Assembly (NCBI RefSeq): GCF_029167365.1
Contig: NZ_JARFNM010000001.1
Location: 434,001 to 498,000 of the forward strand
Origin: Amygdalobacter nucleatus
Lineage (GTDB): Bacteria; Bacillota; Clostridia; Saccharofermentanales; Fastidiosipilaceae
DNA length: 64,000 nt
Direction of reading: 5' to 3'
Part shown: positions 1 through 64,000 of the stretch, piece after piece
Layout of the letters: the number at the start of each line of letters is the position of its first letter
Position numbering within the stretch: position 1 is the first letter of the stretch
Notes under the pieces: generated by a model
Told to the model about the DNA's origin: nothing
Seen by the model: the letters and a program-made list of their open reading frames with translations, nothing else
The model's database searches: none
Program-made: the position numbers and the translations under genes

Positions 1-83
1 ATTCGCCATTAAGAGCCAATACTGATTGGCAATACGATTTTGACTATTATGCTAAATTGTGCGAACGAAAGAAGCACCTGTGA
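1..83 (+). CDS. 3' end of an unidentified gene, cut by the window edge
   Basis: Frame 3 is open from the window edge to a TGA at 81-83 and encodes about 26 residues rich in charged and aromatic residues (ending CERKKHL). It would be the C-terminus of a gene that starts before the window. The stretch is too short to assign a family, and it could be a chance open frame. About 60 bases separate it from the start of the broken AlbA_2 gene. Confidence 0.3.
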   Translation, partial: SPLRANTDWQYDFDYYAKLCERKKHL

Positions 84-142
84 TGCTATGATGTAGTACA
101 TATAGGGCATAGCTTTAGTTATTTATCAATTGGGAGGTTTAT

Positions 143-1533
143 GTGCTGAACAATAATCCACTTGAATCGATCTTAAAAATTGGTAAAACGATAGCCGTTG
201 AGTTCAAACGCTGTGGTAATGGCATTGAAAATGATGTGTACGAAACAGTGTGCGCTTTTTTGAATCGCTTTGGCGGTGATATATTTTGGTGTATTTGATG
301 ATGGCACAGTGCGTGGTATTCCTGAACAGGCAGCCCCAGCTTTGATTAAGAATTTCATTAGCTGCGTAAGTAATCAGAATTTATTTACACCAACTATTTA
401 TCTTGAGCCTGAAATTATGGCATATGAGGGCAAACAGATAATTCATATTCATATCGCACCTAGTGCTGAAGTTCATAGTTACAAAAAAGTAATTTATGAT
501 CGTGTTAATGATGCCGATGTTAAAGTGACAGCAACAGCCCAAATTGCCCAAATGTATATTCGCAAGCAGGCGATATTCACTGAGAAAAAGATTTATCCAT
601 ATGTGCAATGGAAGATTTGCGTTTAGATCTTTTACCTAATTTGCGAACAATGGTTAAAAACAATAGTGGGCGCTTACAGCCATGGGATAAAATGGCCGAC
701 ATAGAACTTTTGAAAAGTGCGCGTTTATACGGCATTGATCGTGTAACAGGCCAAAAAGGCTTTAATTTAGCTGCAGTTATGCTTTTAGGGAAAGATGACG
801 TTATTGCTATATAGTACCTGCCTATGTAACAGATGCAATTTTGCGTAAAGTTAATATTGATCGCTATGATGACAGAGAAATTATTAAAACTAATTTGATA
901 GATGCTTATGAGCGACTCATGGCGTTTGCGAAAAAGCATTTACCTGATAAATTTTATTTGGAGGGAGATCAACGCAAGAGATTAAGAAATATAATTACGC
1001 GAGAAATGATCACTAATACACTAATCCACCGTGAATATACAAGCTCATATCAGGCAAAATTTGTCATCGAAAAATCAAAAATGTACATTGAAAATGCTAA
1101 TCGTGCAAGTCAGGTGGATGTTTTAACGCCAGATAATCTTGAACCTAATCCTAAGAACCCGATTATTGCTGCATTTTTCCGTAATATCGGTTATGCGGCT
1201 CAATTAGGATCTGGTGTGCGTAATTTATTCAAATATTGCAAATATTATTCAGGCTCGGAACCACAATTTATAGAGGGCGACATGTTCAAGCTTGTTGTTC
1301 CGTTCTTGGTGAGCAATCAGAATTGACAGCAACTGACACCCAAGCACCCAAGCACCCAAGCTAATGATTTTGCCGAGGTGCAAATGCTTAATTATATTGA
1401 GGCCAACCCAACAGCTTCACAAAGTAAGATTGCAGAAGCGCTTGGAATAAACGTTAATACTCTTAAATCGGCAATTCGCAAATATAGAAGAAATGGAATT
1501 ATTCGCCGTGTGGGAACTTCAAGAAAGGGTTAA
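143..1533 (+). pseudogene. decayed AlbA_2 (Schlafen-type) / ATP-binding domain regulator gene
   Basis: A GTG start at 143 follows a GGGAGG site at 132-137. The gene reads in pieces: frame 2 (143-298, an AlbA_2-like start with VEFKRCGNG), frame 0 (about 270-626, FGVFDDGTVRGIP), frame 2 again (608-814, RLDLLPNLRTM) and frame 1 (811-1326, with the GHKL-like RNIITREMITNTLIHREY). After a TGA at 1324-1326 the same frame continues to 1533 with a winged-helix-like tail (SQSKIAEALGINVNTLKSAIRK). Joined, this matches the architecture of RecG-like/AlbA_2 predicted transcriptional regulators with a C-terminal ATP-binding half. Three frameshifts and one in-frame stop point to a dead gene. Sequencing error is possible, but four lesions in one gene and none in the neighbours favour true decay. 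Confidence 0.8.
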
Positions 1534-1622
1534 TGAATCGTCAACTTGAGCGAGAAAAAAGCAGAAAAATAACGAAAAACGGAGAAAAAACAAGAAAAAC
1601 TTGCTTTTCTAACAAAAACAGC

Positions 1623-1650
1623 TTGACATTTACTTTTCTTGTGTTATGCT
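1623..1650 (+). promoter_or_regulatory. sigma-A type promoter for rplM-rpsI
   Basis: A consensus TTGACA (1623-1628), a 16-base spacer and TATGCT (1645-1650) with an extended TG at 1642-1643 lie 58 bases before the rplM start. The preceding 1534-1620 stretch is a purine-rich, low-complexity spacer with no gene. Confidence 0.75.
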
Positions 1651-1707
1651 TAGGAAGTTCGTATTAGATATACGCTGTTTTATGAGAATTTATTGGAGGA
1701 TTTAGGA

Positions 1708-2136
1708 ATGAAAACTGTAGTTGCTAAACCTTTGGAATTAGAACGTAAATGGTATGTGGTTGATGCTGAGGGTAAGACCTTAGGCCGTTTAGCAACCGAA
1801 GTTGCCCGCGTTTTGATTGGCAAAGACAAGGCCATCTTTACACCTAATGTTGATTGTGGCGATTATGTTATCGTTATCAACGCTGAGAAAGTCAGCATGA
1901 CAGGTGACAAGTGGCAACAGAAAGAATATCGTCATCACTCAAATTATCCAGGCGGCTTGAAGTGCGTACGTTACGCTGATTTCATCAAGAAGCACCCAAC
2001 TCAACCAGTGGAGTTGGCAGTTAAGGGTATGCTGCCACATACTAAGCTTGGTCGCCAAATGTATCGCAAGTTGAAAGTCTATGCTGGTCCTAATCACGAG
2101 CATCAGGCACAAAAACCAGAAGAGTTGAAGTTTTAA
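1708..2136 (+). CDS. rplM: 50S ribosomal protein L13
   Basis: The 142-residue product has the usual L13 length. It opens with [20 protein letters not shown] and contains the L13 block around [18 protein letters not shown] near the C-terminus. L13 is an early-assembling 23S rRNA-binding protein of the large subunit. The ATG at 1708 is chosen because GGAGGA at 1695-1700 sits 7 bases upstream; the frame is open a few codons further but without a better site. It lies 16 bases before rpsI, the conserved rplM-rpsI pair, and both share the promoter at 1623-1650. Confidence 0.97.
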
Positions 2137-2152
2137 TTTGGGGAGGTAGAAC

Positions 2153-2575
2153 ATGATTGCTAGAACATTAAAGGCCCCAAATGGCCAAGTTTATTACTAT
2201 GGTACAGGCCGTCGTAAGAATGCAGTTGCTAAGGTTCGTTTGATCGAAGGCGAAGGCAAGATCACTGTGAACGGCAAGGATATTGATGATTATTTCGGTT
2301 TGGAAACATTGAAATTGATCATCCGTCAACCATTAGAAGCTACAGCTACAGCTGGTAAGTTCGATGTTATCGCTGAAGTTACAGGCGGCGGTGTTTCAGG
2401 TCAAGCTGGTGCTATCCGTCATGGTATCGCACGTGCTCTTTGCTCCAATGATGATGCAACATTCCATACACCATTGAAGAAAGCCGGTCTCTTGACTCGT
2501 GATTCTCGTATGAAGGAACGTAAGAAGTACGGCTTGAAGAAAGCTCGTAAAGCTCCACAGTTCTCTAAACGTTAA
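2153..2575 (+). CDS. rpsI: 30S ribosomal protein S9
   Basis: The product is 140 residues, about ten longer than typical S9 because of an N-terminal extension ([15 protein letters not shown]) before the conserved [15 protein letters not shown] start. It keeps the basic C-terminus ending QFSKR, which reaches the ribosomal P site and contacts tRNA. GGGGAGG lies just upstream of the ATG. It is the second gene of the rplM-rpsI operon and is followed by an intrinsic terminator at 2598-2632. Confidence 0.97.
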
Positions 2576-2597
2576 GAGTCGTTGGATTGCTATCAAC

Positions 2598-2632
2598 AAA
2601 GACCGCAAATGCTTCGGCTTAGCGGTCTTTTT
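2598..2632 (+). terminator. intrinsic terminator after rpsI
   Basis: AAAGACCGC pairs with GCGGTCTTT; the loop contains a small GC-TTCG-GC mini-hairpin, and a run of T follows. It ends the ribosomal protein operon 30 bases before proS. Confidence 0.85.
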
Positions 2633-2662
2633 CATACAGTTAAAGCTGTAAGGAGAATGACA

Positions 2663-4519
2663 ATGAAATTGAGATTAAGTAAAGCTTATTTTCCGACTTT
2701 ACGTGAAACAGTGCGTGATGAAGATTCAGTGAGTGGCAATCTCCTAGTCCGTGCTGGCTATATCAGAAAAGTAGGTGCTGGTATCTACACACTGTTGCCT
2801 TTGGGACATCGTATTTGCCAAAAGATTGAAGACATTGTGCGTGAAGAGATGGATGCAATTGGCAGTCAGGAACTCATTATGCCTGTGCTTGTGCCAAGTG
2901 AAGTGTACGCTTCAGCTGGCCGCTTGAATAATTTCGGACCTTCTATTTTTCAGTTAAAAGATCGCTACGGCAAGGATTATGTACTAGGCCCTACGCATGA
3001 GGAGTTATTCACTGAAGCTTGTAAGCAGGCTGTTACCTCTTATAAGGATTTGCCGCTTTCCCTTTATCAGATTCAGACAAAGTTTCGTGATGAACCACGT
3101 CCTCGTTTTGGATTAATTCGTGTCAGGCAATTTGTTATGAAAGATTCGTATACTTTTGCTAGAGATTTAGATGGCTTGCATGAACAATACATGGAAATGT
3201 TCGAAGCATACAAACGAATTTTCGATCGCCTAGGTTTGAATTATGCGATTGTGCGGGCAGATACGGGTATAATGGGTGGCTTGTTGTCTGAAGAATTTCA
3301 AGCTCTTTGTCCTATAGGTGAAGATATTGTTGTTTATGAGCCAATATCTAACTATGCTTCCAACTTGGAAGTAGCTAATTGCTTAGCTTCGGTTGAAGAT
3401 AATGCTGTTTGTGAGTTAGGGGGCGAAAAGCAATCTCTGCTTTCAACACCAGGTACACATACGATTGACGAGCTTAAAGTTGACTTTAATATCGCACCTA
3501 AAGCAACCATTAAGACCCTTATCTATGAGGTAAATAAGGACGATTCTGATAAGCCGGAATATGTGGCAGTTTTAGTGCGTGGTGATCGTGAACTCAACGA
3601 AACTAAGTTAGTTAAATTATTGCATGCCCAAAGTGTAGAATTAGCTAGCGAAGAAAAAGTTAGAGAATATGCGCATGCTAATATCGGTTCGGTTGGTCCA
3701 TTTGGCCTTGAATTGCCGTTAATTTTGGATCAAGAAACTCTGTTCATGGATAACTTCGTTGTAGGTGCAAATGTCGAAGAGCATCATTTGATTCATTGTA
3801 GCTGGGCAGCTTTAGCTGATGTAGATAGCTTGAAACAAGCAGTTTTGAATAAGTTACAATTAGCATCTGCACAAGCTTTAGATACAGAAGCTAAGCAAGC
3901 TTTGTTAGCTACTTTACCTATGTCTGTTGGCAAGATAACAGTTGCTGATATTCGCCAAATTGCTGAAGGTGATCTCTGTGAAAATGGACAGGGTAGAGTT
4001 AAGTTTGAGCATGGCGTTGAGGTTGGTAATACTTTCAAACTTGGTCACAAGTATTCTGAAGCTTTAGGTTTGACTTATATTGATGAGAATAATCAGCGTC
4101 AATTAGTTGAGATGGGCAGTTATGGTATTGGTATTGGACGTAGCTTGGCTGCTATGGTTGAGCAAAATCATAGTGAAAATGGTTTGCTCTGGCCTAAGCA
4201 TTTAGCCCCAATTCAAGTGGCAGTTGTGGTTGTCAATAATAAAAATGCTGAACAGATGCAAGTAGCTGAGCAGCTTTACGATGAACTTGGTGAAATGGGC
4301 TTGGACATCATCCTGGATGATCGTAAAGAAAGAGCTGGCGTTAAGTTCAATGATATGGAGCTAGTTGGCGCTTATTGCCGTATCACTGTTGGCCGTAGTA
4401 TCGGTGATGGTATGGTGGAAGTGAAGCTGACAGGCTCAGATTTAACAGAAGCTGAGATGCAGGTAAAATTAGTGCCGATTAATGAAGTTACTGATTTAGT
4501 TAAGCATGTGTTTGCCTAA
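2663..4519 (+). CDS. proS: prolyl-tRNA synthetase (bacterial type, with editing domain)
   Basis: This 618-residue class II aminoacyl-tRNA synthetase charges tRNA-Pro. The N-terminal catalytic part carries GPTHEELFTEACK and FRDEPRPRFGLIRVRQF (motif 2). A YbaK-like editing insertion of about 180 residues follows from around residue 225 (for example VRGDRELNETKLVKLL), which removes mischarged alanine. Motif 3 is MGSYGIGIGRSLAAMVEQ, and the C-terminus is an anticodon-binding domain. The open frame extends upstream, but ATG 2663 is preferred because AGGAGA at 2651-2656 is 6 bases before it. The gene is transcribed alone downstream of the rpsI terminator. Confidence 0.96.
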   Translation: MKLRLSKAYFPTLRETVRDEDSVSGNLLVRAGYIRKVGAGIYTLLPLGHRICQKIEDIVREEMDAIGSQELIMPVLVPSEVYASAGRLNNFGPSIFQLKDRYGKDYVLGPTHEELFTEACKQAVTSYKDLPLSLYQIQTKFRDEPRPRFGLIRVRQFVMKDSYTFARDLDGLHEQYMEMFEAYKRIFDRLGLNYAIVRADTGIMGGLLSEEFQALCPIGEDIVVYEPISNYASNLEVANCLASVEDNAVCELGGEKQSLLSTPGTHTIDELKVDFNIAPKATIKTLIYEVNKDDSDKPEYVAVLVRGDRELNETKLVKLLHAQSVELASEEKVREYAHANIGSVGPFGLELPLILDQETLFMDNFVVGANVEEHHLIHCSWAALADVDSLKQAVLNKLQLASAQALDTEAKQALLATLPMSVGKITVADIRQIAEGDLCENGQGRVKFEHGVEVGNTFKLGHKYSEALGLTYIDENNQRQLVEMGSYGIGIGRSLAAMVEQNHSENGLLWPKHLAPIQVAVVVVNNKNAEQMQVAEQLYDELGEMGLDIILDDRKERAGVKFNDMELVGAYCRITVGRSIGDGMVEVKLTGSDLTEAEMQVKLVPINEVTDLVKHVFA

Positions 4520-4589
4520 TTTATACCTAAAGAAAAAACAGTAAGAAGAGGCCCGTTTTTCAGTGAGAGATATGTACCAAGAAATCTGG

Positions 4590-5165
4590 ACAAATATCTA
4601 ATTAGACTGAACACATGGATGCCAATCTGTATTTTACAGGTGGCATCCATTTTGTTTTGTACCGGATTCTTTCATTGTTGTAATAATGTATATATACTTG
4701 TCAATTGCATTCGAGAAGTCCTTAAATGAAGCATATTCTTCCTCATAGCCATAATAATCTCATTTTCAAACACCCAAAGAATGTCTCATGCAGTTGTCTA
4801 TACAGTTGCCTCTGCGAGACATTGACTGTATGATTTCTCTGCTTTTCAGTTCTTGGCGATAATACTTATGTTGGTATTGCCACCCTTGGTCTGAATGAAA
4901 TATTAAGCCTTCTAATGAGCTAAATTACTTAAATGCCGTATTTAACATACTTTTAATCTGATACATATTTGGACTTGTCGAAAGATTATATGAAATAATT
5001 TCATTTGTGAACATATCAAGACACTTTCCCAAGTGAAGTTGAACTGTGATACATCCGTCGTCCATTTCTGAAGTGGTGCTGTTGCTGTAAAATCTCTGTT
5101 TATTATGTTTGGTGCTATTTTGCCTATTTCGCCCATACATGAATGACACTTTTCTTTTAACATTC
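4590..5165 (-). pseudogene. IS3-family (IS150-like) orfB transposase remnant
   Basis: Read on the minus strand from 5165 downward, this shows fragments of the IS3 orfB integrase: GEIGKIAPNIINRDFTATAP, then DVSQF (first catalytic Asp region), LDMFTNEIISYNLSTSPN, HSDQGWQYQHKYYRQ (second Asp) and SMSRRGNCIDNC, and finally shifted pieces matching the FxNEI glutamate region and the NAIDKYI tail. At least three frameshifts and internal stops separate the blocks, and the N-terminal half and orfA are missing. No intact terminal inverted repeat is evident. It abuts an IS256-type remnant on the opposite strand, so one element probably inserted into or recombined with the other. Confidence 0.85.
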
Positions 5166-5169
5166 CATC

Positions 5170-5709
5170 ATGGATACCTGCAGAAAATGCTACAGATTTG
5201 TACGCTTGTCCCAGCAAATTAATGCCAGAAATCAAAGGGAAATTGCGTGATATGTATGAAGCGCCAAGCATAGAAGATTGCCTGCAAAGAAAATAAAAAC
5301 TACTAGAAAAGTATTCCAAAACAGCTCCAAAAGCAATGGAAATTCTAGATAGGGGCTGGTTAGATATAGTGTCAGTATACGCATTAGCAGAAGTATTACG
5401 TAAGAAGCTAAGAACATCAAATATGGTAGAACGGTTAAATGAAGAAGTAAAACGCCGTGAGCGAGTGATAAGAATATTTCCTAATATAGGGAGCATTTTA
5501 AGGATACTGGGGTCAATATTGATAGATGAAAATGAAAAATGGTCACAGAGAAAATATCTAGATACGAGTGTTCTAAAGAAATTTGAACTAGAAAGATTAG
5601 TCGAAGTAACTGAGAAGCAGTTAGCAACACTAGAAGTTAAAAACCAAGGCGACGTTATCGCCTAATTGTTTATTAACTGGAAGGAATTTACACCAACTTT
5701 CTTGACGCA
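5170..5709 (+). pseudogene. IS256-family (Mutator-type) transposase remnant
   Basis: The C-terminal third of an IS256-family DDE transposase is readable on the plus strand. The blocks are KLRDMYEAPSIEDCLQRK, a stop, then KYSKTAPKAMEILDRGW and finally LRTSNMVERLNEEVKRRERV followed by IRIFPN and KWSQRKYLDT, ending at TAA 5663-5665. The stretch 5686-5709 (TTTACACCAACTTTCTTGAC) resembles the terminal repeat of this family. Everything upstream of about 5170, including the first catalytic aspartates, has been replaced by the IS3 remnant. It is inactive by truncation and an internal stop. Confidence 0.88.
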
Positions 5710-5710
5710 A

Positions 5711-5785
5711 ACGATAATAGTTGTTTACGGTGTTGTGCTTGCTTCCGTGACAATCTATATCTTATTCAAGCACCAAACAGCTTAA
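5711..5785 (+). pseudogene. possible C-terminal membrane-helix fragment beyond the IS256 end
   Basis: Immediately after the IS256 terminal sequence, 24 codons encode a hydrophobic helix (TIIVVYGVVLASVTIYILF) and a KHQTA tail before TAA at 5783-5785. This looks like the stump of a membrane protein gene interrupted by the insertion. It is too short to identify and could be chance. The rest of the stretch to 5887 shows nothing I can name. Confidence 0.25.
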
Positions 5786-5887
5786 TTTAAGAAATTGATC
5801 GAGGGTTATATTGAGAGGTTGCTGTCTGGATAGTTGTAAAAACTTGTTTCCAATCAAAAATCAAAGTAAAAGACTTGATTTACTTAC

Positions 5888-5915
5888 TTAACATTTTCTT
5901 TAGAACTGTTATACT
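5888..5915 (+). promoter_or_regulatory. promoter of the TPP riboswitch-thiT unit
   Basis: TTAACA (5888-5893), a 16-base spacer and TATACT (5910-5915) with an extended TG at 5907-5908 sit about 25 bases before the riboswitch. Confidence 0.6.
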
Positions 5916-5939
5916 TTAGATGTTAATCAAAAACACGAC

Positions 5940-6021
5940 GTTATGGTATGGGAGCTATTAGCTGAGACGCAAGGACCATCATTACCTGATCCGGATAATA
6001 CCGGCGGAGGGAATTCATAAC
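5940..6021 (+). promoter_or_regulatory. TPP (THI-box) riboswitch
   Basis: The conserved thiamine pyrophosphate aptamer blocks are present in order: GGGAGC at 5950-5955, CTGAGA at 5962-5967, CCTGATCCGGATAATACC at 5985-6002 and GGAGGGAA at 6006-6013. They are closed by a P1 stem of GTTATG (5940-5945) with CATAAC (6016-6021). It precedes the predicted thiamine transporter gene thiT by 108 bases. The expression platform is not obvious. AAGGAC inside the aptamer (5971-5976) could pair with GTCCTT just before a T-run at 6055-6064, which would make a ligand-dependent terminator switch possible, but this is inference. Confidence 0.95.
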
Positions 6022-6129
6022 TTAACAATAGTTTTACTCTTGTTAGGCGGAATTGTCCTTTTTCCCAGTTGAGATATTTAGCAAACTCTCTGGCGTTGTG
6101 AAATCAACGATTAGAGAAAGAGGTTTTCC

Positions 6130-6708
6130 ATGCCTGAACAGGAACAGAAGTCCGTTAAACGTTTTGATATTGCTACGATTGCTGAAGCTGGCATCATGTT
6201 GGCTTTAGCTGTAGTTTTGAATGCTATCACATTCTATGAAATGCCAAATGGTGGCTCAATTAGCTTATTTGGTTACTTGCCATTATTTATTTTCGCTATT
6301 CGGCATGGCTTTAGCAAAGGTATATTGTTAGGCGCAATTTATGGCTTGATCGACTTCATTATGAAACCATTCTTCGTTAATGTTGCGCAATTCCTCATTG
6401 ACTACATTTTGGCTTATGGTAGCCTTGGTATTGCCGGCTTGGCATATAGCTTTAACAAGAAAATGCCTAAATTGAACGACATGCGCATCAATCCAGCTAA
6501 TGTTGCTTTCTGCCTTTTAGCTGGCTTAGTTCGTATCGCTTTTGCCGTTATTTCAGGTATTGCCTTCTATGCAGAGGGTAAGCCATTCTGGCCAGCTTTC
6601 GATTTCAGCTTTGCCTACAACTTCCCATATGGCATCGTGAACACATTATTGGCTATTTTGGGCGTGATCATCTTACAACCAGTATTGAAGCGCTTTATTC
6701 GCAAATAA
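6130..6708 (+). CDS. thiT: ECF transporter S component, thiamine-specific (ThiT)
   Basis: The 192-residue protein has about six hydrophobic segments and the ThiT-type signature PNGGSISLFGYLPLFIFAIR followed by G..YGLIDFI near residues 40-80, with conserved aromatic residues in the last third (FAYNFPYGIVNT). ThiT binds thiamine outside the membrane and works with the shared energising module EcfA-EcfA'-EcfT, which is not in this window. The TPP riboswitch directly upstream supports thiamine as substrate and predicts shut-off when the cofactor is plentiful. The ATG is preceded by AGAGG at 6119-6123. It appears to be a single-gene unit. Confidence 0.92.
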   Translation: MPEQEQKSVKRFDIATIAEAGIMLALAVVLNAITFYEMPNGGSISLFGYLPLFIFAIRHGFSKGILLGAIYGLIDFIMKPFFVNVAQFLIDYILAYGSLGIAGLAYSFNKKMPKLNDMRINPANVAFCLLAGLVRIAFAVISGIAFYAEGKPFWPAFDFSFAYNFPYGIVNTLLAILGVIILQPVLKRFIRK

Positions 6709-6731
6709 TTATTAATTAGCTAGTTCTCTTG

Positions 6732-6773
6732 AGCAGGTTGAGCTTATTAAACATAACTTGGCCTGCTTATTTA
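6732..6773 (+). terminator. weak hairpin after thiT
   Basis: AGCAGG (6732-6737) can pair with CCTGCT (6762-6767), followed by an AT-rich TATTTAT. The loop is long and the T-run is interrupted, so this is only a candidate terminator. Confidence 0.35.
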
Positions 6774-6875
6774 TGCTTTGAGGTAGAAATAATTTACAGC
6801 AACTTTTATCTCGTTTAAGTGCTAAGGCGAGCTTTTGTGGTATCATTAAGACCTAGTTAAGCAAGGGAGTTTTAC

Positions 6876-7808
6876 ATGCGACGCTATCGACGTTTACTAA
6901 TTACAGCCATTGTAACTTTTGTTTTGTTGTTTGTCCTGCAGATAGTTAGAGTCGGGATTAATCACGGCTTTGCAGATTATTTGCAAGCGAAGTACCCGAA
7001 GCAGGAGTTTAAGCTAGCCAGCCCAGTCATTCGCTTGTTTCCGTTGCGCTATGAGTTGCAAGTATATGCCCCTGATAGCCAAGTTAAGTTTTTAGCTAAA
7101 TCTATTTTTAGTTTGCGCAAATCTACTGCCAAAGCTGATGCCAAAGAGGCTGCCAAAAAAGATATAGCAGAAGCAACACCGACGGCCTTAGCCTTTGAAC
7201 ATATTTATACAGACAATTATTTGGCTCAGAAACAAGCCAAGGATGTTTACGAACAATTAAGTCCAATTTTGGATAGTCGTGATTATCGCAGCTTGATTGA
7301 ACGTTATTCAATTCAAGTTAATCAGGCAGTTTCAATTGATGGTGAAGATGCCAAAGAGCCTGAACAAGCTCGTTTGTTGCTTCGCTTCAGAAAACAAGTC
7401 AAAGACAAAGCAAGTATGACAGCTAGTATCGTCAAGTTAATTGGCGATTTGCAGAAACTCAATGCCCCGGCTTTAGGCGCAATTTATTGTGAATCTTCTG
7501 TTTTGCCACGGACGGACGAAAGCTTCCAAGAGCTTAAAATTCCAGCTCAAACTTGGCAAAAAACGAAGGAAGTTGCAAGTAGCAAGCCAAAGGCAAGTGG
7601 CGATATGGTAGGTGAGACGGAAGCTTTGCCAACAGAAGTAGTGGCCAGCGGCTACAAGTACAATTATTTTTGTTATGTGTTTAATTACAATTTAGCTTTT
7701 ACCAAACTTGATGAGAATTTAATTACTAACGGTTTACGCATACAAGAATTAGGCGGTGAAAATCTCGAACGTTTCAAACGTACTTGGCATTACAATTACA
7801 ATGCTTAA
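6876..7808 (+). CDS. membrane-anchored protein with YfjL-like N-terminal domain
   Basis: The 310-residue product starts with a basic tail and one transmembrane segment (about residues 7-25, LITAIVTFVLLFVLQIV). The rest is hydrophilic and presumably outside the membrane. Residues 35-75 (YLQAKYPKQEF ... YELQVYAPDS) recall the YfjL-like domain of Firmicute surface proteins of unknown function. A low-complexity Ala/Lys stretch lies near residues 83-105, and the C-terminus is rich in Tyr and Asn. No catalytic motif is evident. AAGGGAG precedes the ATG. It lies 31 bases upstream of the small basic protein gene and may begin the tmk-to-rimI transcription run. Function unknown. Confidence 0.75.
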   Translation: MRRYRRLLITAIVTFVLLFVLQIVRVGINHGFADYLQAKYPKQEFKLASPVIRLFPLRYELQVYAPDSQVKFLAKSIFSLRKSTAKADAKEAAKKDIAEATPTALAFEHIYTDNYLAQKQAKDVYEQLSPILDSRDYRSLIERYSIQVNQAVSIDGEDAKEPEQARLLLRFRKQVKDKASMTASIVKLIGDLQKLNAPALGAIYCESSVLPRTDESFQELKIPAQTWQKTKEVASSKPKASGDMVGETEALPTEVVASGYKYNYFCYVFNYNLAFTKLDENLITNGLRIQELGGENLERFKRTWHYNYNA

Positions 7809-7839
7809 GTTGCTTAAATAGTGGGTGAATAGGAGAATT

Positions 7840-8211
7840 ATGAGTAAAGAGACAACTTTGGCCAATAGTGACAAAAAGAATCGACCATATTATCACAAAA
7901 ATTTCAAACGCCAAAATCAAAGCGAAAATGGCGAAAAAGTTGAGCGCAAATTCAATTGTGAAAATCGTAAGCGCCGTTTTAACGCTTCTTCTAATGCGGA
8001 AGAAACGAATACAACTGTTGTAGAGGGCGCAAAGCGACAAGATAATAACCGTGATAACCCCCGTAGGGAACGCAATTATAGGAATCGCCGTAACCGTGAG
8101 CATCAGAATCATGAGAGTTTGGCGGATATTAAGCAAGACATAGTTCGTTTGGAGAAGGAAATTAAGCTCTCGATTGCCGAATTACAAGCAGTGGAGATAA
8201 GTTTTAGTTAA
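7840..8211 (+). CDS. small basic, disordered protein with C-terminal coiled coil
   Basis: The 123-residue product is dominated by Lys, Arg, Asn, Glu and Gln. The first 95 residues look disordered, with an Arg/Asn-rich patch (RRERNYRNRRNREHQN). The last 30 residues form a short amphipathic coiled coil (LADIKQDIVRLEKEIKLSI). AGGAGA at 7831-7836 selects ATG 7840 over the open codons upstream. The stop codon is 2 bases before the tmk start, so translation of the two is probably coupled. The composition suggests nucleic acid or protein binding, but I recognise no family. Homologous genes in this position would need a search. Confidence 0.7.
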   Translation: MSKETTLANSDKKNRPYYHKNFKRQNQSENGEKVERKFNCENRKRRFNASSNAEETNTTVVEGAKRQDNNRDNPRRERNYRNRRNREHQNHESLADIKQDIVRLEKEIKLSIAELQAVEISFS

Positions 8212-8213
8212 TT

Positions 8214-8873
8214 ATGTTAGCACAAAAAGCACTGTTGATTAATTTTGAAGGCATCGATGGGGCGGGTAAAAGTACGCAGATTGATGCTTTTTGCCAATTT
8301 TTAGAGGAAAATGGTTTAAGCTATATACGCTTGCGTGAGCCTGGTGGTACAGTGCTAGGCGAAAAAATTCGCAGTATTTTGAAAGATGCAGATCCCAATT
8401 TGCAAATTGCCGATTTAGCCGAGTTACTCTTGTTTTCAGCGGCGCGTGTAGAGCTTATTCAAGAAAAAATTAAGCCAGCTTTGGCTGATAAGCAGATTGT
8501 AGTTTTAGATCGCTTCATTGACAGCACCTTAGCATATCAAGGCGGTGGGCGCAAGCTTGACTATCAGACAGTTGAAGCTATCTGCCATTTGGTCTTAGGT
8601 AATTTGGCGATTGATCGAACTTATTATATTGATTTGGACCGTGAGACAGCTAGAGAACGCTTGAAGAAGAGTGCGACTTTTAGCGAAGATCGACTTGATT
8701 TAATTGATGATCTTGATTTTTGGCAGCAAATTCGTGACGTTTATCATAAATTAGCGCAAACAGAGAGAAGTAACGGCCAAGCCCGCTATCTTTGCCTGGA
8801 TGCCAAACAGTCAATTCAAGAATTACAAGCTAAGATCCAAGCAGATTTTTTTGATTTGTTAGCCCACAAATAA
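8214..8873 (+). CDS. tmk: thymidylate kinase (dTMP kinase)
   Basis: The 219-residue enzyme phosphorylates dTMP to dTDP. It has the P-loop FEGIDGAGKSTQ near residues 11-22, the LREPGGT motif for the substrate, DRFIDSTLAYQGGG near residues 98-111, and a LID region rich in basic residues after DLDRETARERL. The length is normal. It starts 2 bases after the preceding gene, and its usual Firmicute neighbours darA, holB and ricT follow. Confidence 0.96.
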   Translation: MLAQKALLINFEGIDGAGKSTQIDAFCQFLEENGLSYIRLREPGGTVLGEKIRSILKDADPNLQIADLAELLLFSAARVELIQEKIKPALADKQIVVLDRFIDSTLAYQGGGRKLDYQTVEAICHLVLGNLAIDRTYYIDLDRETARERLKKSATFSEDRLDLIDDLDFWQQIRDVYHKLAQTERSNGQARYLCLDAKQSIQELQAKIQADFFDLLAHK

Positions 8874-8952
8874 GTGGATGCATAATTTCAGCTAGTTTAG
8901 CAAATATGTTAAAATAATAAAAAATAGCTGTCGTTATGAATGGAGGTGCTGA

Positions 8953-9300
8953 ATGTCTAATTCGACCGAGATGAAACTTGTTTATTCCATTGTCCATGAT
9001 GAGGATAGTCCAGGCTTGTTAGCTGAGCTGAATAGTCATAATTTCAGTGTGACAAAATTAAATTCCACAGGTGGCTTCTTGCGCTCTGGCAACACGACTT
9101 TAATTACAGTTGTACCTGCTAGCGATGTGCCAAAGGTACTTGATATAATTCGCAAAAATTCATCAACCAGAAAAGTTACCTTGAATCCTAATTCTGCATC
9201 TGTAATGCCTGGTGCAGCTTATATGTCGATACCAGTTGAGGTGACCTTGAGCGGAGCAACAGTATTTGTTACGCCTGTTGAATATTTTGAAAAAATGTAA
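8953..9300 (+). CDS. darA: cyclic-di-AMP receptor, PII-like (DarA/PstA/YaaQ)
   Basis: The 115-residue protein matches the YaaQ family of trimeric PII-like proteins that bind cyclic di-AMP. The diagnostic STGGFLRSGNTTLIT block is at about residues 38-52. Conserved ATVFV and a Phe-containing C-terminus (VEYFEKM) follow. GGAGGTG precedes the ATG at a good distance. The position between tmk and holB is the standard one in Firmicutes. Its downstream partner remains generally unknown; the role given is from family knowledge. Confidence 0.93.
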   Translation: MSNSTEMKLVYSIVHDEDSPGLLAELNSHNFSVTKLNSTGGFLRSGNTTLITVVPASDVPKVLDIIRKNSSTRKVTLNPNSASVMPGAAYMSIPVEVTLSGATVFVTPVEYFEKM

Positions 9301-9311
9301 GGTGATTGCCT

Positions 9312-10298
9312 GTGAGCAAACAGATGATCCAAGCTGATTCTGCTGAACTGTTTTTGGGCTTTGAAGAGCTTCTAGGCCGAAATGACCTGAAATTAGCTTT
9401 GCAAGAGCTAGTTAAGCAAGAACTCAATTTGACGCTGCTCTTTATCGGTGAGAAAGGCTTAGGCAAGTATAGCTTGGCTAGGGCGCTTAGCGAGATTTTG
9501 TTGTGTTCCAATCAGCAAACTGATACAAAGACCAAATTGCCTCTAGCTTGTCATGTATGTGATAGCTGCCGTTATCTTAGGGCAAAGACGCATCCTGATT
9601 TCAAGGAACTTAGAGCAACTGAGGCTAACAAACAGCTTAGCATGGAGCAGATAAGAGATTTCATCGATACAGAAACGCATATGTTGCCTGTCCTAGGACA
9701 TAGGCGTGTGTTTATCATTGATATGGATGCCATCAGTAAGGCTGGTCAAAACTTGCTCCTCAAAACAATTGAGTCTGGTGCGAGCAGTAATTTTTATATT
9801 TTATTGTCTAGCAATCAAAATAGCGTTTTAGCGACTATTCGTTCTAGAAGTTTGCTTTATCTTTTGCCGCACTTGACTCAGACAGATTTGGCTGAACTTT
9901 GGGCAAAGTTGCCCGCTGATTTGACTCAGAGAAAATCTAAGGCTGAAATGATTGAATTTGCTGGTGGCAATGCTGGCTTTTTGTGCCAATTATTAGCTGA
10001 TAGTGAGTTTTTGCTTGCATATAAGGATTTGAGTGCGCTCTTTCAGCGCCTTTTTCAGCTCGATTTGGCAGGCCTTTTGACTGAGGCATATCAGGAATTA
10101 ACTAATTATAAAGACAAGCAACAATTAGCTTATTTGGAGCAGATTTGGCTCTTTTTGTTCTATCGTAAATGCCAGACGGACAAGCTCTATATTACAGCGT
10201 TCCAGGCCTGGGAAAAATGTATTCGCAGGTTGCAAGCTAATGGTAGCTTTGAACTACAGATTCAAGCTTTTTTAATCGCTTTTAGTAAAGTGTTATAA
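9312..10298 (+). CDS. holB: DNA polymerase III subunit delta prime
   Basis: This 328-residue clamp-loader subunit has an AAA+ fold. The degenerate P-loop GEKGLGKYSLA has Tyr in place of Ser/Thr, as expected for a subunit that need not hydrolyse ATP. A zinc-binding CHVCDSC follows near residue 74, and the sensor part is LLLKTIESGASSNFYILLSSN, with TIRSRS after it. GTG 9312 is preferred because AAGGTG at 9298-9303 lies 8 bases upstream; an alternative TTG at 9306 is too close to that site. Only a few bases separate it from darA. Confidence 0.9.
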   Translation: MSKQMIQADSAELFLGFEELLGRNDLKLALQELVKQELNLTLLFIGEKGLGKYSLARALSEILLCSNQQTDTKTKLPLACHVCDSCRYLRAKTHPDFKELRATEANKQLSMEQIRDFIDTETHMLPVLGHRRVFIIDMDAISKAGQNLLLKTIESGASSNFYILLSSNQNSVLATIRSRSLLYLLPHLTQTDLAELWAKLPADLTQRKSKAEMIEFAGGNAGFLCQLLADSEFLLAYKDLSALFQRLFQLDLAGLLTEAYQELTNYKDKQQLAYLEQIWLFLFYRKCQTDKLYITAFQAWEKCIRRLQANGSFELQIQAFLIAFSKVL

Positions 10299-10345
10299 TA
10301 AAAACTTAATATTATTTTAGATGCTGATATAGAGGAAATATATAG

Positions 10346-11344
10346 ATGGGAAAAGTTATAGGCGTAAAAGTTGAGGGCAATGAGCGTGTGCAAAATTGCC
10401 TTTTGCCAGCTGAGTTATCAGTTGGCAAATTGCCAATCAATACAGAGGTTATTTGTGTAAAGCAGGGAGTAGAATATTTTGCAGTAGTTGATCGTTCAGC
10501 TATGGAAATGCCTGAGCGCTACCTGCAAGCTGATATATACAAGTTTGTGCGTTTAGCAACAGCCAAAGATAAAGCTCATATAAAAGAGAAACTAGCGTTT
10601 GAGCACGAAGCTTTACAATTTGCAAGTGATAATGCGAAACGTCTAGGCTTAGATATGGACTTCTTAAAGAGCTATTTTAATCAGGAAGATAACAAATTCC
10701 TCTTTTATTTTGAAGCACCAGATCGTTTGGATTTCCGTGAATTAGTCAAGTGCTTAGCTTATCGCTATCGGATGCGCATTGAGCTAAGACAAGTTGGTGC
10801 TAGAGAAAAGGCTAAATTGAGTGGCTCTTTGGGTGCTTGCGGTCAGGTGGCGTGCTGTGTCAGGCATCTTAAAGCTTTCCCACAAGTTAGTATTAAATTG
10901 GCCAAAGAGCAGAGCATGGCTATCAATTCAAGCAAGTCACAAGGTACGTGCGGGCGTTTGATGTGCTGTTTGCAATATGAGCAGGCTTGGTACGATGAGG
11001 CTTTGCAAAAATTGCCGCGTTTGGGCTATACCTTGGATACAGTTTATGGCCGTGGCGTTGTTAAATCTGTCAACTTGCAACGTGAGATTGTGCAAGTACA
11101 ACTTGAGCAGGCTAAAGATAGTGATCCTTGGCAGGTTGTGAATATGAATGAGATCATCGATGCTGAGAAACAAGCTGCTCCTAAGCAAGCTGGTAATTTT
11201 GCTAGGGCTAAATGTCAATGTGCTAGTGGTGATGCTAAGCATAGCAAACCTTGTTGTGCTACGGTTAAGTCAATTCAAGAGAGCGTCTATTTAGCTGGCA
11301 AGTCTTATGCGGTAGTTGGCGTTTATGATAACGATATGGAGTAG
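10346..11344 (+). CDS. ricT: PSP1-domain protein RicT (YaaT)
   Basis: The 332-residue protein has the PSP1/RicT core with its cysteine-rich signature, GACGQVACCVRHLK, then SQGTCGRLMCCLQYEQ, at about residues 163-212. In Bacillus subtilis RicT forms a complex with RicA and RicF that stimulates RNase Y processing and carries iron-sulfur clusters. A second Cys-rich tail (KCQCASGDAKHSKPCC) near residue 290 is an unusual addition. It sits between holB and rsmI, the usual position. No yabA lies between ricT and rsmI here, unlike in Bacillus. Confidence 0.93.
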   Translation: MGKVIGVKVEGNERVQNCLLPAELSVGKLPINTEVICVKQGVEYFAVVDRSAMEMPERYLQADIYKFVRLATAKDKAHIKEKLAFEHEALQFASDNAKRLGLDMDFLKSYFNQEDNKFLFYFEAPDRLDFRELVKCLAYRYRMRIELRQVGAREKAKLSGSLGACGQVACCVRHLKAFPQVSIKLAKEQSMAINSSKSQGTCGRLMCCLQYEQAWYDEALQKLPRLGYTLDTVYGRGVVKSVNLQREIVQVQLEQAKDSDPWQVVNMNEIIDAEKQAAPKQAGNFARAKCQCASGDAKHSKPCCATVKSIQESVYLAGKSYAVVGVYDNDME

Positions 11345-11359
11345 TAGGGATTTAGTTCT

Positions 11360-12409
11360 ATGAATTTGGAAGAGCCAAAACTTTCTCTGCCCATTACGGC
11401 ACTTAATGATATATATGCCGAGAGCGTGGCTACGCTCAAAAATAGAACGCTTTATTTAGTAGCAGTCCCAATTGGCAATTTGGCTGATATAAGTGTGCGG
11501 GCTCTAGCTGTTTTGCAAAATGTGGATTATATTGCTTGTGAGGATACTAGGACGACAGCTTTACTTTTGAGCCATTATCAGGTGAACAATTCCTTATTTT
11601 CCTTATATGCACACAACGAAAAAGAACGTATCGCTTATCTTTTAGATTTGTTGAAAGAAGATAAAAAGGTAGCTCTGGTCAGTGATGCTGGCTATCCGTC
11701 GGTGTCTGATCCTGGGGCATTAGTTGTTAAAGCTGTGGCCGAGCAGGGCTATGCTATAGAAGTGGTACCAGGTGCCAATGCAGCTTTAGTTGGCTTAACA
11801 GGTAGTGCTTTGGACCCAACCAAATTTACTTTTCTCGGCTTTCTGCCGAGAAAGGGCAAAGAACGGCAACATTACCTAAATTTAATTGCGACAAGTGAAG
11901 TTACCACGATTGTTTATGAATCGCCTTTACGGGTTGAAGCACTATTAGAAGAACTTATGGAACTTGGTTTGGCTAAGCGGCAAGTTTGTTTAGCTAGAGA
12001 ACTTAGTAAGCGTTACGAAACATACCTGCGTTTACCACTAGCGAATTTGTTAGCAAATGTTCAGACAAAAGCGCCAAAAGGTGAGTGCGTACTTTTGTTT
12101 GCCGCTACAACTAATTTGGAACAGTCTAAGCAGAAAGAAACAGAGAATAGCTTGAATTTAGCTAGCCTAGAAGCTAAATTAGCCACGTTATGGCAAGCTA
12201 AAGAGCTTTCGTTAGCTGAATGTTTAAGCAGATTGCAGACTCTAGAACCAGCTGTAAGTTTGGAAGTTTGGCTTAGCTTGCTGATTAACCATTTAAGTGG
12301 TGTAAAGACGAAATTGAATGCGCAAAAAGTTGCGGCCGTATTTCCTAATTATTCTAAACACGACATCTATCAATTACTTTTAACCTTGCAGTCTGTTTTG
12401 GAGGAATAG
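11360..12409 (+). CDS. rsmI: 16S rRNA (cytidine1402-2'-O)-methyltransferase
   Basis: RsmI uses S-adenosylmethionine to methylate the ribose of C1402 in the 16S rRNA decoding centre. The tetrapyrrole-methylase-like fold is clear: LYLVAVPIGNLADISVRAL, CEDTRTT, LVSDAGYPSVSDPG and VVPGANAAL, then FLGFLPRKGKER. At 349 residues it is longer than the usual 280 or so, because of an N-terminal extension of about 25 residues and an extended helical C-terminus. The ribosome binding site is weak (AGGGAT), so a later start cannot be excluded. Confidence 0.93.
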   Translation: MNLEEPKLSLPITALNDIYAESVATLKNRTLYLVAVPIGNLADISVRALAVLQNVDYIACEDTRTTALLLSHYQVNNSLFSLYAHNEKERIAYLLDLLKEDKKVALVSDAGYPSVSDPGALVVKAVAEQGYAIEVVPGANAALVGLTGSALDPTKFTFLGFLPRKGKERQHYLNLIATSEVTTIVYESPLRVEALLEELMELGLAKRQVCLARELSKRYETYLRLPLANLLANVQTKAPKGECVLLFAATTNLEQSKQKETENSLNLASLEAKLATLWQAKELSLAECLSRLQTLEPAVSLEVWLSLLINHLSGVKTKLNAQKVAAVFPNYSKHDIYQLLLTLQSVLEE

Positions 12410-12410
12410 T

Positions 12411-15400
12411 ATGCTCAAATTAAAGCAGAAGATACAATTAATGCTTCAACGTTGGCAGACTGATAAGAGAGCAATTTATTGGCAGGCAGCTTTACTTAGC
12501 TTAGTAATAGGTTTAATTGTTAGTGTAACTATAGGCATCTACCCGTTTGGCGATAAAAGCGTTTTGACAGTTGATCTGTACCATCAATACACACCGTTTT
12601 TGATGGAATTAAGGCATAAGCTTCTACATGGCGAGAATTTGTTTATGACCTTACACGTTGGCCTAGGGATTAATTTTTGGACGGTGTTGGCTTATTATGC
12701 GTTTTCACCGTTCAATCTGTTGCTTTTGCTATTTCCAGCTTGGTTAGTTCCGTTTGCAATCTGGCTGATTGTGCTTTTGAAGTTAAGCTTAGCAGCTATG
12801 TTAATGAGCGCTTTCCTCAATTATTATTACTGTCAACAGGCAAGTTTAGCTTGGGCCAAAGTGGTCAAAGTAAGTTTCGACTTAAGTAGCTATGCTGAGC
12901 AAATTAAAAGTTTGCAAGCTAACAAAGCTATTCAGCTGCGATTCCGCTTAAGCTTGCTTTTTGTGTCTGTGTTTTATGCTTGGTCTGGCTATGTTTTGGC
13001 TTATTTTTGGAATTTGATGTGGTTGGATGCTATCTTTGCCTTGCCTTTGGTTGCGTTAGGTATTACGAAGTTAATTCGTGAAAGAAAGTTATTACTCTAC
13101 TTACTTAGTTTGACTTATGTGATCAGTGTTAATTACTATGCCGCTATTTTTGTCTGCCTATTTGTAGCATTGTATAGTCTGGTTTTGTTCTTCGATGAAT
13201 GGCAGTATCGGAAGCAATTACAGAGTCAGATTCAATTGCTCGTTAGAGCTAATTTAGCAAGTAATGCAGATTACAGCTCAGATGCGCAAGCAGGCGATAC
13301 AGATTACACTTTGGAAGTACAAGCTGTGGAGGTACAGGCAAGTGATATTGCTAAGACTATCGTTCAACAAGCTAAGCTTAACCCCATCAAGTATGCTGTG
13401 CTTGATTTCAGCGTGCTTTCACTTTTGGCAGGGCTCTTGTCAGCCCATATTCTCTATCCGGTTTTAGCTAATTTCAAGTTATCTTCTGCAGCTAACGATG
13501 TAGCGCCTAAGGCAATGGAATGGAGCTTGAACTTTAATCAATTGTTAAATCGTTTGTTATTGTTCGGTGAAGTTAAGGTTCGTTCAGGTGAACCCAATAT
13601 TTATGTTGGCTGTTTTGTCTTATGTCTAGTTGCCTTATTGTTCTACCACTTATATAAACAGCCGTTTGCTTTATTACCGAAGCTATTCTTACTATTATTT
13701 ATTGGCCTAAGTTTCAGTAATAATCTTTTGAACTTTATTTGGCATGGCTTGCATTATCCAAATCAATTACCGCATCGCTTTGCCTTTGTGTTTTGCTTTT
13801 TGTTATTGCAGATAGCTTTTGAATTGGTTTGGCGTTTTCAGTGGGCTTGGAGTAAATATCTATTAGTTGGCTCACTTTGGCTGTTAGCTATTTGCTTAGC
13901 TAATTTCAAGCTGTTAGCGCAAAATACGAATATGCAACAATTGTTTGTCTGGCTGAACTTTGCTTTTGCCCTTGTGTATGTGCTTATTTCTACTTGGCTG
14001 ACTTTGACTGTTTATTGGCGTAAAAGACAAGGAAGATTATTAAGCTGGCAAGGGCGGGGCAGAAAAGTAGCTGTCTTACTTCTTTGTTTAACTTTATTTA
14101 TAGAAGTTTGCACCAATGCCATAGGTCAGGTAATTAACTTAAACAATAGTGAGTATTTACCATCTTTTCATAACTACGTGCAAGATCTACCTGAGAAGCA
14201 AGCTTTATCTAAAGCTATTTCTCAAAAAGAAGAGCCGTATCTGTGGCGCTTGGAAAGTAAAAATGGCAAAACAATTGATGATGGTGCGTTGTATACATAT
14301 AACGGTGTAACTTTGTTCTCTTCAACGGCCAATGAGCAAGTTGCCAAAAGTATGCGGCGCTTGGGCGTAAATGGCAATAATCTAAATTCATATAAATTGC
14401 AAAAACCGCTTAACTTTTTAGCTGATTTTTTGAGCCTAAAGTATATAATAAGTGAAACTGAAACCTATCAAGATTGGCAGAAGGTTGATCTGGCTCAATT
14501 AGCTGGGGCAGAAGCGTTGGCTGATAAGCAATCTAAGTGGCAATTATGGCAAAATCCCCATGTAGCTAAACAGGCTTTTGTGTGGCCAGAAGCAATAAGT
14601 GAATTTAAGTTATCTGCTAGTAATCCTTATTGCAATTACAATGAGTTGGCGGCCAAGCTTTTAGGTGAAAATGAAGTCGGTAAAGATTTTAGTTTGCGCT
14701 CAGAAACAAGTTTGCCGTGCTTGTACAATTCCCTTGCTGTTTTTTCAGAAACAAGTCATTTGGTCAATTTGACAGCAGCTAATCAGGAATATGAATTAAA
14801 AGCAGTGAGTGGAGATAAGGTCAAAAAGGTAAATGACACGCAAAAACCATTTGCTGAATTAATCTATACAGCTTCAGAAGATAATGAAGACATTAGTTTG
14901 TATGCTTCTTGCAACTATAAGCTTAATTTCACGGGCCAAGTAAATGATGAAAAGCTGCAACATGAATTTGGTCAAGCCGAAATAGTCCAGCTACCTTTGC
15001 TTAAACGTGGCGATAAACTCAAATTGCGTTTTGAATTTGGTGAGAATAAAGGTTCTGCTAAAATTGCTCTAGCTAAGGTAAATCAGGCAGTTTTGGCTAA
15101 ATTGCGTGCTAAATTGCAATCAGGCTTTGATTGGCAGCTTATTTCATCGCGGCACTTAAAAGCTGATTTAGGCAAACTTGAGTTACCTAAAACAACGGAA
15201 GCTAATTGGCTTTATACGACAATTGCCTATGATCCAGGTTGGCATCTTTATGTTGACGGCGTAGAGGTGGAACGGACAAGTTGGCTAGATATTAGTGAGC
15301 ATAAGAAAGATCAGGCTGGTTCTTTCTTAGCTTTTAAGTTGCCAGCTGCTTTAAACAGCTCTAGTAAGTTGGATTTAATCTTTTGGCCAGCTAAATATCT

Positions 15401-15485
15401 AACTGGTTTAGCAATCAGCTTATTTGCAGTTATAATTAGTGGAGCATATATTTATTTAGTCAAAAGAAAACGAGAGCGGAATTAG
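12411..15485 (+). CDS. YfhO-family membrane protein (putative polymer glycosylation)
   Basis: The 1024-residue protein opens with a dozen or so hydrophobic segments and the YfhO-type motif DLYHQYTPFLMELR, then FMTLHVGLGINFW near residues 50-85. A large extracytoplasmic domain occupies about residues 590-990, ending in YDPGWHLYVDGVEV, and one last transmembrane helix precedes a basic tail. YfhO proteins belong to the GT-C-like superfamily; in Bacillus-type bacteria they are linked to lipoteichoic acid glycosylation. The substrate here is unknown. An insertion near residues 280-320 is acidic and may be a cytoplasmic loop. It begins 1 base after rsmI stops and is 7 bases from tsaE. Confidence 0.85.
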   Translation: MLKLKQKIQLMLQRWQTDKRAIYWQAALLSLVIGLIVSVTIGIYPFGDKSVLTVDLYHQYTPFLMELRHKLLHGENLFMTLHVGLGINFWTVLAYYAFSPFNLLLLLFPAWLVPFAIWLIVLLKLSLAAMLMSAFLNYYYCQQASLAWAKVVKVSFDLSSYAEQIKSLQANKAIQLRFRLSLLFVSVFYAWSGYVLAYFWNLMWLDAIFALPLVALGITKLIRERKLLLYLLSLTYVISVNYYAAIFVCLFVALYSLVLFFDEWQYRKQLQSQIQLLVRANLASNADYSSDAQAGDTDYTLEVQAVEVQASDIAKTIVQQAKLNPIKYAVLDFSVLSLLAGLLSAHILYPVLANFKLSSAANDVAPKAMEWSLNFNQLLNRLLLFGEVKVRSGEPNIYVGCFVLCLVALLFYHLYKQPFALLPKLFLLLFIGLSFSNNLLNFIWHGLHYPNQLPHRFAFVFCFLLLQIAFELVWRFQWAWSKYLLVGSLWLLAICLANFKLLAQNTNMQQLFVWLNFAFALVYVLISTWLTLTVYWRKRQGRLLSWQGRGRKVAVLLLCLTLFIEVCTNAIGQVINLNNSEYLPSFHNYVQDLPEKQALSKAISQKEEPYLWRLESKNGKTIDDGALYTYNGVTLFSSTANEQVAKSMRRLGVNGNNLNSYKLQKPLNFLADFLSLKYIISETETYQDWQKVDLAQLAGAEALADKQSKWQLWQNPHVAKQAFVWPEAISEFKLSASNPYCNYNELAAKLLGENEVGKDFSLRSETSLPCLYNSLAVFSETSHLVNLTAANQEYELKAVSGDKVKKVNDTQKPFAELIYTASEDNEDISLYASCNYKLNFTGQVNDEKLQHEFGQAEIVQLPLLKRGDKLKLRFEFGENKGSAKIALAKVNQAVLAKLRAKLQSGFDWQLISSRHLKADLGKLELPKTTEANWLYTTIAYDPGWHLYVDGVEVERTSWLDISEHKKDQAGSFLAFKLPAALNSSSKLDLIFWPAKYLTGLAISLFAVIISGAYIYLVKRKRERN

Positions 15486-15492
15486 GAAGATT

Positions 15493-16068
15493 ATGTTGAC
15501 AGAGAAATTACAGTTTAAGATAGACAGCCTTGATGAGATGACTGAGTTTGCTAAACAGTTTGCAGCTTGCCTCAAATCTGATGATTGCGTGTGCTTAACT
15601 GGTGATCTGGGTGCCGGCAAGACGACTTTTACGAATGCTTTGGTCCATGCACTTGGCTTTAATGATCTTGTTAGTAGTCCGACATTTAATATTTTGCATG
15701 AATATAGTGACAAAGAGACAAGTAGTGAGGCGCAGACAGATATTGAGATTGTTTATCATTTTGATACCTACCGCTTAGAGACGCCTGAGAATTTCTTAGA
15801 CTCTGCTTTGGATAGCTATTTCGGCCAAGGCTTATGCTTAGTTGAGTGGGGCGAATTGATCAAAGACTTATTGTCAGTTGAAACGATTTATTTGGCGATC
15901 AGTTATCAGCAAGATTGGCAGACTAACGTGGATAACGGCCACCGTGAGATTACATTAACTGTACCAGCTAAGCTTACTAAACGGAACGAAAAAGCCTGGC
16001 AGGCACTTGTTGATTTCAGTCTAGCCCATAGAGGACAATTACAAAATGGAGAGCAGAGTGAGGAATAA
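15493..16068 (+). CDS. tsaE: tRNA threonylcarbamoyladenosine biosynthesis ATPase TsaE
   Basis: The 191-residue P-loop protein carries LTGDLGAGKTTFTNALVHALG at about residues 35-55 and the family block SSPTFNILHEY, then FDTYRLETPE and LVEWGE. It supports the TsaB-TsaD complex in making t6A at position 37 of ANN-decoding tRNAs. TsaB follows after 3 bases and RimI after that. TsaD is not in this window. Confidence 0.95.
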   Translation: MLTEKLQFKIDSLDEMTEFAKQFAACLKSDDCVCLTGDLGAGKTTFTNALVHALGFNDLVSSPTFNILHEYSDKETSSEAQTDIEIVYHFDTYRLETPENFLDSALDSYFGQGLCLVEWGELIKDLLSVETIYLAISYQQDWQTNVDNGHREITLTVPAKLTKRNEKAWQALVDFSLAHRGQLQNGEQSEE

Positions 16069-16071
16069 AAG

Positions 16072-16830
16072 ATGATTTTTTTAGCTGTTGATACAAGTTT
16101 ACAAGCTACCAGCGTAGCAATTATGGAAATCACTTTAACTAAGGTCACCAAAATTTTGGCCGAACAATACCTGAATGTTGAATTAACTCACTCTGAGACT
16201 ACACAATTTATACTTGAGAAGTGTCTATCTGATGCCAGATTAGAGCTTAAAGATATTGACTATTTTGTGGCAGTTACAGGGCCTGGTTCTTTCACGGGCT
16301 TAAGAATTGGTGTAACTTTGGTCAAAACTTTGGCTGCTACGCAAAAGAAAGAGTGTATAGCTGTTAATAGCTTATCGGCTTTGGCTTATGATGTAGAAAG
16401 ACATTTCCATGATGATGCTAAAACTTTGGTCGTACCGATGATAGATGCAAGAAATGAACGTGTCTTTGCTGAGGTTATCAATAAGCACAAAATAGTTTAC
16501 CCACCACAAGGTATTGCCTTTGAGGATTTGTTAAAACTCTTGCAGCAAAAATACAAAAGTAAAGAGTGCAGCTTATTGATGGTGACAGTTAGTCATCTGC
16601 CATACATGTACAAATATGCCGATGCTTTAGCCAATTTCAAAGAGTTTAATATGATTGAGACAGAATTGACGGCAACTAAGGCTTTGTATTTGGTGGCTGA
16701 GATGTATAAGGAGCATGTTTGCACTTTTGTACATTACAATGATTTGCAGCCGAATTATTATGCTCTATCACAGGCAGAACGGAGCAAACTCAAACAGCCT
16801 TATCGGGCACAGGTAGCGCCAACTAAATAA
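16072..16830 (+). CDS. tsaB: tRNA threonylcarbamoyladenosine biosynthesis protein TsaB
   Basis: The 252-residue ASKHA-fold protein starts FLAVDTSLQATSVAI and contains VTGPGSFTGLRIGVTLVKTLA near residues 70-90, the defining TsaB block. It is a scaffold in the TsaBDE complex that transfers threonylcarbamoyl to A37 of tRNA. Downstream MIDARNERVFAEV is also typical. It starts 3 bases after tsaE and ends 5 bases before rimI, consistent with one operon. Confidence 0.94.
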   Translation: MIFLAVDTSLQATSVAIMEITLTKVTKILAEQYLNVELTHSETTQFILEKCLSDARLELKDIDYFVAVTGPGSFTGLRIGVTLVKTLAATQKKECIAVNSLSALAYDVERHFHDDAKTLVVPMIDARNERVFAEVINKHKIVYPPQGIAFEDLLKLLQQKYKSKECSLLMVTVSHLPYMYKYADALANFKEFNMIETELTATKALYLVAEMYKEHVCTFVHYNDLQPNYYALSQAERSKLKQPYRAQVAPTK

Positions 16831-16835
16831 CGCTT

Positions 16836-17393
16836 ATGTTGATTTTACGCTTAGCTAAAGTAGCAGATTTAGCTGAAATAGTTGCTTTTGAAGAAGCTGT
16901 TTTGCCTGATGCGTGGACGAAAGCCAGTTTGCAAGCAACTTTTACAAGTGAGTTTCAGCAAATTTGGTTGCTTGAATTAAAAAATGAAAAGCCAGCTAAT
17001 GATTTAGCTGGCCTCATACATTTTACTTGTGTGGGTGATAGCAGCGATATTTTGAATCTTGGCTTAAGAGAAAATTATCGAAGTCAAGGCCTGGCAAGCT
17101 TACTTTTAGGTGCTTTGACAGCCTATGCGCATGGTGAAATAGTTTGGCAAAATTGGCAATTAGCTAATAAAATTAGTGTCTATGACATCAAATTGCTTAA
17201 CGAAGCTAAGTCTATTCGTGCGCTCAATTTGGAAGTTAGAGAGAAAAATGAAAAAGCTATCAACTGCTATCTGAAAAATGATTTCCAGATAAAAAGAAAA
17301 ATTAAGAATTTCTACACAGAACCAGCTTTTCAGAAACCCAAAAGTTGGGATTATCAGGGAGAAGCTGCTCTCTGTATGCAGAAAAAGTTATGA
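16836..17393 (+). CDS. rimI: GNAT-family acetyltransferase, RimI-like
   Basis: The 185-residue protein has the N-terminal LRLAKVADLAEIVAFEEAVLP and the acetyl-CoA loop ENYRSQGLASLLL at about residues 85-97, then LNLEVREKNEKAINCYLKNDF, all typical of RimI, which acetylates the N-terminal alanine of ribosomal protein S18. It is longer than the usual 150 residues because of an insertion around residues 100-125. Its place after tsaE-tsaB supports the RimI call, though other GNAT substrates are possible. The next gene is convergent, 10 bases away. Confidence 0.82.
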   Translation: MLILRLAKVADLAEIVAFEEAVLPDAWTKASLQATFTSEFQQIWLLELKNEKPANDLAGLIHFTCVGDSSDILNLGLRENYRSQGLASLLLGALTAYAHGEIVWQNWQLANKISVYDIKLLNEAKSIRALNLEVREKNEKAINCYLKNDFQIKRKIKNFYTEPAFQKPKSWDYQGEAALCMQKKL

Positions 17394-17403
17394 TTAAACG
17401 TAA

Positions 17404-18138
17404 TTAGCGCTCTTTATCAGCGAGTGATTTTTGCGGAATTTTGGAGAAATCACGTGGCACAACTTTATTGGCAAAGGCATTGTCAAACCATTGGCTAAAT
17501 AATTGGGTAATTTCCTTAGTTCTCTGACATTTACTTACGTCAAGTGCTTTACCGAAAGAGACACGGATATGGAGCTTCTTTTTGCTTATAGCGTCACGAA
17601 AATGCGGCTTAGTGTAATAACGATTGAAGAATTCGTAAGCGCCATCAATGAATACTGGAATCAGTGGAACGCCCGTATTTCGGACTAGCAAGGCAGCACC
17701 ACCGTGCATTGGGCTCAAGCGGCCATCGAAAGAGCGTGTACCTTCAGGGAAAATCAATAAGCCCTTGTGGCCACTTTCTAAGAGATCTTTGGCTTTGTAG
17801 AGACCTTTAAGCGGATTGCCATGGCGATCAATAGGTACAGCTTGGCCCATATAGAGGGCAATTTTGCCAATCAAACCATAGTTGGTGGCTAGATCTGCTC
17901 CAGCTAGGCAATGGAAATCTGTCAATTGTTCAGGCGTTAATCCACCTTGCACAAGCATACCGTCAACAATTGTCTCATGATTACAGACCATGACATAGGA
18001 AGTTCCCGCTGGGATATTCTCTTGACCAACATACTCTAAATTAACTTTGCGCTTTAACCAATAAAGGAAAAAATTCTGCAAAGCTCTAAAGAAGCGATTA
18101 CGTTGGTAAATTTTTAAGCTGGTGTGCTGCTTTTGCAT
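17404..18138 (-). CDS. plsC: 1-acyl-sn-glycerol-3-phosphate acyltransferase (PlsC-like)
   Basis: The 244-residue membrane-associated enzyme carries the acyltransferase motifs NHETIVDGM (NHxxxxD) near residue 52, the FPEGTRSFDG block near residue 124 and VPLIPVFIDGAYEF. It would acylate lysophosphatidic acid to phosphatidic acid in phospholipid synthesis. GAGGAG upstream of the ATG is a good ribosome binding site. Several PlsC-like proteins with different acceptors exist in such genomes, so the exact substrate is an inference. Confidence 0.88.
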   Translation of the reverse strand: MQKQHTSLKIYQRNRFFRALQNFFLYWLKRKVNLEYVGQENIPAGTSYVMVCNHETIVDGMLVQGGLTPEQLTDFHCLAGADLATNYGLIGKIALYMGQAVPIDRHGNPLKGLYKAKDLLESGHKGLLIFPEGTRSFDGRLSPMHGGAALLVRNTGVPLIPVFIDGAYEFFNRYYTKPHFRDAISKKKLHIRVSFGKALDVSKCQRTKEITQLFSQWFDNAFANKVVPRDFSKIPQKSLADKER

Positions 18139-18196
18139 GAACAGATCTCCTCAAAATAATTAATAGAATTATATAATAAAACGCTTGCTTTTGCTT

Positions 18197-18841
18197 TTAA
18201 TTTCGCACTTTAATTTTGCCTAGCTGATAAAGCGAGCCTAAAACAGTGAGTGTAAGCAACAGAATGACAGCGATTAAGGCCGTTGCATTATCCAAAATTT
18301 GGAAGCCTTTTCGAACAAAAGTTAAAGCCGCTTGGTCAAAAATCAAGGCAAATAGAATATCAAGGATGAGAAGACTCCCTGTAAAAGCGGCAAATACGGC
18401 AATTGCTTGCTCTTTCAAAGCTGCTGCAATAACGCCACACAAAAGACAACAGATTAAAAGACACCACGTAGCTTGCCAGGCTAATGGCAAAATGGCTTTC
18501 AAACTGGTGAATGCTAAATAGCCCAAGACATTACCTGCCAAAAAGAATGATAAGGCCAAAGCGACACTAAAGATGATGGCGCCAAGCAAGGCAAAGACCA
18601 AACAATAAACTGCTAGTTGAACTCCACTTAAGCCCCAATAGGGTGCTGTCATTACACCAACGATGAGACCACCGATGAGTCCAAATAGAAATAGGATAAC
18701 GTGAAGTAATTTTTTGCCCCAAAATAGCATGATAACAGCTACGATGAATAAGGCGAGTAAGCTTAAACTACGGGTCATTTCTTGTTCGTTTAGAAGTTGA
18801 GTCTGTCGGCTTAACAGAAGTTGTAGCCCTGGATTTAGCAT
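18197..18841 (-). CDS. multi-pass membrane protein, DUF4203/TMEM198-like
   Basis: The 214-residue protein is almost entirely hydrophobic, with about seven transmembrane segments and glycine-rich LFGLIGGLIVGVM near residue 65. The pattern resembles the DUF4203 (TM7S3/TMEM198-like) family, whose bacterial function is unknown. The ATG at 18841 is chosen because AAGGGGTG lies 6 bases before it; the open frame extends six codons further. It is 58 bases upstream of plsC on the same strand and may be cotranscribed with it. Confidence 0.6.
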   Translation of the reverse strand: MLNPGLQLLLSRQTQLLNEQEMTRSLSLLALFIVAVIMLFWGKKLLHVILFLFGLIGGLIVGVMTAPYWGLSGVQLAVYCLVFALLGAIIFSVALALSFFLAGNVLGYLAFTSLKAILPLAWQATWCLLICCLLCGVIAAALKEQAIAVFAAFTGSLLILDILFALIFDQAALTFVRKGFQILDNATALIAVILLLTLTVLGSLYQLGKIKVRN

Positions 18842-19164
18842 AATATACACCCCTTTCACGAGAAAAATCCTGCGTAAATAATAATTAAAACTAGTTTATT
18901 CTGCAAATTAGTAGTGTAATCATTTATAGGAGATGCGCATCAAAATGAATCATACAAGCTCTATTTTTATATCCATTTGAATGAATTACTTTTGCTAAAC
19001 ACCATGCATTCTATCGTTAAATTACAAAGGATCGGTTAAATTCATCAAGAGGACTATGTAAATCTAGTTTTTCAATAAATACGTCATATTATGATGCTGT
19101 TCAAGATTTACATTTCTGAAATTACATTTAATTCCGGTACTGGGACTGGGACGGGACAAAAAAT
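18842..19164. other. non-coding stretch without recognisable feature
   Basis: This 323-base region lies upstream of the DUF4203-like gene and downstream of the tetR unit. It is AT-rich, has stops in all frames, and shows no tRNA or transposase block. It must contain the minus-strand promoter of the membrane protein gene, but I cannot point to a convincing one. Confidence 0.5.
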
Positions 19165-19197
19165 TAGACCGTAATTTCAAGCTACGGCCTATTTTTT
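19165..19197 (-). terminator. bidirectional hairpin ending the tetR-DUF2871 unit
   Basis: CCGTA (19169-19173) pairs with TACGG (19183-19187), and outer TAG/CTA bases extend the stem across one mismatch. T-runs lie on both sides, AATTTTTT on the minus strand and TTTTTT on the plus strand. It lies 83 bases past the stop codon of the minus-strand membrane gene. Confidence 0.7.
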
Positions 19198-19279
19198 AAC
19201 TTATATAAATATTCATTTTAAATTTCTCTGATCCTTCCACGAATGGCCTAATGAATTTGCCCATGCTCACAGGAACAAT

Positions 19280-20365
19280 TTATTTAGCCTTAAATGGTCG
19301 GATGGAATCCTTAACGCGCAAGCTTTTGAGTACTGCCATGCAAATAGAGATCAAACCTACTCCCAAAACAACGTGACCGATACCGGCGAATCCGGCGATG
19401 GCCGAGTCGGAATACACAGTTTGTCCTTGTGCGGCAACCTGATATATCCCTCTCAAAAGGATCGAAGCGATGAAATAGGCAAGCCCTAAAATATAAACAA
19501 CGTAAGACTTTTTGATATATTTTACATCTAATTTTTCAATTGTAGCCAAAAGGTAGAGTAGGAAAAAGAACGCAAAACCCAAGATCAACATATGAGGATG
19601 CCCCAAAACCAATTTATTTGTGGACTGATAATAAAACAGCTTGGTAAATTCACGATAAAAAGCCCCTAAAATAAGACCTAATTCAAGGCAGGTAAGCGAG
19701 GCTTTCAAAAAACTGTAGCGATTGAAATTTCCCGCTTCTTCTTTGTACAGCCCGAAAATAAGAAGAATGTAGCAAACGGTTTTCGGCATCATAAAAGCAC
19801 CAAAACTAGGAATAAACGGTACGAATAGAACAACGAGAGCGTAAAACAAGAAACTGCCGCCGATGAAAAGACTGCTTTGACGCATTGTAGGTAAATTTTG
19901 TTCTTGTTGCATCCAAACGATCAAAGCGATCCCCATGAGCAGGAAAGGTGCATTCCGTAACAGAGCCATGTAATACGGACTTTCGCCGCCCCAGTTATTG
20001 TTCGGCAATAAGACGAACAATATGCGTAGGCCAAACAAGGCAAAGAACATATAGCGACGCATCCGGGTAATCTTGCCACCTTTTTCTTGATAATAAAACA
20101 AAAACAGTAGGTAAAATACACTCATTGTTAAGCCAGTAATCATTTGTCCATAAGAAAGGTAATAGATATAAGCCGCCAAGCCGCCCGGTGATAAGTGAGC
20201 ATACACGCGAGGTAGAAGATGGCAGGCATCACCTGCTGCTAATAAAGTTGCCATTGCGGCCAGCAACTTGCGACTTTTACCTTTTTCCAATAGAGTACGC
20301 AATCCTATTCCGAACATTAAGGACAGATAAATTAAATCGAAATAGACCTCAAACAATTTAAACAT
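19280..20365 (-). CDS. multi-pass membrane protein with C-terminal DUF2871-like domain
   Basis: The 361-residue protein has about ten to eleven hydrophobic segments. The C-terminal 140 residues (LELGLILGAFYREFTKLFYY, then HPHMLILGFAFFFLLYLL) resemble DUF2871, normally a stand-alone small membrane protein. The N-terminal 210 residues form a second membrane unit containing GDACHLLPRVYAHL. His and Arg at helix ends (the HLLPR and HPHML segments) could bind a cofactor, but this is speculation. Its start overlaps the end of the TetR gene by 8 bases, so the repressor probably controls it. Function unknown. Confidence 0.7.
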   Translation of the reverse strand: MFKLFEVYFDLIYLSLMFGIGLRTLLEKGKSRKLLAAMATLLAAGDACHLLPRVYAHLSPGGLAAYIYYLSYGQMITGLTMSVFYLLFLFYYQEKGGKITRMRRYMFFALFGLRILFVLLPNNNWGGESPYYMALLRNAPFLLMGIALIVWMQQEQNLPTMRQSSLFIGGSFLFYALVVLFVPFIPSFGAFMMPKTVCYILLIFGLYKEEAGNFNRYSFLKASLTCLELGLILGAFYREFTKLFYYQSTNKLVLGHPHMLILGFAFFFLLYLLATIEKLDVKYIKKSYVVYILGLAYFIASILLRGIYQVAAQGQTVYSDSAIAGFAGIGHVVLGVGLISICMAVLKSLRVKDSIRPFKAK

Positions 20366-20927
20366 AATTTATTCCTCCCATAATAAAATTAACTAATTCC
20401 TCATACTCTTTGAGAAACGTAGCTTTTCCCCACTCATTGTTGAATAATTTTTGGATTAGGTTATGCACCAAAGCCCCGATGATGCTCAGCTTCTTATCCG
20501 ACATCAACTTTAAGTACTCTTCATTGCGGGGGAATTGGGCAAGATAGGCTTGACGGTCGCGCTCCAACCGTGCATTCCAAGTTAGATAGCGGTTGCGAAA
20601 AAGTTTATAATTTTCTGGTTTATATATTTCTTTCGCCAAAAATTGCCCGTATTCCAATAGAGCCTGTCTTAAATTATTTGCCTTGGCAGTATATATTTTT
20701 AAAAATGCCCGGTGAATGGCATTGAATTTTAAGTCGAGAATGAAGAAATAAGCTTCTTCCAGACTGAAAAAATATTGGTAAAAACTTCCGCGTGGGATTC
20801 GCAAAGCCTCAACAATATCTTTTACCGTGGCTTCTGGCAAAGTTTTAGCTTCAAACTCCTTAATTAGGGAATTAACGATTTGCTCTTTTTTATCATCTTT
20901 TAGGTTAAAAAAAGTAATTTTAGGCAT
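20358..20927 (-). CDS. TetR/AcrR-family transcriptional repressor
   Basis: The 189-residue protein has a TetR helix-turn-helix at about residues 22-48 (EATVKDIVEALRIPRGSFYQYFF), then an all-helical ligand or dimerisation domain. The start MPKITFFNL is typical of this subgroup. AAGGAG upstream could also serve a GTG at 20933, so the start is uncertain by two codons. It precedes and overlaps the DUF2871-type membrane gene. A perfect inverted repeat at 20958-20980, just downstream of its own -10 box, is the likely operator, implying autorepression of the pair. Confidence 0.9.
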   Translation of the reverse strand: MPKITFFNLKDDKKEQIVNSLIKEFEAKTLPEATVKDIVEALRIPRGSFYQYFFSLEEAYFFILDLKFNAIHRAFLKIYTAKANNLRQALLEYGQFLAKEIYKPENYKLFRNRYLTWNARLERDRQAYLAQFPRNEEYLKLMSDKKLSIIGALVHNLIQKLFNNEWGKATFLKEYEELVNFIMGGINYV

Positions 20928-20957
20928 CTTCACGTGAACTCCTTGCTGCGGCAATGA

Positions 20958-20980
20958 AGAAATGACACTGTGTCATTTCT
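20958..20980 (-). promoter_or_regulatory. predicted TetR operator (perfect inverted repeat)
   Basis: Arms AGAAATGACAC (20958-20968) and GTGTCATTTCT (20970-20980) are exact reverse complements around a single central base. The site begins about six bases downstream of the minus-strand -10 box and precedes the tetR start by about 31 bases, the position expected for an autorepressor. Confidence 0.85.
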
Positions 20981-20985
20981 CATTT

Positions 20986-21014
20986 AAGATACATTGATCG
21001 GCTATATTTGTCAA
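20986..21014 (-). promoter_or_regulatory. sigma-A type promoter of the tetR-DUF2871 unit
   Basis: On the minus strand a perfect TTGACA (complement of 21009-21014), a 17-base spacer and TATCTT (complement of 20986-20991) precede the TetR operator. The rest of the intergenic stretch to 21296 is AT-rich, and I see nothing else nameable in it. Confidence 0.8.
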
Positions 21015-21296
21015 ACCACTTTAGTTGGACGACATTTTTACATGCCGCCAACCTGAATATATATTTTGCCGATAAAAGTTATTCCACGCTTATTTACTTA
21101 TAATTTATCATGTTAATTAAGCCGAAAATTTGTTAAGCTGTTAGATATTAAAGACCAGCTATAAAAAGTCAAGTGCAAATTAAGCACAAAAAGAAACAAT
21201 AAAAACAGGTAGTGTAAACACTGGAAGACAATGGAACCTTGAAAAATGAATAGGAAAAGAGCATGCGAAATAAGCTCTTAATAAAAAGGGCTGGAA

Positions 21297-21743
21297 GTGA
21301 TAAAAATTAAGCTTGAGGTCGATATAAATCCGCCCGATTTTGCGACTTTTGAGCACAAATATCGCTTGCTACCAGTACCATATGAGGTAAGGTTATATGA
21401 TATGCCTTCTCTATTTGCTGGCAAAATCCATGCCGTTATTTGTCGAGCTTGGAAAAATTGTATCAAGGGCAGAGACTTATATGACTATATTTTTTATCTT
21501 TCCAGAGAAACAGCAGTTAATCAAAAGCATTTTAGAGAGCGTTTAATCAATTCAGGGTATATATCAGCGGATTTTGATTGTTCTTTGACTGAGATAAAAA
21601 AGATGTTGATGGGACGTTTCAACAGCATTGATTTCGTACAGGCTAGACGGGATGTTGAACCATTTATACGTGACACGTCAGTTTTGGATATTTGGAGTCC
21701 TGATTTTTTTAAGCAGATTACGAATGGGTTAAATGCTATATAA
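21297..21743 (+). pseudogene. 5'-truncated AbiEii-type nucleotidyltransferase toxin
   Basis: The 148 residues match the C-terminal half of AbiEii/type IV toxin nucleotidyltransferases: KIKLEVDINPPDFATFEHKY, then VRLYDMPSLFAGKIHAVICR, and KGRDLYDYIFYL with FRERLINSGY. The N-terminal half that holds the catalytic GGT-DxD motif is missing, and stops occur just upstream in frame. No antitoxin gene (AbiEi) is nearby. The GTG at 21297 lacks a clear ribosome binding site. I take it as a decayed toxin-antitoxin relic; a short domesticated protein is less likely. Confidence 0.8.
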
Positions 21744-21877
21744 GGATGATAAATACTATTCATTGCTTGCTAACTAGCTTATCAGGAAGATAGCTGATAT
21801 TTGCTATTAGAAAGCAAAATAAAAATAAAAAGTGGCACGGAATGATAAAAGGTTATAAAATAAGAATGTTATTCGTT

Positions 21878-21897
21878 CTATCAAATTTCTGTGATAG
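21878..21897 (+). promoter_or_regulatory. inverted repeat upstream of pgk-tpiA
   Basis: CTATCA (21878-21883) and TGATAG (21892-21897) are separated by 8 bases and lie 47 bases before the pgk start. It may be an operator or a small 5' hairpin. I see no clear -35/-10 pair here, so its role is undetermined. Confidence 0.35.
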
Positions 21898-21943
21898 ACT
21901 TTGGACAGGTAAATATTTGAACTACATTAAAAGGAGATTGCAT

Positions 21944-23896
21944 ATGGCTAGAATGCAAAAGAAGAACATTGCCGATATTTGTGTTAAAGGCAAGAAAGTC
22001 TTAGTCCGTGTCGATTTCAATGTCCCACAAGACAAGAAGACTGGCGAGATTACAGATGATAAGCGCATCAAGGCAGCTTTACCAACAATCAAAGCATTGT
22101 TGGAGAATGGCGCTGCTTTAATTTTGACTTCTCACCTTGGCCGTCCTAAGGGAGTTGATCCTAAATTCAGTTTGGCTCCAGTGGCAGAACGCTTGAGCAG
22201 CTTGTTAGGCCAAGAAGTTATCATGGCTAAGGATACTTTGGGCGAAGATGCTAAAGCTAAGGCTGCTAACTTACAACCTGGCCAAATCCTTTTGCTTGAA
22301 AATATCCGTTTCGATGGTAAAGAGAAGAAAAACGATCCAGCTTTCGCACGTGAATTAGCTAGCTTAGCTGACATCTATGTTAATGATGCATTCGGTAGTG
22401 CTCACCGTGCACATGCTTCTACAGCCGGTGTTGCTAACTACTTGCCAGCTGTTTCAGGCTTCTTGATTCAAAAAGAGTTGGAAGTTATGGGTAAGGCTCT
22501 TGATGATCCTAAGCGTCCATTCGTAGCTATCTTAGGTGGTGCTAAGGTATCTGATAAGATCGGTGTTATCCAAAACTTAATTTCTAAAGTTGACACATTA
22601 ATCATCGGCGGTGGTATGGCTTATACTTTCGCCGTTGCTAAGGGTGGCAAAGTTGGTAAGTCCTTGCTAGAGAAAGATAAAGTTGAACTTGCTAAGAGCA
22701 TCTTGGAAGCTGCTGAAGCTAAGGGCGTTAAATTGCTCTTACCAGTTGATACAATGGCTGGTTATGATTTCGCGGCTGATACAGAGTCTAAGGTTGTTGA
22801 TACTTTGAACATTCCTGATGATATGGAAGGTTTGGATATTGGACCTGAGACAATTAAACAATTCTGCGCTGCTGTACAAGGTGCAAAGACTGTAGTTTGG
22901 AACGGCCCAATGGGTGTATTCGAATTCCAACGTTTCGCAGTTGGTACACAATCTGTTGCTAAGGCTGTTGCTGAATCAGGTGCTGTTTCAATCATCGGTG
23001 GTGGTGACTCTGCTGCTGCTATTGAGAAGTTAGGCTTTGCTGACAAGGTAACACATATTTCCACAGGTGGTGGTGCTTCCTTAGAGTTCTTGGAAGGCAA
23101 GACCTTACCAGGCGTAGCTTGCTTGCTCAACAAAGATGATCGGACAATTATGGCTGCTGGTAACTGGAAGATGAACCAAGGTGTACCTAAGCAAGCTGAG
23201 AAATTAATCACAGATTTGAAGGCTGAATTAGGTGAGGACGCTAATACAGAAGTTGTTTTAGGTACTCCTTTCACAGCTTTAGATAAGGCTATTGAATTGA
23301 CAGCTGGTACAGATATTCGTGTAGCTGCTCAAAATTGCCACTTCGCTGACAAGGGCGCTTACACAGGCGAAATTAGTCCTGAGTTCTTGGCTCGTATGGG
23401 TGTTAAGTATGTTATCTTAGGCCACAGTGAGCGTCGTGCTTACTTCAATGAGACAGATGAATTGATCAACCAGAAGATCAAGGCTGCTCGTCATTGGGGC
23501 TTGCGTCCAATCATCTGCGTTGGTGAGACATTAGAGGAGAGAGAAGCTGATAAGACTTTCACAAAGATCAGTGGTCAAGTTAAGGCAGCTTTGGCTGGCA
23601 TTACAGCTACAGAATTAGGCTTCATCACAATTGCTTATGAGCCAATCTGGGCAATTGGAACAGGCAAGACAGCTACGGATGAACAAGCTGAAGAAGTTTG
23701 TGCTTTCATTCGTAAGGAAATTGCTAAGCTTTACAGCGAGGAAGTCAGCGAGAAAGTTCGTATTCTCTATGGCGGTTCTGTCAATGCTGCTAACGCTAAG
23801 GGCTTATTCGCTCAAGCTGACATCGATGGTGGCTTAGTTGGTGGTGCTTCTTTGAAGGCTGCTGATTTTGCGACAATTGCAAAGAGCGCTAAGTGA
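21944..23896 (+). CDS. fused phosphoglycerate kinase-triosephosphate isomerase
   Basis: One 650-residue frame encodes two glycolytic enzymes. Residues 1 to about 400 are phosphoglycerate kinase: VRVDFNVP near 21-28, SHLGRPKG, the [14 protein letters not shown] stretch, NGPMGVFE and the GGGDSAAA nucleotide site. Residues from about 403 are triosephosphate isomerase: AAGNWKMN, the catalytic His in GHSERR and catalytic Glu in [12 protein letters not shown], then LYGGSVN and GGASL. The linker is only about ten residues. Such fusions are known in Thermotoga, where pgk and tpi are joined. AAGGAG at 21931-21936 selects ATG 21944, although the frame is open 34 codons further. I see no internal start with a good binding site. 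Confidence 0.95.
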
Positions 23897-23935
23897 TAAA
23901 AACTAGCTACTAGGATTTTTAGTCTTAGGTATTAT

Positions 23936-23974
23936 AAGAGGCTCGGCCGTATGGCAGGGCCTCTTTGCTTTTTT
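23936..23974 (+). terminator. intrinsic terminator after pgk-tpiA
   Basis: AAGAGGC (23936-23942) pairs with GCCTCTT (23959-23965), followed by TGCTTTTTT. Confidence 0.85.
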
Positions 23975-24025
23975 AGCTTAGTTGGCTACTAATTTGGGAA
24001 AGCTTGAAGATTGTAAGTCGACCAA

Positions 24026-24057
24026 TTGCACCGAATATTATATAATATTTGGTGCAA
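24026..24057 (+). promoter_or_regulatory. 32-base near-perfect palindrome upstream of nifJ
   Basis: TTGCACC and GGTGCAA flank a perfect 16-base palindrome (AATATTAT/ATAATATT), with one G-T mismatch pair between. It lies 54 bases upstream of the -35 box of the nifJ promoter and has no T-run, so an operator for a dimeric regulator fits better than a terminator. Confidence 0.6.
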
Positions 24058-24110
24058 AATGCAGAGAACATTTTATTTGACGTGCATTTTACATCATGTG
24101 CGTCGCATGT

Positions 24111-24139
24111 TTGCAGAATTTATAGGCTTAAGCTATAAT
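24111..24139 (+). promoter_or_regulatory. sigma-A type promoter of nifJ leader
   Basis: TTGCAG (24111-24116), a 17-base spacer and a consensus TATAAT (24134-24139). Transcription should start near 24146. Confidence 0.8.
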
Positions 24140-24145
24140 ATATAC

Positions 24146-24264
24146 CCGGCTGTTAAGTGACAGCTACATTAACAATTAAGATTTAGAGATTAGTTTAGAA
24201 TAGTTTTGTTCTTAAAAAAGAGCCGACTTGACCTAACGTATGTATGGTCATGGCCGGCTTTTTT
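24146..24264 (+). promoter_or_regulatory. nifJ leader with terminator hairpin (attenuator candidate)
   Basis: A leader of roughly 119 bases ends in a strong intrinsic terminator. AGCCG (24221-24225) pairs with CGGCT (24255-24259), and the stem continues with C-G, T-A and GACC/GGTC pairs to a 12-base loop, followed by six T (24259-24264). This is only 12 bases before the nifJ ATG. A 5' hairpin GCTGT/ACAGC (24149-24164) and a second CGGCT at 24147-24151, which could compete for the AGCCG arm, suggest a switch. No T-box or known riboswitch core is visible. A terminated small RNA is an alternative. Confidence 0.6.
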
Positions 24265-24276
24265 GATGGGTGAAGG

Positions 24277-27200
24277 ATGGAGAAAAGACAACAAGTAACA
24301 GTAGATGGAAATCAGGCCGCTGCCTTAGCTGCGTATGCATTCACTGAGGTGGCTGGCATATATCCAATTACGCCATCTTCGCCTATGGCCGATTGGGTAG
24401 ACAAATGGTCTAAGCAGGGCAAGGAGAATATTTTTCGCCAGACTGTTAATGTGATAGAGATGCAATCTGAAGGTGGTGCTGCAGCTGTATTACACGGTGC
24501 AGCAAGTAGTGGCGTTTTAGCTACCACGTTTACAGCTTCGCAGGGCCTTTTGTTGATGATCCCAGATATGTTTAAAATTGCAGGTGAAATGTTACCAGTT
24601 GTTTTGCACGTAGCGGCTAGAACTATTGCAACACACGCTTTGTCTATTTTTGGTGACCATTCAGATGTTATGGCTGCTAGGACAACTGGCTTTGCTTTAC
24701 TAGCATCTTCTAGTGTACAAGAAGCTTACGATATGGCTGTTGTTACGCACTTATCAGCTATCAAGCACTCCATGCCATTTATTCATTTTTTTGATGGCTT
24801 TCGCACTTCACATGAGATCCAGAGAATCTCTATTTTGTCTGATGAAACTTTGAAGAGCTTAGTTGACAAAGACGCTATTAACAAATTTCGCGAGCGTGCT
24901 TTGACGCCAAACAAGCCTGTTTTGTATGGCTCCAACCAAAATGGCGACATCTTTTTTCAGGCGCGTGAAGCTTGTAATATGACTTATCAGACATTGGCTG
25001 ATACAGTTGAAGCTAAGATGCAGCGCATCAACGCTTTGACAGGTAATAACTATCAACTATTTAATTACTATGGTGATTCTCAGGCTGAATTAGTTATCGT
25101 TGCAATGGGTTCAATTTGTGAGACGATCAAAGAAACAATCAACTATCTAAATAAGCAAGGACGCCAAAAATTAGGCTTAGTGCAAGTGCATCTTTATCGG
25201 CCTTTCGTGCATGCTAAGTTAAGAGCAGCTATTCCTACAAGTTGTCGCAAATTGGCTGTTTTAGACCGCACCAAAGAGCCTGGGGCCAACAATGAGCCAC
25301 TCAAATTAGATGTCATTGCAGCTTTTAACGGCATGCCTGATGCACCTTTAATTATTGGCGGCCGCTATGGCTTAGCATCCAAAGATACTACACCAGATGA
25401 TATATTGGCCTTGTTCAATGAAATGGCTAAGCCAGAGCCTAAACCAGAATTCACTTTGGCGATTAATGATGATGTGACACATTTGTCTTTACCAAGAACA
25501 GAACATATCGACACAACTTTGCCGAATACTATTTCCTGCCGTTTCTGGGGCATGGGTTCAGATGGTACAGTTGGTGCGAACAAAAATACGATAAAGATCA
25601 TCGGCGATAACACTGACTTAAATGTACAGGCTTATTTTTCGTATGATTCCAAGAAATCAGGCGGCTTAACTATTTCTGACTTGCGCTTTGGTAAAGAGCC
25701 AATTCATCAGCCTTATCTCGTCAACAGCGCCGATTTTGTATCTTGCTCGCAGCAGTCATATGTCTTTAAGTACGATATGTTGGACGATTTGAAAGAAGGC
25801 GGCAGCTTTCTGTTGAATTCAATTTGGACAGCTGACGACTTGGAGCGTTTTTTGCCTGCTGCTTATAAGCAGAAATTAGCATTGAAAAAGATCAAGCTCT
25901 ATTTAATTGATGCCTACAAAATTGCTAAAGAAATTGGCCTTGATAAGCGCACGAACACCGTTTTGCAAGCTGCTTTTTTCAAAATAGCCCAAGTTTTGCC
26001 AGCTGAATTAGCACAAGCTTATCTGAATAAATATGTGGCCAAAACCTATGCCCTCAAAGGTGAAGAGATTGTCAGCATGAACTTAGCTGCAATTGCAGCC
26101 GGCTTTGCAAACCTTGAGCCAATTGCAATACCTGAAGCTTGGGAAAATTGCAAGTTAGATGGCACAAGTAACAATGTTGGCACGCCAAATTGGCAGACTT
26201 ATAGCGACCAAGAAGAAGCTGACTTCATGCAGAATATTGCTGAGATAATGAATCGCCAAAAGGGTGACAAATTACCAGTTTCTGCCTTTATGCCTTACAT
26301 GCGTGGCAATTTTCCGCAAGGCACAACCAAGCATGAGAAGCGCGAGATTGCCTTGCAAGCGCCAAGATGGATAGCTGAAAACTGTATCCAATGTAATCAG
26401 TGTGCGTTCGTTTGCCCACATTCTGTTATTCGTCCTTTCTTAATTACGGATGAAGAATTAGCCAAAGCACCGTATGATTTGGAAACTGCACAAGGAACAA
26501 GACCCTATAATGACTACAAATTTCGTATTCAAGTTTCAACTTTGGATTGCACAAGCTGTGCTGCTTGTGTAGAAACTTGCCCGGCGCCGAAGAAAGCTTT
26601 GGTGATGGATGATCTGACTAGAATGCCAGAAGAACCGACCAAGTGGAATTATCTCTCCAGTTTGCCACCTAAAGCTAATCCTATGAAGCCGACTGTAGTT
26701 AAAGGTTCCCAGTTCAACAAGCCGTATTTTGAATTTTCAGGTGCGTGTGCAGGTTGCGGTGAGACGCCTTATATCAAAGTTTTGACGCAACTATTTGGCG
26801 ATAAGATGCTAATTTCTAATGCTACGGGTTGTTCTTCAATTTATGGTGCGGCTGTACCAAGTCAGCCATATTGTAAAGATAGCTGTGGCCGTGGCCCAGC
26901 TTGGACTAATTCGCTATTTGAAGACAATGCTGAAAATGGCTTTGGTATGTATTTGGCCGGCAAACAAATTCAGCTACGCATCACCAAATTGTTGGATGAG
27001 CTTAAGCAGGCTTTGACCAACTTGAACATGGAATTGACTGAGGCTGAACAGGCTATTATAGATGAGTGGCAAGCCAAAATGACAGTCACGGATGGTACTT
27101 TGGAGAGAGCAGCCAAACTGACTGATTTGTTACAGAATTTACTTGCAAATAGTCAAGCTACAGCTATACAGGGCTTATTCAACGAGATTTTGAACTATAA

Positions 27201-27906
27201 AGACTACTTCACCAAACGTTCAACTTGGATCATCGGCGGTGATGGTTGGGCTTACGATATTGGCTATGGTGGATTGGATCATGTGCTATCGACAGGCGAG
27301 AATGTCAATGTGTTGGTGTTGGATACAGAAGTTTACTCCAACACAGGCGGTCAAGCCTCCAAAGCTACGCCAACTGGTGCCATTGCGCAATTTGCTGCCG
27401 GTGGTAAAGCTATGGCAAAAAAAGACCTCGGCATGATGGTTATGAATTATGGCTATGTTTATGTTGCCCAAATTGCTATGGGTGCTAATCAAAGCCAGAC
27501 ATTAAAAGCATTAGTGGAAGCTGAGCAATATGATGGCCCTTCTTTGGTCATTGCATATTCGCCATGTATTGAGCATCAAATCAAAGGCGGCTTACGTTAC
27601 AGCCAACAAATAGAGAAAGAGGCAGTTGAGGCAGGCTATTGGCATCTTTATCGCTATGATCCAATGCGCCTGAATAAAGGCAAAAATCCGTTTCAGCTCG
27701 ATTCAAAGCAGCCTAAAGGTGACTTTGCTAGTTTCATGATGAACGAAGGGCGTTTCAGTGCTTTGACTAAGAAATATTCAGAAGATGAAGTGCAAAGAAT
27801 TATTGCACAGGCAAAATTTCATGCTGAGCAGCGCTATTTATCCTACTTGCGTAAAAGCAAAGAGTATGAAACTGTTCCAGCTGATTTCTTACATCCAGCT
27901 AATTAA
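24277..27906 (+). CDS. nifJ: pyruvate:ferredoxin (flavodoxin) oxidoreductase, single-chain
   Basis: The 1209-residue enzyme oxidises pyruvate with CoA to acetyl-CoA and CO2 and reduces ferredoxin or flavodoxin. Domains in order are the N-terminal pyruvate-binding part (GIYPITPSSPMADWVD), the gamma and CoA regions (MGSDGTVGANKNTIKII near residue 430), two 4Fe-4S clusters (CIQCNQCAFVCPH near 705 and CTSCAACVETCPAP near 758), then the thiamine diphosphate part with CAGCGETPY near 824 and GDGWAYDIGYGGLDHV near 988. The C-terminal extension is typical of the homodimeric form. A flavodoxin gene at 39446 could encode an acceptor. The start lies 12 bases after a terminator-like hairpin, so expression may depend on read-through. 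Confidence 0.96.
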   Translation: MEKRQQVTVDGNQAAALAAYAFTEVAGIYPITPSSPMADWVDKWSKQGKENIFRQTVNVIEMQSEGGAAAVLHGAASSGVLATTFTASQGLLLMIPDMFKIAGEMLPVVLHVAARTIATHALSIFGDHSDVMAARTTGFALLASSSVQEAYDMAVVTHLSAIKHSMPFIHFFDGFRTSHEIQRISILSDETLKSLVDKDAINKFRERALTPNKPVLYGSNQNGDIFFQAREACNMTYQTLADTVEAKMQRINALTGNNYQLFNYYGDSQAELVIVAMGSICETIKETINYLNKQGRQKLGLVQVHLYRPFVHAKLRAAIPTSCRKLAVLDRTKEPGANNEPLKLDVIAAFNGMPDAPLIIGGRYGLASKDTTPDDILALFNEMAKPEPKPEFTLAINDDVTHLSLPRTEHIDTTLPNTISCRFWGMGSDGTVGANKNTIKIIGDNTDLNVQAYFSYDSKKSGGLTISDLRFGKEPIHQPYLVNSADFVSCSQQSYVFKYDMLDDLKEGGSFLLNSIWTADDLERFLPAAYKQKLALKKIKLYLIDAYKIAKEIGLDKRTNTVLQAAFFKIAQVLPAELAQAYLNKYVAKTYALKGEEIVSMNLAAIAAGFANLEPIAIPEAWENCKLDGTSNNVGTPNWQTYSDQEEADFMQNIAEIMNRQKGDKLPVSAFMPYMRGNFPQGTTKHEKREIALQAPRWIAENCIQCNQCAFVCPHSVIRPFLITDEELAKAPYDLETAQGTRPYNDYKFRIQVSTLDCTSCAACVETCPAPKKALVMDDLTRMPEEPTKWNYLSSLPPKANPMKPTVVKGSQFNKPYFEFSGACAGCGETPYIKVLTQLFGDKMLISNATGCSSIYGAAVPSQPYCKDSCGRGPAWTNSLFEDNAENGFGMYLAGKQIQLRITKLLDELKQALTNLNMELTEAEQAIIDEWQAKMTVTDGTLERAAKLTDLLQNLLANSQATAIQGLFNEILNYKDYFTKRSTWIIGGDGWAYDIGYGGLDHVLSTGENVNVLVLDTEVYSNTGGQASKATPTGAIAQFAAGGKAMAKKDLGMMVMNYGYVYVAQIAMGANQSQTLKALVEAEQYDGPSLVIAYSPCIEHQIKGGLRYSQQIEKEAVEAGYWHLYRYDPMRLNKGKNPFQLDSKQPKGDFASFMMNEGRFSALTKKYSEDEVQRIIAQAKFHAEQRYLSYLRKSKEYETVPADFLHPAN

Positions 27907-28015
27907 CTTGGATATTTTGCTCGAAGTCATGCAGATAAAATGTATATAGATTATAATCAAATCATTATAGATAGTTTGTGCGGCTAATAGGGTTAAATTA
28001 TGAGCGGGCAAATAT

Positions 28016-28690
28016 ATGGAGAGAGCAGAATTATATAATCAACTATATCAACAAATTCGCGAACGAATTTTGAGCGGGCGGTTACAAATTGGCCAGCTTA
28101 TTTCGGAGCGTAGTTTGGCTGCTGAATTCCATAGCTCGCGTACACCAATTAGGCGTGCCTTGCAAGAATTACTCAAAGAAGGCCTATTAGTAAAACGCAG
28201 TCAGCGTGGATACATCGTTAATATAGCGACCTTAGATGACTTACGTGAGGTACATGATATTAGAATTTCTTTGGAAAGTTTAGCTTGCTATCAGGCAGCT
28301 CAACAGATGGATGAAACTGAATTTCAAGCCCTAGCTAATTTGAACTATGAAGCTCGCCAGATTATAGAGCACAGTGGCGATCCTAAGCTTTTATACAAAT
28401 TGCAAGAAAAGTTTTTAGCGCAAATTAATGCTTATAGTGGCATGACGAGACTCCAACAGCTTCAGGAGATTGTTGATGGCTATCTGCAGCATTTCGATAA
28501 TGTTTTTCTTTCTAACATTTTGCCAGAGTGTTCTATGATAGTGAAAGATAATGAAGATTTGGTGGAAGCGATGCGCAAACAAGATAAGGCCGCCATAGAA
28601 AGAATCGTCAAGCACCGTTATTCTATCAGTTATGATTACATCTGTAATAAGCTAAAAGCACACAGTGATTTACAAGCAACAAAAGATTAA
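28016..28690 (+). CDS. GntR-family regulator, FadR (FCD) subfamily
   Basis: The 224-residue protein has an N-terminal winged helix (LYQQIRERILSGRLQIGQLI, then ERSLAAEFHSSRTPIRRALQELLKEG) in residues 5-70 and a C-terminal helical FCD-type ligand domain (LREVHDIRISLESLACYQAA ... IVKHRYSI). Members respond to organic acids or sugars and bind short palindromes. Its position 109 bases after nifJ makes pyruvate or central metabolism a possible theme. The 32-base palindrome upstream of nifJ is a candidate site, but nothing proves the link. The ribosome binding site is weak. Confidence 0.85.
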   Translation: MERAELYNQLYQQIRERILSGRLQIGQLISERSLAAEFHSSRTPIRRALQELLKEGLLVKRSQRGYIVNIATLDDLREVHDIRISLESLACYQAAQQMDETEFQALANLNYEARQIIEHSGDPKLLYKLQEKFLAQINAYSGMTRLQQLQEIVDGYLQHFDNVFLSNILPECSMIVKDNEDLVEAMRKQDKAAIERIVKHRYSISYDYICNKLKAHSDLQATKD

Positions 28691-28790
28691 GCAAAAAATC
28701 TTATCCATGTAAAATAAGTAGCCCTATTTTTAGCTTTTTCATCTATAATTAGATTGCATTGATTTGAAAAAGCCCGATATGGAGGAATAT

Positions 28791-30428
28791 ATGAAAGCAT
28801 TAGTTGGCCGTTATTTTTTGACAAGTATGAGCAATTTACCGGTTTTGACCTTTAGTTTTTTAATTCTAGTTGTAGTTTTGTTGCTCGTTAGTTTAGCTTT
28901 GCATTATCTATCTAAAATGCGTAAGGCATTTACTTCAATACATGGTAGTTTACGGCAAGTGGCACATCTTGTGACAGATATTGATAGTTGCGATATTGCG
29001 AACTTAAAGAAGCTGAGTCAAATTGTCAATGAGAATGGTTTTGACTTACTGGATAGTGCAACGAAGCAGTTAATCGATGACTCCAAACGGCTTTATCATG
29101 AGAAATGGATTACCAAACCAAGTAATGTTTATAACTTCGATAATCTGTTAACACGTCAACAATATACACTATTTACCTATGAGATACCGCTACAGTTAGT
29201 AGCTGTTTCTTCCTTGCTTTCAGCTATTTTTTGGCTATCAGGTTTTTCTTTCTTAAGTGATCAAAGTGCGCTTGTTTTGGGCATTAGTAGCTTGCCGGTT
29301 CTATTAGGTGCTTTCATGGCTTTGATCCTAGCTATTACTGTGCAACGTAATCACTACCAAATTCAGCAGGCGATCAATTATTTGTCAGAAGTTACGATGC
29401 GCCGTATCCCTGTCTTTGAAGAATTAGCTGGCACGGCTGTCTTGATTGATTCGTTTGTGCGTTATGACCGTGAGATGAACGAATCTGTTGCTTATTTAGC
29501 TGAAACAGTTGACAAATTAAGTAGAAGTGAATTAGCCAAAGAAATCAGTGCCAACGTACGTGATGTCATGTTGAACGAAATTGCGCCAGCTTATCAGCAA
29601 GCAAGTAATGCTTTAGTTGATTTGGCTACGGAATTGCAGACTAAACAGAGCCAAGGCATGGAAGTGTTGGCGCGTGAATTTACCAATGTGGTTGCAAGTA
29701 ACTTGAATGAACAGTTAAGTGGCTTTTACAAGCAAGTGGATAATTTGGCAGCTAGATTACAGGCTAGTTCAACTGATGTTGATTTAGCTTTGGCAAATTT
29801 GGCACAAGCTAAGGCGGATCAATTAAGTTTGCAGCAAAATACCGAACAAGCTTTGCAGGAATTGGCTCAAGCTAGACAAGATTGGCAGGCTGATATGCAA
29901 AGGAGCGCCGAGGCTATTTCTAGCATGGCTGAGACAGCATCTAACCTTGAGAGTGTCTATACGGGCGAGCAAAACCAATTAGCAGATCGTCTCAATAACT
30001 TGAGTGGTGAATTACAAGGCTTTGCAGAAGAGATTAACCAACTACTTTCCAATTTGGTAAAGGAAAATACAAATACGCGTGAAGTGGTTGAAAATTTGGA
30101 AAATTCAAACAATCGTTTGCTCAGTGACTTACATCAATTGTCGATGGAGATGACACGCAATTCTGATATATTGAGTCGTCAGAGCTCACAGATCAACGAT
30201 AGTTTGGCTAATTTGAATGAACATTTGAATCAGTCAATCAATCAGTTCTCTTATCAGTTGCAAGCTGGTGTGAAAAACACCTTGAATGAATTTGACTCGA
30301 GTTTGGCTGAAATCAGTTTACGTTTGGCTAACACAACAGCCGAGATCAAAGATAGCGCTCAGAGTATTACTAACAGCTTGCGGGCCAAGAATACATTAGC
30401 AGGTAATGAGGAAGTTGCTGAACGGTAG
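28791..30428 (+). CDS. membrane protein with three helices and long coiled-coil tail
   Basis: The 545-residue protein has one hydrophobic helix at about residues 9-31, a cytoplasmic-looking loop of about 95 residues, two more helices at about 126-146 and 155-181, then roughly 350 residues of heptad-rich, Gln/Asn/Ser/Leu-rich coiled coil. This order (one helix, loop, helical pair, tail) matches the TolQ/MotA/ZorA topology, but I see no convincing sequence signature of those families and no MotB/ZorB-like partner. GGAGGA selects the ATG at 28791. The next gene starts 9 bases after its stop, so the two are probably cotranscribed and may act together. Function unknown. Confidence 0.75.
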   Translation: MKALVGRYFLTSMSNLPVLTFSFLILVVVLLLVSLALHYLSKMRKAFTSIHGSLRQVAHLVTDIDSCDIANLKKLSQIVNENGFDLLDSATKQLIDDSKRLYHEKWITKPSNVYNFDNLLTRQQYTLFTYEIPLQLVAVSSLLSAIFWLSGFSFLSDQSALVLGISSLPVLLGAFMALILAITVQRNHYQIQQAINYLSEVTMRRIPVFEELAGTAVLIDSFVRYDREMNESVAYLAETVDKLSRSELAKEISANVRDVMLNEIAPAYQQASNALVDLATELQTKQSQGMEVLAREFTNVVASNLNEQLSGFYKQVDNLAARLQASSTDVDLALANLAQAKADQLSLQQNTEQALQELAQARQDWQADMQRSAEAISSMAETASNLESVYTGEQNQLADRLNNLSGELQGFAEEINQLLSNLVKENTNTREVVENLENSNNRLLSDLHQLSMEMTRNSDILSRQSSQINDSLANLNEHLNQSINQFSYQLQAGVKNTLNEFDSSLAEISLRLANTTAEIKDSAQSITNSLRAKNTLAGNEEVAER

Positions 30429-30437
30429 GAGAGGTGT

Positions 30438-32144
30438 ATGGTCAACAAAAAGAACCGTGGCAAGGGTCATAAAAGTCGCTTAGCCAGCCTCGATGGTCAA
30501 CGTTTGCAAAAAGTTAGTAAAAATGCCACGACATCAAGTAAGGCGGTAAAAGCTAAGGCTCAACATATCGAAATTGGCACTAAATCGCAAGAGAGCCAGC
30601 AAAATTCAGCTAACTTCATTAAAGAGTGGTTAGCTCAACTTGATGAGCTAAAAACTAATGATAATGTTGGCGAGGCATTGCCCGACTGTAAGATTCGCTT
30701 GCAAGATGCCTTACAATTCATTCGCCAGACGCATTTTTTGATTGATGAAATACCTGGCCAGATTAGTCGTAGAGAAGTTAATGCTTTTTTGGATCAGATT
30801 GCGCGTCTTTCGACCAACCAATTACCGATTTTTACCAATGAACTTAGTTCTAAGGAAATAAGTTTGATTTATGCTGCCTTTACCGAGCCCTTGTACAAGG
30901 AAGAAAAGCAGATTTTGCGCAATATGGCGCTTTTCCGCTCCAGTTATTATACCTTTATCATCGGCTTTACAACTTGGCAACACGCTTTTCCAAATCCTGA
31001 CATGCAGCTTACTTTGAGCTTAGTGTACAAGTATTTGCAATCCCAGCATGACTTGGAGCGACCAGTTTTTGCCAAAGAGTTATTGGCAGATCACTGTTCG
31101 CTTGATTTGTCAGATCGGATTTTTATTCAGCAGTGTGTGCGTTTGCTAGAGAAAGAGCTTTTAATCAAGCAGAAGTTTGCCAATTTAACTGAGTTTTTCC
31201 AGCATTATGCTATTCAAAATCACAGTGCCTTTGCTGCTACCTTGCTAGGCTACTTTTTCCTCATGGTCGATTGGACTTGGTATGTTAAGGAGTCGAGGCT
31301 GCTTTTCATACATTTACCGCTCATGTTGAAGGAAGTGGCAGCGGAGATTATCAGTAGAATGATCAGTTTGGATCAGACAGCGTCCAAATCGAAGAACTTT
31401 TTGTTCAGGCAACTAGAACAAATTTTGACGGATAATAAATTCAAGCAACGCATATGGCCGGTAATTAAGCCTGAATTAAGAGATAGTTATCAGCGGTGGA
31501 CGATTGAAGATAAAATCAGCAATCATTGTTTGAACAATGTGCTGAAACGTGCCTTTTTGCTGAATTATATTGAGGACATCTTGGACGTGGCTGATTTAGG
31601 TCCTGATATTTTGGCAATTCGTTTCCGCAATTTCTTGCTGATTGATGATGCTAATCAGAAAGATCGTATTTTGTACTATGACAATGCCACAATTAGAGAA
31701 TTATTGGCGCAAGAATTGCCCGAAACTTATTTGGCTAGCCCACCATTGGGCGTCCGCTTGGCCAAAGATGCTCTAGCTAATCAGAATTTACAAGGCATAA
31801 TTGCCATTATGTTGACTGATGGTGAACTGAAAGATAGCCAGATGTTGATGAATTATGCCGTGGAAAGACTGATAGAAGTGCCTAATAAGTCAGGTACAGC
31901 CGTTTTGAAAGATTGGACCAAGAAGCAAGTATCTGAAGCTAACATTCAGATGGCTCAACCTTTAATGAACAATCAAGCACCATTAAGAGATGTGCCTAAA
32001 GCAAAAGCAGATTTAGCCTTTAATGCCTTGCCTATTCAAAATCCAGTAAAAGAGATTTGGCAGGCGAAAGCTAAAGCAGAAATGCCAGCCGTACCTGGAC
32101 AGATGGGAGAAAGTAGACGACCAAATATTCGTCGTCGCCGTTAA
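30438..32144 (+). CDS. unrecognised 568-residue soluble protein
   Basis: The product starts with a basic, probably disordered region (MVNKKNRGKGHKSRLASL, residues 1-60) and ends with a second one carrying RRPNIRRRR. Between them lie about 400 residues with helical, hydrophobic-aromatic patterns (for example FIIGFTTWQHAFPNPDMQL and LGYFFLMVDWTWYVKESRL) but no secretion signal and no motif I can name. GGAGAGG precedes the ATG. It is tightly linked to the upstream coiled-coil membrane protein and 9 bases from the DUF4015 gene. The basic ends could contact nucleic acid or a membrane surface. I do not recognise a family. Confidence 0.7.
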   Translation: MVNKKNRGKGHKSRLASLDGQRLQKVSKNATTSSKAVKAKAQHIEIGTKSQESQQNSANFIKEWLAQLDELKTNDNVGEALPDCKIRLQDALQFIRQTHFLIDEIPGQISRREVNAFLDQIARLSTNQLPIFTNELSSKEISLIYAAFTEPLYKEEKQILRNMALFRSSYYTFIIGFTTWQHAFPNPDMQLTLSLVYKYLQSQHDLERPVFAKELLADHCSLDLSDRIFIQQCVRLLEKELLIKQKFANLTEFFQHYAIQNHSAFAATLLGYFFLMVDWTWYVKESRLLFIHLPLMLKEVAAEIISRMISLDQTASKSKNFLFRQLEQILTDNKFKQRIWPVIKPELRDSYQRWTIEDKISNHCLNNVLKRAFLLNYIEDILDVADLGPDILAIRFRNFLLIDDANQKDRILYYDNATIRELLAQELPETYLASPPLGVRLAKDALANQNLQGIIAIMLTDGELKDSQMLMNYAVERLIEVPNKSGTAVLKDWTKKQVSEANIQMAQPLMNNQAPLRDVPKAKADLAFNALPIQNPVKEIWQAKAKAEMPAVPGQMGESRRPNIRRRR

Positions 32145-32153
32145 GTTATCGAC

Positions 32154-33695
32154 ATGAAAAAATTGAAGATGAATATACCTACAGCCTGGCTCAAATTCTC
32201 TAAACTGTCACTTATAGTTTGTGCGTTGGTGATAGTTTGGTTTGGCTTGTTAAGAATTAGGCCGAAGCTTGAAAATAAGCAAGCTAAAGCTAGCTTACCG
32301 ACCGAAACTGACTTGAATGGTCAGCTTGTTACAACTTCAACAAGTTCAGTGAGTGACCAGATATTAAGCGCCAATGAAGCTGCGAGAGCTGTGCAAAAAG
32401 CTGCTAGTGAAGTTGAAGAGACACAGGTTGTAAATTCAGGAAATTTGACAGAGAATGGCGAGATAAGCGCTTTTGAGCTGGCGAAAAATGCAAGCTCAGG
32501 CCACAATGCGAAAAATGGAGATAGTTTGGCATATTACAGCTTTGAGCAACAACAAAAACTAGATAAATTTTTCGGGCCATTACCATTTATCAACCAATTA
32601 CAGATAATCCGTCATTTCAAAGTCAGAGGCTTGTATGCGGCAAATGCCGAGAATATTTTTGATTTGATCAGTCTGATTAAGAACAGTGAACTAAATGCTG
32701 TTGTCATCAATGTAAAATCAGACTCATATTTTCATTACTCAACCCAAAGCAAAATTGCGCGTCAGGCGAATTTGAGTATTGAAGCTAGTGATGATTTGCA
32801 GACTAAGATTAAGCAATTAAAAGCTGCCGGTATACGTGTGATTGGCAAAATTTCATGCTTCAAAGATACTTTACTTGCCCGAAATTATCCTGATTTTGCC
32901 ATTAAAGATCGCGAAAATCGGGTGATTAATTGGGCCAATGAGGGTGAAGCTTCTTTTGTTAATCCTTACAATATCAATGTTTGGCGCTATTTAAGAGACT
33001 GTTGTTATGAAGCAATTGATTTAGGCTGCGACGAATTAATTTTGGATCAAGTTCGTTTCCCTTCTGGCCTTGCGAGCAATGAAGTTGGCAATGTTTACTA
33101 CGGCGAAAAGGAAGATTTGCCTGATAAACCTTCTGCTATTTCTAGGTTCCTTGAGTTTATGCGGGTGGAAATTTCGGACAAATTACAAGTCCCTTTAACA
33201 GCTTCCCTTTATGACATACACAGTGACAAGGGCTCAGAATTGACAGGCCAGAGTTATAAGCTGTTTAGCACTTGTGGTATAGACAGTATTGCACCAAATT
33301 TGTTCCCAGCTGATTATGCTAACGCCTCACAATGGTATGGCAATGGAGTTGGGACAGAGATTAACGGTCAATTATTTAAAGCACCAGACTTAGATCCTTA
33401 TGGCGTTATTTCTGCTACTTCTAATTATTATTTGCATAACTTTGGCAAAACTCAGCAGCGTACGTTCTATCGGCCATATTTGCAAGCCTTTACAGCTTAT
33501 TACTTGCCGAGGAAATATTGGCATGAGTATACGCCTTTAGAAATTGCTAAACAGATTAAAGCCTTACAGGATAATGGCTTCACAGAATATATTTTGTGGA
33601 ACAATGAAGCTAGTTATAGTCAAAACATTTTTCAAGAGTTAGGCAATTTGCAAGCCAATAAAGTACCAACTTCAACGACGATTAGCGAACACTAA
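32154..33695 (+). CDS. membrane-anchored putative glycoside hydrolase, DUF4015/GHL13-like
   Basis: The 513-residue protein has an N-terminal signal anchor at about residues 15-32 (SKLSLIVCALVIVWFGLL), a Ser/Glu-rich linker to about residue 140, and a TIM-barrel domain of the DUF4015 putative glycoside hydrolase family: VRGLYAANAENIFDLISLI, NAVVINVKSD, VIGKISCFKD and LGCDELILDQVRFPSG, then LTASLYDIHS. Family members are placed near other alpha/beta-barrel glycosidases, but their substrate is not established. It would act outside the membrane, perhaps on cell-wall or capsule glycans. The ribosome binding site is poor, suggesting translational coupling to the gene before it. Confidence 0.8.
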   Translation: MKKLKMNIPTAWLKFSKLSLIVCALVIVWFGLLRIRPKLENKQAKASLPTETDLNGQLVTTSTSSVSDQILSANEAARAVQKAASEVEETQVVNSGNLTENGEISAFELAKNASSGHNAKNGDSLAYYSFEQQQKLDKFFGPLPFINQLQIIRHFKVRGLYAANAENIFDLISLIKNSELNAVVINVKSDSYFHYSTQSKIARQANLSIEASDDLQTKIKQLKAAGIRVIGKISCFKDTLLARNYPDFAIKDRENRVINWANEGEASFVNPYNINVWRYLRDCCYEAIDLGCDELILDQVRFPSGLASNEVGNVYYGEKEDLPDKPSAISRFLEFMRVEISDKLQVPLTASLYDIHSDKGSELTGQSYKLFSTCGIDSIAPNLFPADYANASQWYGNGVGTEINGQLFKAPDLDPYGVISATSNYYLHNFGKTQQRTFYRPYLQAFTAYYLPRKYWHEYTPLEIAKQIKALQDNGFTEYILWNNEASYSQNIFQELGNLQANKVPTSTTISEH

Positions 33696-33815
33696 CTTGG
33701 ATATGTTGACATCTGCCTGTAATCATTTCTTTAAATAGATGTCATATGGCTGCCTTGACTGTCAGCTAATATTTATCATGACAAGTTATCTATTGCAGAA
33801 TTAGAGGTAGAATCT

Positions 33816-35225
33816 ATGGAATATACACGTGAATCAATCAGGCTGTTTGCGCAAAGTTATAAATTGATTACAGTGTATAAGGGTGTATTGGCTAATAAAG
33901 TTGGGCATAGCTTGTGCAAGTTCCTTGATTTACTGGCAGAGACAGAAGATCCAGATATGCGCTTGTTAGATGCTTATTGTGAGTTTTTTGCTAATTTAGC
34001 CAAAGAGCGGGCTGATGTCAGCTTGGCAGGTTACTTGATTGAGCAGATATTATTGGATATGAATACATTTACCCAGAATCCAATTGCAGCCTCTAACTAT
34101 ATTTCTGATGCAATTTTGACTGACTTGGAGTGCTTACAAGCAATTTGCACGATCAACGCTGAAGCTTTGCGTGATTATCTGCGTTCGCTTTATATTTTGA
34201 CAGCCCATGAAGAGTTTTTACCTTTAGTCAGTCGCTTACCACTCTTTTTTAGTGAAGTTAATGATTTGGACAAAGTTGGCAAAGATGACGGCAGTTTACA
34301 GACTTGGTGTTTGCTTTATAAGTCACTTATTTTTGCGTTAGACAAGCGGGAAGATTTTGTTGGTATGTTGCCACGTTTGCGTAAATTCCACGAAACATCT
34401 GGCGCTGGCCTCTTTTGCCGCTATAAAGCTGCTTACTTTAATCAAAATGTGCATGTTTTGCCAGCTGCTTATTATCCCAAAGATACAGAATTTTTCGATT
34501 ATAATGGCATTTGCGTTAAGGTTATTGAAAACACGGCTCGCTTTATTGTGCATGGTGAAAGTCATAATATTGTCTTGGCAGGTCCAGCTTGCTTAGGCAA
34601 AACTACGACTTTGTGCTTGTTGCCAGAACAATTTGTGAAGGCTGGTTATCGCTATTTAGAATTATGTGCTAATCAGAATTGGACGGAAGAAAGTTGGCAA
34701 AACTTGTTCGCATTTTTGGATTTACATGCCAAAAGTAATTTGAAAATCGTGTTAGCTATTTTGCGTTTAGGCACCTGTGTTCCAACAAAACTGAACAATT
34801 CAAGCTTAGCTGTGCGAGGTGCAAGCAGTTTCGATCAACGTTTGGAAATTTTCAGCCATGTTTGTCAGTATCGCTTGCCTAAAAATTGCCTGATTTATGC
34901 TAGTTATGACGGATCTTTGCAAGCTTTGTCCAAACAATTACCGTTCTTGCATCGCTATTTCCAAGTGCCGCTTGAATTTAAGTTACCTAATCGGGAAGAA
35001 TATTTAGCATCTGTTTATGCCTTTGCTAAATTATCTAATTTTGCAGTTGATGATCCTAAATTGACAGAGGCAGCTTTGACGTATGCCAAGCAAAAGCAAG
35101 CGTATGACCTTGATGTGGCGCGCGATTTCATTGAAGTTTGGCGCTGTATGCAAAATGATGAAATGACTTTGACTTATGATAAAGTTCAGTCAGCAAGTGA
35201 AACTAATAGTTCTACTCCAACTTGA
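33816..35225 (+). CDS. divergent DUF815-type AAA+ protein
   Basis: The 469-residue protein has a helical N-terminal half and a C-terminal domain aligning with DUF815 predicted ATPases: SGAGLFCRYKAAY near 198, then VIENTARFIVHGESHNIVLAGP, the P-loop GPACLGKTTT near residue 255, a LPKNCLIYASYDG sensor-like strand and the RYFQVPLEFKLPNREEYL segment. The P-loop keeps Gly-Lys-Thr, but the strand expected to carry the Walker B acidic pair reads IVLAILRLG with no acid, so ATP hydrolysis is doubtful. A GAGGTAG site precedes the ATG. It is co-directional with the three unknown genes upstream and prfC downstream. Confidence 0.7.
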   Translation: MEYTRESIRLFAQSYKLITVYKGVLANKVGHSLCKFLDLLAETEDPDMRLLDAYCEFFANLAKERADVSLAGYLIEQILLDMNTFTQNPIAASNYISDAILTDLECLQAICTINAEALRDYLRSLYILTAHEEFLPLVSRLPLFFSEVNDLDKVGKDDGSLQTWCLLYKSLIFALDKREDFVGMLPRLRKFHETSGAGLFCRYKAAYFNQNVHVLPAAYYPKDTEFFDYNGICVKVIENTARFIVHGESHNIVLAGPACLGKTTTLCLLPEQFVKAGYRYLELCANQNWTEESWQNLFAFLDLHAKSNLKIVLAILRLGTCVPTKLNNSSLAVRGASSFDQRLEIFSHVCQYRLPKNCLIYASYDGSLQALSKQLPFLHRYFQVPLEFKLPNREEYLASVYAFAKLSNFAVDDPKLTEAALTYAKQKQAYDLDVARDFIEVWRCMQNDEMTLTYDKVQSASETNSSTPT

Positions 35226-35241
35226 TTAGTTTTTAGGATTT

Positions 35242-35269
35242 TTGCAGGACTTGTTAGAAGCTGTATAAT
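35242..35269 (+). promoter_or_regulatory. promoter of prfC
   Basis: TTGCAG (35242-35247), a 16-base spacer and TATAAT (35264-35269) lie 39 bases before the prfC start. Confidence 0.7.
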
Positions 35270-35308
35270 ACGGCATAATTTGGAGACGAAAAAGGAATAT
35301 AGATTAAT

Positions 35309-36904
35309 ATGTCAATTATTGAAGAAGTAAAGCGGCGTCGTACGTTTGCGATTATTTCGCACCCGGATGCTGGTAAAACAACTATGACGGAGAAGTTATT
35401 GCTCTATGGTGGAGCAATTCACCAGGCAGGTAGCGTCAAGGCTCGAAAGGCTCAGACACATGCTACGAGTGACTGGATGGAGATTGAGAAGCAACGTGGT
35501 ATCTCTGTAACTAGCTCAGTCATGCAATTTAATTACAATGGTTTTTGCATTAATATCCTTGACACGCCAGGTCACCAAGACTTCTCAGAAGATACTTATC
35601 GCACTTTGTGTGCAGCTGATGCAGCAGTCATGTTGATTGATGGTGCCAAGGGCGTTGAGCCGCAGACAATCAAATTGTTCAAAGTTTGTCGCATGCGTGG
35701 ACTACCAATTTTCACTTTTATCAACAAAATGGATAGAGCTTCTAGGCCACCTCTAGATTTGATTGATGAGATTGAAAAGGTGCTAGGCATCAAGTCTTAT
35801 GTTATGAACTGGCCAATTGGTATTCATGGCGATTTCAAAGGTGTTTACAATCGTCAGGCCAAACAAGTGGAACTTTACCAAAAAGGCCAAGACCACGGTG
35901 CCAAGAAAGCTGCACTGACAGTAACTAGCTTAGAGGATGAGGCTTTAGCTGAAAAAATTGGGCCGAGTTATCAAGCAGAATTACAGCAAGATATTGAACT
36001 GTTAGATGAAGTTGGCGAGAGCTTTGATTTGGAGAAAGTTAGAGCTGGTTTGTTGACACCTTTATACTTTGGTAGTGCGATTACTAACTTTGGTGTTGAA
36101 ACATTCTTGCGCAGCTTCTTGGAGTTAGCTCCTTCACCTTTGCCTAAGATGAGTAATGAGGGCTTGGTGCAACCTACGGATGCTGATTTTTCAGCCTTTG
36201 TCTTTAAAATTCAAGCCAATATGAACCCAGGTCATCGTGACCGTCTCGCTTTTATGCGCATCTGTTCTGGTCAATTTACCCCGAATATGGAGGTAAAGTT
36301 GCAGCGCACAGGCAAGATTTTAAGAATTGTGCAACCGCAGCAGTTTATGGCTCAGGAGCATAAGGCTGTTTCCGAAGCATACGCTGGCGATATTATCGGT
36401 GTCTTTGACCCAGGTAACTATCGCATCGCTGATACAGTTACTTTGAAGAATGAGTCTTTTAGCTTCGGGGACATTCCAGTCTTCCCAGCTGAACACTTTG
36501 CACGTATCAGCCCAGTTGATTCTCTTAAGCGTAAAGCTTTTGTGAGCGGTATTCATCAGTTGGCGCAAGAAGGTGCAATTCAAATTTACAAAGAGTATGG
36601 CATTGGTACAGAAACATACGTTTGTGGTGTGGTTGGCGTTTTGCAGTTAGATGTTTTGGAAGTACGTCTGCAAAATGAATACAATGTTGCTATTCGTAGG
36701 CAGATGCTGAATTATCATATTGCAAGTTGGGTCGATCAGTCTGAGGGTGAGGTTGACTTGGATACTTTGAATTTGACCTCTACAACTATGAAAGTCTTAG
36801 ATCAGGATGAGCAGCCGGTTTTGCTGTTTGAAAGTAAGTGGGCACAAGATTGGGCGCTTGAGAAAAATCCTAAGCTTAAGCTTTTAAGCATACGTGAGAA
36901 ATAA
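35309..36904 (+). CDS. prfC: peptide chain release factor 3
   Basis: The 531-residue translational GTPase removes RF1/RF2 from terminated ribosomes. It has the G1 motif SHPDAGKTTMTEKLL near residues 17-31, the RF3 block RKAQTHATSDWMEIEKQRGISV, G3 ILDTPGHQDFSEDTYR and G4 INKMDR, then the RF3-type domains 2 and 3 (VGVLQLDVLEVRLQNEY). Length and order are normal. It has its own promoter and a terminator. Confidence 0.96.
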   Translation: MSIIEEVKRRRTFAIISHPDAGKTTMTEKLLLYGGAIHQAGSVKARKAQTHATSDWMEIEKQRGISVTSSVMQFNYNGFCINILDTPGHQDFSEDTYRTLCAADAAVMLIDGAKGVEPQTIKLFKVCRMRGLPIFTFINKMDRASRPPLDLIDEIEKVLGIKSYVMNWPIGIHGDFKGVYNRQAKQVELYQKGQDHGAKKAALTVTSLEDEALAEKIGPSYQAELQQDIELLDEVGESFDLEKVRAGLLTPLYFGSAITNFGVETFLRSFLELAPSPLPKMSNEGLVQPTDADFSAFVFKIQANMNPGHRDRLAFMRICSGQFTPNMEVKLQRTGKILRIVQPQQFMAQEHKAVSEAYAGDIIGVFDPGNYRIADTVTLKNESFSFGDIPVFPAEHFARISPVDSLKRKAFVSGIHQLAQEGAIQIYKEYGIGTETYVCGVVGVLQLDVLEVRLQNEYNVAIRRQMLNYHIASWVDQSEGEVDLDTLNLTSTTMKVLDQDEQPVLLFESKWAQDWALEKNPKLKLLSIREK

Positions 36905-36927
36905 GCTTAGCAATTAATTATGATTTT

Positions 36928-36958
36928 AAGTGTCAGCCTTTCGCTGGCACTTTATTTA
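36928..36958 (+). terminator. intrinsic terminator after prfC
   Basis: AAGTGTCAGC (36928-36937) pairs with GCTGGCACTT (36943-36952) with one G-T pair, followed by TTTATTT. The hairpin overlaps the end of the convergent helicase gene. Confidence 0.75.
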
Positions 36959-39072
36959 TGCTTTTTTAATTTTTTCAACCAATCTACATAACTATTTAGA
37001 TCTGGGAGAATACAATATTCACTGAAAGCTGCTTTCAACAAAGGTTGATATTCAGCGCGGGTAAAACGTTCATCAAATAGCATGATTTCGCCCTTGTCTG
37101 TTTCAGTTCTAATCAGGCGGCCACAGGCTTGCACGATTTTGTTGAAACTAGGGTACAGCTGGGTGAAAAGATAGGCAGGGTCAGAAGGTAGCTGTGAGTT
37201 TGCTTTTTGCATAGCTGGTGCTTCTTCATAATAATCAGCCATGAGAATTTGGTTATCGTCAGAGGGAAAGTTAGATTCCCTTCGATAATTTTCGGCAAAA
37301 TAAGCTTGCTGCAAACTTAACAAATCAGATTTGGCTGGATAACTGACACTGATGATAGCAATGCCTGTGATACTAGCACCTGGCAGGTCTAAGCCCTCGC
37401 TATAACTGCTTTGTAAGACAGCCAAGGCTAAAAGTGGTCGCTTATCACTTGTATCTTTGAGAGTATTTATGAAAGCTTGTTTAGCTTTTAAGCTGGCTTT
37501 CGCCATTTGGCTAATCAGGTTATAGCCTGAACTTGGCCAGATTTGGCTAAGAGCTTGCTGTAATTTTGCTGCATAGCGATAAGATGGCGCAAAGACTAAA
37601 AGATGGCCACCAATTTGCTTGAGGTAGGCTAGCAAGGATTTAGCAATCAATTTGGCATTAAAATCGCGATTCTGATAAGTTAAATTAGCGTAACTCAAGA
37701 TAGCTACTTTACGATTTTCAACTGGAAAAGGCGACTTAGCAGCCGTGCTGTTAATTTGTGCATTTGGCTCTGAAAATAATTGTTCGTAATAATCTAATGG
37801 CAGTAAGGTGGCAGAGAAAAAGATCTTTCCAGCATTGCTAGGCAGACTTTGACGCAAAAGCGGCATAGCATCGAGGCAGTGAATGGCTAGGCTGGCATAT
37901 GGTTTTGAACCTTGCTTACGCCAATGAAAGCTACCTATGAAACTAGGCTGATAATTGCTCAATAAATAATTTAAGCGCTTGAGCTTGGTCAAGTTATCCC
38001 TTAATTCTCTTAATTCAGCATAGCTTGAAACTAACTGACTTTGCTCAGATTTAACAAATTCAGTGAATTTCGCTATAAAGTTAGTCAAGAGTTTGCCTAA
38101 CTTAGGCCAGCTTTGGCGAGTATAAAGGTTAGAAGTATTTTCCGTTTGGCTGACGATAATTTCAGCTTCTTCAAGATTGAGTAATTTGCTAATTGCCTTT
38201 TTGTCTACGCCATTTGCTGCTAGGCAGAGTTTAGTAAGTTCTTTGAAATTATTAGCTAAATTATTTGTAAGTTGCTTAAGCTCAATTAAATTCGCTTTAT
38301 TTTGTTCGCTTATCGTAAATTGCTTGCTTGTTAAAATATAAGCATCTAGCATTTTTGCGTAGCTGATGAAGTCTTGTAAACTTAACGTAACTTGGAACAT
38401 CTCCTTGCCTCGAGCTGGTAGATTGTGTGCCTCGTCAAAGAGCAAGGCTAATGGCCCTTCAGCCTTTTTCAGGGAACTTAACTGTTGCAAAGGGTCGAAC
38501 AGGTAATTGTAATCAAGGATTAAGAGGTCCATATAATTAGCTAATTCCATCTGTAAGAGATAAGGGCAGAGCTTGTATTGATTCGCCCATGTCTGAAGCG
38601 TAGCAAAATCAATGTGACCGTTAAAAGTGCGAAGTAAAGTTTCTACTGTTTGCTTAATTGTCAGCTTATTGTAGTTCAAATAACAGAAATCGTGTTGCTT
38701 ACAGCAACGTTCGCTGCTGTATAGAGTTTGCGACCAAAACTGTAACTGATTTAACTTGCGTAATTCATTTAGAAAATTGGCAGGTAAATCGCGTTGACTT
38801 TCCTGATTGGTGAAATAATAGATGCGCTTGATTTTGTCTTTGGCTAAGCAGGCTAAAGCCGGCGTTAAGCAGACAAAAGTTTTGCCAAAGCCAGTTGGGG
38901 CGTTGAGAAGATAGGTTGTTTTATCTATGAGAGCAGCGGTAATTTCTTGTAATAAGTCTTTTTGCCCAGGGCGTAATTTGGCATAAGGCAGCTTTAACTT
39001 GTGCAAACTCAAGTTGCGCAAATAAACATGTTCCTTATAAATTGTTTTGAATGAACGATCAGATTCTTGCAT
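36952..39072 (-). CDS. DinG/XPD-type superfamily 2 DNA helicase
   Basis: The 706-residue protein has Walker A NAPTGFGKTF at about residues 57-66 and the DEAH box LFDEAHNLPARG near 208. Cysteines near 123-130 and 169 lie between them, in the position of the XPD-type iron-sulfur cluster domain. C-terminal motifs include LAVLQSSYSEGLDLPGASI, then QACGRLIRTETDKGEI. It would unwind DNA 5' to 3'. There is no N-terminal exonuclease domain, unlike many Firmicute DinG proteins. It stands alone, convergent with prfC and divergent from the tRNA-Leu gene. A role in DNA repair is from the family only. Confidence 0.85.
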   Translation of the reverse strand: MQESDRSFKTIYKEHVYLRNLSLHKLKLPYAKLRPGQKDLLQEITAALIDKTTYLLNAPTGFGKTFVCLTPALACLAKDKIKRIYYFTNQESQRDLPANFLNELRKLNQLQFWSQTLYSSERCCKQHDFCYLNYNKLTIKQTVETLLRTFNGHIDFATLQTWANQYKLCPYLLQMELANYMDLLILDYNYLFDPLQQLSSLKKAEGPLALLFDEAHNLPARGKEMFQVTLSLQDFISYAKMLDAYILTSKQFTISEQNKANLIELKQLTNNLANNFKELTKLCLAANGVDKKAISKLLNLEEAEIIVSQTENTSNLYTRQSWPKLGKLLTNFIAKFTEFVKSEQSQLVSSYAELRELRDNLTKLKRLNYLLSNYQPSFIGSFHWRKQGSKPYASLAIHCLDAMPLLRQSLPSNAGKIFFSATLLPLDYYEQLFSEPNAQINSTAAKSPFPVENRKVAILSYANLTYQNRDFNAKLIAKSLLAYLKQIGGHLLVFAPSYRYAAKLQQALSQIWPSSGYNLISQMAKASLKAKQAFINTLKDTSDKRPLLALAVLQSSYSEGLDLPGASITGIAIISVSYPAKSDLLSLQQAYFAENYRRESNFPSDDNQILMADYYEEAPAMQKANSQLPSDPAYLFTQLYPSFNKIVQACGRLIRTETDKGEIMLFDERFTRAEYQPLLKAAFSEYCILPDLNSYVDWLKKLKKHK

Positions 39073-39290
39073 GTCCTTATTTTAACATAGCAGGCTTGCC
39101 TGAAAGCTTAATTAAGCATGCCTTATTTGTCAATTCACTATGCTACTTTGTTTTAGAATAGGCAGAGCTAGTCTACCTAGTTCAGCCAAATTATGCTAAA
39201 ATATGTGACGTGCTACACGTTGTAGCTCTTTTTATCTGCTTTTATTCGGTATAATAGATGAAACTGTTATGCTGAAACAGAGTCAGTGAT

Positions 39291-39372
39291 GCGGATATGG
39301 TGGAATTGGTAGACACGCTAGTTTCAGGTATTAGTGATGAAAGTCATGCAGGTTCGAGTCCTGTTATCCGCA
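39291..39372 (+). tRNA. tRNA-Leu (anticodon CAG)
   Basis: An 82-base class II tRNA: acceptor GCGGATA pairs with TATCCGC and A is the discriminator. The D-loop is GGAATTGGTAGA, the anticodon stem is CTAGT/ATTAG with a G-T pair around loop TTCAGGT, then a short variable arm and GGTTCGAGTCC. CCA is not encoded. A TATAAT at 39250-39255 is a likely -10 box. Confidence 0.95.
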
Positions 39373-39445
39373 TTATTTTCTTTTATTCCGCTTAACATGT
39401 TAGCTATGAGCTGAAATATCCATTTGGACCAAATTGGGAGGGATT

Positions 39446-39874
39446 ATGAAAGTTAGTGTTGCTTATTATAGCGAGACTGGAAATACACAAGAACTAGCTG
39501 ATATGCTTACAGCAGCTTTGCAGACAGAAGGAGCTGAGGTGTATGAGACAGCTGTTTCTGATGTGGATAGTAGCGAATTTTTAGATAGCGATTTGCTCGT
39601 TTTTGCTACTCCAGCAACTGGTACAGAGGAGATTGATCAGATCGAGATGCAAGCTTTTATCGATGATATTGCCTCTCAGTTATCAGGTCGTAAGGTTTTC
39701 CTATGTGGAACATTCGGTTGGGGCGATGGTGAATACATGCAAGCTTGGCAAGAAGCGATGGCCGACTTAGGCTGTCAGTTTGCGCATGAACCTTTTACTT
39801 GCTTAGAAAGTCCAGATGACGAAGCGGAAGATAAGCTTGCGGAGATTGCCAAGGAACTTTTCCGCTCAATCTGA
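39446..39874 (+). CDS. flavodoxin
   Basis: The 142-residue protein opens MKVSVAYYSETGNTQELADML, where SETGNTQ is the FMN phosphate-binding loop. LVFATPATGTEEIDQ and FLCGTFGWGDGEYMQ are the second and third flavin loops. It is a small one-electron carrier able to replace ferredoxin, for example as an acceptor from the pyruvate oxidoreductase in this window. GGGAGGG selects ATG 39446. It lies just after tRNA-Leu and 32 bases before a small membrane protein gene. Confidence 0.93.
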   Translation: MKVSVAYYSETGNTQELADMLTAALQTEGAEVYETAVSDVDSSEFLDSDLLVFATPATGTEEIDQIEMQAFIDDIASQLSGRKVFLCGTFGWGDGEYMQAWQEAMADLGCQFAHEPFTCLESPDDEAEDKLAEIAKELFRSI

Positions 39875-39906
39875 ATGTAATTTTTTAGTTGTTAAGTGGG
39901 GAAACT

Positions 39907-40230
39907 ATGCCAAAGCCACAGCCTGAGATGAGACGTTACATACTATTTTTGAGCTGTATCTTCTATCTATTACCGCTGATGATTATTAATACGAGTATGG
40001 CGATGCTTATTTTGCTCGTAGTTACCCCACTTTTAACCTTTTTGATAGTGCTATATTATGGCCTGAAACAAGGTTTTAGTTTATGGTTGATTCTACTCAC
40101 AGGCCTTTTGTTTGTTCCAACAATTTTCATATTTTATAACGACTCAGCGCTTATTTATGTTTTGCTTTATACAGGCATTGCTTTGATTGGAAATGGCATT
40201 GGCAGCCTTTTTGCTAAATTCAAACGTTAG
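39907..40230 (+). CDS. small membrane protein of unknown function
   Basis: The 107-residue protein is hydrophobic with about four membrane segments (YILFLSCIFYLLPLMII, AMLILLVVTPLLTFLIV, LWLILLTGLLFVPTIFI and VLLYTGIALIGNGIG) and a short basic C-terminus. GTGGGGA is upstream of the ATG. I see no family signature. It sits between the flavodoxin and the ABC exporter genes on the same strand. Confidence 0.65.
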   Translation: MPKPQPEMRRYILFLSCIFYLLPLMIINTSMAMLILLVVTPLLTFLIVLYYGLKQGFSLWLILLTGLLFVPTIFIFYNDSALIYVLLYTGIALIGNGIGSLFAKFKR

Positions 40231-40361
40231 TTGATTGCGTTTTTTTCACTCAAAACTATTTAGCTGTTTGGGCATAGACAAATCTTTAGACTTAATTAAG
40301 TTTCGTAAGCATATCTATCTCTACAATGGAATTATCACAGTTGTTGAGGAGTGTTTACGTG

Positions 40362-41075
40362 ATGAAAGAAGTAATTGCTAGTTTAGAGCATGTTTGTAAA
40401 TATTATGGTCAAAAAAATAATATAGTCAGAGCTTTGGACGATGTCAGCCTTGAATTATACAAAAGCGAATTTACCGCCATTGTCGGTGCGTCTGGTTCTG
40501 GCAAATCGACATTACTCCATTGCTTAGTTGGCTTAGATAACATTACGAGTGGCAAAATTGTCGTAGCTGGTAAGGCGTTAGTTGGAATGAATGATAGTAG
40601 CTTGACGAAGTTTAGACGGGAACACGTCGGCTTTGTTTTCCAAGCTTTTAATTTGTTGCCGAGTCTTAATGTTGAAGAAAATATTTTATTGCCTTTACTT
40701 TTAGCACATCGCAAATTTGATAAAGTTAAAGTCAAAGAAGTTGCTGAGCTTTTAGGCTTAGAGGAGCGCTTAAAGCATTTGCCGTCTGAGCTTTCAGGTG
40801 GTCAACAGCAAAGAGTGGCTTTAGCTAGAGCTTTAATCATGCAGAATGATATTTTAGTTTGCGATGAGCCAACAGGTAACCTGGATACTAAGAGTAGTAG
40901 CGAAGTTATGCATCTTTTACGTAGCGCTGTCGATGAGTTGAAACAGACAGTGATTGTAGTTACGCATGATCGCAAAATAGCTGCTATGGCTGATAGAGTC
41001 ATAGCTATATCAGATGGCAAGGTCTATCGCGATTTTGAATACCCAGAGCAAGCTGAGTTAGCTGAGGTGATCTGA
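40362..41075 (+). CDS. ABC transporter ATP-binding protein, LolD/MacB type
   Basis: The 237-residue ATPase has Walker A GASGSGKST at residues 42-50, the Q-loop FVFQAFNLLPSLNVEENI, signature LSGGQQQR and Walker B ILVCDEPTGNLD, then the H-loop VVTHDRKIA. The LLPSLNVEEN and PTGNLD wording is typical of the MacB/LolD/FtsE-like group. GAGGAG upstream could serve a GTG one codon earlier. Its stop codon overlaps the permease start by one base, so the two form a transporter. Confidence 0.94.
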   Translation: MKEVIASLEHVCKYYGQKNNIVRALDDVSLELYKSEFTAIVGASGSGKSTLLHCLVGLDNITSGKIVVAGKALVGMNDSSLTKFRREHVGFVFQAFNLLPSLNVEENILLPLLLAHRKFDKVKVKEVAELLGLEERLKHLPSELSGGQQQRVALARALIMQNDILVCDEPTGNLDTKSSSEVMHLLRSAVDELKQTVIVVTHDRKIAAMADRVIAISDGKVYRDFEYPEQAELAEVI

Positions 41076-43921
41076 TGAATTTCCTTGTACGTTCTTATTT
41101 ACAAAAACATCGTCAACAATATCTGGCCGCTAGTTTGGCAATTTTGATAAGCTCCATGTTCATGGCGGCAGCTGCTTGTTTTGGCAATGCTTTAATCTAT
41201 GCTTTATCTTTTGAGCAACATATTATGAGCGAAGGTAGTGACTTGATTTTGGCTAACCAATCTTTTGAGCGTTTCAAAGATGCGGAACTTAATATCGAAA
41301 ATGCTGCTTATTACCGTGAACTTAGTAAGTCCATTTTGACAGATAAGACAATTGAAGCTGCTAAGCGTGATATGTTGGGGCAATATTTCCGTGAATTAGC
41401 TGATTATTTTCAGGCAGAGGATAGTGAAAAGAAAAATATAAAAGCACCAAATATGCCAGAGAATGAAGACAAAGCGTTAGATAAATATTTCTCAGACAAT
41501 TATTTGTTCAAACAGCAGCAAAAAGCAATTCTAAAAGCAGTGTCCAATATTAAGACGATATCGCCTTATTACTATTCTAAATATTGTTTAATTACAGCTG
41601 GTAAGTATAAGATGCACGCTTCGTTCAATTATATATTGGAGCAAGCTGACTTTTATCGTCCGACACTTTTAGCTGGCACATATCCTAAACAAGCTTCAGA
41701 TGTAATTCTGACGACTGATAGTATGAAAGAATTAAAGGCAGAGCTTGGCGATAAAGTTAGCGTAAAAGTATCTGACAAGGAGCTTGAATGTACAATCGTA
41801 GGTGTCGTTGCCCAAGACTTTTATCATCGGACACCTAAAGCGCCTAAATTTTATGTTGCGCCAAGTTTTGCGATAGATAAATCTCAAAATGTGCAGGCTT
41901 ACCGTATCTTGCTAAAAGATAAGCAGGCTGAAAGTCAAACTTTAAGTGAGTTAAAACAATATGTGGAGAAGCATTGCCTTCTGCCTAGTGGCTGGACTTT
42001 GCTAAATAAAGCCACTTATCTTAAATATCGCTTAGAATCTGGAAACAGTTTCAAGTTAGGTTTACATTTGAGCATCGCAATTTTCCCGATTTTAACATTG
42101 TTAGTTTGCTTCACAATTGTCTCTTCAACTTTTACAGTTATTTTAGCTAGGAGACGGCGAGAACAGGGTTTGTTACGCTGCATCGGTGCAACAAGCAAAC
42201 AGTTGGTGCGTTACAGCTTGTTGGAGTGCCTGATTGTTGGCTTCCTTTCAAGTTCCTTAGGCGTTTTGTTAGCTTATATTTTGACCTTTGGCTTAAGTGT
42301 TAAATTTAATGTATTGGCTTCTTATGCCGTTGCATGGCAGGTTTTAGGACCATGGCCAGCTATTTTGACAGTCTTAGCAGTTACGTTAATTACAGTTTTA
42401 GCCGGCTTACGTCCATCTGTTGAGAGCAGTAAAATTTCACCGATAAGTGCTTTACAGGGCCTTAACTATGAAAAACGGAAACATACTTTGCGCCTGATAA
42501 TTCGCTTATTATTTGGCATTATTTGCCTTATTGCAGCTAGTGCCTGCTTTGGCTTAGCCTTTTATCTCCATCTGCATGAAAAGACTGATGCAGTTAATGC
42601 TGCGTATGCTATGCCAGCTTTAGTCTTGGGTGCAACCTTATATCTGGCAACCATCCTTGCTTTGGGCAAATTCTTTTTGGCTAAGATTGCGGCAATTTGT
42701 TTAAAACCGTGGCAAAAAGCGTCAATCGTAGTGCGCATGAGCATCAATAACTTATTAAGAAATAAAGAGCGAAACAGTGCGACAATGTCAACCTTGGTCT
42801 TAGGTGTCATCATGATTTTGACTACCTTGATTGGAGCAGCTTCCTTGGAAGCTAGTGTTTATACGGGTGTAAAAGCTAAGATGCCGATAGATTTGGCAGT
42901 TATGGCTGATTCGTTCGCTGACACAATCGAGACTGAGTTTAGTGAAAACCTATCTAACTTGCCAGGCGTGGAGAAAGTTGTGAAATGGCCAGCCTTTAAA
43001 GCACCTACAAGCATACAAATTGAGGGCGAAACTAAAGATTTAATGGAAGAGATTGACAAGAAATCAGCTTATATACTTGCACGCCCTTATGAATTAGCAG
43101 ATATAAATTTGGCGAACTTATATGCGTTAAAAGAAGATGAGATTTTGTTGCCGAAGTATTCAGAGCTTAATCAGCATGGTAAGGTTAATTTGGCTGGGAA
43201 AACCTTGTGCCTAAATTATGGCGATCAACATTATAAGCTGAAAGCAAAAGTTATCATTGATGCAGATAGACAAGTTTCGTTACCATTTGCCACAATTGGT
43301 ATCGTTCATCCTAAATTTGCCGCTAAATTGGAAAAAAGCGGACTTTCCAGGCAGATTGCGATGCTCTTTGGTCAATTGCAGACGAACAAAGTATTTTTAC
43401 AGCAGGAATTGGTTGCAGAAATTCAGCGCTTAACCAATCGTGATACGATGCAATTAGCCGGTAATGTCTTTTTCTTAGCGCTTGTAACTCAGATTTTGCA
43501 AGTGATTAAGCTTATTTTGGTCAGTCTAATTACAATCGTAGCTGTCGTATCATTAATTGGTGTGGCAAACACATTGAACCTTTCTGTGCTTGAAAGGCGT
43601 CATGAAACAGCACTATTAAGAGCAATTGGCTTTACAAAGGAACAAGTGAAAAGGATGCTCTTAGTTGAGGGCTTGAGCTTAGGCATTGTTTCATTAGTGC
43701 TTGGTGCGTTTATCGCTTTTGCTTTTGCCATTTTTGGCCTGCATGTTTTACCTTTAGGTGAGATTGTAGCCAAAGAAAGCTATCGTATTGTCATTCCATG
43801 GCTAGAGTGTGGAGCCTTTTCGCTGTTTGTCATTACCTTAGTTTATATAGCTACCTTGATTCCAAGTAAGTTAGCTAGCCGAGCTAGTGTCATTGCTGAC
43901 CTTGCCTCTAGTCAAGAATAA
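41075..43921 (+). CDS. ABC transporter permease, FtsX/MacB type
   Basis: The 948-residue protein has an N-terminal membrane helix, an extracytoplasmic domain to about residue 325, then two FtsX-like blocks (ARRRREQGLLRCIGATSKQL near 362 and LERRHETALLRAIGFTKEQV near 845), each flanked by transmembrane helices. A second extracytoplasmic domain lies near residues 600-800. This large two-block layout is typical of exporters for antimicrobial peptides, lipids or lipoproteins; the substrate cannot be read. It is translationally coupled to the ATPase (TGATG overlap) and is followed by a strong terminator. No two-component regulator is adjacent. Confidence 0.9.
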   Translation: MNFLVRSYLQKHRQQYLAASLAILISSMFMAAAACFGNALIYALSFEQHIMSEGSDLILANQSFERFKDAELNIENAAYYRELSKSILTDKTIEAAKRDMLGQYFRELADYFQAEDSEKKNIKAPNMPENEDKALDKYFSDNYLFKQQQKAILKAVSNIKTISPYYYSKYCLITAGKYKMHASFNYILEQADFYRPTLLAGTYPKQASDVILTTDSMKELKAELGDKVSVKVSDKELECTIVGVVAQDFYHRTPKAPKFYVAPSFAIDKSQNVQAYRILLKDKQAESQTLSELKQYVEKHCLLPSGWTLLNKATYLKYRLESGNSFKLGLHLSIAIFPILTLLVCFTIVSSTFTVILARRRREQGLLRCIGATSKQLVRYSLLECLIVGFLSSSLGVLLAYILTFGLSVKFNVLASYAVAWQVLGPWPAILTVLAVTLITVLAGLRPSVESSKISPISALQGLNYEKRKHTLRLIIRLLFGIICLIAASACFGLAFYLHLHEKTDAVNAAYAMPALVLGATLYLATILALGKFFLAKIAAICLKPWQKASIVVRMSINNLLRNKERNSATMSTLVLGVIMILTTLIGAASLEASVYTGVKAKMPIDLAVMADSFADTIETEFSENLSNLPGVEKVVKWPAFKAPTSIQIEGETKDLMEEIDKKSAYILARPYELADINLANLYALKEDEILLPKYSELNQHGKVNLAGKTLCLNYGDQHYKLKAKVIIDADRQVSLPFATIGIVHPKFAAKLEKSGLSRQIAMLFGQLQTNKVFLQQELVAEIQRLTNRDTMQLAGNVFFLALVTQILQVIKLILVSLITIVAVVSLIGVANTLNLSVLERRHETALLRAIGFTKEQVKRMLLVEGLSLGIVSLVLGAFIAFAFAIFGLHVLPLGEIVAKESYRIVIPWLECGAFSLFVITLVYIATLIPSKLASRASVIADLASSQE

Positions 43922-43937
43922 GCAAAAATTTTGCTGA

Positions 43938-43965
43938 GCCTACCTCTTTTGGTAGGCTTTTTTTT
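43938..43965 (+). terminator. intrinsic terminator after the ABC exporter
   Basis: GCCTACC (43938-43944) pairs with GGTAGGC (43951-43957), followed by eight T. The stretch from there to 44180 is AT-rich and shows no gene. Confidence 0.92.
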
Positions 43966-44180
43966 AGACGGCAAATTTTGCGTTTAGCAATTTACATAGT
44001 TAATAATTTGCCACCTGCTAACCCATATATGCATGGCAAATTGGTATTTATGCTTGCATTTTTCAAGTGCCGAGTGCTTAAATTTGTGCAGCTTTATAGA
44101 CCTCTATTTGTGTGATATAGAGCACATTATCACGTTTTTTGTGCATAGTGCATGAAAAAATCTTAGTAATTTAGGCAACC

Positions 44181-44209
44181 TTGATTTTTGTGAGAAACTT
44201 TTGTATATT
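44181..44209 (+). promoter_or_regulatory. promoter of malE-malF-malG
   Basis: TTGATT (44181-44186), a 17-base spacer and TATATT (44204-44209), 62 bases before malE. Confidence 0.7.
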
Positions 44210-44241
44210 TTAGATAAATAAATAGTTATAAATGCTATGAG

Positions 44242-44254
44242 ATCGTTTAACGAT
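44242..44254 (+). promoter_or_regulatory. palindromic site in the malE leader
   Basis: ATCGTT-T-AACGAT is a perfect 13-base odd palindrome about 25 bases after the predicted transcription start. Its size and CpG content fit a LacI/MalR-type operator, though the CpGs are not central as in classic LacI sites. Confidence 0.5.
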
Positions 44255-44271
44255 TGAAAGGGGAGAAAGTA

Positions 44272-45570
44272 ATGAAAAAGTTATTTTCAGTATTACTAGC
44301 TAGCTCAATGATGCTCGGCTTAGTAGCTTGCGCACCTAAGCAAGAGACTAAACCAGCTGCCAAAGAGACAAAAGCTGAGGCCAAAAAGAATGACAAGAAA
44401 GCTGATGAAACAAAGGCAGAAGCTACAAAGGTCACAGGTCAGAAGTATAGTTTGAAACTCTGGGGTTCACAGGATGACCAAGAGTTCTTGAAAGAGCGTG
44501 TTAAAGCTTTCCAAGAAGCTAACAAAGACAATGAATATGACATTCAATTGGGTGTTGTTGGTGAGCCTGATGCTCAGACAAAGGTATTGGAAGACGTTGA
44601 TGCAGCTGCTGATGTCTTTGCTTATCCTAACGATCAGATGAGAGGCTTAGTTGAGGCTAAGGCTTTGTACAAAATTTCTCGTCCTGATGATTTGAAGCAA
44701 ATCAAAGAAGAAGGCACAGGTCTTGAGGCCTTCACAATGGGTGAGAATGTTTATGGCTTCCCATTTGCTGCAGATAATGGTTACTTCTTGTACTATGATA
44801 GCCGCTTCTTCAGCGCTGACGATGTCAAGGATTTGGATAAGATGCTCGAGAAAGCAAAGGCTGCTAACAAGAAAGTTGGCATGGATATTTCCAATGGTTG
44901 GTATATCGCTTCCTTCTTCTTGGCTAATGGCGGTAAGTTCGAAGTTGACAAAGACGGTATCCAAAAGGTTAACTTCAATGATGAAAACGGCGTTGCAGCC
45001 GGCGAAGCTATCAAGGCTTTCACAGCTAACGAAGCTTTCATGACAGGTACAGATGATGAGTTCAAGGCTGCTTTGAAGGACGGCAAATTGGTTGCTTTCG
45101 TTTCTGGTACATGGAACGCTGCTGACGTTAAGGGCATTTTAGGCGAAGGCTATGCTGCAACTAAGTTGCCAGAAGCTACAATCGCTGGCCAGAAGAAACA
45201 ATTAGGTTCATTCGCTGGTTACAAGGGTTATGGCGTTAATGCTCATACAAAGAGCCCAGTGGCAGCTATGGATCTAGCTCGTTTCTTGACAAGTGAAGAG
45301 TCTCAGGCTAAACGTTTTGAAATGCGTCAAACAGGCCCAGCTAACAAGAAGGTAGCTGCTAGTGAAGCTGTTAAGAAGGATGTTGCTTTGGCAGCATTGA
45401 TCGCTCAACAACCATTCGCTGTATCACAAAATGATGTTTTGGGCACATATTGGGGTCCAGCTGAAGCTTTCGGTACAACAATGGAAGCTAAGGATTACAG
45501 CAAGAGCGTTAAGGAATTACTTGATGAGATGGTAAAACAAATTCAAGTTAAGCAAGAAGCTAAAAAATGA
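44272..45570 (+). CDS. malE: maltodextrin-type ABC substrate-binding lipoprotein
   Basis: The 432-residue protein begins with a lipoprotein signal peptide ending LGLVAC, with lipidated Cys near residue 20, and a Lys/Ala/Glu-rich linker. The mature part resembles MalE/CUT1 binding proteins (LKLWGSQDDQEFLKERVKAF, then DVFAYPNDQMRGLVEAKALY and a AFVSGTWNAADVK segment). The maltose-type neighbours malF and malG and nearby glucan-degrading genes support a maltodextrin substrate. AAGGGGAGA selects ATG 44272. Codon use (GCT, AAG, TTG rich) is that of a highly expressed gene. A hairpin follows its stop. Confidence 0.9.
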   Translation: MKKLFSVLLASSMMLGLVACAPKQETKPAAKETKAEAKKNDKKADETKAEATKVTGQKYSLKLWGSQDDQEFLKERVKAFQEANKDNEYDIQLGVVGEPDAQTKVLEDVDAAADVFAYPNDQMRGLVEAKALYKISRPDDLKQIKEEGTGLEAFTMGENVYGFPFAADNGYFLYYDSRFFSADDVKDLDKMLEKAKAANKKVGMDISNGWYIASFFLANGGKFEVDKDGIQKVNFNDENGVAAGEAIKAFTANEAFMTGTDDEFKAALKDGKLVAFVSGTWNAADVKGILGEGYAATKLPEATIAGQKKQLGSFAGYKGYGVNAHTKSPVAAMDLARFLTSEESQAKRFEMRQTGPANKKVAASEAVKKDVALAALIAQQPFAVSQNDVLGTYWGPAEAFGTTMEAKDYSKSVKELLDEMVKQIQVKQEAKK

Positions 45571-45591
45571 GGCTTAGTTGCCGAGACGAGA

Positions 45592-45625
45592 GGTGGGCTC
45601 ATTAGTGAGCCTGCCTTTCTTTATT
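45592..45625 (+). terminator. intercistronic hairpin between malE and malF
   Basis: GGTGGGCTC (45592-45600) pairs with GAGCCTGCC (45607-45615), two pairs being G-T, and TTTCTTTATT follows. It probably ends most transcripts after malE so that the binding protein is made in excess over the permeases. Confidence 0.75.
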
Positions 45626-45637
45626 AAAGGGGACAGT

Positions 45638-47044
45638 ATGAGTAATTACATTAATAAGTTTAAGGCAACACTTGCAAAGCTTTTCCATGCAGTGGCTGCC
45701 TTTTTTGTTAATTACGTTACATTTTTTGTAAAAGGCGATTATAAGACTCGTCTGTCTTATATCGTGATGGGTGCAGGCAGCTTCCTTAATCATCAAGTTG
45801 TACATGGCCTAGCTTATTTATGCTTTGAGGTTGCTTTCATTGCTTATATGGTTAATGATGGCTTCTATTTCATTCGTATGCTTCCAACCTTAGGCACTCA
45901 GCAACAAGGTGAAGTTTTCGATGAAGCAACTGGCTTGTACATGGTACAAAAGGGCGATAACTCAATGCTCTTATTGTTATTCGGTGTTATCGCAATTGTC
46001 TTGTGGCTAGTTTTCATTGCTCTCCATTACAGTAACGTTAAACATGCTTACAAAAATCAATGCTTAATTGCAGAAGGTAAGCGTCCAGAATCTTTCAAAG
46101 AGGAATGTCAAGCCTTACTCAATGAGCGTTTCCACGTTACAATTTTAGCATTGCCAGCTATTTTAACTATTTTATTTACTGTTTTGCCACTTATCTTCAT
46201 GATTTTGATGGCATTCACCAATTTCGATAAAAACCACCAACCACCGGGCAATCTGTTTACATGGGTTGGCTTGAGCAATTTCCATCAAGTCTTTGTCGGT
46301 AATCCTTTGTGGGCTAAGACTTTCCAGAAGTTGTTCGTTTGGACGATGATTTGGGCTTTCTTTGCTACGTTCTTGAACTACATTGCAGGCATTGTGTTGG
46401 CTTTGATCATCAATCAGAAGCGAGTCCGTTTCAAGAAGTTGTGGCGTACAATGTTCGTTATCACGATTGCTGTACCTCAATTCGTGTCCTTGCTGTTGGT
46501 TTCCAAATTCTTGTTGGATCAAGGTCCTTTGAACGGCTTGTTACTCAACTTAGGTTGGATCAAGCATTACATCCCATTCTTGAGCAATGCATTGTTAGCT
46601 AAGATTACAGTTATCGTGGTCAACTTGTGGGTTGGTATTCCATATACCATGTTGATCTGCACCGGTATTTTGATGAATATTCCGCAAAACTTGTATGAGG
46701 CTTCCTTGATTGATGGCGCTAGCCCTTTCAAACAATTTACCAAAATTACAATGCCTTACATGTTGCAGGTAACTACCCCTTACTTGATTACCCAGTTTGT
46801 TGGTAACATCAATAACTTTAACGTCATTTACCTCTTAACAGGTGGTGATCCTAAAACTTTGGATTTGTATCAAGCAGGTGAAACTGATTTGCTCGTAACT
46901 TGGTTGTATAAGTTGACGGTATCTGAGAAGAACTACGCCTTGGCTAGTACGATTGGTATTATCATCTTCGTTATTACCGCTGTGATCAGTTTGATTGCCT
47001 ATAACAACGCTAAAGCAGTAAAAGAGGAGGATCAGTTCCAATGA
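45638..47044 (+). CDS. malF: maltodextrin ABC permease MalF
   Basis: The 468-residue protein has extra N-terminal membrane segments before the core, as in MalF of Gram-positive bacteria, and a six-helix permease core. The EAA loop that contacts the ATPase is EASLIDGASPFKQFTKITMP near residue 350. AAAGGGGA selects ATG 45638. Its stop overlaps the malG start (ATGA). No malK gene is adjacent, so a shared MsmK-type ATPase elsewhere is expected. Confidence 0.92.
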   Translation: MSNYINKFKATLAKLFHAVAAFFVNYVTFFVKGDYKTRLSYIVMGAGSFLNHQVVHGLAYLCFEVAFIAYMVNDGFYFIRMLPTLGTQQQGEVFDEATGLYMVQKGDNSMLLLLFGVIAIVLWLVFIALHYSNVKHAYKNQCLIAEGKRPESFKEECQALLNERFHVTILALPAILTILFTVLPLIFMILMAFTNFDKNHQPPGNLFTWVGLSNFHQVFVGNPLWAKTFQKLFVWTMIWAFFATFLNYIAGIVLALIINQKRVRFKKLWRTMFVITIAVPQFVSLLLVSKFLLDQGPLNGLLLNLGWIKHYIPFLSNALLAKITVIVVNLWVGIPYTMLICTGILMNIPQNLYEASLIDGASPFKQFTKITMPYMLQVTTPYLITQFVGNINNFNVIYLLTGGDPKTLDLYQAGETDLLVTWLYKLTVSEKNYALASTIGIIIFVITAVISLIAYNNAKAVKEEDQFQ

Positions 47045-47901
47045 AGAAATATTCATCACTTAAAGCTTCCCATTTACTCTATGATATTTTTATCCATCTA
47101 TTCTTGCTGGTACTTTCAGTTATTTGGATTTTGCCAGTTGTTTGGTTGGTCATGCAAAGTTTCCGTGAGGAAAAGGGCGCTTTCATTTCGTATATTGTGC
47201 CAAAGGGCTGGACTTTAGCTAACTATACTAATTTGTTTACAGATACGAAGCTCTTCAACTTCCCACTCTGGTTTATGAATACCTTTGCTGTTGCTGTGTT
47301 CTCATGTATCATCACAACAATTTTGGTTTTGTTGACAGGTTATGCTTTCAGTCGTTTGAGATTCGCTGCTCGTAAACCGTTGATGAATGTTATCCTTGTT
47401 TTGGGTATGTTCCCAGGCTTTATGAGTATGATTGCGATTTATCATATTTTGAAGGCATTTGGTTTGACCCAAACCTTGCTAGCACTAGTTTTGGTGTATA
47501 GCGGTGGTGCAGCTATGGGCTACTATATTGTTAAGGGCTTCTTTGACACTGTTCCCAGAAGTATTGATGAGGCTGCCTTAGTTGATGGTTGCACGAAGAA
47601 TCAGGTTTTCTGGAATATCATTTTGCCAATGAGTAAACCGGTTGTTATCTATACGATTTTGACATCATTTATTGGTCCTTGGGTCGATTTTATTTTCGTA
47701 TCCGTTATCATGAAAGATGCCTATAACAAATATACTGTCGCACTTGGCTTGTATCAGATGCTGTCACGTGAAAATATTTATAACTATTTCACTGAGTTCT
47801 GCGCTGGCGCCGTTATAGTCGCTATCCCAATTACGATTCTGTTTATTTCAATGCAGAAGTACTATGTTGGTGGTGTGACTGCTGGTGGTGCTAAAGGCTG
47901 A
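47041..47901 (+). CDS. malG: maltodextrin ABC permease MalG
   Basis: The 286-residue protein has six predicted helices and the EAA loop DEAALVDGCTKNQVFWNIIL near residue 180. It pairs with MalF to form the membrane channel. AGAGGAGG inside the end of malF supplies the ribosome binding site, and the start overlaps the malF stop by four bases. A strong terminator follows. Confidence 0.93.
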   Translation: MKKYSSLKASHLLYDIFIHLFLLVLSVIWILPVVWLVMQSFREEKGAFISYIVPKGWTLANYTNLFTDTKLFNFPLWFMNTFAVAVFSCIITTILVLLTGYAFSRLRFAARKPLMNVILVLGMFPGFMSMIAIYHILKAFGLTQTLLALVLVYSGGAAMGYYIVKGFFDTVPRSIDEAALVDGCTKNQVFWNIILPMSKPVVIYTILTSFIGPWVDFIFVSVIMKDAYNKYTVALGLYQMLSRENIYNYFTEFCAGAVIVAIPITILFISMQKYYVGGVTAGGAKG

Positions 47902-47923
47902 TATAGCTTTGGTGTTAGACTTA

Positions 47924-47952
47924 AAAGGGAGCAAGCAATTGCTCCTTTTTTT
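47924..47952 (+). terminator. intrinsic terminator after malG
   Basis: GGAGCAA (47928-47934) pairs with TTGCTCC (47939-47945) around GCAA, with seven T after it and A before it, so it may also act for the minus-strand tRNA genes that converge on it. Confidence 0.9.
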
Positions 47953-48064
47953 ATGCCCATATGAAGAGGTGAGGGGGGAGCTTCGGATTAAATAACAATA
48001 TGTGTCTGACTTAAAAAGAGTATAAAAAAAGCAACTATCGCTAGTTGCAACTGAATATAAAAAA

Positions 48065-48137
48065 TGGAAGATGCCGGGCTCGAACCGACGACCCCCTGCT
48101 TGTAAGGCAGGTGCTCTCCCAGCTGAGCTAATCTTCC
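48065..48137 (-). tRNA. tRNA-Val (anticodon TAC)
   Basis: A 73-base tRNA on the minus strand: acceptor GGAAGAT/ATCTTCC, D-arm TAGCTCAGCTGGGAGAGC, anticodon stem CTGCC/GGCAG around loop TTTACAA-type sequence with TAC, and GGTTCGAGCCC T-arm; discriminator A. CCA is not encoded. Confidence 0.95.
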
Positions 48138-48145
48138 ATAAAAAA

Positions 48146-48227
48146 TGCTGGCGGCCGGAGTCGAACCGGCACGGGTCGCCCCGCTGGATTTTGAGTCCAG
48201 TACGTCTACCAATTCCATCACGCCAGC
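48146..48227 (-). tRNA. tRNA-Leu (anticodon CAA)
   Basis: An 82-base class II tRNA on the minus strand, upstream of tRNA-Val. Acceptor GCTGGCG/CGCCAGC, anticodon stem CTGGA/TCCAG around CTCAAAA, a long variable arm and GGTTCGACTCC. It reads TTG codons, which are frequent in this window. Confidence 0.95.
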
Positions 48228-48307
48228 AAATGCTGTGAACAGGTAAGATAATAAGTGAAAGAGAATCATTTGTCAATAGGCAAATTTGCGATTTGATTTA
48301 ATTAGCA

Positions 48308-48391
48308 TGTGATAAATATGTGATAAATCACGAGACTGGCAATTTTGGCTTTTAAGTTTGGCCGAATTGTGATAAATTCAGAATGATAAAT
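48308..48391 (+). repeat. TGTGATAAAT repeats upstream of glgP
   Basis: The 10-base unit TGTGATAAAT occurs at 48308-48317, 48319-48328 and 48368-48377, with a shorter TGATAAAT at 48384-48391. The second copy extends into an inverted repeat GTGAT-AA-ATCAC (48320-48331). A TATAAA at 48402-48407 may be the glgP -10 box, so these could be regulator sites around the promoter. Confidence 0.6.
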
Positions 48392-48428
48392 TAGTTTTGC
48401 ATATAAAACGAAACAAAGGGAGTAAATC

Positions 48429-50843
48429 ATGTTTTTTGATACTAAAGAAAGTTTTAAGCAGGCTTTTGTCGAGACTTTGCGTAGCAATTACGGTAAGTCA
48501 ATCGAACAGGCAACAGATGTTGAGAAATTTTTGACTTTAGCAAGTTTAGTTAAGGCACATGCCAATTCCAATGTTTACAAGACAAACACTTATCTTGAAA
48601 AACAGGCAGCCAAGAAGATGTATTACTTTAGCTTGGAATTTTTGCTTGGCCGTTTGTTAACTAATAATTTAATGAACCTAGGTTTGTATAAGGTAGTGCA
48701 AGAGGGCTTAGCTGATTTCGGCATTGATTTGAATACACTTGAAGATATTGAAAGTGATGCTGGTTTAGGTAACGGTGGTTTAGGCCGCTTGGCAGCTTGT
48801 TTCCTAGATTCACTTGCGACATTGCATTTGCCAGGTAATGGTAATACTATCCGTTATCAGTATGGTTTGTTCAAACAACTTATTACTAACAACGAGCAGG
48901 TAGAAGTTCCTGATCAATGGCTGCGTTATGGCAATGCCTGGGAAACACGTCATCCTGATGAAGCAGTTAAAGTTAAGTTCTATGGTGATGTTAGAATCAC
49001 AATGAATTACGAAACAGGTCGTTTGAACTTTGAACATGTGAATGCACAAGAGGTTTTGGCTGTTCCATATGATATGCCAGTTGTTGGTGCTGATACTAAG
49101 TGCACAAATGTGTTAAGAATGTGGTCAGCCGAAGCTAGCGATAATTTCCCAGCTGATCAAGATTTTATCAAATACCTTAACAGCATTAACAAAATTTGCT
49201 TGAATGTTTACCCAGATGACAGCACGGTTGAAGGTAAATACATCCGTATTAAGCAAGAGTATTTCTTTATTGCAGCTGGTTTAGGCAGCATTGTACGTGA
49301 GCATTTGAAGCAGAATCCTAATTTGGATAATTTCGCTGAGAAGGTTTGTATTCAGTTGAATGATACACACCCTGCTATGAGCGTTGCAGAGTTAATGCGT
49401 ATTTTCCTTGATGAATACAATTATGAGTGGGATAAGGCTTGGTCAATCGTCAGCAAGGTCTTTGCTTACACTAACCATACAGTTATGCAAGAAGCTTTGG
49501 AGAAGTGGCCAGTTGAATATATTCGTACACTTTTACCACGTGTATATACCATCATTGAAGAAATTAACCGTCGCTTCCGTGAAACTGTTTACAATCAATC
49601 ACATGACCGTGATTTGGTTGAGCGCACAGCCATTATCCAAGACAATCAAGTCAAGATGGCTCATTTGAGTATTGTTGGCTCATTCAGCGTTAACGGCGTT
49701 GCTAAGTTGCATAGTAAGATCTTGGTTGAGGATCTATTCAGAGACTTCTTTAACTTGATGCCGGAGAAATTCAACAACAAGACAAATGGTATTACTCAAA
49801 GAAGATGGCTCTTGTATTCCAACCCTGAACTTACAAACTTGTTGGAAAAGACAATTGGACCTGAATTTAAGCACGACTTCACACAGATTGAGAAGTTGGA
49901 GCAATATATTGACGATAAGAAATTGCAAGAGGCGTTCTTGAAAGTTAAGTATCAACGTAAGTTGGCTCTTTGCCGTTTCCTAAAGGATAATTATCAGATC
50001 GAAGTTGATCCAAATTCTATTTTCGATACACAGGCAAAACGTTTGCACGCTTATAAGCGTCAACTTTTGAACATTTTGCATGTAATTTACCTTTATCAAA
50101 GAATTAAGCAATATCCAACTTTCACAATGCCAAAGACGACTTTCCTCTTTGGTGCCAAGGCAGCTCCAGCTTATGTTTTAGCTAAGAAAATCATTAAGTT
50201 AATTAACTGTGTGGCTGAGAAAGTTGACAATGATCCAGTTGCATCTAAGTTCATCAAAGTTGTATTCATTCCAAACTATCGTGTTACAGTTGCTGAATAC
50301 TTGATGAATGCGAGCGATGTTTCTGAACAAATTTCAACAGCTGGTAAGGAAGCTTCTGGTACAGGTAATATGAAGTTCATGATGAACGGTGCAATTACCT
50401 TAGGTACTTTGGATGGTGCTAACGTTGAAATTTCAGAGCGAGTTGGCCTTGAAAATTGTGAAATTTTCGGTCTCAAAGCTAATGAAATTGAGAATATGCG
50501 TTCTACTTATTCCAGTGTTGACTATTACAAGCAAGACGCCCGTATCAAGCAAGCTGTAGATTCCTTGTTGGACGGTACATTCAGTTCTGTTCAAGATGAT
50601 TTCATCGATATTTACAATGACTTGATCATTCGTAATGATGAGTACTTTGTTTTGGCCGATTTTGCTGCTTATGTCAAAGCCCATGAGCATATCAATGCTC
50701 TTTACAGTGATCGTTCTGCTTGGGCAAGACTTTGCTTACTCAATATTGCTAAGAGCGCTTATTTCTCATCCGACCGAACAATCCTTGATTATGTTCGTGA
50801 TGTATGGCATATCAAAGCAATTGACAATTCAAAGTTGAAGTAG
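48429..50843 (+). CDS. glgP: glycogen/maltodextrin phosphorylase
   Basis: The 804-residue enzyme cleaves alpha-1,4-glucans with phosphate to give glucose 1-phosphate. Marks include the N-terminal YYFSLEFLLGRLL and DAGLGNGGLGRLAACFLDS, then TNGITQRRWLL, RLHAYKRQLLN and the pyridoxal phosphate lysine site EASGTGNMKFMMNGA near residue 640 with GTLDGANVEI. Length is normal. AAAGGGAG precedes the ATG. With the upstream maltodextrin importer and the downstream pullulanase it forms a glucan-degradation set. A hairpin ends the unit. Confidence 0.97.
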   Translation: MFFDTKESFKQAFVETLRSNYGKSIEQATDVEKFLTLASLVKAHANSNVYKTNTYLEKQAAKKMYYFSLEFLLGRLLTNNLMNLGLYKVVQEGLADFGIDLNTLEDIESDAGLGNGGLGRLAACFLDSLATLHLPGNGNTIRYQYGLFKQLITNNEQVEVPDQWLRYGNAWETRHPDEAVKVKFYGDVRITMNYETGRLNFEHVNAQEVLAVPYDMPVVGADTKCTNVLRMWSAEASDNFPADQDFIKYLNSINKICLNVYPDDSTVEGKYIRIKQEYFFIAAGLGSIVREHLKQNPNLDNFAEKVCIQLNDTHPAMSVAELMRIFLDEYNYEWDKAWSIVSKVFAYTNHTVMQEALEKWPVEYIRTLLPRVYTIIEEINRRFRETVYNQSHDRDLVERTAIIQDNQVKMAHLSIVGSFSVNGVAKLHSKILVEDLFRDFFNLMPEKFNNKTNGITQRRWLLYSNPELTNLLEKTIGPEFKHDFTQIEKLEQYIDDKKLQEAFLKVKYQRKLALCRFLKDNYQIEVDPNSIFDTQAKRLHAYKRQLLNILHVIYLYQRIKQYPTFTMPKTTFLFGAKAAPAYVLAKKIIKLINCVAEKVDNDPVASKFIKVVFIPNYRVTVAEYLMNASDVSEQISTAGKEASGTGNMKFMMNGAITLGTLDGANVEISERVGLENCEIFGLKANEIENMRSTYSSVDYYKQDARIKQAVDSLLDGTFSSVQDDFIDIYNDLIIRNDEYFVLADFAAYVKAHEHINALYSDRSAWARLCLLNIAKSAYFSSDRTILDYVRDVWHIKAIDNSKLK

Positions 50844-50854
50844 TCTAAGCTTTT

Positions 50855-50897
50855 AACAGCAAGCTACAGTGGCATGACTGTCGCTTGCTGTTCTTTT
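50855..50897 (+). terminator. hairpin terminator after glgP
   Basis: AACAGCAAGC (50855-50864) pairs with GCTTGCTGTT (50883-50892), with an inner ACAGT/ACTGT. CTTTTG follows, a weak T-run, so read-through to the pullulanase gene 26 bases later is likely. Confidence 0.7.
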
Positions 50898-50917
50898 GTC
50901 TAGCAAAGGATAAAAAT

Positions 50918-53071
50918 ATGCGGGTTGAATGTTTTATTGATGACTATCGTTTGCTGCGATTTAAGCTCTACAAGCCAGTTGATCCAGCTTGTGTGCAAAC
51001 ATGGCAGCTTTTTTGTGATGATAAAGCTGTAAATTGTCAATTCCAAATTGCCAAAGAATCAGATAGCGCTTATTTAGTGGAAGCTAAGTTAGAGGCTGAT
51101 TGCCGATATGGTGAGGTTTATCGCCTAGCTTGGAAAGAGGCTAAATCAAGTGATTTGCACTATTCATTACCAGCTAAATGGCGACATATTGTTTCAACAG
51201 AACGCTTTGATCAGCATTATTTTTATCAAGGGCAAGATTTAGGCCCACAATACACCAAGAAAATGACTACGTTCAAAGTGTGGGCTCCGACAGCTAATCA
51301 AGTGAGTTTGCATATACTAGGTCAAGCCAAAGATATTATGCAGCCTGATTATTCTCTAAAATGTCAGCCTGGGACGAAAGGTAAATTGTGTGATGAATTT
51401 TATCCTATGGAGCGCGGGCATAAAGGCGTTTATACAGTTACTGTGCATGGCGATTTGGATCAGATAGCTTATGTCTATGAACTGAATTTCAATGGTGAGC
51501 ATAAGAGCGCTATCGACCCTTATAGTTACGCTAGTTTGCGTGATGCAGAAGCTTCAGTTGTGGTTAATCCAGCCAAATTTTTGCACAAAGTATATAAACC
51601 CAAAACTGTCTGTAAGTCTAACGTTGATGCTGTTGTTTATGAGCTGAGTGTCCGCGATTTGACCATGCACAGTTCTAGTGATGTGAAAGAAAAGGGTAAG
51701 TTCCTAGGCCTAACTGAAACAGGTACGAATATCTTTGGTCGTCCTACTGGCTTAGATTACCTGACTAGTTTGGGTATTACCCATGTTCAGCTCATGCCTG
51801 TGCTTGATTTTGACTCTTATCCTGAAGCTGATTACTACAGTTCCTATAACTGGGGTTATGATCCCAAGCAATACAATGTTGTAGAAGGCTCATTCCTTAG
51901 TGAAGATACGCCATATAATCGGGTCAATGAATTAAGGCATGTAGTAGATGTTTTACACCAGCATGATTTAAGAGTTAATCTTGATGTAGTTTTCAATCAT
52001 GTAGGGCATGCAGATGATTATGCTTTAGAAAAACTGGTGCCATATTACCCGTTCCGTTACTTTGATACAGAATATCTGTCAAATGGTTCATTTTGTGGTA
52101 ATGAAATTCGCTCGGAAGCTAAGATGCTGCGCAAATACATTGTCGATATGTGCGTGCGCTATGTGCAAATTTTCGATATTGACGGCTTGCGCTTTGATTT
52201 GATGGGCTTGCTTGACATTACGACAATGAATGAAATTGCTTATACACTTAAGCAACTTAAGCCAAACTTCATGATCTATGGTGAGGGCTGGAATATGCCA
52301 ACTGTTTTGGCTGACAATATGAAAGCGATGATGTATCACAATTACAAAATGCCAGATATTGGCTTTTTCAATGATGCCTTCAGAGATACGATCAAAGGAA
52401 AAACTTCTATGGATGCCATCTGTGATTGTGGCTATTGCTTAGGCAACTTGGGCAAAGTGCAATTAGCGAAGGACCTTCTGCTAGGTTCCTGTTTAGATGG
52501 ACGCTTGCGTAGCTGCAGTCAGTCAATCAACTATTTGGAATGTCACGATAACATGACATTTTTCGATAAATTACAGCACTGTCATGCTGCAAGTGATGCT
52601 TTTGAGTGCAAACAACGCGTTAAGCTGGGCTTAGCTTTGACCATTTTAGCGCAAGGTGTGCCGTTTATTCACTGCGGTCAAGAATTCATGCGTAGCAAGG
52701 GTGGAGCTGATAACACCTATAATGCTGGTGACAAACCGAATGCAATCAATTGGTACGATACGATTAAACAGCATGACGTGGTTGATTATTGCCGTGCTTT
52801 AATTAAGTTAAGACGTGAAAATCCAGAATTTCGCTTAAAGTCTCCAGCTCAAATAGCCAAAGCTTGCAGCTTTGAGGACTTTTATGATATTTTGCTTTAC
52901 AAAATCAATGACTTAACAGTCTATATCAATCCAACTCCTTATGATTACAAATATCAGTTGAAACGAAAAGCACGTATTCTTTTGGCTGATAAAATGCAAC
53001 TTCATAATAATGAGGTGGAGGGAGAACTCAAAATAGCAGCTATGAGCATTGTGGTGACACGCAATTTATAG
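50918..53071 (+). CDS. pulA: type I pullulanase (GH13)
   Basis: The 717-residue protein debranches alpha-1,6 links of pullulan, limit dextrin or glycogen. The CBM48-like domain lies at about residues 105-215 (TFKVWAPTANQVSLHI). The catalytic barrel carries the pullulanase signature YNWGYDPKQYNV, NLDVVFNHVGH, GLRFDLMGLLD (nucleophile Asp), IYGEGWNMP (acid Glu) and LECHDNMTFFD. There is no signal peptide, so it is cytoplasmic. AAAGGAT selects ATG 50918. It fits downstream of glgP, as debranching completes phosphorolysis. Confidence 0.95.
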   Translation: MRVECFIDDYRLLRFKLYKPVDPACVQTWQLFCDDKAVNCQFQIAKESDSAYLVEAKLEADCRYGEVYRLAWKEAKSSDLHYSLPAKWRHIVSTERFDQHYFYQGQDLGPQYTKKMTTFKVWAPTANQVSLHILGQAKDIMQPDYSLKCQPGTKGKLCDEFYPMERGHKGVYTVTVHGDLDQIAYVYELNFNGEHKSAIDPYSYASLRDAEASVVVNPAKFLHKVYKPKTVCKSNVDAVVYELSVRDLTMHSSSDVKEKGKFLGLTETGTNIFGRPTGLDYLTSLGITHVQLMPVLDFDSYPEADYYSSYNWGYDPKQYNVVEGSFLSEDTPYNRVNELRHVVDVLHQHDLRVNLDVVFNHVGHADDYALEKLVPYYPFRYFDTEYLSNGSFCGNEIRSEAKMLRKYIVDMCVRYVQIFDIDGLRFDLMGLLDITTMNEIAYTLKQLKPNFMIYGEGWNMPTVLADNMKAMMYHNYKMPDIGFFNDAFRDTIKGKTSMDAICDCGYCLGNLGKVQLAKDLLLGSCLDGRLRSCSQSINYLECHDNMTFFDKLQHCHAASDAFECKQRVKLGLALTILAQGVPFIHCGQEFMRSKGGADNTYNAGDKPNAINWYDTIKQHDVVDYCRALIKLRRENPEFRLKSPAQIAKACSFEDFYDILLYKINDLTVYINPTPYDYKYQLKRKARILLADKMQLHNNEVEGELKIAAMSIVVTRNL

Positions 53072-53093
53072 TTTTAGTGATATTCATTAAAGA

Positions 53094-53124
53094 AAAGCAG
53101 CTTCTCATAGAGAAGCTGCTTTTT
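53094..53124 (+). terminator. intrinsic terminator after pulA
   Basis: AGCAGCTTCTC (53096-53106) pairs perfectly with GAGAAGCTGCT (53110-53120), followed by TTTTG. Confidence 0.88.
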
Positions 53125-53125
53125 G

Positions 53126-53154
53126 TTGACAGCTTGACTACATAGTGCTAACGT
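53126..53154 (+). promoter_or_regulatory. promoter of the GH16 gene
   Basis: TTGACA (53126-53131), a 17-base spacer and TAACGT (53149-53154) with an extended TG at 53146-53147. It starts directly in the T-run of the pulA terminator. Confidence 0.55.
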
Positions 53155-53189
53155 TGAACGAAAATGTTTGTAGAAAAGGTTGAAATAAC

Positions 53190-54542
53190 ATGAAAAAAAT
53201 AGGACTGAAATTGTGCAGCTTGCTACTAGCTGGCCTAGCTTCACTGGCACTAGAACAAGTTGTACAAGCAGAAACATACAGCCCTTATTTGCCAGATCCT
53301 GAAGCTAGCAAATGGCAATTAGTTAAACAGGCAGAATTTGATGGAACGGAGCTTGATCGCTCGTTATTCTCAGATGTTTATCTGACACATTGGTCTGAGC
53401 TAGACTTAGTTAAAGCTAATTATGCCCTTGGTAATGGCCGAATTAAATTAATGATTGACCAGTATCAGCCAGGCTGGCGTCCAGGGACTAAGCAACAAAT
53501 TAGTAGTATTCAGACGGGTATGAAGGATGGACTCCATATTTGGGATAAGACTTTGCCAATAAGTGGCCATTTCCCAGCTGTTGATAATTATGCTACGAAA
53601 TATGGCTACTTTGAATTAAGAGCTAAGGCTCAGAATGGTGGAGGTATCCATAGTGCTTGGTGGATGATTGGCGATCAATACAAGTATGATAAATCAGCCG
53701 AAGTAGATATTTTTGAGATTTTAGGTAAGGACATTCATCCGAATAAGAGTAAAGTTTGGGTAACTATTCACCCCTGGTACGACACTGTGATAAGGAAACA
53801 GAGCCTGAATTATTGGGTAGATGGCGATATTAGCAAGGATTATCATATTTATGGCTTTGAATGGACCAAAGAGGGGATGAAGTGGTACTTTGATGGCCAA
53901 TTAGTCCGCAGCACCAAACAATCACCAGATTACAAGATGTATACGCTGTTAGGTATTTATCAATCCTGGGGTGGACTCTTTTCATGGCAGGGACCAGTAG
54001 ATGAAAATCAGGCATATCCTAAGAGCTTTGATATAGATTATTTCCGTGTCTATAAGACAGCGGATATGTTGAATGAAGATGCAGAAGAAGCTCAAAAGGC
54101 TGAAGCAAAAGCTAATGAGATACCGAGCCGAGCTGCTATCTTTGGTGGCGATTTCACCTGGGACTGGTATCATCAACCAGGTCACCTGAATGATGACAAT
54201 ATGGGAACGACATTACAAAGCTGTGATGATCCTAAATTCCCTGTCAATATCTATGCCGATTTCAAAGAGCCTAGAGAATTAAAGCAGATGCAGTTATACA
54301 CGCATTATGGTCAAGGCCAAGGTATCACGAATTTAATTGTTGAATACTTGGATGAAGCAAGTGGTGAATGGCTTCAAGCAGGGCAAGTCCATCATTTTAA
54401 TTGGATGCAGAATAGTTCTGAAGTTGAAACGATGGAGCTTGAGTTTGACAATAAAATTACGACAAAACACGTGCGTGTAAAGGTGCTGGATGCTAACTTG
54501 ACGTGGCACCATTTTGCCATTAACGAATTACAGTTTATGTAA
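53190..54542 (+). CDS. secreted GH16 endo-beta-glycosidase with C-terminal F5/8-type domain
   Basis: The 450-residue protein has a classical signal peptide (MKKIGLKLCSLLLAGLASLA, cleavage near VQA-ET at residue 30). The GH16 catalytic domain follows to about residue 290, with KYGYFELRAKAQNGGGIHSA and the catalytic ExDxxE as EVDIFE near residue 170, then YGFEWTKEGMKWYFDGQLV. The last 130 residues (DNMGTTLQSCDDPKFPVNIYADF, cut here by a long loop, to HHFAINELQFM) look like an F5/8-type carbohydrate-binding module. GH16 enzymes act on beta-1,3/1,4-glucans, galactans or mucin-type O-glycans; the substrate cannot be read. It is followed by an importer and two glycosidases. Confidence 0.88.
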   Translation: MKKIGLKLCSLLLAGLASLALEQVVQAETYSPYLPDPEASKWQLVKQAEFDGTELDRSLFSDVYLTHWSELDLVKANYALGNGRIKLMIDQYQPGWRPGTKQQISSIQTGMKDGLHIWDKTLPISGHFPAVDNYATKYGYFELRAKAQNGGGIHSAWWMIGDQYKYDKSAEVDIFEILGKDIHPNKSKVWVTIHPWYDTVIRKQSLNYWVDGDISKDYHIYGFEWTKEGMKWYFDGQLVRSTKQSPDYKMYTLLGIYQSWGGLFSWQGPVDENQAYPKSFDIDYFRVYKTADMLNEDAEEAQKAEAKANEIPSRAAIFGGDFTWDWYHQPGHLNDDNMGTTLQSCDDPKFPVNIYADFKEPRELKQMQLYTHYGQGQGITNLIVEYLDEASGEWLQAGQVHHFNWMQNSSEVETMELEFDNKITTKHVRVKVLDANLTWHHFAINELQFM

Positions 54543-54579
54543 TTTGGGCGAACCATGGCTAAATTGGGCTATTTTAATT

Positions 54580-54604
54580 AATTTGCAGCTAAATTGTGCA
54601 AATT
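54580..54604 (+). promoter_or_regulatory. inverted repeat before the second sugar importer
   Basis: AATTTGCA (54580-54587) and TGCAAATT (54597-54604) are exact complements 9 bases apart, ending 36 bases upstream of the -35 box of the binding-protein gene. It is a candidate activator or repressor site. Confidence 0.5.
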
Positions 54605-54640
54605 GAACAAAAAATGGAACATTTAACATGCCAATGGTGT

Positions 54641-54669
54641 TTGTTTTTTCTAAAAAGCTATGCTAGAAT
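54641..54669 (+). promoter_or_regulatory. promoter of the second sugar ABC importer
   Basis: TTGTTT (54641-54646), a 17-base spacer and TAGAAT (54664-54669) with an extended TG at 54661-54662, 26 bases before the gene. Confidence 0.7.
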
Positions 54670-54695
54670 GAAGCCCACATGGAGGTATTTACCAA

Positions 54696-56027
54696 ATGAA
54701 AATGAAAAGATTAGCAGGTATTGTGCTAGCAGCAACAATGTTAGCAGCTTGCACAGCTCAGAAGAAGCCAGCTGAAACAAAGGCAGCTAAAGCAGAAGAA
54801 ACAAAAGCAGCTCAAGAGAGCAAGACTGATGCTAAGGCTACTAAGGCTGAGAGTGGCGAAAAAGTTAAACTTCGCATGATGTATTGGAACAAGGAAGAGA
54901 CTGTTGCTGATTTCTTGAAGTTGGCAAAAGAGAAGTTGCCTAACATCGAGATCGAGTTTAACTTTGTTGATGTTGACCATTTCAAGGGCACATTAGAGAC
55001 ACAGTTACAAGCTGGTGAAGGCCCAGATATTATGCCATCTGGTGAATCACAAGAGCACATTCGTGCTGGTTATTTGATGGATTTGACAGATCAACCATTC
55101 ATCAAGAAGTATTCAAAAGCTTCTATCGATTCAATCTCATGTGATGGCAAGGTATATGGTGTTCCTGGTATTTCATGGTTTGAAGGTATCTTCTACAACA
55201 AAGAAATCTTTGAAAAGAACAACATTGCTGTTCCAAAGACTTTTGCTGAGATGATGGAAGTTCACAAGAAGTTAAAGGATGCTGGTATTGTTCCTCAAGC
55301 TTGGGGTAACAAATCATGGGAGCCATTGGCTAAGAGCCCATTAGGTTTGGCTACAGTTGATTACCTGCAGACAGACGCTGGTCGTGACTTCGACGCTCAA
55401 ATACGTGATGGTAAGGCTAAGTTCAGCGGTTCTAAGTTAGAAGAAATCGTTAATAAATGGGCTGATGCATACATCAAGGGCGGCTATATCTCACCTGAAA
55501 TGTTACAAATCGACTATGATACAGCTTTGAAGCAATTCGCTCAAGGTAAGGCTGCTATGTGGGAATCTGGTCCTTGGGCAGTTAAGGCTATCAAAGAAGC
55601 TAATCCAAACTTGAAGTTCGACATGATGCCATTCGTTGGTACAAAAGCAGGCAACGAGTACTTGATCGGTGGTCCTGGTGTTACATATGGTGTTAACGCT
55701 AAGTCCAAGAACAAAGATGCTGCTTTGAAGGTTATCGAATTGATGGCTACACCAGAAGGTCAACAAGCTCTTTGCGCTGGTTCACCAGGTAGCGGTTCCT
55801 TCTTAGAAGACGCTAACATTAAGTTACCTGAGGAATTCACAGGCGTTAAGGAAGTCTTGAACAAAGGAAATGTTTATTGCCCATGGTTCGTTTGGAAGTG
55901 CTCTGATGCTTATAACACAGCTTTAGGTAAAGGCTTACAGGAAGTTATCCAAGGTAACGGCACTGTTGCAGATGTTATGAAGCAAATGGATCAAAAAGTT
56001 GAAGAAATAATGGCTCAAAAGAAGTAA
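54696..56027 (+). CDS. sugar ABC substrate-binding lipoprotein (CUT1 type)
   Basis: The 443-residue protein has a lipoprotein signal ending MLAAC, with the lipidated Cys at residue 19, then an Ala/Lys/Glu/Thr-rich linker like that of the MalE in this window. The mature part is a CUT1-type solute-binding fold (RMMYWNKEETVADFLKLAKE, the PGISWFEGIFYNKEIFEK segment, then FAQGKAAMWESGPWAVKAI). GGAGGT precedes the ATG. Neighbouring GH16, GH31 and DUF4091 genes imply an oligosaccharide. Codon use is that of a highly expressed gene. A perfect terminator-like hairpin follows. Confidence 0.9.
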   Translation: MKMKRLAGIVLAATMLAACTAQKKPAETKAAKAEETKAAQESKTDAKATKAESGEKVKLRMMYWNKEETVADFLKLAKEKLPNIEIEFNFVDVDHFKGTLETQLQAGEGPDIMPSGESQEHIRAGYLMDLTDQPFIKKYSKASIDSISCDGKVYGVPGISWFEGIFYNKEIFEKNNIAVPKTFAEMMEVHKKLKDAGIVPQAWGNKSWEPLAKSPLGLATVDYLQTDAGRDFDAQIRDGKAKFSGSKLEEIVNKWADAYIKGGYISPEMLQIDYDTALKQFAQGKAAMWESGPWAVKAIKEANPNLKFDMMPFVGTKAGNEYLIGGPGVTYGVNAKSKNKDAALKVIELMATPEGQQALCAGSPGSGSFLEDANIKLPEEFTGVKEVLNKGNVYCPWFVWKCSDAYNTALGKGLQEVIQGNGTVADVMKQMDQKVEEIMAQKK

Positions 56028-56069
56028 GGCTATTTACTTTGATGTTTTGATTTAAATATTATTCTAGAA

Positions 56070-56096
56070 AAGAAGGTATTTAATACCTTCTTTTTT
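56070..56096 (+). terminator. intercistronic terminator after the binding-protein gene
   Basis: GAAGGTAT and ATACCTTC pair around a short loop and are followed by six T (56091-56096). As between malE and malF, it should favour the binding protein over the permeases. Confidence 0.82.
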
Positions 56097-56114
56097 AGAA
56101 GCAAAGGAAGAAAA

Positions 56115-57014
56115 ATGCACAAAAAATTATTTTCACGTTCTTTCAAAGAAACGCTGCAAATTGAGGCTTTGCTGCTACCAGCTTTAATACTGTACATTAT
56201 GTTTGTAGCAGTACCGTTTTTTAGCACCTTTTATTTCAGCATTACTAATTACAACAAATTTCATGTCATTGATTATTCGATTGTTGGTTTTAGGAACTAT
56301 TTAATGGTTTTCAAAATGGCTGAGTTAAAGCTCGCACTGTTGAATTCAATTAAATATGCTTTCTATATGACATTCTTCCAATCATTGATAGCTATTCCGT
56401 TGGCAGTACTATTGAACCGTAAGATCAAAGGCTCGAATTTCTTCCGTGCTGCTTTCTTCTTGCCAGCCATGTTTTCGCCTTTAGTTATGGGCTTTTTGTG
56501 GCAGGTGATTTTAGGACCAAGCGAGACTGGTTTGGTTAACCAAATTTTAATTAAATTAGGCATGCAACCTGTTGGATTTTTGAGCAGCAAATACGGCTTA
56601 GCTTCGATTATCTTTACCCAAGTTTGGCAATGGGTTGGTTGGGCTGTTGTTATCTACTTAGCTAACTTGCAGACAATTCCTGAAGACATGATTGAAGCTG
56701 CGCGAATTGATGGTGCTAATAGTTGGCAGATTTTTAGACGTATCACTTTGCCTTTGCTCTATCCTGGTGTAACTGTTGTAACTATCAGTTCCTTGATCGG
56801 TGGCTTGAAAGTCTACGATATTGTGCAGGCTATGACAGGTGGCGGACCTGGCTATTCTACTCAGACGATTATCAGTGCGATGATTCAATTCGGCTTTAAC
56901 GATGGTAACTATAGCTTGGCGGCAGCCTTTGGCGTTGTCTTCTTTATTATTGTTATGATTTTCACCATGATTTTGCTAGCTGCTCTTAAGAAATGGGAAA
57001 AGGAGGTGTCATGA
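56115..57014 (+). CDS. sugar ABC permease 1 (CUT1 type)
   Basis: The 299-residue protein has six helices, and the EAA loop IEAARIDGANSWQIFRRITL is near residue 195. VYDIVQAMTGGGPGYSTQTI is typical of CUT1 permeases. It begins 19 bases after the hairpin with AAGGAAG upstream. Its stop overlaps the next permease (ATGA). Confidence 0.93.
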   Translation: MHKKLFSRSFKETLQIEALLLPALILYIMFVAVPFFSTFYFSITNYNKFHVIDYSIVGFRNYLMVFKMAELKLALLNSIKYAFYMTFFQSLIAIPLAVLLNRKIKGSNFFRAAFFLPAMFSPLVMGFLWQVILGPSETGLVNQILIKLGMQPVGFLSSKYGLASIIFTQVWQWVGWAVVIYLANLQTIPEDMIEAARIDGANSWQIFRRITLPLLYPGVTVVTISSLIGGLKVYDIVQAMTGGGPGYSTQTIISAMIQFGFNDGNYSLAAAFGVVFFIIVMIFTMILLAALKKWEKEVS

Positions 57015-57844
57015 TGAGACGTGAAAAAATGGTTAATTGGCTGATTTTTGCCTTTATTTTGGTTTTAGTCATTATCTGGATGGTACCTGTTTATTACCTA
57101 GTTGTTTCTACTTTCAAAACAGGTACAGAGGTAGCTGCCCATCCTTTTGCCTTGCCTAAATCATTTAGCTTTGCTGGTTATGTTAAGGCATTTAATGATA
57201 TGCAATTTCCACGTGCATTAGCAAATACAATTTTCGTGGCAATTATGACGGTTGTTATCAACATTACCGTAAGTACTTTTGCTGCCTATGCCTTAGCTCG
57301 CCATGAGAGCAAACTTAACAATGTAATCTACATGTTTTTCTTAGTAGGTATGATGATTCCAGTTCAAATGGGCTTGTCTGGCTTGTACAGATTGATCAGT
57401 GCTTTAGGCTTGGTCAATAATTTGTTCTCAGTTGTTTTGATTGGCGCAGCTGGTAGTACGATTAGCTCTGTCTTCTTGATTAAGTCATTTATCGTTTCAG
57501 CTATTCCTAAAGAAATTGAAGAGTCAGCTAGAATTGATGGCTGTGGTGTCTATGCAGTTTTGTTTAGAATTGTTATTCCTCTGTTGAAACCAATTATTGC
57601 TACAGTCAGCATCATTGTTATGTTAGGTACCTGGAATGATTATTTGAATCCTTCTTTGTTCTTACATTCAAGATCCAAAGACGTTATTTTGCAGGAAGTT
57701 TACCGTAACGTTGGTCAATTCTCAACCGACTGGGCTAGTTTGTTCCCAATGCTGATTTTGGGTATTTTACCATTGACAATCATTTATATTTTGATGCAGA
57801 GGTTAATTATCAGCGGCGTTACACAAGGTGCTGTCAAAGGTTGA
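57011..57844 (+). CDS. sugar ABC permease 2 (CUT1 type)
   Basis: The 277-residue protein has six helices and the EAA loop EESARIDGCGVYAVLFRIVI near residue 180. AGGAGG at 57001-57006 sits in the end of the first permease gene and selects ATG 57011; a second ATG follows at 57014. It completes the transporter, which lacks its own ATPase. Confidence 0.93.
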   Translation: MMRREKMVNWLIFAFILVLVIIWMVPVYYLVVSTFKTGTEVAAHPFALPKSFSFAGYVKAFNDMQFPRALANTIFVAIMTVVINITVSTFAAYALARHESKLNNVIYMFFLVGMMIPVQMGLSGLYRLISALGLVNNLFSVVLIGAAGSTISSVFLIKSFIVSAIPKEIEESARIDGCGVYAVLFRIVIPLLKPIIATVSIIVMLGTWNDYLNPSLFLHSRSKDVILQEVYRNVGQFSTDWASLFPMLILGILPLTIIYILMQRLIISGVTQGAVKG

Positions 57845-57863
57845 TTTTTGGACTTGTTATTAT

Positions 57864-57907
57864 GGCTAAGTTCTAACTTGCTTTAAGGTGAGAACTTAGC
57901 CTTTTTT
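57864..57907 (+). terminator. terminator between permease 2 and the GH31 gene
   Basis: GGCTAAGTTCT (57864-57874) pairs perfectly with AGAACTTAGCC (57891-57901), followed by six T. It separates transport genes from the glycosidase genes within one co-directional cluster. Confidence 0.9.
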
Positions 57908-57924
57908 GAAATAAGGAGAATTAA

Positions 57925-59403
57925 ATGCAGATTAGACTTTTAGAAAATGAGCTATGGTACGCTGCTGTAAGCTCGTATGCTTTGAATATGCCATATAGCG
58001 CCGAAACTGATTTACAAGTTGATTTGAAAAATAATCCAACCCCAAATCAAATGCAACCGTTACTTTTGAGTAATTGTGGTCGCTTAGTTTACGCTCCTAA
58101 TGGTTTTGTTGCTGAATTTAAGCATGGTGTGCTTACAGTTGATTCTGAAGTAGAATTTGTCGATGGCTTAGATAATCTAAGAGGCGCCTATTTGTATGCC
58201 GCTAACCATTTCTTTGCCAAAGAGGCCATTACAGTTCCAGATTTTTTGTTTGAATATCCAATCTATAATACCTGGATGCATGCACCTTTTGATGTGACAG
58301 AAGCAAAAGTGCTTGATTATGCTGAGCAAATTTTAGCCTTAGGCTTGCCTAAGGGCACAATCATCATTGATGATAAGTGGTGTGATGAATACGGCTCTTT
58401 CAAATTTGACTCACTCAAGTTTACACAGCCAGCTAAAATGCTTGCCAAATTGCACAGCCTTGGCTTCAAAGTTATGCTTTGGCTTTGTCCATATGTTAGC
58501 TTTGGCACAAAGGCTTATGCTGACTGTTTGGCACAGGATATTTTGTTAAAAGATAAAGGCGAGTCTTTTTCGCTCAGATGGTGGAATGAAAGCTCAGCTT
58601 GCTTGGATTTGTGTAAAGAAGCTGCTTTAGATTACTTACGTAGTAAATTAGCAGATTTGCAGGCCTTAGGTGTTGATGGCTTTAAGTTTGATGGTGGCGA
58701 TAGCATGTATTATTTGCCAGAGCATGAGCCAGACTTGCAGAGCTATATTTGGGCCAAATTTGCAAGTAATTATGACTATAACGAACTTAGGGCTGAATTT
58801 AATGGCGCGGGCCTTAATTTGTTCGAGCGTTTGGCTGACAAACGGCATAGCTATGATGAAAATGGGATCAAGGCAATTGTGCCAGCGGCTTTGGCTTTAG
58901 GCTTAGGCGGCCATCCGTTTATGGCTGCTGACATGATTGGCGGTGGTGAGGTTAAGGACTTGTTAGCTGGAATTAAGCATGATAAGGATTTGTTCTTAGC
59001 TCATTGCCAGATTGCCTTATTATTTCCCAATGTGCAATTTTCTATTTTGCCAAGCAAGGTTTTGGGTGAAGAAGCTGATTTGGTTAACAAGATGCTTAAG
59101 CAAAGGGCAGAATTGTGGCCGTATATTGAACAGCTAATTAAAGACGCTCGGGTGACGAAAGAACCAATTTTAAGATTATTGGAATATGTTTTCCCTAAAG
59201 CGGGCTTTGGACACATCATGAACTATTTCATGCTTGGCGATAGATATTTAGTTGCGCCCACAGACTTACCAAATCAAACAGAAATTAGATTGACTTTACC
59301 TAAAGGGCGATGGCAATATAAAGATAAGATATATGCTGGTGAACAAACAATTAACCTTAAAGCTGATTATCGTAAGCTTTGCATATTGGAACGCTTAGAT
59401 TAA
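57925..59403 (+). CDS. GH31-family alpha-glycosidase, cytoplasmic
   Basis: The 492-residue protein has no signal peptide. It shows the GH31 barrel: TIIIDDKWCDEYGSFKFD near 150, LGFKVMLWLCPYVSFG, the nucleophile region LGVDGFKFDGGDSMYY near 250, and FMAADMIGGG near 335 with the acid Asp. The DDKW...LGFKVMLW and ADMIGGG wording is closer to the MYORG/YihQ-like branch (alpha-galactosidases and others) than to classical alpha-glucosidases, so the sugar released is uncertain. AAGGAG precedes the ATG. It acts after import on oligosaccharides freed by the GH16 enzyme, as inferred from context. Confidence 0.85.
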   Translation: MQIRLLENELWYAAVSSYALNMPYSAETDLQVDLKNNPTPNQMQPLLLSNCGRLVYAPNGFVAEFKHGVLTVDSEVEFVDGLDNLRGAYLYAANHFFAKEAITVPDFLFEYPIYNTWMHAPFDVTEAKVLDYAEQILALGLPKGTIIIDDKWCDEYGSFKFDSLKFTQPAKMLAKLHSLGFKVMLWLCPYVSFGTKAYADCLAQDILLKDKGESFSLRWWNESSACLDLCKEAALDYLRSKLADLQALGVDGFKFDGGDSMYYLPEHEPDLQSYIWAKFASNYDYNELRAEFNGAGLNLFERLADKRHSYDENGIKAIVPAALALGLGGHPFMAADMIGGGEVKDLLAGIKHDKDLFLAHCQIALLFPNVQFSILPSKVLGEEADLVNKMLKQRAELWPYIEQLIKDARVTKEPILRLLEYVFPKAGFGHIMNYFMLGDRYLVAPTDLPNQTEIRLTLPKGRWQYKDKIYAGEQTINLKADYRKLCILERLD

Positions 59404-59425
59404 TCATTTGAGAAAGGATTTTGCA

Positions 59426-61069
59426 ATGGCAGATGTATTAGGTTTATTAAGTGCAAACGATGAATTTTTCTATCCTAATAGTGAGCTCAAAATTGTGCCA
59501 ACTAATTTGCATTTAGCAATGGCTTTGAACAATTACGCTTCTTTCCAATTGCTTTTGGAAAGCAAGGCTGAAAATGTTGAGTTTAAGCTTGATAGCTCCG
59601 ATTTTATAGCTGAATACTATGAGATGCAGGCAATTCCAGTCGAATACAACACAGGCGATGGCGAAAATCAAGGTGGTGCCATGGTCTTAACTGATCGACC
59701 AAGTGTGAAACCAGCTTATGCTACTCGTTTGGCTCCATTTACAGTTTATGATTGCCTAAAGCGATGCAAAACTGGCCTAGTTCCAACTTGTGGGAACAAA
59801 TTAGCAGCTTATGTTTCCTTAAAGGCCAAGCCCAATTTGAAGGCTGGTCAATATAAGGTGAACTTAATTGCTAAAGCTAAGGACCTTTTATATGAATTGG
59901 CTTTGGATATTAGTGTCTATAATGTCTTAGTCCCAGCTGATACATTTGATTTTACTAACTGGTTCTCAGAAGAAGCCATCGAACGCATGCATCATGTACG
60001 TAAAACTGAAAAAGCCTATTTGGCATTTCTGGATAAGTATGCTGAAGTAATGCAACGTTTACGTCAAAATACCTTCTATCTGCAATTTGATGAGCAGTGC
60101 CTAGTTGACCGTGCCAACTATAAGTTTGATTTTGAACATTTAACTGAGCGGATTAATGTATTCTTTAAGCGTGGCTTAAAGAATTTGGAATTAGGCGTGT
60201 TGTTAGATCGCGGCAAGTTGCCTGATGGAATGCCAGATATGTATACAGCTAACTTTAAGTGTGCTTTAGCCAAAGACTTAGAGTTTGATAGCATAGAAGG
60301 CTACAAATTTACAGTGCGCTTTGTGCAAGCCTTGGCAGCTTATCTTAAAAAGCATGGTTGGGCAGAAAATATCTTCTTCCATATTCATGATGAGCCAGAT
60401 ATTCACTATAAAGATGAGGCTGCCTTGCAGGCACGCAGACGCCAATATTATTTAGCAGTTTCAATTTTGCGTAAGTATTTGCCAAATGTACGGGTGATCG
60501 AGGCGGTTGATTCACCCAAATTTAGAGGTGGCATTGATATTTGGGTCCCAGGTACAGCTGGTTATGAGCGTCAGAAAGCTGAATTTGACCAGCTGATTGA
60601 ATTAGGCGAGACTGTTTGGGCTTATGTATGTTGTGGACCAGAAGGCTATTGGCTGAATCGCTTCCTAGATTGTCCACTTCTCAAGAACAGATTGTTGTTC
60701 TGGGGCTGTGCCAAGAACAGATTGTGTGGCTTCTTACACTGGGGCTTGAATCAATTCCCAGAGGGTATGGATCCATTCAAAGCCACAAGTTGTCCTAACC
60801 ATACTGGCATAGGTACGAATTTCCCTTGTGGTGATGCCTTTATTGTTTATCCAACCTTGGAAGATGTGCATATTGGCATGCGCTTTGAGTCAGAACGCAG
60901 AGGCGCAGAAGATGTAGCTTTGTTCCAAGTGCTCTATCAAAAAGATAAAGCTTATTTTTATGAGTTATTAGATCAGGCATTTACTAACAATTACACTTAC
61001 GAAACTGATCCTAGCAAAATAAGTGAGCTCTATGAAAAGCTGTTGGCTAGATTAGCTGAATTAGCTTAG
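59426..61069 (+). CDS. DUF4091/GH123-like glycosidase-type protein
   Basis: The 547-residue protein has no signal peptide. An N-terminal beta-rich domain of about 170 residues precedes a TIM-barrel, with FFHIHDEPD near residue 320 (an acidic pair where GH123 enzymes hold catalytic residues) and a DUF4091 tail: GDAFIVYPTLEDVHIGMRFE followed by SERRGAEDVALFQVL. GH123 enzymes are beta-N-acetylgalactosaminidases, so an amino-sugar containing glycan is plausible. GAAAGGA selects ATG 59426. It follows the GH31 gene by 22 bases in the same operon. Confidence 0.8.
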   Translation: MADVLGLLSANDEFFYPNSELKIVPTNLHLAMALNNYASFQLLLESKAENVEFKLDSSDFIAEYYEMQAIPVEYNTGDGENQGGAMVLTDRPSVKPAYATRLAPFTVYDCLKRCKTGLVPTCGNKLAAYVSLKAKPNLKAGQYKVNLIAKAKDLLYELALDISVYNVLVPADTFDFTNWFSEEAIERMHHVRKTEKAYLAFLDKYAEVMQRLRQNTFYLQFDEQCLVDRANYKFDFEHLTERINVFFKRGLKNLELGVLLDRGKLPDGMPDMYTANFKCALAKDLEFDSIEGYKFTVRFVQALAAYLKKHGWAENIFFHIHDEPDIHYKDEAALQARRRQYYLAVSILRKYLPNVRVIEAVDSPKFRGGIDIWVPGTAGYERQKAEFDQLIELGETVWAYVCCGPEGYWLNRFLDCPLLKNRLLFWGCAKNRLCGFLHWGLNQFPEGMDPFKATSCPNHTGIGTNFPCGDAFIVYPTLEDVHIGMRFESERRGAEDVALFQVLYQKDKAYFYELLDQAFTNNYTYETDPSKISELYEKLLARLAELA

Positions 61070-61097
61070 AGTGAGCTAAACTGAATTAAACAAAACA

Positions 61098-61131
61098 GGG
61101 GCAAGTTCCAAACTACCTTGCCCCTTGCTTT
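61098..61131 (+). terminator. hairpin terminator after the DUF4091 gene
   Basis: GGGGCAAG (61098-61105) pairs with CTTGCCCC (61117-61124), followed by TTGCTTT. Confidence 0.75.
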
Positions 61132-61228
61132 ACTTACATTTTAGTTATTCTTGTTCTATGCTTGCTATGCCAAGTTATCGTTTGTAAATGTTAGAAAGAT
61201 AAGTTTACAAATCAAGTTAGATAAACAG

Positions 61229-61257
61229 TTGACATTTATAAGAAGATATTCTATTAT
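61229..61257 (+). promoter_or_regulatory. promoter of the tRNA-Asp/tRNA-Phe unit
   Basis: TTGACA (61229-61234), a 17-base spacer and TATTAT (61252-61257), 36 bases before tRNA-Asp. Confidence 0.8.
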
Positions 61258-61293
61258 TATTAGGCGTTCAGCGTTCCGCACTGAAAGAGATGT

Positions 61294-61367
61294 GGCGCAG
61301 TAGTTCAGTTGGTTAGAATGCCAGCCTGTCACGCTGGAGGTCACGGGTTCGAGGCCCGTCTGCGTCG
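61294..61367 (+). tRNA. tRNA-Asp (anticodon GTC)
   Basis: A 74-base tRNA with acceptor GGCGCAG/CTGCGTC (one G-T pair), anticodon stem CCAGC/GCTGG around CTGTCAC, T-arm GGTTCGAGGCC and discriminator G. CCA is not encoded. Confidence 0.96.
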
Positions 61368-61371
61368 CTTT

Positions 61372-61398
61372 TAGCGATCTGAAGGATCGCTATTTTTT
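61372..61398 (+). terminator. terminator-like hairpin between tRNA-Asp and tRNA-Phe
   Basis: TAGCGATC (61372-61379) pairs perfectly with GATCGCTA (61385-61392), followed by six T that touch the first base of tRNA-Phe at 61399. Confidence 0.75.
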
Positions 61399-61471
61399 GC
61401 CCAGATAGCTCAGTCGGCAGAGCAGGGGACTGAAAATCCCCGTGTCGTTGGTTCGATTCCGACTCTGGGCA
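61399..61471 (+). tRNA. tRNA-Phe (anticodon GAA)
   Basis: A 73-base tRNA with acceptor GCCCAGA/TCTGGGC, anticodon stem GGGGA/TCCCC around CTGAAAA, T-arm GGTTCGATTCC and discriminator A. CCA is not encoded. A terminator follows at 61474. Confidence 0.96.
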
Positions 61472-61473
61472 TT

Positions 61474-61504
61474 AGCCTAGGTTAATACCTAGGCTTTTAT
61501 TTTT
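61474..61504 (+). terminator. intrinsic terminator after tRNA-Phe
   Basis: AGCCTAGG (61474-61481) pairs perfectly with CCTAGGCT (61488-61495), followed by TTTATTTTT. Confidence 0.88.
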
Positions 61505-61509
61505 AATGC

Positions 61510-61545
61510 GATAATGTTGCTTAATATGATAATGTTGCTTAATAC
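61510..61545 (+). repeat. 18-base tandem repeat before the carboxypeptidase gene
   Basis: GATAATGTTGCTTAATA plus T or C occurs twice in tandem (61510-61527 and 61528-61545). Each unit holds a -10-like GATAAT and a -35-like TTGCTT, so it may be regulatory or simple slippage. Confidence 0.6.
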
Positions 61546-61569
61546 GACAGATTTGTAAGGAGTAGAGCC

Positions 61570-62661
61570 TTGCTAAACGATTATACGAGTGATTGCACCA
61601 ATTTGCGCAAAGCAGTTAAACATAGACGTAAGAAACGTAAATTGCTGTATTTACTGATATTGACTAGTTGCTTGTTGTTATTATTGATTGCTCTATTACT
61701 GATACATGCTTTAGCTAGGCACGGCGAAGAATTAGCTGAGAAAATCATTCCTAGTTATAGCTTTGCCATTGAACAAACTGAGCCAACTAAAGACAAGCAG
61801 ACGCTTGCTTTGGAAAAATTAAAAATAGAGTCTGCACAAGCTCCCTTAAATTTAGCTGGGGCAGATTTGCAATTTAATAGTCAGAATATATTAGTGCTAG
61901 ATTTAAGCGATTCCAAAATTTTGTTCAGTAAAGCTGGCTTAGAACAGGCATATCCTGCTTCTTTAGTTAAGATGATGACTTCTATTTTAGCCTATGAAAA
62001 TATTAAGGACTTAGATGCACCGTTAACAATGTCGGAAGATATGTATCATGAATTTTACCGAATTGATGCCTCTATGGCTGGTTACTTACCTCACGAAAAA
62101 ACAAGTGCGCGTGAGCTTTTGTATGGCTTATTTTTGGCTTCTGGTGCTGAATGTAGCACCCAGTTAGCCCTAACAGTAGATCCTGATTTGAACAGCTTTG
62201 TGGCTAAAATGAATGCTAAAGCGAAAGAAATTGGCATGTACCAGACGAATTTCACGAATGTAACGGGTTTGCATGATCCAAAACAAGTTACAAGCGCTTA
62301 TGACATGGCCAAATGCCTTGCTTATATTGCCAAATATCCCGCTTTGCGCGAGATTATGCTCGCTAAGTCACACATTGCACCCAAAACTGAACAACATCCC
62401 AAAGGCTTCGAATATAACAATCTGGTTTTCAAGCGCTTTGAATTAATTCCTAATCGCTGGGAGTTTATGTGGGATATTTTAGGTGGTAAGACTGGCTATA
62501 CGGATGAAGCGAAGCAGACAATGGCTACTTTGATTGCTTATCAAGGCAAGGAATATGTGATTGTCACATTGAATGCTAGCTTTACCAAAGGGATGAAAGC
62601 TAATCCTCTAGCTTTGGATATAGTGAACATCATGGATGAGCTTTTACAAAAAGCTGCTTAA
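61570..62661 (+). CDS. membrane-anchored D-alanyl-D-alanine carboxypeptidase (DacA-like)
   Basis: The 363-residue protein has a cytoplasmic basic start, one membrane helix at about residues 24-46 and an extracytoplasmic serine peptidase domain. SxxK is ASLVKM near residue 132 and KTG is GGKTGYT near residue 313. The middle SxN motif position reads SGAECS, with Ala where Asn is expected. It would trim the terminal D-Ala of peptidoglycan stem peptides. The usual C-terminal PBP5-type beta domain is absent. The TTG start is chosen because AAGGAG at 61557-61562 lies 7 bases upstream and no better codon exists. Confidence 0.85.
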   Translation: MLNDYTSDCTNLRKAVKHRRKKRKLLYLLILTSCLLLLLIALLLIHALARHGEELAEKIIPSYSFAIEQTEPTKDKQTLALEKLKIESAQAPLNLAGADLQFNSQNILVLDLSDSKILFSKAGLEQAYPASLVKMMTSILAYENIKDLDAPLTMSEDMYHEFYRIDASMAGYLPHEKTSARELLYGLFLASGAECSTQLALTVDPDLNSFVAKMNAKAKEIGMYQTNFTNVTGLHDPKQVTSAYDMAKCLAYIAKYPALREIMLAKSHIAPKTEQHPKGFEYNNLVFKRFELIPNRWEFMWDILGGKTGYTDEAKQTMATLIAYQGKEYVIVTLNASFTKGMKANPLALDIVNIMDELLQKAA

Positions 62662-62813
62662 TTAGAATGAATTAGGACGCTCGTTTATTTCCTAGCTTTC
62701 CATGCGCTCATTTTCAGACAGAACATACTTAAACCTAAAAAGCTGCTAATCGTTGCTGAAATTGCTGTTTCGTGCTAATATATTTCAGTTGTTTTGCAGG
62801 TTGATTAAATTAT

Positions 62814-63773
62814 ATGGAAACAGAAAGTATGTGGAAAATTAAGTTTAGTTCGCTTAGACAAAGCTTTTGTTTAGCGTGTTTATGTGTTTTGGCATTGCTG
62901 CTAGGAGCCTGCCAAGAGACGACTGAATTGTCTGAATCTAAGGATAAGAGCCCTTGGCTGATTTTATCTGAGACAGCGGCAAATTCCCAGGTTAATCCAT
63001 CTGAATCGCTTGACAATAGTGATCAAGAGACTGTTTCCACTCAAAATGTTGGTAATAGATTTGTAACAGAAACTATAAGCGAGGCTAATTCGAATGATAG
63101 TTTGCCTCTACCAGAAGAACCTAAAGAAACAAGTGAGAAGATAGAATATGAAAAAGCTAATTCTTCTAGCAAGAAATTAGAAGCTGTTAAAAGCGACAAT
63201 AAAGAACTTTCAAACATTAATGCTGATTTAGAATCTGAAGAAGTGAAAGAGCTTAATTTGAATAGTTTGCCCAAGCGTAATTTGTTGCAACTAAATAGGC
63301 TCACCAATGCCGAAAGTGAATTAAGGCAGCTTATCAACGATGAACGCGATAAAGTTGGCTTGGCACCTTATTTTGATAACCCTGGTTTGACACGTGCCTT
63401 GGAAACTCAGCTAGTTTATAACATGCATTATTTGTTGGCGAAAAAATTTACAACTGGCCCTGATAATGCTTTGATTTTGGCTTTACATAGTGAAAAAGCA
63501 ATCAATGAATCAGCTTTAAGTTCTTATTTTTCTAAGCAAATTACAGACAATGAAGTGAATCGTATCGCTTTAATTGGTGATGGTATGGATCAAATTAGTT
63601 TGCTTCTGCTTTATTGCGAACGCCAGGGCGATGACAATAATCATCACTATGTTTTTGCCGCCATGCCATGGAACTCTGCCTGGGCTACGGAAATGAATAT
63701 CCAAAAGCTAGAGCCTGAAGTCAACAGTCATTTAGTAAATAGCCAAACGACGGCTAACTCGGTGGAAAAATGA
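62814..63773 (+). CDS. lipoprotein with a degenerate CAP/SCP-like C-terminal domain
   Basis: The 319-residue protein has a lipoprotein signal ending LLLGAC, with Cys near residue 33, then a Ser/Glu/Asn/Lys-rich linker to about residue 160. The C-terminal part (AESELRQLINDERDKVGLAP, then FDNPGLTRALETQL, and HHYVFAAM near the end) has the spacing of bacterial CAP/SCP domains (LINxERxxxGLxPL) but lacks their usual histidine motifs. The role is unknown. The ribosome binding site is weak. Its stop overlaps the following ATG (ATGA), so the downstream HAD phosphatase gene is probably coupled to it. Confidence 0.7.
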   Translation: METESMWKIKFSSLRQSFCLACLCVLALLLGACQETTELSESKDKSPWLILSETAANSQVNPSESLDNSDQETVSTQNVGNRFVTETISEANSNDSLPLPEEPKETSEKIEYEKANSSSKKLEAVKSDNKELSNINADLESEEVKELNLNSLPKRNLLQLNRLTNAESELRQLINDERDKVGLAPYFDNPGLTRALETQLVYNMHYLLAKKFTTGPDNALILALHSEKAINESALSSYFSKQITDNEVNRIALIGDGMDQISLLLLYCERQGDDNNHHYVFAAMPWNSAWATEMNIQKLEPEVNSHLVNSQTTANSVEK

Positions 63774-64000
63774 AATTACAATATTTGAATCCTTGTTTAA
63801 TTGAACATATTGCAGATTTAGGTGAGCTAAAGTTTGAAAAATGCAAACAAGCGATGTTCATGCCGTCTGCCTTTTATAAACAGATCAATGACGTGCCGGT
63901 TGAAGATTATTACGCTTTAGGTTATCGCTATGTCTTTGTTGATATAGATAATACCCTGATGCCACATGGTGAGCTAAAAGCAAATAGCGAGGCTAGACAA
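63770..64000 (+). CDS. YqeG-type HAD-superfamily IIIA phosphatase, 5' part
   Basis: The 77 codons present encode MKLQYLNPCLIEHIADL and, after residue 42, a LGYRYVFVDIDNTLMPHG block. DIDNTL is the HAD nucleophile motif as written in YqeG proteins (related to phosphatidylglycerophosphate phosphatases). The gene runs off the window end. The start overlaps the lipoprotein stop by four bases. In Bacillus yqeG precedes yqeH-aroE; what follows here cannot be seen. Confidence 0.85.
   Translation, partial: MKLQYLNPCLIEHIADLGELKFEKCKQAMFMPSAFYKQINDVPVEDYYALGYRYVFVDIDNTLMPHGELKANSEARQ

Follow-up and report, generated by a model that had tools for sequence, protein, structure and literature searches.

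A Probable Lineage-Specific Attenuator in the nifJ Leader of Amygdalobacter nucleatus

Results and Discussion

The gene for pyruvate:ferredoxin oxidoreductase (PFOR) in Amygdalobacter nucleatus (nifJ; 24277–27906, 1209 aa, the sole full copy in the genome) is preceded by a leader that we consider, on balance, to be a lineage-specific attenuator, its most likely form probably being a partial terminator that sets the level of nifJ (positions are those of the window, the whole 64,000-nucleotide stretch of DNA that was analysed; the features described at the nifJ locus lie on its forward strand). In the mechanism that we propose, RNA polymerase would start near 24144–24148 and make a leader of approximately 115–120 bases; at the U run (24259–24264) some polymerases would stop and the rest would continue into nifJ, where both termination in the cell and its partial character are what we infer, and the terminator would in this way set, and perhaps adjust, the level of pyruvate:ferredoxin oxidoreductase. 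An upstream CGGCT may also pair with the 5′ arm of the terminator before the 3′ arm has been made, in which case the speed of folding alone could set the fraction of polymerases that read through.

Tuning of the nifJ level could make sense because pyruvate formate-lyase is also encoded in the genome. If read-through is regulated, the branch point at which pyruvate yields acetyl-CoA and reduced ferredoxin would be set by RNA folding, not by a repressor, in a genome that has this second enzyme as well; if the terminator is merely leaky, it nonetheless exemplifies expression tuning of a kind that is seemingly frequent in this genome. The nifJ leader is, in short, of an unremarkable type but interestingly placed.

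The nifJ Gene, Its Putative Promoter and the Intervening Terminator

The NifJ protein scores 1680 bits against TIGR02176 (cutoff 911) and shares 57–62% identity with its counterparts in family and order relatives; the protein alignment with these relatives begins at residue 3–5, and the ATG at 24277 is the correct start. The pgk-tpi gene precedes nifJ in at least eight relatives. In A. nucleatus the upstream pgk-tpi has a terminator of its own (23938–23975, with a stem at 23953–23969 and an outer AGAGGC/GCCTCT stem in the sequence), so the terminator in the leader is unnecessary for pgk-tpi.

A reading of the sequence that preceded this analysis (herein referred to as the sequence-only reading) had placed a good promoter, TTGCAG-17-TATAAT, ahead of the leader. 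The positions of this putative promoter (24111–24139, with TTGCAG at 24111–24116 and TATAAT at 24134–24139), its 17-base spacer and its perfect −10 box all hold, and its placement and −10 box resemble those in relatives; on the other side, the −35 box is weak, matching at 3 of 6 positions, and the region holds no excess of promoter-like sites (10 vs. 15.2 expected). The promoter scan itself favors TTTGCA with a spacer of 18 bases (10/12 overall). A promoter at this place is likely because in relatives nifJ is served by its own promoter, whose comparable −10 box lies 50–140 bases 5′ of the gene. From the position of the −10 box and the preference for purines, transcription is predicted to start at A24144 or G24148 (24144–24148); these are likelier starts than C24146 because purines are preferred at starts, making up 94.8% of them in Clostridium acetobutylicum (PMC9045289).

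The leader ends in an intrinsic terminator (24216–24264; 5′ arm AAAAGAGCCG, 3′ arm CGGCT with a run of six T at 24259–24264), that is, a stable G+C-rich hairpin followed directly by a U run, with a predicted free energy of −20.3 kcal/mol when the A tract is included (core −15.8). It lies between the inferred promoter and the gene, with no promoter following it, and 12 bases separate it from the nifJ ATG; a putative ribosome-binding stretch, GGGTGAAGG (24268–24276), in which GGTGA is part of the Shine-Dalgarno complement, falls within this gap. The leader of approximately 119 bases that the sequence-only reading had described, ending in a strong six-T terminator just 5′ of nifJ, was right in all its coordinates. 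This arrangement gives good support to the view that nifJ mRNA would have to be made by polymerases reading past the terminator, because the gap is too short to hold a promoter, the start codon is fixed by the protein alignment and pgk-tpi is terminated separately. The argument is at its strongest in this requirement for read-through, which does not depend on conservation.

Two inverted repeats lie 5′ of the nifJ promoter. The first, TTGCACCGAATATTATATAATATTTGGTGCAA (24027–24056), is near-perfect, with approximately 13 pairs (−16.3 kcal/mol as RNA), occurs as a single copy in the genome and is a candidate operator or hairpin; the second, GACGTGCAT...ATGTGCGTC (24079–24105; −11.0 kcal/mol as RNA), is imperfect and stands directly 5′ of the promoter.

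Near-Start Terminators in the Genome Sample

Whether such a terminator exceeds chance was judged in a genome sample of 464 kb, comprising the 64-kb window and 20 flanking stretches (L078–L097, 400 kb); its G+C content is 39%, and the published value for A. nucleatus is 39.3% (PMC11318147). Among genes preceded by a spacer of 70 bases or more (n = 201), we counted those with a terminator of −15 kcal/mol or stronger ending no more than 45 bases before the start codon. Nine of the 201 genes, nifJ among them, have a strong terminator in this position, compared with 0.08 expected from dinucleotide shuffles. At least five of the other cases lie in intergenic gaps of 74–89 bases, and the rest are a fluoride riboswitch leader, a gene that is transposase-like by sequence and a helix-turn-helix gene, which may follow a gene overlooked by the simple gene finder. 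Within the 464 kb, the nifJ leader is thus left as the one long leader with no ready explanation, whether as a known riboswitch or otherwise. The leader and the gap that follows it (24146–24276, 131 bases) fold 3.5 standard deviations below dinucleotide shuffles, a signal that stems from the terminator because the part preceding it is not significantly structured by itself (z approximately −1.45, p approximately 0.09).

Many gaps of 74–97 bases, in the window and in L078–L097, contain a strong terminator-like hairpin 20–45 bases before the next start codon. Since such hairpins are frequent between tandem genes, they may be merely leaky and common, and this genome may make wide use of leaky terminators between tandem genes. 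Partial terminators within operons have been described, for example in Methanococcus maripaludis (PMC10450193), and resemble the nifJ terminator as proposed here in that a fraction of polymerases passes a terminator between the transcript start and the gene; the nifJ terminator differs in that it does not stand between two genes but belongs to a distinct leader that has a promoter to itself.

Competing Folds and Possible Regulation of Termination

The sequence-only reading had also pointed to a 5′ CGGCT that could compete for the AGCCG arm of the terminator and to a 5′ hairpin overlapping it. This hairpin (GGCTGTT/GACAGCT) does fold at 24148–24165, with −8.2 kcal/mol. The CGGCT at 24147–24151 is the same as the terminator 3′ arm, and CCGGCT as a whole (24146–24151) is repeated exactly at 24254–24259; as the 5′ strand of a candidate antiterminator stem, P1, it would pair with AGCCG (24221–24225) in the terminator 5′ arm. 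Two further candidate helices, both predicted from the single sequence, would complete a three-way junction: P2 (GTTAAGTG/TAC-TTAAC, 24152–24173) and P3 (TTAAGA...TCTTAA, 24176–24215, approximately −7 kcal/mol). In folding of the growing chain from 24226 to 24250, the junction of P1, P2 and P3 is the minimum (−17.0 kcal/mol), and the predicted probability of AGCCG being sequestered within the leader ahead of 3′-arm synthesis is 0.88; with the 3′ arm complete, the terminator wins (−35.6 vs. −24.1 kcal/mol for the antiterminator).

When 1,000 leaders were shuffled with the terminator arm kept, equal or better sequestration arose in 4.5% of them for a start at 24144 or 24146 (p approximately 0.05) and in 46% for a start at G24148 (p 0.46). 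The competition of CGGCT for the AGCCG arm is a real alternative fold, then, but marginal against shuffles and dependent on the exact start site. An antiterminator in the nifJ leader is possible on this modeling but not established, because shuffled leaders do nearly as well and the leader lacking its terminator falls short of significant structure.

Regulation of the terminator is one alternative. A protein, a small RNA or a metabolite could favor the P1 three-way junction and so turn nifJ on, a reading that we regard as conceivable though rather unlikely: the two folds are mutually exclusive and sequestration is strongly predicted, but the ease with which shuffled leaders match it, above all if transcription starts at G24148, argues against it, as do the restricted distribution of the leader and the repertoire of RNA-binding proteins described below. 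Downstream of the gene, a GntR regulator with an FCD domain (28016–28690) lies immediately 3′ of nifJ; it is not adjacent to nifJ in the relatives checked and could be a local regulator.

Conservation of the Leader among Relatives

The A. nucleatus leader stands alone among 86 distinct nifJ upstream regions in having a clear intrinsic terminator between the promoter and the start codon. DNA searches of the genome sample and of the order with the leader returned the leader itself and chance matches of 15–40 bases only; a covariance model built for the three-way junction from this one sequence gave no second match in 186 genomes of the order, and its best other match in the samples of the genome itself had E = 0.37. 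Taken together, no homologue of the leader in DNA or structure was found in approximately 187 genomes of the order, and a search for related loci in GTDB contigs yielded one distant KSB1 locus. Conservation in relatives was the check that the sequence-only reading had set for its own proposal, and the hairpin and leader proved to be absent from family- and order-level relatives, which speaks against that proposal at those levels; the absence of a further copy in the genome sample or the order likewise weakens the case for a regulated terminator.

Two relatives came close enough to be considered and were set aside. In one locus (L021) the −10 box is followed by CCGGCT/AGCCGG, with a U run close by, but three bases part the hairpin from the U run, and its congener (L108) is without a U run; in another (L007) the hairpin has −7 kcal/mol and the U run is paired within a longer hairpin. 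At a further locus (L020) the hairpin is weak and its tail poor.

In relatives, many nifJ leaders begin with a stable hairpin that has no U run (e.g., L022), and nifJ encodes a central enzyme for which high expression is expected; both points are consistent with an ineffective terminator, namely a 5′-UTR hairpin that stabilizes the beginning of the nifJ mRNA or positions it and whose U run is incidental. We find this improbable, since a G+C-rich stem running directly into six T, with an A tract to match, is the classic shape of a terminator, and shuffles yield hardly any strong cases.

Comparison with Known Regulatory Systems

The sequence-only reading had seen no known riboswitch, T-box or leader peptide core, a view that our searches bear out. 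The Rfam search of the leader gave no match at the gathering score and, at loose E-values, matches at chance level only; there is no T-box match, and no start codon in the leader is accompanied by a Shine-Dalgarno sequence. Attenuation by a leader peptide was rejected for want of a short ORF with a ribosome-binding site. Leaders of the trp type controlled by a leader peptide and T-box leaders are alike to that of nifJ in having a leader terminator to be passed; the nifJ leader differs from them in lacking both a leader peptide with a ribosome-binding site and a T-box match.

RNA-binding antiterminators and attenuators fare no better. Four (G/U)AG triplets, each spaced exactly 2 bases from the next (GAG-AT-TAG-TT-TAG-AA-TAG, 24186–24203), give the nifJ leader a TRAP-like appearance, recalling the TRAP-controlled trp leader of Bacillus subtilis, in which such triplets precede a terminator. 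TRAP sites have about 11 triplets, whereas the nifJ leader has four and the genome has no TRAP gene (PF02081 is absent, and the control was matched in B. subtilis), so the triplets are best taken as chance and TRAP was rejected. Antitermination of the BglG/LicT type was rejected likewise, the CAT_RBD domain (PF03123) being absent from the genome with the controls matched; the ANTAR search of the genome was empty, but its controls were likewise without a match. The absence of TRAP and of a BglG/LicT-type RNA-binding domain counts against a regulated terminator.

The closest likeness within the genome is to terminator-type riboswitches. The fluoride (RF01734) and TPP (RF00059) riboswitch leaders of A. 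nucleatus share with the nifJ leader a promoter, a comparable leader length and possible competing folds, and the terminator of the fluoride riboswitch leader ends 26 bases before the ATG, a geometry (10–30 bases before the start) that the nifJ leader shares and that favors an attenuator, whether partial or regulated. The nifJ leader differs in that it matches no Rfam aptamer, is not conserved and shows no significant structure 5′ of the terminator.

The boldest form of regulation, a genus-restricted three-way-junction antiterminator that responds to a ligand or protein and turns on nifJ, would be the first known RNA switch on PFOR; we consider it quite improbable. At the level of titles and abstracts, we found no report in the literature searched of a riboswitch or transcription attenuation on PFOR, and transcription starts have been mapped upstream of PFOR genes in two Clostridium groups, with no attenuator reported in the accessible parts of these studies (PMC5171806, PMC9045289).

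A free-standing small RNA of approximately 119 bases with its 3′ end at the terminator, and with nifJ fed by read-through as a by-product, would agree with the promoter, the structured body and a terminator at small-RNA size, but is very unlikely given that it has no Rfam match and no conserved copy and would leave nifJ without another promoter. The new riboswitch for pyruvate, CoA, acetyl-CoA or thiamine diphosphate that the sequence-only reading had suggested is just as doubtful: in its favor are competing folds in a terminator-bearing leader that precedes a metabolic gene, and the TPP riboswitch in the window, which shows that the genome uses such switches, but the candidate aptamer lacks significant structure and occurs before one gene in one genome, absent from family-level relatives. 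Approximately 187 genomes of the order yielded no homologue that could make it a conserved, covarying aptamer. The wider suggestion of a new metabolite- or protein-sensing element is likewise not supported, the competing pairing being marginal against shuffles and start-dependent, the leader having no copy in the genome sample or order and other nifJ leaders having no clear terminator.

Three known riboswitches were identified in the course of these searches: a TPP riboswitch in the window (5938–6030; RF00059, 56.7 bits), a THF riboswitch (RF01831; L089, 19330–19428) and a fluoride riboswitch (L095, 10039–10118, reverse strand), whose downstream gene, judged from its sequence, is sodium/proton antiporter-like.
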